From assembly GCA_023146575.1 (NCBI GenBank), contig JAGLBU010000013.1, positions 1-12,647 on the forward strand: a stretch of DNA of 12,647 nt, in the 5' to 3' direction. Numbering within the stretch: the stretch's first letter is position 1; each line of letters starts with the position of its first letter. Below, in pieces: positions 1 to 12,647 of the stretch. Source of the stretch: Methylococcales bacterium. Lineage in GTDB: Bacteria; Pseudomonadota; Gammaproteobacteria; Methylococcales; Methylomonadaceae. The notes below the pieces were generated by a model. It made no database searches. It worked only from the letters and a program-made list of their open reading frames with translations, and had not been told where the DNA came from. Position numbers and translations under genes: made by a program.

Positions 1-78
1 AGGCTCTGAGGATTGATCGCAGGCAACAATAAGAATGCTGCTCGCGAATAAAAGGGGAATAAGAAGTGTTTTTTTCAT
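1..78 (-). CDS. Lipoprotein, N-terminal fragment cut by the window edge
   Basis: Reading the minus strand from an ATG at 78-76 gives 26 codons up to the window edge. They encode a classic lipoprotein signal peptide: a KK positive start, a hydrophobic core (LLIPLLFASSILI) and a lipobox I-V-A-C with Cys20 as the lipidation site, followed by DQSSEP. The mature protein would be anchored in the cell envelope. It starts 11 bases after the bolA-family stop codon on the same strand, so it is probably the last gene seen of the yciB-yciI-bolA operon. In some gammaproteobacteria a periplasmic peptidyl-prolyl isomerase follows these genes. That would fit a lipoprotein, but nothing in these 26 residues shows it. 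Confidence 0.7.
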   Translation of the reverse strand, partial: MKKTLLIPLLFASSILIVACDQSSEP

Positions 79-89
79 AAAAATTACCG

Positions 90-356
90 TTAAGAGTGTT
101 CTGATGGAGTTAAAGCGTTAATGCCTAGGGCATGAATATCATGTTGCATCATAGCGCCTAACGCTTGATAAATAAGTTGGTGGCGTTGGACTAATGTGCG
201 ACCTTCAAAGGTTTCACTGACGATGGTTACATGATAATGCCCACCACCTTTTCGCGCTCCTGCATGTCCTGCATGGGCTGCACTATTATCTAAGACCTCT
301 AATAATTGCGGACTTAAAGCGCTGTTTAATTTTTGTTGTATCGTGTCTGTCATCAT
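90..356 (-). CDS. BolA-family protein
   Basis: This 88-residue protein has the complete BolA/IbaG signature: the H-A-G-H-A-G-A block (about 28-34), the GGGHYHV strand (38-44), then the [21 protein letters not shown] segment (46-66) with the conserved RH. BolA proteins pair with monothiol glutaredoxins through shared [2Fe-2S] clusters, using conserved His residues, and act in iron-sulfur handling; E. coli BolA also affects cell shape and transcription. Length is slightly under the E. coli protein (105). The ATG at 356 overlaps the yciI stop as ATGA, so translation is probably coupled. A second ATG follows immediately at 353 and could be the true start. The family call is secure; which BolA paralogue it is cannot be told. 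Confidence 0.9.
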
Positions 357-655
357 TTTGGAAATACCTGTTTAAAGGGTTTAACAATTACCTGAGAATA
401 AACCCCAGCGTTTACATAAGGATCGACATCTGCCCATGCTTTTGCGATCTCTAAGGTTTCAAATTCAGCCACAACCAAACTACCGCTAAATCCTGCCGAT
501 TCTGGGTTATTACTTTCAATGATAGGATGAGGACCTGCTAAAATCAGCCGTCCTTGGGCTTGTAAATCAGATAAACGCTGTAAATGTTCAACGCGTGCTG
601 ATTGTCGTTTTGGTAAGCTGTGTTCCACATCGGTGCTTATAATGGCATATAACAT
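353..655 (-). CDS. yciI: YciI-family protein
   Basis: A 100-residue YciI-like (YCII domain) protein of the dimeric alpha-beta barrel fold. It starts with the usual MLYAII strand, carries His24 in the ARVEHLQRL helix at the position of the family's conserved His, G-P-H-P at 41-44, and the C-terminal block [20 protein letters not shown] typical of the family. The biochemical role of YciI is not settled; related proteins include chloromuconolactone-dehalogenase-like enzymes with a His/Asp pair. A good Shine-Dalgarno (AGAGGA on the minus strand, 661-666) lies 5 bases before the ATG. The gene begins one base after the yciB stop and its own stop overlaps the bolA-family start, so the three genes form one transcriptional unit. 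Confidence 0.9.
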
Positions 656-656
656 T

Positions 657-1211
657 TTATTCCTCTGGCTTGGTGTCTGAATCTTGTTGGGGTAGATGTT
701 TATATAAAAAGCCGACTTGCGCTAAAATAAAAACCACCATTAAACAAGGGACACCAAAGGTTTTAAAGGTAACCCAATCATCAGTACTATAATTTTGCAT
801 AACATAAAGATTAATAAAGCCAACACTGGTAAAGAAAAATGCCCACATTAAATTTAAACGTTTCCAAATGACATCAGGTAATTCTAATGCCGACCCCATC
901 ATTCTTTGGACAAAAGGTTGTTTTCCAAAAAATTGACTTCCCAAAAAAGCCAAGCCAAATAACCATTCAATAATAGTTAACTTCCACTTAATAAATTGCT
1001 CATCTTGTAAATACAGCGTGGCGCCGCCCATGACAATAATCAAGCCTAAGGTAATCCACTGCATGGTTTCAACTTTACCGTACTTAAACCAGTTAAAAAT
1101 CACCAGTAAAATGGTTGCTCCAATAACAACGGCGGTTGCGGTATAAATATCATAAATTTTATAGGTAATAAAAAATAAAATGATGGGGATAAATTCAAAT
1201 ACTTGTTTCAT
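657..1211 (-). CDS. yciB: YciB inner-membrane septation protein
   Basis: This 184-residue, very hydrophobic protein matches YciB (IspZ, 'intracellular septation protein A'; E. coli about 179 residues). It has the family start ([18 protein letters not shown]), about five to six membrane segments (roughly 5-23, 25-41, 52-67, 78-95, 118-137, 148-168) and the hallmark [12 protein letters not shown] before the fifth. In enterobacteria YciB sits in the inner membrane and interacts with elongation and division proteins; loss alters envelope integrity. It is the first gene of the yciB-yciI-bolA set. No strong Shine-Dalgarno is visible before the ATG. The short hydrophilic tail ([10 protein letters not shown]) is variable in the family. 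Confidence 0.92.
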
Positions 1212-1326
1212 AAATGTAGAAAATAATAGCGAAAATTTTGATACCTAAGATGGGGACAATTTCCATAAAATTCAAACCCAAATATTTTTTTTTGCACGGA
1301 ATTGTCGATAACTAGAGGATTGTTTC

Positions 1327-1335
1327 TGATAAAAT
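1327..1335 (+). promoter_or_regulatory. Extended -10 promoter for the DUF1244 gene
   Basis: TGATAAAAT at 1327-1335 is a TGn extended -10 followed by TAAAAT (5 of 6 to TATAAT). It lies about 20 bases before the AAGGA ribosome binding site (1346-1350) and 21 before the ATG at 1357, giving a short leader. No good -35 hexamer sits at 16-18 bases; TTGTCG at 1302 is too far. Extended -10 promoters can work without one. Sequence-based prediction only. Confidence 0.45.
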
Positions 1336-1356
1336 AGCTCTTTTTAAGGAAATATT

Positions 1357-1662
1357 ATGGATCAAAAGACACAAACGGAACTAGAGGCGGCGGCTTTTAG
1401 AAGCTTGGTCGCGCATTTACAAACGCACACAGACGTTCAAAATATTGATCTTATGATTTTAGCGGATTTTTGCCGAAATTGCTTGGCTAAATGGCTTACC
1501 TCTGCCGCTTTAGCAAAAAATATAACGCTTGATAACGAAAAAGCGCGTGAAATGGTTTATGGAATGCCTTACAGCGAGTGGAAAAATAAATTTCAGACAA
1601 AGGCCAGTCCTGAACAATTAGCCGCTTTTGAAGAAAAACGCTTAAAAAAATCAGGGAATTAG
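1357..1662 (+). CDS. DUF1244 family small helical protein
   Basis: A 101-residue protein of the DUF1244 family (SMc04008-like). The family pattern is obvious: an ELEAAAFRSLVAHL helix (9-21), DVQNIDLMILADFCRNCLAKW (26-46) with a C-R-N-C pair at Cys39/Cys42, and VYGMPYSEWKNKFQTKASPEQLAAF (67-91). The function is unknown. The conserved CxxC could bind metal or be redox active, which is an inference. Start choice is supported by an AAGGA Shine-Dalgarno at 1346-1350, six bases before the ATG, and by the family N-terminus MDxxTxxELEAAAF. It is transcribed away from yciB across a 145-base gap and is followed by a long gene-free stretch, so it is probably monocistronic. Confidence 0.88.
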   Translation: MDQKTQTELEAAAFRSLVAHLQTHTDVQNIDLMILADFCRNCLAKWLTSAALAKNITLDNEKAREMVYGMPYSEWKNKFQTKASPEQLAAFEEKRLKKSGN

Positions 1663-1727
1663 ACGACTATTTGAAACGGATGAATAAGGTGTGTAAACGA
1701 CTAATCTAAAGTATTTTAAAACTAAGG

Positions 1728-1733
1728 TATAAT
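1728..1733 (+). promoter_or_regulatory. Perfect -10 hexamer, possible promoter into the leader region
   Basis: TATAAT on the plus strand, in the context GGTATAATG. The -35 position at 17 bases (TCTAAA, 1705-1710) is poor and there is no TGn extension. If active, transcription would begin near 1740, giving either a 260-base leader for the cold-shock gene or a short independent transcript. In such AT-rich DNA a single hexamer can occur by chance. Confidence 0.3.
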
Positions 1734-1752
1734 GAATATTTAACCCCTAAGA

Positions 1753-1884
1753 ATGAATAAAAAAGGTCTAATTTATGTACTTTCTTCATTATTTATTCGT
1801 AATAAGCACATAATAGTTGCTTTTATAGGTGAATACTCTGGTAAAATTAGCATCTGTACGGAATATGCAAAAAATACAGCGTAA
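1753..1884 (+). CDS. Possible 43-residue small protein (doubtful)
   Basis: An ATG at 1753 opens 43 codons ending in TAA at 1882-1884. The start reads MNKKGLIYVLSSLF and the middle is moderately hydrophobic (HIIVAFIGEYSG). A TATAAT lies 20 bases upstream. There is no Shine-Dalgarno beyond AAGA, no family I recognise, and the length is easily reached by chance. It is listed because it is the only ORF of any size in a 338-base gap. I give it a low probability of being a gene. Confidence 0.15.
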   Translation: MNKKGLIYVLSSLFIRNKHIIVAFIGEYSGKISICTEYAKNTA

Positions 1885-2000
1885 TTAAGAATTTTGTTTC
1901 CAGAATTTCCATTTTCTCAAGTTGGTTTTCTAAAAACATCTTGAAAACCTATTATGCGTTCTGACAGTTTTTTTATTTTTACATTTTGAGGATTTCAAAA

Positions 2001-2204
2001 ATGGCAACTGGTACTGTAAAGTGGTTTAACGAATCAAAAGGTTTTGGCTTTATTTCTCCTGAAGACGGTGGTGAGGATGTATTTGTACATTTTCGCGCGA
2101 TCTCAGGCGATGGCTTTAAAACTTTAAACGAAGGCCAAGCGGTCACGTATGACGTAGAAACAGGCCCTAAAGGTCTACAAGCTGCAAATGTACAAGCGCA
2201 GTAG
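2001..2204 (+). CDS. Cold-shock domain protein (Csp family)
   Basis: A 67-residue single cold-shock domain that fills the whole protein. It opens [18 protein letters not shown], with RNP1 (KGFGFI) at 13-18 and RNP2 (DVFVHF) at 26-31, and ends in the usual [10 protein letters not shown] strand. Such proteins bind single-stranded RNA and DNA and melt mRNA structure. Arg32 replaces the Ser common in CspA-type VHFSAI. The ATG at 2001 is preferred over an in-frame TTG at 1986: GAGG (1988-1991) is spaced correctly for 2001, and the family begins at this Met. A rho-independent terminator follows 23 bases after the stop, so it is a single-gene transcript. The long AT-rich upstream region could be a leader as in other csp genes; cold induction itself is not shown. 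Confidence 0.93.
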
Positions 2205-2227
2205 TACGACGTTTAAGTGATGACAAG

Positions 2228-2259
2228 AAACCACTTGCTGAAAGGTAAGTGGTTTTTTT
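2228..2259 (+). terminator. Rho-independent terminator of the cold-shock gene
   Basis: Perfect 9-bp stem AAACCACTT (2228-2236) / AAGTGGTTT (2247-2255). It is extended inward by G-U, C-G and U-G pairs to a GAAA tetraloop at 2240-2243, and the run of T's spans 2253-2259. On the minus strand the T tract is interrupted (TTTCTTG), so it may only weakly stop transcription coming from the lipoprotein gene opposite. Confidence 0.85.
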
Positions 2260-2296
2260 ATGCCCGATGATTTTAAAAAAAGGAGAGTGCTAAAAT

Positions 2297-2566
2297 TTAT
2301 TTAATTTCTTCAATAAAGGTATTTTCAATGGGCGTTTGTACATAATGTTTATTTTCATCCCAAAAATAATAATAGCCTTTAGGGTTTGAGGTTACTTTTC
2401 CCTCTTTAATAACCCACGATTTTAAAGTAGAGCCATTCGCGTAAGTAACTTTGTAACTGCCGTCTAAATATTCAACCGCTTTTCTGGAAAATTGGTTTTG
2501 CTGATCTTCCGTACATGCGCTTAATAAAACAATAAGTAAGAATCCTGCCCATTTAAATCTTTTCAT
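2297..2566 (-). CDS. Small hypothetical lipoprotein
   Basis: An 89-residue protein with a lipoprotein signal: MKRFKW, a hydrophobic core (AGFLLIVLL) and the lipobox L-S-A-C with Cys18. The mature part of about 72 residues is rich in Tyr, Lys and Asn (SYKVTYANGSTLKSW, GYYYFW), which suggests a small beta-rich envelope protein. I do not recognise a family. The residue after Cys is Thr, so E. coli rules would send it to the outer membrane. It lies 23 bases after fchA on the same strand with an AGAAGGT ribosome binding site (2572-2578), so it is probably co-transcribed with fchA. It faces the cold-shock gene convergently. Confidence 0.75.
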   Translation of the reverse strand: MKRFKWAGFLLIVLLSACTEDQQNQFSRKAVEYLDGSYKVTYANGSTLKSWVIKEGKVTSNPKGYYYFWDENKHYVQTPIENTFIEEIK

Positions 2567-2589
2567 TTTTTACCTTCTATGTATAAATG

Positions 2590-3216
2590 TTATAGTTTTT
2601 TTTCAACGACTTGATAAATTTCTTGTGTGGTTTCATCAGTACCTTTTAATAGCGCATCCAATTCTGCCAATTTTTCAGTGGTAAACTGCGTGTCCTTGAT
2701 ACTTTTCGTATTAATATAAACGTTTAATGTGGCACTTTTTAACCCTGCATAGGCTGAAATGACTGCAACACCTGCATCACTGATCACCGCTAAACTGCCC
2801 TTATCAGCGGCAATTCGGCTTAACTCAATCGCCTCTACACATGCTTTTACACATTTTAATGGTACTAAGGTCGCCTCTTTTAAAACAATTTGAATTTGGG
2901 CGCTGCGTTTTGTTTTTTCGTCTTCGGTAGATTTAGGCAAACGGTAACATCCCATGATTTTATTGAACACATCGACATCTTCTTTAATCATTAGGGTTAA
3001 TTCGGCTTGTAATTTTTCTGATCGGGTGAGCAGCGCTTGCATATCTTTTTCAACCGCTTGATAAGCTGGTTTACCAACGGTTAAACGACAAACCATGCTG
3101 GTTAAAGCCGCAGATTGTGCCCCCATCATCGCAGCGACACTTCCCCCGCCTGGCGTTGCGGATTTGCTGGCCAATTCGGCTAAAAAAGTCTCAATTGATG
3201 TATCTTTTATTTCCAT
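2590..3216 (-). CDS. fchA: Methenyl-tetrahydrofolate cyclohydrolase (FchA/FTCD-C family)
   Basis: A 208-residue member of the formiminotransferase-cyclodeaminase C-terminal family, occurring alone without the transferase domain. The signature T-P-G-G-G-S-V-A-A lies at 21-29 in the first helices, and the rest is mostly helical. Family members either deaminate 5-formimino-THF or, in methylotrophs, hydrolyse 5,10-methenyl-THF to 10-formyl-THF (Fch of Methylobacterium is about the same size). With no histidine-degradation genes nearby and no formiminotransferase domain, the cyclohydrolase role is the better guess. The exact substrate cannot be read from sequence. An AAAGGAT ribosome binding site (3226-3232) sits 9 bases before the ATG. 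It is followed by a small lipoprotein gene in the same unit and is divergent from the hybrid kinase. Confidence 0.8.
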   Translation of the reverse strand: MEIKDTSIETFLAELASKSATPGGGSVAAMMGAQSAALTSMVCRLTVGKPAYQAVEKDMQALLTRSEKLQAELTLMIKEDVDVFNKIMGCYRLPKSTEDEKTKRSAQIQIVLKEATLVPLKCVKACVEAIELSRIAADKGSLAVISDAGVAVISAYAGLKSATLNVYINTKSIKDTQFTTEKLAELDALLKGTDETTQEIYQVVEKKL

Positions 3217-3346
3217 TGTTTTTTTATCCTTTGATATTTATATCACTTAGGAAAACCTCTTTTAATTAAATGCAATAATTGAGGTATATAACCTATTTTT
3301 AAGTAATTTATTTGCCTAAGCTAAAAGAACTCATGTATATTTTGAA

Positions 3347-3364
3347 AGACTAATTTTTTAGTCT
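3347..3364. repeat. Perfect 7-bp inverted repeat between fchA and the hybrid kinase gene
   Basis: AGACTAA (3347-3353) and TTAGTCT (3358-3364) around a TTTT loop, in the 229-base divergent intergenic region. As DNA it is an 18-bp palindromic site that could bind a dimeric regulator of either gene. As RNA it would form a weak hairpin with no long T tail (ATTACC follows). It lies about 80 bases before the kinase ATG and 130 before fchA. The function is unproven. Confidence 0.4.
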
Positions 3365-3445
3365 ATTACCTTACACACCTTAATGGCACGATTACTAATT
3401 GTTTTTTATACATTTTTCTGTTTAATAACATTTCAGTTTTAAATT

Positions 3446-6160
3446 ATGGCATCTTCTTATAACATCCCGATTGATATTAAAATTAAACGGCTTATTTTAA
3501 CCACGTTAGGATTGGCGCTCTTTTTTATGGCAATGGTTTTATCCATTAGCAATAGTTATCGCAATAAATATCACTTAACGCAAAATATAAAAGTGCAGGC
3601 TAATATTATTATTGCCACGGCTAAACAATCTATTTATAGCGATGATTCTAGACGTATTAACGAACTTATTCAATCGTTCAAAAATTCTCCGAAGGTAGAA
3701 TATGCACTTATTTCTGTTGAAGGGGATTCCAATTATGCGCTTTATAAGGGCGAACTCCCTCGTTCGTTTATGTTTGATATTTTACCCTCATCTGAAATTA
3801 TTGAAATTCCTTTTTCATACGCGCAAACTAACTTACATGGGGTTGAATTACAACCTGCAATGATTCGGCAAGGAAAAATGAAGGTTAAAGTGAATTTTAA
3901 CCTATTTTATCAAGAGCAATTACAAGATTTAGGTGTTATTGCCATGATTGCTTTTATGTTTTTAATCATAACGTTATTCATCACTCGAAAATTTATTCAA
4001 CAAACCCTTTACCCGATTACGCAGTTAGATAAAACCGTTAAAAAAGCGCTTGAAACCCCCCATAAATTAACCCAAGCTAAATTTTATAGTAAAGATGTGA
4101 TAGGTAATTTAAGTGAAAGTTTTAATGCGTTATTTTCCCATATTTATTCAAACCAAAAAATATTAGAAAGTCGGCTTCAACAAGGAAGTTTTGAACTGGA
4201 AAAAGCCCTCTTAAATGCGCAAGAGGCAAAGCAAGCTCGTAATGACTTTGTGGCCAATATTAGCCATGAAATTCGTACGCCGATGAATGCGATTATTAAC
4301 ATGAATCGCTTTGCTTTGAACACTAATTTAACGGATACTCAGCGTAATTATTTAACCACCATCGAAACCTCGGCCTCTTGGTTGTTAAATGTGATTAATG
4401 ATACCTTGGATTTTTCAAGAATAGAGTCAGGGGAATTGCAACTCGATCAAGAAGAATTCACTTTATCAAACTTATTGCAAAAGCTTGAAATATTTACCAA
4501 TGAAGCATATAGCAAGGGATTGGAGTTAATTTTTCAATATCCTTTGGCACTTGATGCTTATTTTGTCTCCGATGATATTCGTTTGTCGCAAGTGCTGATG
4601 AATTTAATGAGTAATGCGATTAAATTTACCGAAAAAGGTCAAGTAATTATTGCTATAGAAAAGATTGAGGAGCGTGATAATAAAGCCACTTTATTATTTT
4701 CGGTGTCAGATACGGGCGTAGGCATTGATGAAAAACATGGAAAAAACCTTTTTAACTCATTTTCCCAAGCAGATACCTCGACCACTCGAAAATATGGAGG
4801 AACAGGGTTAGGATTAGCAATCAGTCAAAAGTTAGTACATTTAATGGGTGGACATATTCAATTTGAATCGCAATTAAATCAAGGGAGTCGGTTTTATTTT
4901 TCATTAACCTTAATGAAAAGTACTAAAGAACCGCTTAATTCGTTGGCTCATTATCAAGCAAGTGTTGAAAATTTAAAAATTTTACTGCTTAACACCGACG
5001 ATACATATCAAGATATTTTTAAAGCCTATTGTGATGAACTCAAAATCTCTCTAACAACGGTATCGACTTTATCGGACTTGAAAAAATGCTCGAATAAGGA
5101 GATGGTATTGATTCATTGGCGCTCTTTGAATGCCGATGGCCGAAAACTTTTCGCTCAAAAAACAGCGGAGGAATTAGCCTCAGTCACATTAATGGCAACG
5201 GCTTTAGAGCGTGAAGAAATTATGTCGCAACATCCATTGGTGCAACCTGAAAATATTTTGAATAAACCGTTAAATATTGTCAATTTAATGGATATTATGA
5301 GCTTTAGATTACATAAAAAACCGTATTTTGAACCTACGGTTGTGAGCCTATCAGCACAGAAAAAATTGCTTGATAAAATGCGTGAAGCCCATATTTTATT
5401 AGTGGAAGATAACCTTATAAATCAACAGGTAGTGTGTGAATTATTAGAGCGAAAAGGGATTAGTGTAACGATTGCCAATCATGGTAAAGAGGCGATTGAA
5501 ATTTTAAGCAAGCAAACCTTTGATTTAGTCTTAATGGATGTACAGATGCCAGTGATGGATGGTTATCAGGCGAGTATTGAAATACGGAAATATTTAACTA
5601 AAAAAATATTGCCGATTGTCGCGTTAACCGCCCATACCATGCAAGAAGATAAAGCCCGTTGTTTATCGGTAGAGATGAATGATCATTTAACCAAGCCGAT
5701 TAATCCAGAGCTTTTATACAATACATTAGGCAAATATTTAGGCAATAAAAAACTGTCACAACCGATTAAACAAGCGATTGTGGTCAAGAAAAAGTCCGTG
5801 GATACGTTTCCAAAAATTGCAGGGGTTGATTTTCAAGAGGGCTTGCTTCGTTTGAGAGAAAATAGAACTTTGTACCTGAAACTTTTAGAGATGTTTGTCA
5901 AAGAACATAAATACAGTTTTGATGAAATTACCGAAAAAATTACCGCCAGTGATTTTCATGGGGCCACCATGAAAGCGCATACGTTAAAAGGCGTTGGGGC
6001 GAATTTAGGCGCAAAAGCGCTATCAAACGTTGCAGGCGAATTAGAAATACAATTAAAAAAGAAAAACCAGCGCGGTATTCACGCTAAATTATTAGCCTTG
6101 ACCGATGAAATTGAGCGCTTTATTGATGGTATTGGACGTATTTCGAAATGCGAAAATTAA
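3446..6160 (+). CDS. Hybrid sensor histidine kinase (BarA/GacS-like) with a degenerate receiver
   Basis: A 904-residue membrane hybrid kinase. Order: membrane segment about 14-36; periplasmic sensor about 37-160, resembling the CHASE8/BarA type; membrane segment about 162-183; HAMP about 184-236; dimerisation domain with the phospho-accepting His274 (HEIRTPMN); ATPase with the N box around N386-N390, DTGVG at 422-426 and GGTGLG at 451-456. Next comes a receiver-like segment about 508-620 with no Asp after its MVLIHW strand, so it is probably inactive. Then a canonical receiver with E654/D655, phospho-acceptor D698, T728 and K750, and an Hpt domain with His845 (KAHTLKG). The architecture and length match BarA/GacS, but no partner response regulator lies in the window, so no gene name is assigned. 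A TAA at 3440-3442 in frame fixes the ATG at 3446, which has no Shine-Dalgarno. rbgA follows after 56 bases. Confidence 0.93.
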   Translation: MASSYNIPIDIKIKRLILTTLGLALFFMAMVLSISNSYRNKYHLTQNIKVQANIIIATAKQSIYSDDSRRINELIQSFKNSPKVEYALISVEGDSNYALYKGELPRSFMFDILPSSEIIEIPFSYAQTNLHGVELQPAMIRQGKMKVKVNFNLFYQEQLQDLGVIAMIAFMFLIITLFITRKFIQQTLYPITQLDKTVKKALETPHKLTQAKFYSKDVIGNLSESFNALFSHIYSNQKILESRLQQGSFELEKALLNAQEAKQARNDFVANISHEIRTPMNAIINMNRFALNTNLTDTQRNYLTTIETSASWLLNVINDTLDFSRIESGELQLDQEEFTLSNLLQKLEIFTNEAYSKGLELIFQYPLALDAYFVSDDIRLSQVLMNLMSNAIKFTEKGQVIIAIEKIEERDNKATLLFSVSDTGVGIDEKHGKNLFNSFSQADTSTTRKYGGTGLGLAISQKLVHLMGGHIQFESQLNQGSRFYFSLTLMKSTKEPLNSLAHYQASVENLKILLLNTDDTYQDIFKAYCDELKISLTTVSTLSDLKKCSNKEMVLIHWRSLNADGRKLFAQKTAEELASVTLMATALEREEIMSQHPLVQPENILNKPLNIVNLMDIMSFRLHKKPYFEPTVVSLSAQKKLLDKMREAHILLVEDNLINQQVVCELLERKGISVTIANHGKEAIEILSKQTFDLVLMDVQMPVMDGYQASIEIRKYLTKKILPIVALTAHTMQEDKARCLSVEMNDHLTKPINPELLYNTLGKYLGNKKLSQPIKQAIVVKKKSVDTFPKIAGVDFQEGLLRLRENRTLYLKLLEMFVKEHKYSFDEITEKITASDFHGATMKAHTLKGVGANLGAKALSNVAGELEIQLKKKNQRGIHAKLLALTDEIERFIDGIGRISKCEN

Positions 6161-6216
6161 TCTTAATTCTCTTTTAGGTTTATAGTAGCGGTTTTAAACG
6201 AATTTTACTTTTAAAA

Positions 6217-7134
6217 ATGCAAATTCAATGGTACCCAGGCCACATGTACAAGGCTGGGAAAGAAATCAAAAAAACCTTAACTCAAGTCGATTTAGTCATT
6301 GAAATTATTGATGCACGACTTCCCTTTAGCAGTGAAAACCCAACCTTAGCTAACTTACGGGGTGATAAACCCTGTATTAAATTACTGAGTAAATCAGACC
6401 TTGCCGATGATGCGCTTACCTTGCAGTGGCAAGCATATTTTGAACAGCAACGTGGGGTTAAGACGTTAGCAATCAGTCAATTTCATCCCGAAAAAGCCAG
6501 TCAAATCCCGAATATTTGTCGTAAAATGTTGCCATTAAAGGCTAAGGGTAAAACCATTAATGTCTTGATTATGGGAATTCCAAATGTTGGAAAATCAACT
6601 TTAATTAATTTATTAGCCAATCGTACGATTGCTAAAACAGGCAACGAACCTGCGGTCACCAAACAACAACAGCGAATTGATTTAAAAAATGGAATTGTTT
6701 TATTTGATACCCCTGGGATGATGTGGCCAAATGTTGAAAACAAAAACAGTGGCTATCGTCTTGCAGTGACAGGGGCGATTAAAGACACCGCTATTGACCA
6801 TGATGATGTGGCATTTTTTGCCGCCGACTATTTATTACAAAATTACCCAGAACGTTTACAGCAACGCTATAATTTTGAAACATCACCACAAACCGAACTT
6901 GAAGTGATGGAGGCAATTGCTCGAAAACGAGGTTGTTTGCGGGCAGGCAAGCAAATAGATTTTGATAAAACCGCCAAGATATTATTAGCAGAATTACGCG
7001 CAGGAATCTTAGGGAAAATAAGTTACGAAACCCCTAAAATGATTGAGCAGGAAATGATTGAATTAAACGTGATTCAGCAACAAAAAGCGCTTAAAAAAGA
7101 CCACCGCAAAAAAAAACGCCGTGCGTCAGTATGA
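6217..7134 (+). CDS. rbgA: Ribosome biogenesis GTPase RbgA/YlqF
   Basis: A 305-residue circularly permuted GTPase of the YlqF/YawG family, which helps late assembly of the 50S subunit in the cytoplasm. It begins with the family mark WYPGHM (5-10). G4 comes first as S-K-S-D (58-61), then G1 G-I-P-N-V-G-K-S-T (120-128), a G2 Thr near A-V-T-K (about 146-149), and G3 D-T-P-G (164-167). The helical C-terminal domain follows, with a strongly basic tail (KKDHRKKKRR) suited to rRNA contact. G4 carries Ser where NKxD is more usual, but the KxD core is kept. No Shine-Dalgarno is visible before the ATG. It may be co-transcribed with the kinase gene 56 bases upstream and ends in a GC-rich hairpin. Confidence 0.93.
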   Translation: MQIQWYPGHMYKAGKEIKKTLTQVDLVIEIIDARLPFSSENPTLANLRGDKPCIKLLSKSDLADDALTLQWQAYFEQQRGVKTLAISQFHPEKASQIPNICRKMLPLKAKGKTINVLIMGIPNVGKSTLINLLANRTIAKTGNEPAVTKQQQRIDLKNGIVLFDTPGMMWPNVENKNSGYRLAVTGAIKDTAIDHDDVAFFAADYLLQNYPERLQQRYNFETSPQTELEVMEAIARKRGCLRAGKQIDFDKTAKILLAELRAGILGKISYETPKMIEQEMIELNVIQQQKALKKDHRKKKRRASV

Positions 7135-7140
7135 ACCTCA

Positions 7141-7177
7141 CCCGACAAATATAAAAATAATTGTCGGGCTTTATCTT
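7141..7177 (+). terminator. Probable terminator after rbgA
   Basis: CCCGACAA (7141-7148) pairs perfectly with TTGTCGGG (7161-7168) around a 12-base AT-only loop, starting 7 bases after the rbgA stop. The following tract CTTTATCTT is only moderately T-rich, so termination may be partial. It separates rbgA from the convergent zipA, whose stop is at 7189. The minus-strand side lacks a T tract. Confidence 0.65.
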
Positions 7178-7188
7178 AGTGGATAAAT

Positions 7189-7860
7189 TTACGTCATTTT
7201 TGATAAGTCTTGACGAATTTGCTGTAAATATTCATCGGTGAGCGGGTGATGTAAATGATCTTTCATTTCACCGTCTAATTTTAATGCCACAAAATTAAGG
7301 GTTCGGATAAAATCTTCAAAGACTTCACTCGGATGTGCGACTTGTTTTGGCTGCATAAAAAAAGATAAACCTGGGCACGAAAAATTTTTTAGATCATCTT
7401 TTGGAAAAACGCCTGGATTTACAATATTCGCGACCGCAAAATCAACCATATTATTGCCATCAATACGTTCAAAAATTTGTAAATTACCGTATTTTAAGCC
7501 GACATTATCCAAAATACTAAAAATATCCTCACCGCTAAAGCCTTTTTCAGAGGGGGAAATAATAGAAAGCTGAAATAAATCCATTGATGGTGGAGGGGAA
7601 AGTCGTACTTTTGGCGCGGCAGTTGAAGTATTTTTTAGAGGATCACTAATTATCTCTGAAGTTTTTTTCAACACCGATGAAATGACATCAAAGGTGTGGC
7701 TTTTTTTAGTTGAGTCGTCTTCCTTATCAGGTTTTGTCTTATCAAACGCTTCAAAATCGCGTTCATCTTTCTGGTGTTGCAAAAAGCTCCATGCAATCAT
7801 CCCAATAACCGTCAAGACTCCAATCAGAAAGATAATAATTCTTAATGTTTCTTTATCCAT
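7189..7860 (-). CDS. zipA: Cell division protein ZipA
   Basis: A 223-residue ZipA. ZipA tethers FtsZ filaments to the inner membrane and helps recruit the later division proteins. A short N-terminal stretch (MDKETLR) precedes one membrane helix (about 8-27). Then come a charged linker rich in Lys, Asp and Ser (28-92) and the FtsZ-binding domain from about 94 (LFQLSIISPSEKGFSGEDI, then VANIVNPGVFPKDDLKNF and CPGLSFFMQ). It is shorter than E. coli ZipA (328) because the linker is short. Its ATG overlaps the TAA of an smc remnant (TAATG), and its ribosome binding site AGGTGG (7868-7873) lies inside that remnant. In related bacteria the order is smc-zipA-ligA. Here neither an intact smc nor ligA adjoins it, and rbgA is convergent. 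Confidence 0.92.
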   Translation of the reverse strand: MDKETLRIIIFLIGVLTVIGMIAWSFLQHQKDERDFEAFDKTKPDKEDDSTKKSHTFDVISSVLKKTSEIISDPLKNTSTAAPKVRLSPPPSMDLFQLSIISPSEKGFSGEDIFSILDNVGLKYGNLQIFERIDGNNMVDFAVANIVNPGVFPKDDLKNFSCPGLSFFMQPKQVAHPSEVFEDFIRTLNFVALKLDGEMKDHLHHPLTDEYLQQIRQDLSKMT

Positions 7861-7973
7861 TAGCGTGCCACCTGTTTTACTGCATTTTTAATATTTACAG
7901 CAACCTGTCGCGAAACACTCGCATTATTCATGGTTACTCCCATTAGCTGTTTGAGGATTTCATCATGGTATTG
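7860..7973 (-). pseudogene. smc: 3' remnant of smc (chromosome condensin), about 37 codons
   Basis: An open frame on the minus strand runs from just after a TGA (7976-7974) to the TAA at 7862-7860. Its protein contains ILKQLMGVTMNNASVSRQV followed by AVNIKNAVKQVAR. This matches the extreme C-terminus of SMC proteins (consensus D-x-L-x-G-V-T-M-x-x-x-G-V-S-R-x-V-x-V-x-x-x-x-A), the last strands of the ATPase head. All of the remaining roughly 1,100 residues are missing: upstream sequence is AT-rich with stops in every frame. The position directly before zipA is where smc normally ends. The remnant holds the zipA Shine-Dalgarno, which would explain why it survived. An internal ATG at 7931-7929 with GGGAG before it could still produce a 23-residue peptide coupled to zipA. 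Confidence 0.75.
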
Positions 7974-7992
7974 TCATGTGAAATAAATAAAA

Positions 7993-8020
7993 ATTGTACC
8001 GACTTTATAGATTGCTTCAA
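7993..8020 (-). promoter_or_regulatory. Candidate promoter for zipA beside the smc junction
   Basis: On the minus strand, -35 TTGAAG (8020-8015) and -10 TACAAT (7998-7993, 5 of 6 to consensus) are separated by 16 bases, predicting a start near 7986. This is the only reasonable promoter between recA and zipA in that direction. It lies just upstream of the truncated smc sequence, so it would give zipA its own transcript now that the upstream gene is gone. Prediction only. Confidence 0.45.
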
Positions 8021-8189
8021 GTCATTTTGTGATATTAATTTGAAAATAAAGCATATGTAAGGTTAGTACTGCTTGGTTAATGCTCTAAAAAATGAAACGA
8101 TATTCTACCAAAATTGACTTTAAAAGGCTTTTCTTTCAAAACATAGTGACCATTTTTTCCCTTAAAGCCCCTATAAAAAATAGGCTCTA

Positions 8190-8198
8190 TGTGATAAT
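8190..8198 (+). promoter_or_regulatory. Candidate extended -10 promoter for recA
   Basis: TGTGATAAT has a TGn extension plus GATAAT (5 of 6), 38 bases before the recA ATG. No proper -35 lies at 16-18 bases. A short hairpin CCTAT/ATAGG (8170-8174 and 8180-8184) lies just upstream. No canonical LexA box of the CTG-N10-CAG type could be found between 7974 and 8235. Confidence 0.4.
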
Positions 8199-8235
8199 AG
8201 TGCTTTATTTATTATCCTGTTGAGGAATTTTAATA

Positions 8236-9255
8236 ATGGACGACAAGAAAAAACAAGCCTTAAGTGCCGCATTAATGCAAATAGAAAAACAATTTGGAAA
8301 AGGTTCTGTGATGCGTATGGGTGACTCCACTGCGTTACGTGGGCTTGATATAGTCTCAACAGGGTCTTTATCCTTAGACATAGCACTTGGTTGCGGCGGG
8401 TTACCTAAAGGGCGTGTGGTTGAAATTTACGGGCCTGAGTCATCAGGTAAAACTACCATGACATTAGAAGTTATTGCTCAAGTCCAACAACAAGGTGGCA
8501 CGGCGGCATTTATTGATGCTGAACACGCTTTAGATATAGGTTATGCTGAAAAAATTGGCGTTGATATTGATGATTTATTATTATCACAACCCGATTTTGG
8601 CGAACAAGCATTAGAAATTACCGAAACCTTGGTGCGCTCTAATGCCATCGACATTATTGTGATTGATTCTGTCGCTGCGTTAACGCCACGTGCAGAAATT
8701 GAAGGTGGCATGGGTGACAGTCATATGGGCTTACAAGCAAGATTAATGTCGCAAGCGTTACGAAAATTAACTGCTGTTATTAAACGCAGTAATACCCTGC
8801 TTATTTTTATCAATCAATTGCGTAGTAAAATTGGGGTGACCTTTGGCAGTCCTGAAACCACAACAGGCGGTAATGCCTTAAAATTTTATGCCTCGGTTCG
8901 ACTGGATATTCGCCGTATTGGGTCGATTAAAAAAGACGATGAAATTATTGGTAATGAAACCCGTATTAAAGTGGTTAAAAATAAAGTTGCCCCACCGTTT
9001 AAAGAAGCGCGCTTTGATATTCTTTATGGAGAAGGCGTTTCTTTTACAGGAGAGCTGATTGATTTAGGCGTGAAATATGGCCTATTGCAAAAATCAGGTT
9101 CTTGGTATCGCTATGGAGATGAAAAAATAGGTCAAGGAAAAGAAAATGTTCGCACTTTTTTAAGCACTCACCCCGATAAAGCCGAACAGTTAGAAGGACA
9201 AATTCGAGCAGAGGTGTTTCAAGATCAATTAGCCCCTAAAAAACGAGGTGAATAA
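8236..9255 (+). CDS. recA: Recombinase RecA
   Basis: A 339-residue RecA, the ATP-dependent strand-exchange protein of homologous recombination and co-protease of the SOS response. Walker A is G-P-E-S-S-G-K-T at 66-73; the DAEHALD block (94-100) with E96 and Y103 is present. Loop L1 and the L2 region with F203 and [12 protein letters not shown] are intact. Numbering matches E. coli through the core. Several usually constant positions differ: Phe121 for Thr in SQPDTGEQ, Ile101-Gly102 for Pro-Ile, Ser197 and Thr202 for Met in L2. The acidic C-terminal tail is absent (ends APKKRGE). GAGGA at 8222-8226 sits 9 bases before the ATG. No recX follows; rsmB is convergent 12 bases away. The identification is certain; the effect of the substitutions is unknown. 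Confidence 0.97.
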
Positions 9256-9259
9256 AAAC

Positions 9260-9290
9260 GGGTTATGTTATTTATTACCCTTATTTTTTC
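9260..9290. terminator. Probable two-way terminator between recA and rsmB
   Basis: GGGT (9260-9263) pairs with ACCC (9277-9280); beyond one T-T mismatch, A-U, U-A and G-U pairs follow to a 5-base loop. The plus strand is followed by TTATTTTTT (9281-9289), and the minus strand by GTTTTTATT (9260-9252). T tracts on both sides fit termination of both convergent genes. The stem is short and overlaps the last codons of rsmB, so confidence is moderate. Confidence 0.5.
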
Positions 9291-10569
9291 CAAGACGCGC
9301 ATAATAAAAGCCATCCATCGTTTGATCACCCGTTAAAATTTGTCGGCCAATGGTTTGAGGGATACCCCACTCCGCTTCAATAGGAATTTCAAATCCATCA
9401 GAATGTTGTTTTAAAAAGGATTCAATTTGGGTTTGATTTTCTTGCTTTAACAGGGAACAGGTCGCGTAAAGTAATATTCCACCCACGGCTAAGACAGTCC
9501 ATGCCGCATCTAAAATTTCAGCTTGGCGTTTGACTAAGGCTTCAATATCACTTTCACGGCGTAATAATTTAATATCAGGATGATGACGAATCACTCCTAG
9601 CGCTGAACACGGCGCATCCACCAGCACTCGGTCAAAAAAAGTCCCATCCCACCATGTTTTAAAGTCACTTGCATCGGCGGTGATAAGCGTTGCCGATAAT
9701 TTTAAGCGCTGTAGATTTTCACGGATACGTTTTACACGTGTGGCATCTATATCCAATGCGGTCATTTTTACGGACGGTTCTAACTCTAAGATTGCCGCCG
9801 TTTTTCCACCTGGGGCGGCACATAAGTCCAGTACCCGTTGGTTTTTTTGAAGTTGTAATAACGGCGCGGCAAGTTGTGCAGCGGTGTCTTGCACCGATAC
9901 CCAGCCGTTTTTAAAATAAGGTAATTGATCCACCATCACCGCCTGTTTTAAAACAAGGGCGGTTTTTGTAAAGGCAACGATGTCTGTCGAGAAGTCTTGT
10001 TGCGCTAATAAGGCTTGATAATCGGTTTGTGTGCTTTGCGTTAAATTAACCCGTAAAACCATCGGTGCAGGGTGATTATTTTGTTCAAAAAGAGAAACCG
10101 CTTGTTGTCCCCAGTCCTTTTTAAAGCAATCAATTAACCATTGAGGATGGGAATAGTTGGCAACAGGATTTTTTTCAATTTGTTGTTCAAGTGTCTGTTG
10201 TTCACGAATATACTGTCGTAAAACCCCATTAATTAATTTTTTTGCCCATGATTTTTTACCCACGGCGGCAACCGTTTCAGAAACCGCCGCGTGAGGTTTG
10301 ACTCGCATGGTGCGAAGTTGATAAATTCCCATTAAAATCAGTATTTTTATATCATGGTCTTTATTACGTAAGGGTTTGCTGAGCAACAAGGTTACTATAA
10401 AATCCAGTCTATGATAATCACGCAAAACCCCATAACATAAGGCTTGCACAAACGCTTTGTCTTGGGGCGTGTCTAAGGGGGCTAAGTCTTTATCTAAAGC
10501 GTTGGTGAGCGAACGACCTTCTTTTAAAACCCGCAATAAAATTTGGGTGGTAGGTTTGCGTAAATTCAT
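9268..10569 (-). CDS. rsmB: 16S rRNA (cytosine-967-C5) methyltransferase RsmB
   Basis: A 433-residue RsmB (Sun/RrmB), which uses S-adenosylmethionine to methylate C967 of 16S rRNA. Residues about 1-135 form the NusB-like RNA-binding domain. The C-terminal Rossmann domain carries motif I L-D-L-C-A-A-P-G-G-K-T (247-257), the acidic A-L-D-I-D (271-275), motif IV D-A-P-C-S with Cys321 and motif VI A-T-C-S with Cys371. The two cysteines are the release and nucleophile residues of RNA m5C methyltransferases. Length agrees with E. coli (429). Its ATG overlaps the fmt stop as ATGA (10566-10569), the standard fmt-rsmB coupling. It is the last gene of the fabB-mntA-hepT-fmt-rsmB run and meets recA head-on. 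Confidence 0.95.
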   Translation of the reverse strand: MNLRKPTTQILLRVLKEGRSLTNALDKDLAPLDTPQDKAFVQALCYGVLRDYHRLDFIVTLLLSKPLRNKDHDIKILILMGIYQLRTMRVKPHAAVSETVAAVGKKSWAKKLINGVLRQYIREQQTLEQQIEKNPVANYSHPQWLIDCFKKDWGQQAVSLFEQNNHPAPMVLRVNLTQSTQTDYQALLAQQDFSTDIVAFTKTALVLKQAVMVDQLPYFKNGWVSVQDTAAQLAAPLLQLQKNQRVLDLCAAPGGKTAAILELEPSVKMTALDIDATRVKRIRENLQRLKLSATLITADASDFKTWWDGTFFDRVLVDAPCSALGVIRHHPDIKLLRRESDIEALVKRQAEILDAAWTVLAVGGILLYATCSLLKQENQTQIESFLKQHSDGFEIPIEAEWGIPQTIGRQILTGDQTMDGFYYARLGKNKGNK

Positions 10570-11495
10570 TCGCCTAGTTGAATACCATTAACTTGATGAG
10601 CATTTAAAAAAGCGTGAATAAGCATGCGTTTTCCATTGGGAAGCTGGATTTCTTCTAAACGTAAAATACCCTCACCTGTACCGACTAATAGGGTTTTTCC
10701 ATCGCTAAAAACCGTTGCAATCGCTAATTTTTTAGGGCTATTTTTTTCAATGATCGCGCGCCAAATTCGCATGTTTTTGCCTTTATATAAAGTTTGCGCC
10801 ACTGGCCAAGAATTTAAGCCACGAATTTGTCGATCTAATACGATTGCCGTTTGTGTCCAATCCAATTGTGATTCGGTTTTTTGTAATTTTTCCGCATAAG
10901 TGACAAGAGATTCATTTTGCACTTCAGGGGTTAATTGGGCATTTTCAAGTTGTGATAAAACTTTTTTTAAGCCAATTGCGCCTAAATCAGCGAGTTTGTC
11001 GTGTAAATCACTGGATGTGTCCTGTTCAGAAATGGGGCAATATTTTTTATGTAGCATGTCACCCGCATCCAGCTTTTTAATCACTTGCATAATGGTGACC
11101 CCTGTTTCGGTATCCCCTGCCATCAAGGCACGGTGAATGGGCGCTGCCCCTCGCCAACGTGGTAATAAAGAACCATGAATATTTAAACAACCTTTTTTAG
11201 GGGCATCTAAAACTGCTTGTGGCAGTATCAAGCCATAAGCCACCACAATCATGAGGTCGGCATTAAAGCTCTGTAGGGTTTTGAGTGCGTCAGAGGTTTT
11301 AAAGTTTTCAACCTGAACCACGGTTAAATTCGCATCCAGTGCTAACGCTTTTATAGGAGAGAGTTTCAGTTTTCGACCACGTCCAGAAGGGCGATCAGGT
11401 TGGGTATAAACCGCACAAATTTCATGCTTAGAGTCAATCAGCATTTGCAAGGTGGGAACAGCAAAATCAGGTGTGCCTGCAAAAATTATTTTCAT
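10566..11495 (-). CDS. fmt: Methionyl-tRNA formyltransferase
   Basis: A 309-residue Fmt (E. coli 315), which formylates initiator Met-tRNA using 10-formyl-THF. It opens with MKIIFAGTPDFAVPTL and the loop Q-P-D-R-P-S-G-R-G-R-K-L (32-43) used for tRNA recognition. The catalytic set is Asn105, His107 (C-L-N-I-H-G-S-L-L-P-R-W-R-G-A-A-P) and Asp143 (K-L-D-A-G-D), equivalent to N108/H110/D146. The C-terminal OB-like domain follows (about 205-309). Its ATG overlaps the hepT stop as ATGA, and no Shine-Dalgarno precedes it (AGAAAAAACAA), so translation probably depends on ribosomes finishing hepT. def, the usual upstream partner, is absent; a toxin-antitoxin pair occupies its place. Confidence 0.96.
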   Translation of the reverse strand: MKIIFAGTPDFAVPTLQMLIDSKHEICAVYTQPDRPSGRGRKLKLSPIKALALDANLTVVQVENFKTSDALKTLQSFNADLMIVVAYGLILPQAVLDAPKKGCLNIHGSLLPRWRGAAPIHRALMAGDTETGVTIMQVIKKLDAGDMLHKKYCPISEQDTSSDLHDKLADLGAIGLKKVLSQLENAQLTPEVQNESLVTYAEKLQKTESQLDWTQTAIVLDRQIRGLNSWPVAQTLYKGKNMRIWRAIIEKNSPKKLAIATVFSDGKTLLVGTGEGILRLEEIQLPNGKRMLIHAFLNAHQVNGIQLGE

Positions 11496-11839
11496 TTGTT
11501 TTTTCTAAACTGTTTTAATTCTAATAATAAAGGCGGAATATCGGTTGTAATAATGCTCCACAGAGTATCATTATCAATGCCTAAATAGCCATGAATTAAA
11601 AGATTACGCGTGGCAATAATTTGTCGCCATGGAATATTGGGATTATTTTGGCGTATCGCTTCAGGAATATGGGTTGCCGCCTCACCGATTAATTCTAAGT
11701 TACGAATAGTGGCATCATAATTTAATTCATTGTTCACAAAATCAGTTTGAGAAAATTTTTTTGTGTAAGTCATTACTTTTTCAGCAAAGCCAATCATGTC
11801 ATCAATATAAAAAAGCCATTCACGAATGATTTTAGACAT
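11492..11839 (-). CDS. hepT: HEPN-domain toxin, HepT-like RNase
   Basis: A 115-residue helical protein of the HEPN/DUF86 (HepT) family. The active motif R-x4-H-x-Y is seen as R78-N-L-L-I-H83-G-Y85. Upstream it has the family block RNLELIGEAATHIPEAIR (46-63). HepT toxins are metal-independent RNases; in the Shewanella HepT-MntA system the MNT partner inactivates the toxin by adding AMP groups to the motif tyrosine. The ATG at 11839 is chosen over an upstream in-frame start at 11887: the family begins here and the longer form would lie deep inside mntA. The start overlaps the mntA stop by 8 bases, and its own stop overlaps the fmt start by 4. All active-site residues are present, so it looks functional. 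Confidence 0.88.
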   Translation of the reverse strand: MSKIIREWLFYIDDMIGFAEKVMTYTKKFSQTDFVNNELNYDATIRNLELIGEAATHIPEAIRQNNPNIPWRQIIATRNLLIHGYLGIDNDTLWSIITTDIPPLLLELKQFRKNK

Positions 11840-12122
11840 CAATGGCTTCTTGTTCAATAAAAGGTCGTAACTGAGGGCGTAGTGCATTATCGGTGACTAA
11901 ATCAACGTTGCATTGTAAGCTATCTTCTAAATAAAATTGCAGACCAAAATAACGTTTTGAATTTGCAAAACCCTCGAAGGCGACCAAAATATCAACATCA
12001 CTATTTTTTAAAGCCTCGTTGCGGGCGGTTGAGCCAAATAAAGCCAGCCGAGTAATACCAAATTGTTGTATTAGGGTTGGTTTAATTTTCCGTAATATTT
12101 CAAGGGTATCGGCTCGAGTCAT
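11832..12122 (-). CDS. mntA: MNT-type nucleotidyltransferase antitoxin, MntA-like
   Basis: A 96-residue minimal nucleotidyltransferase. The signature G-S-x10-D-x-D is exact: G30-S31, then D42-V-D44. A third acidic residue, D74 in N-V-D-L-V, completes the metal site. In HepT-MntA systems this antitoxin transfers AMP from ATP to the toxin's active-site tyrosine. The paired gene hepT follows with an 8-base overlap. The ATG lies 3 bases after the fabB stop (TAA AAA ATG) with no Shine-Dalgarno, so its translation probably depends on fabB. This is unusual for a toxin-antitoxin pair, which normally has its own promoter and autoregulation; no promoter is obvious in the fabB 3' end, though that was judged by eye. 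Confidence 0.88.
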   Translation of the reverse strand: MTRADTLEILRKIKPTLIQQFGITRLALFGSTARNEALKNSDVDILVAFEGFANSKRYFGLQFYLEDSLQCNVDLVTDNALRPQLRPFIEQEAIDV

Positions 12123-12125
12123 TTT

Positions 12126-12647
12126 TTAATCGTGATAACGCTGAAAAATTAAGGTGGCATTGGTGCCGCCAAAGCCAAAACTATTCGACATAATGGTGTT
12201 GAGTTGGACATCCGTTTGCAGTGTACGAACAATAGGAATGTCTTCGGCTAAAGGATCAAGTTGGGTAATATTCGCCGAGGCACTTAAAAAATTATTTTCC
12301 ATCATGAGCAGCGAATAAATAGACTCATTAACCCCTGCCGCGCCTAATGCGTGACCTGTTAAGGATTTAGTTGAACTAACCGCGGGCATTTTTTTATCCG
12401 CAAACACGGCTCGTAAGGCTTCAAGCTCACGGGTATCGCCGACTGGGGTACTGGTTCCATGCGCATTGATGTAGTCTATTTCACCTTCAATAGTAGCCAT
12501 CGCTTGTTGCATACAACGCACTGCGCCTTCGCCAGAGGGTTGTACCATATCGTAGCCATCTGAAGTAGCACCATAGCCTGTTAATTCAGCATAAATTTTT
12601 GCACCACGGGCTTTGGCGTGTTCCAGTTCTTCCACCACTAAAACGCC
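12126..12647 (-). CDS. fabB: 3-oxoacyl-ACP synthase I (FabB), C-terminal part
   Basis: 174 codons of a beta-ketoacyl-ACP synthase that runs off the window edge; the frame is open to base 12647 (G-V-L-V-V-E-E-L). It carries the two catalytic His regions, [11 protein letters not shown] and [15 protein letters not shown], and the closing loop [11 protein letters not shown]. The nucleophile Cys lies in the missing N-terminal half. The wording of the TGH-LGAAGV-E-IYSLLM and [16 protein letters not shown] segments is closer to FabB, which elongates unsaturated intermediates, than to FabF. It is the first visible gene of a tightly packed run into mntA, hepT, fmt and rsmB. Confidence 0.88.

Follow-up and report, generated by a model that had tools for sequence, protein, structure and literature searches.

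Natural lineages without SMC have been described before: according to excerpts of the respective reports, the Coxiella-like tick endosymbiont CLEAA has lost smc, scpA and scpB (PMC4494066), and the Desulfurococcales are archaea without SMC proteins (PMC10769869). Laboratory deletions of smc are documented as well, again in excerpted reports; in B. subtilis the deletion was rescued by slower replication forks (PMC3919155), and in C. glutamicum FtsK compensates for it (PMC11898615). A literature search on SMC loss or SMC-less methanotrophs, from whose coverage subscription papers mostly fall out, gave nothing on the group treated here among the matches listed.

The window, i.e., the whole stretch of DNA analysed here, is an entire contig of 12,647 bases from a draft genome of 1.59 Mb in 378 contigs, which is 73% complete (G000). 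It contains a short stretch directly upstream of zipA that is very probably what is left of an smc pseudogene, a relic of the lost Smc-ScpAB condensin that would have been kept for the translation start of zipA. The features of this region are:

7189 to 7860, minus strand: zipA, intact (PF04354, ZipA_C)
7863 to 7973, minus strand: smc relic, in-frame 3′ end of 37 codons (tblastn, 74-tail profile)
7868 to 7873, minus strand: AGGTGG, probable zipA ribosome-binding site within the stub, with 7 nt to the ATG (by reading of the sequence)
7955 to 8011, minus strand: smc relic, continued in a different frame, SVQFLFISHDN... (tblastn and profiles)
8012 to 8235, no strand: intergenic, from the relic to recA, with no SMC similarity detected (tblastn, profiles)
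8236 to 9255, plus strand: recA, intact, oriented away from the relic and zipA

The smc tail upstream of zipA

The 37-codon frame at 7863-7973 on the minus strand corresponds to the extreme C-terminus of bacterial SMC. It is bounded upstream by a TGA at 7974-7976 and ends with a TAA at 7860-7862, which overlaps the zipA ATG as TAATG. We built a profile from 74 SMC C-termini of zipA loci in the family and ran it over the six-frame translation of the window, cut from stop to stop into 607 fragments of 12 aa or more. Only two of these passed the inclusion threshold, namely the 37-codon frame (30.0 bits, E 1.4e-8, profile positions 58-86) and its neighbour at 7946-8062 (14.8 bits, E 8e-4, positions 41-59), and the two cover consecutive parts of the profile. 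The third-best fragment reached about 3 bits, and with this tail profile the top score after shuffling the intergenic region 2000 times (order-1 Markov) was 8.4 bits. Searches by tblastn with intact SMCs returned the same two pieces. A full-length profile made from 65 full family SMCs (E up to 0.05) placed the relic at positions 1123-1167 in two pieces, one with 25.9 bits (E 5e-8) and a weaker one with 8.9 bits (E 0.007). The initial annotation had identified the stub as the 3′ end of smc in front of zipA, and the distance between its score and that of the best shuffle, together with the agreement of tblastn, bears this out.

What remains of the bacterial SMC protein (TIGR02168) is the C-terminal tail that is conserved in the SMCs of the family. 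The coiled coil, the hinge and the C-terminal head with Walker B are missing from the relic, as the match starts after them; for the N-terminal ATPase head with Walker A, neither an SMC N-terminal match on the window contig nor an SMC in the 73% complete genome was found. The 37-residue piece alone gives no match in Pfam and NCBIfam with the usual filters. Altogether, the relic extends over about 7863-8011 and carries a truncation, a frame change near 7955-7961 that breaks the SMC similarity into two frames, and a stop, the TGA at 7974-7976, which is part of the damage. It lies in the syntenic place of its parent gene, directly before zipA.

The breakpoint had initially been set at 7960-7975; this has to be moved, as SMC-derived sequence runs on via the frame change to about 8005-8011. 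Neither tblastn nor the 74-tail and full-length profiles detected SMC similarity beyond about 8011 (8012-8235), and on sequence grounds the event that joined recA to the relic is placed between about 8012 and 8235. The proposed juxtaposition of recA and a former smc-zipA pair holds for the window, but it is one of several junctions, with a different gene in G001, G002, G004 and G005. Around the junction, repeats amount to matches of 10-11 nt only, and the three sigma-70-like sites at 7800-8300 compare with a shuffle mean of 2.5, which is uninformative on promoters. Neither a tRNA nor an Rfam family reaching its gathering score was found in the window. At 11492-12122 on the minus strand, two small genes, by eye a HEPN/nucleotidyltransferase-like pair, adjoin an fmt-like gene.

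Related zipA loci and their decayed smc tails

We found 25 relatives of the window ZipA, three of them 86-89% and one 97% identical to it. Among genome contigs, 148 loci of ZipA relatives were confirmed, with records labelled Methylomonas, Methylobacter, Methylococcaceae and similar; the 80 best of the 148, all of them named, were used. Sequence upstream of zipA exists in 78 of these 80 (L115 and L152 start at zipA). In 75 of the 78, a complete SMC tail or one truncated by the end of its contig stops 3-9 bases from the zipA start; the three exceptions, L088 (G005), L089 (G004) and L149 (G002), all belong to the window's genus. These loci show that smc directly before zipA is the ancestral order in the family. 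A second smc-zipA pair was observed in G020 (G020:C3:275494-279705), whose smc consists of two open frames of 226 and 964 aa; a full-length smc is also present on C5 of this genome.

Farther upstream, six of the 11 intact loci that were read have a gene named by eye as queF-like on the opposite strand, directly adjacent to smc in five and at a greater distance in L133. The queF-like gene stands about 210 bases before zipA in G002 and G017, with smc gone, so that smc was seemingly removed in place in these two. The upstream neighbour of the relic or zipA differs in each of the window, G001, G004 and G005, and is different again in G002.

Smc relics precede zipA in G000, G001, G004 and G005, i.e., in four of the five genomes of the genus lacking both a full SMC and ScpA, and each has different lesions. 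With the full-length profile at E ≤0.05, the G001 relic consists of four pieces within positions 1000-1170, that of G004 covers 1005-1038 and 1143-1171, and that of G005 has three pieces across 1107-1170, of which two are weak. No smc piece before zipA was detected at E 0.05 in the SMC-less G002, G017 and G048. The last of these was considered as a carrier of a relic and rejected, its zipA sitting among other genes. Farther upstream in G001, 47 bases can be aligned to the sequence preceding smc in G003, and in a similar way to that in G030; a tblastn match, with an E value of only 0.66, also hints at the smc start there. If real, this would correspond to a loss of roughly 1000 internal smc codons in G001.

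Over the last 23 codons, the window stub and the G001 relic differ at 9, 4 and 11 sites in codon positions 1, 2 and 3, with 12 non-synonymous and 5 synonymous codons; for the intact smc pair G030-G248 the corresponding differences are 4, 1 and 13. The window stub appears to carry little codon-position bias and to be under little constraint, as judged from 23 codons only. Between the relics of G001 and G004, with 1, 3 and 9 differences, a third-position bias remains. Therefore, the loss was recent there, or the codons were constrained until lately, and smc may have been lost more recently in G001 and G004 than in the window genome.

Distribution of Smc-ScpAB, MukB and ParABS

We scanned 61 related genomes, with nine SMC candidates fully scored in each. 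A full SMC above the cut-off was found in 52 of them, whereas none of the nine candidates passed as such in G000-G005, G017, G048 and G050. From these, G003 has an SMC N-terminus at a contig end and keeps ScpA and ScpB, and G050 has an SMC fragment only. ScpA was detected in 53 of the 61 genomes (missing from G000, G001, G002, G004, G005, G017, G037 and G048) and ScpB in 54 (missing from G000, G001, G002, G005, G017, G037 and G048); SMC, ScpA and ScpB are missing from nearly the same genomes. All three are absent from G001, G002, G005, G017 and G048, which are 92-99% complete, and G037 (87% complete) lacks ScpA and ScpB, yet has a full SMC.

Within the window's genus, five of the six genomes have neither a full SMC nor ScpA. 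ScpB is absent from four of these five and half-length in the fifth, G004, where the match covers profile positions 79-159 only. This frame is open and precedes an rluB-like gene; what was kept of scpB is its 3′ half, in the same pattern as the smc tail before zipA. G001, G002, G004 and G005, all without a full SMC and ScpA, are 92-96% complete assemblies of 1.9-3.0 Mb (G001 in 5 contigs). Across the whole family, ScpA was present in 204 genomes out of 237; of the 173 with a completeness of 90% or more and no more than 5% contamination, 153 have it. The genus of G017 contains 15 genomes without SMC among 18; the SMC of the remaining three is whole in G248 and in pieces in G240 and G238, where the two pieces fetched end at contig ends, and only these three carry ScpA. 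G048, from another family of the order, has no SMC, ScpA or ScpB and keeps ParB and an exact parS. It is a further case of loss.

For the window genome itself, at 73% completeness in 378 contigs, the absence of smc is not settled by this assembly alone. Four PF02463 matches in it were considered as an intact smc and rejected, as they look by translation like other AAA/ABC-type ATPases; one of them reached 41.5 bits, just over the cut-off of 40, in a frame of 405 aa and is by eye another AAA ATPase.

An SbcC tree of 12 rows (none from G000 and G017, which yielded no SbcC), with every inner branch well supported, places G002 outside G003, and G003 outside G001, G004 and G005. As G003 keeps ScpA, ScpB and at least part of SMC, by this order the genus lost the complex twice, the alternative being a regain of the genes by G003. 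In a ZipA tree of 19 rows (G007, G011, G023 and G034 left out), at least two changes are required by branches with good support, and G017 groups with the SMC-bearing G248, away from the window's genus. From the two trees, at least two losses follow for the window's genus and a further one for that of G017.

MukB was found above the cut-off in three of the 61 relatives and in none of the six genomes of the window's genus. G022, a member of the family with a full SMC, shows a MukB-like match of 107 bits as well (G022:C63:30683-31342). The SbcC_Walker_B model gave one match each in G001, G002 and G005, SbcC-like in G001 and G002, and in G003 a second match of similar score. Two kinds of candidates were rejected as condensins: the Walker-A proteins of 1152-1153 aa in G001 and G002, whose best NCBIfam matches were SbcC models below their curated cut-offs, and a large extra SbcC_Walker_B ATPase of G004, which is the JetC of a Wadjet set. 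Searches for MukB and SbcC_Walker_B revealed no condensin substitute shared across the genus.

ParB was found in 54 of the 61 genomes and remained undetected in all six of the window's genus as well as in G023 (520 contigs). The genes following rsmG are parA and parB in G017 and G018 and other genes in G001, G004 and G005, and in G003 the contig ends there. G030 has ParB elsewhere and none after rsmG, so this place alone proves little. A parS site was present at the stringency used in 28 of the 61 genomes, and its absence therefore means little; the reversed control pattern matched one of the 61. Exact parS sites occur four times each in G003 and G004, with two of the four just before gyrB, which weakens the claim of a ParB loss. 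These pairs upstream of gyrB (G003:C277:1128-1204, L204; G004:C89:44060-44111, L201) stand in genomes in which no ParB was found. G005 has a copy with one mismatch before a gyrB-like gene. Altogether, a loss of ParB in the genus is much less secure than that of Smc-ScpAB.

Alternative readings and comparison with known systems

The pattern suggests that the Smc-ScpAB condensin became dispensable and that the smc and scp genes decayed via deletion, frameshift and rearrangement. The final 30 to 50 smc codons would have survived because they hold the zipA ribosome-binding site, AGGTGG at 7868-7873, and the overlapping start TAATG; G002, which lacks this overlap, counts against such a retention. 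As a protein, the stub most likely does nothing. Chromosome segregation would presumably proceed without a chromosomal condensin, through slow replication, Topo IV and FtsK/XerCD.

An intact smc in the unassembled quarter of G000, with the stub as a scar of translocation or duplication, would fit the low completeness of this genome and the fact that G003 keeps scpA, scpB and at least part of smc. It is nevertheless very unlikely, since the four relatives of 92-96% completeness also lack SMC and ScpA and have half an ScpB at most, and relics stand at the same place in three of these relatives, G001, G004 and G005. The draft assembly with its many short contigs could also suggest an error of assembly or binning at the junction. 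However, such an error would leave scpA and scpB in place, the frame changes within the relic itself, and differently broken relics exist elsewhere, one of them on a 2.97 Mb contig, which makes this explanation highly improbable.

The stub could instead be functional, either as a small protein or as a short leader ORF in translational coupling with zipA. The TAATG overlap, an inner GGGAG-ATG noticed by eye, the last 28 codons being open in G000, G001 and G004, and the third-position bias between G001 and G004 speak for this, whereas the inner ATG is ATC in G001, the frame is broken in G005, the overlap is lost in G002 and the codon-position bias is small in G000; we consider such a function unlikely. 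It is doubtful, too, that another condensin replaced Smc. The JetABCD set of G004 is complete and includes a MukB-like JetC, and the second SbcC_Walker_B match of G003 could be counted in the same direction, but JetABCD is described as plasmid defence in an excerpt of PMC11898615, the genus has no MukB, and G001, G002 and G005 possess a single SbcC_Walker_B match each, of which the two scanned (G001, G002) are SbcC-like. An unrelated protein might still have taken on the role. The expectation, raised by the initial annotation, of an intact smc elsewhere or another condensin in its stead was not confirmed: neither was found, and four nearly complete relatives are without SMC, ScpA and MukB. The decay of smc to a remnant at the zipA start remains the preferred reading. 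With somewhat more confidence than doubt, we further suggest that several species-level Methylomonadaceae-type lineages with genomes of 2-3 Mb independently lost Smc-ScpAB and gained no MukBEF, one genus perhaps having lost ParABS too, and that they are natural condensin-free gammaproteobacteria, in which a chromosome of normal size is segregated in some other way.

The repeated loss, in genomes of 1.9-3.0 Mb and beside close relatives with the complex such as G003 and G248, provides a natural comparison for the need of a condensin. Intermediate steps are visible in the smc tail before zipA, the scpB tail before the rluB-like gene and the changed parS-like site before gyrB. With CLEAA, the lineages described here share the joint absence of smc, scpA and scpB in a gammaproteobacterium (PMC4494066, in excerpt); CLEAA is reported there to lack dnaA, ftsK and Topo IV as well, whereas here the assemblies measure 1.9-3.0 Mb and the smc and scpB remnants can still be seen. 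The Desulfurococcales resemble them as a natural SMC-less lineage, but these are archaea with, as far as the excerpted report goes, an order-wide absence (PMC10769869), compared with repeated loss within one bacterial family that left relics. The smc deletions of B. subtilis and C. glutamicum, as excerpted, likewise demonstrate life without Smc, yet they are laboratory deletions and not natural losses.
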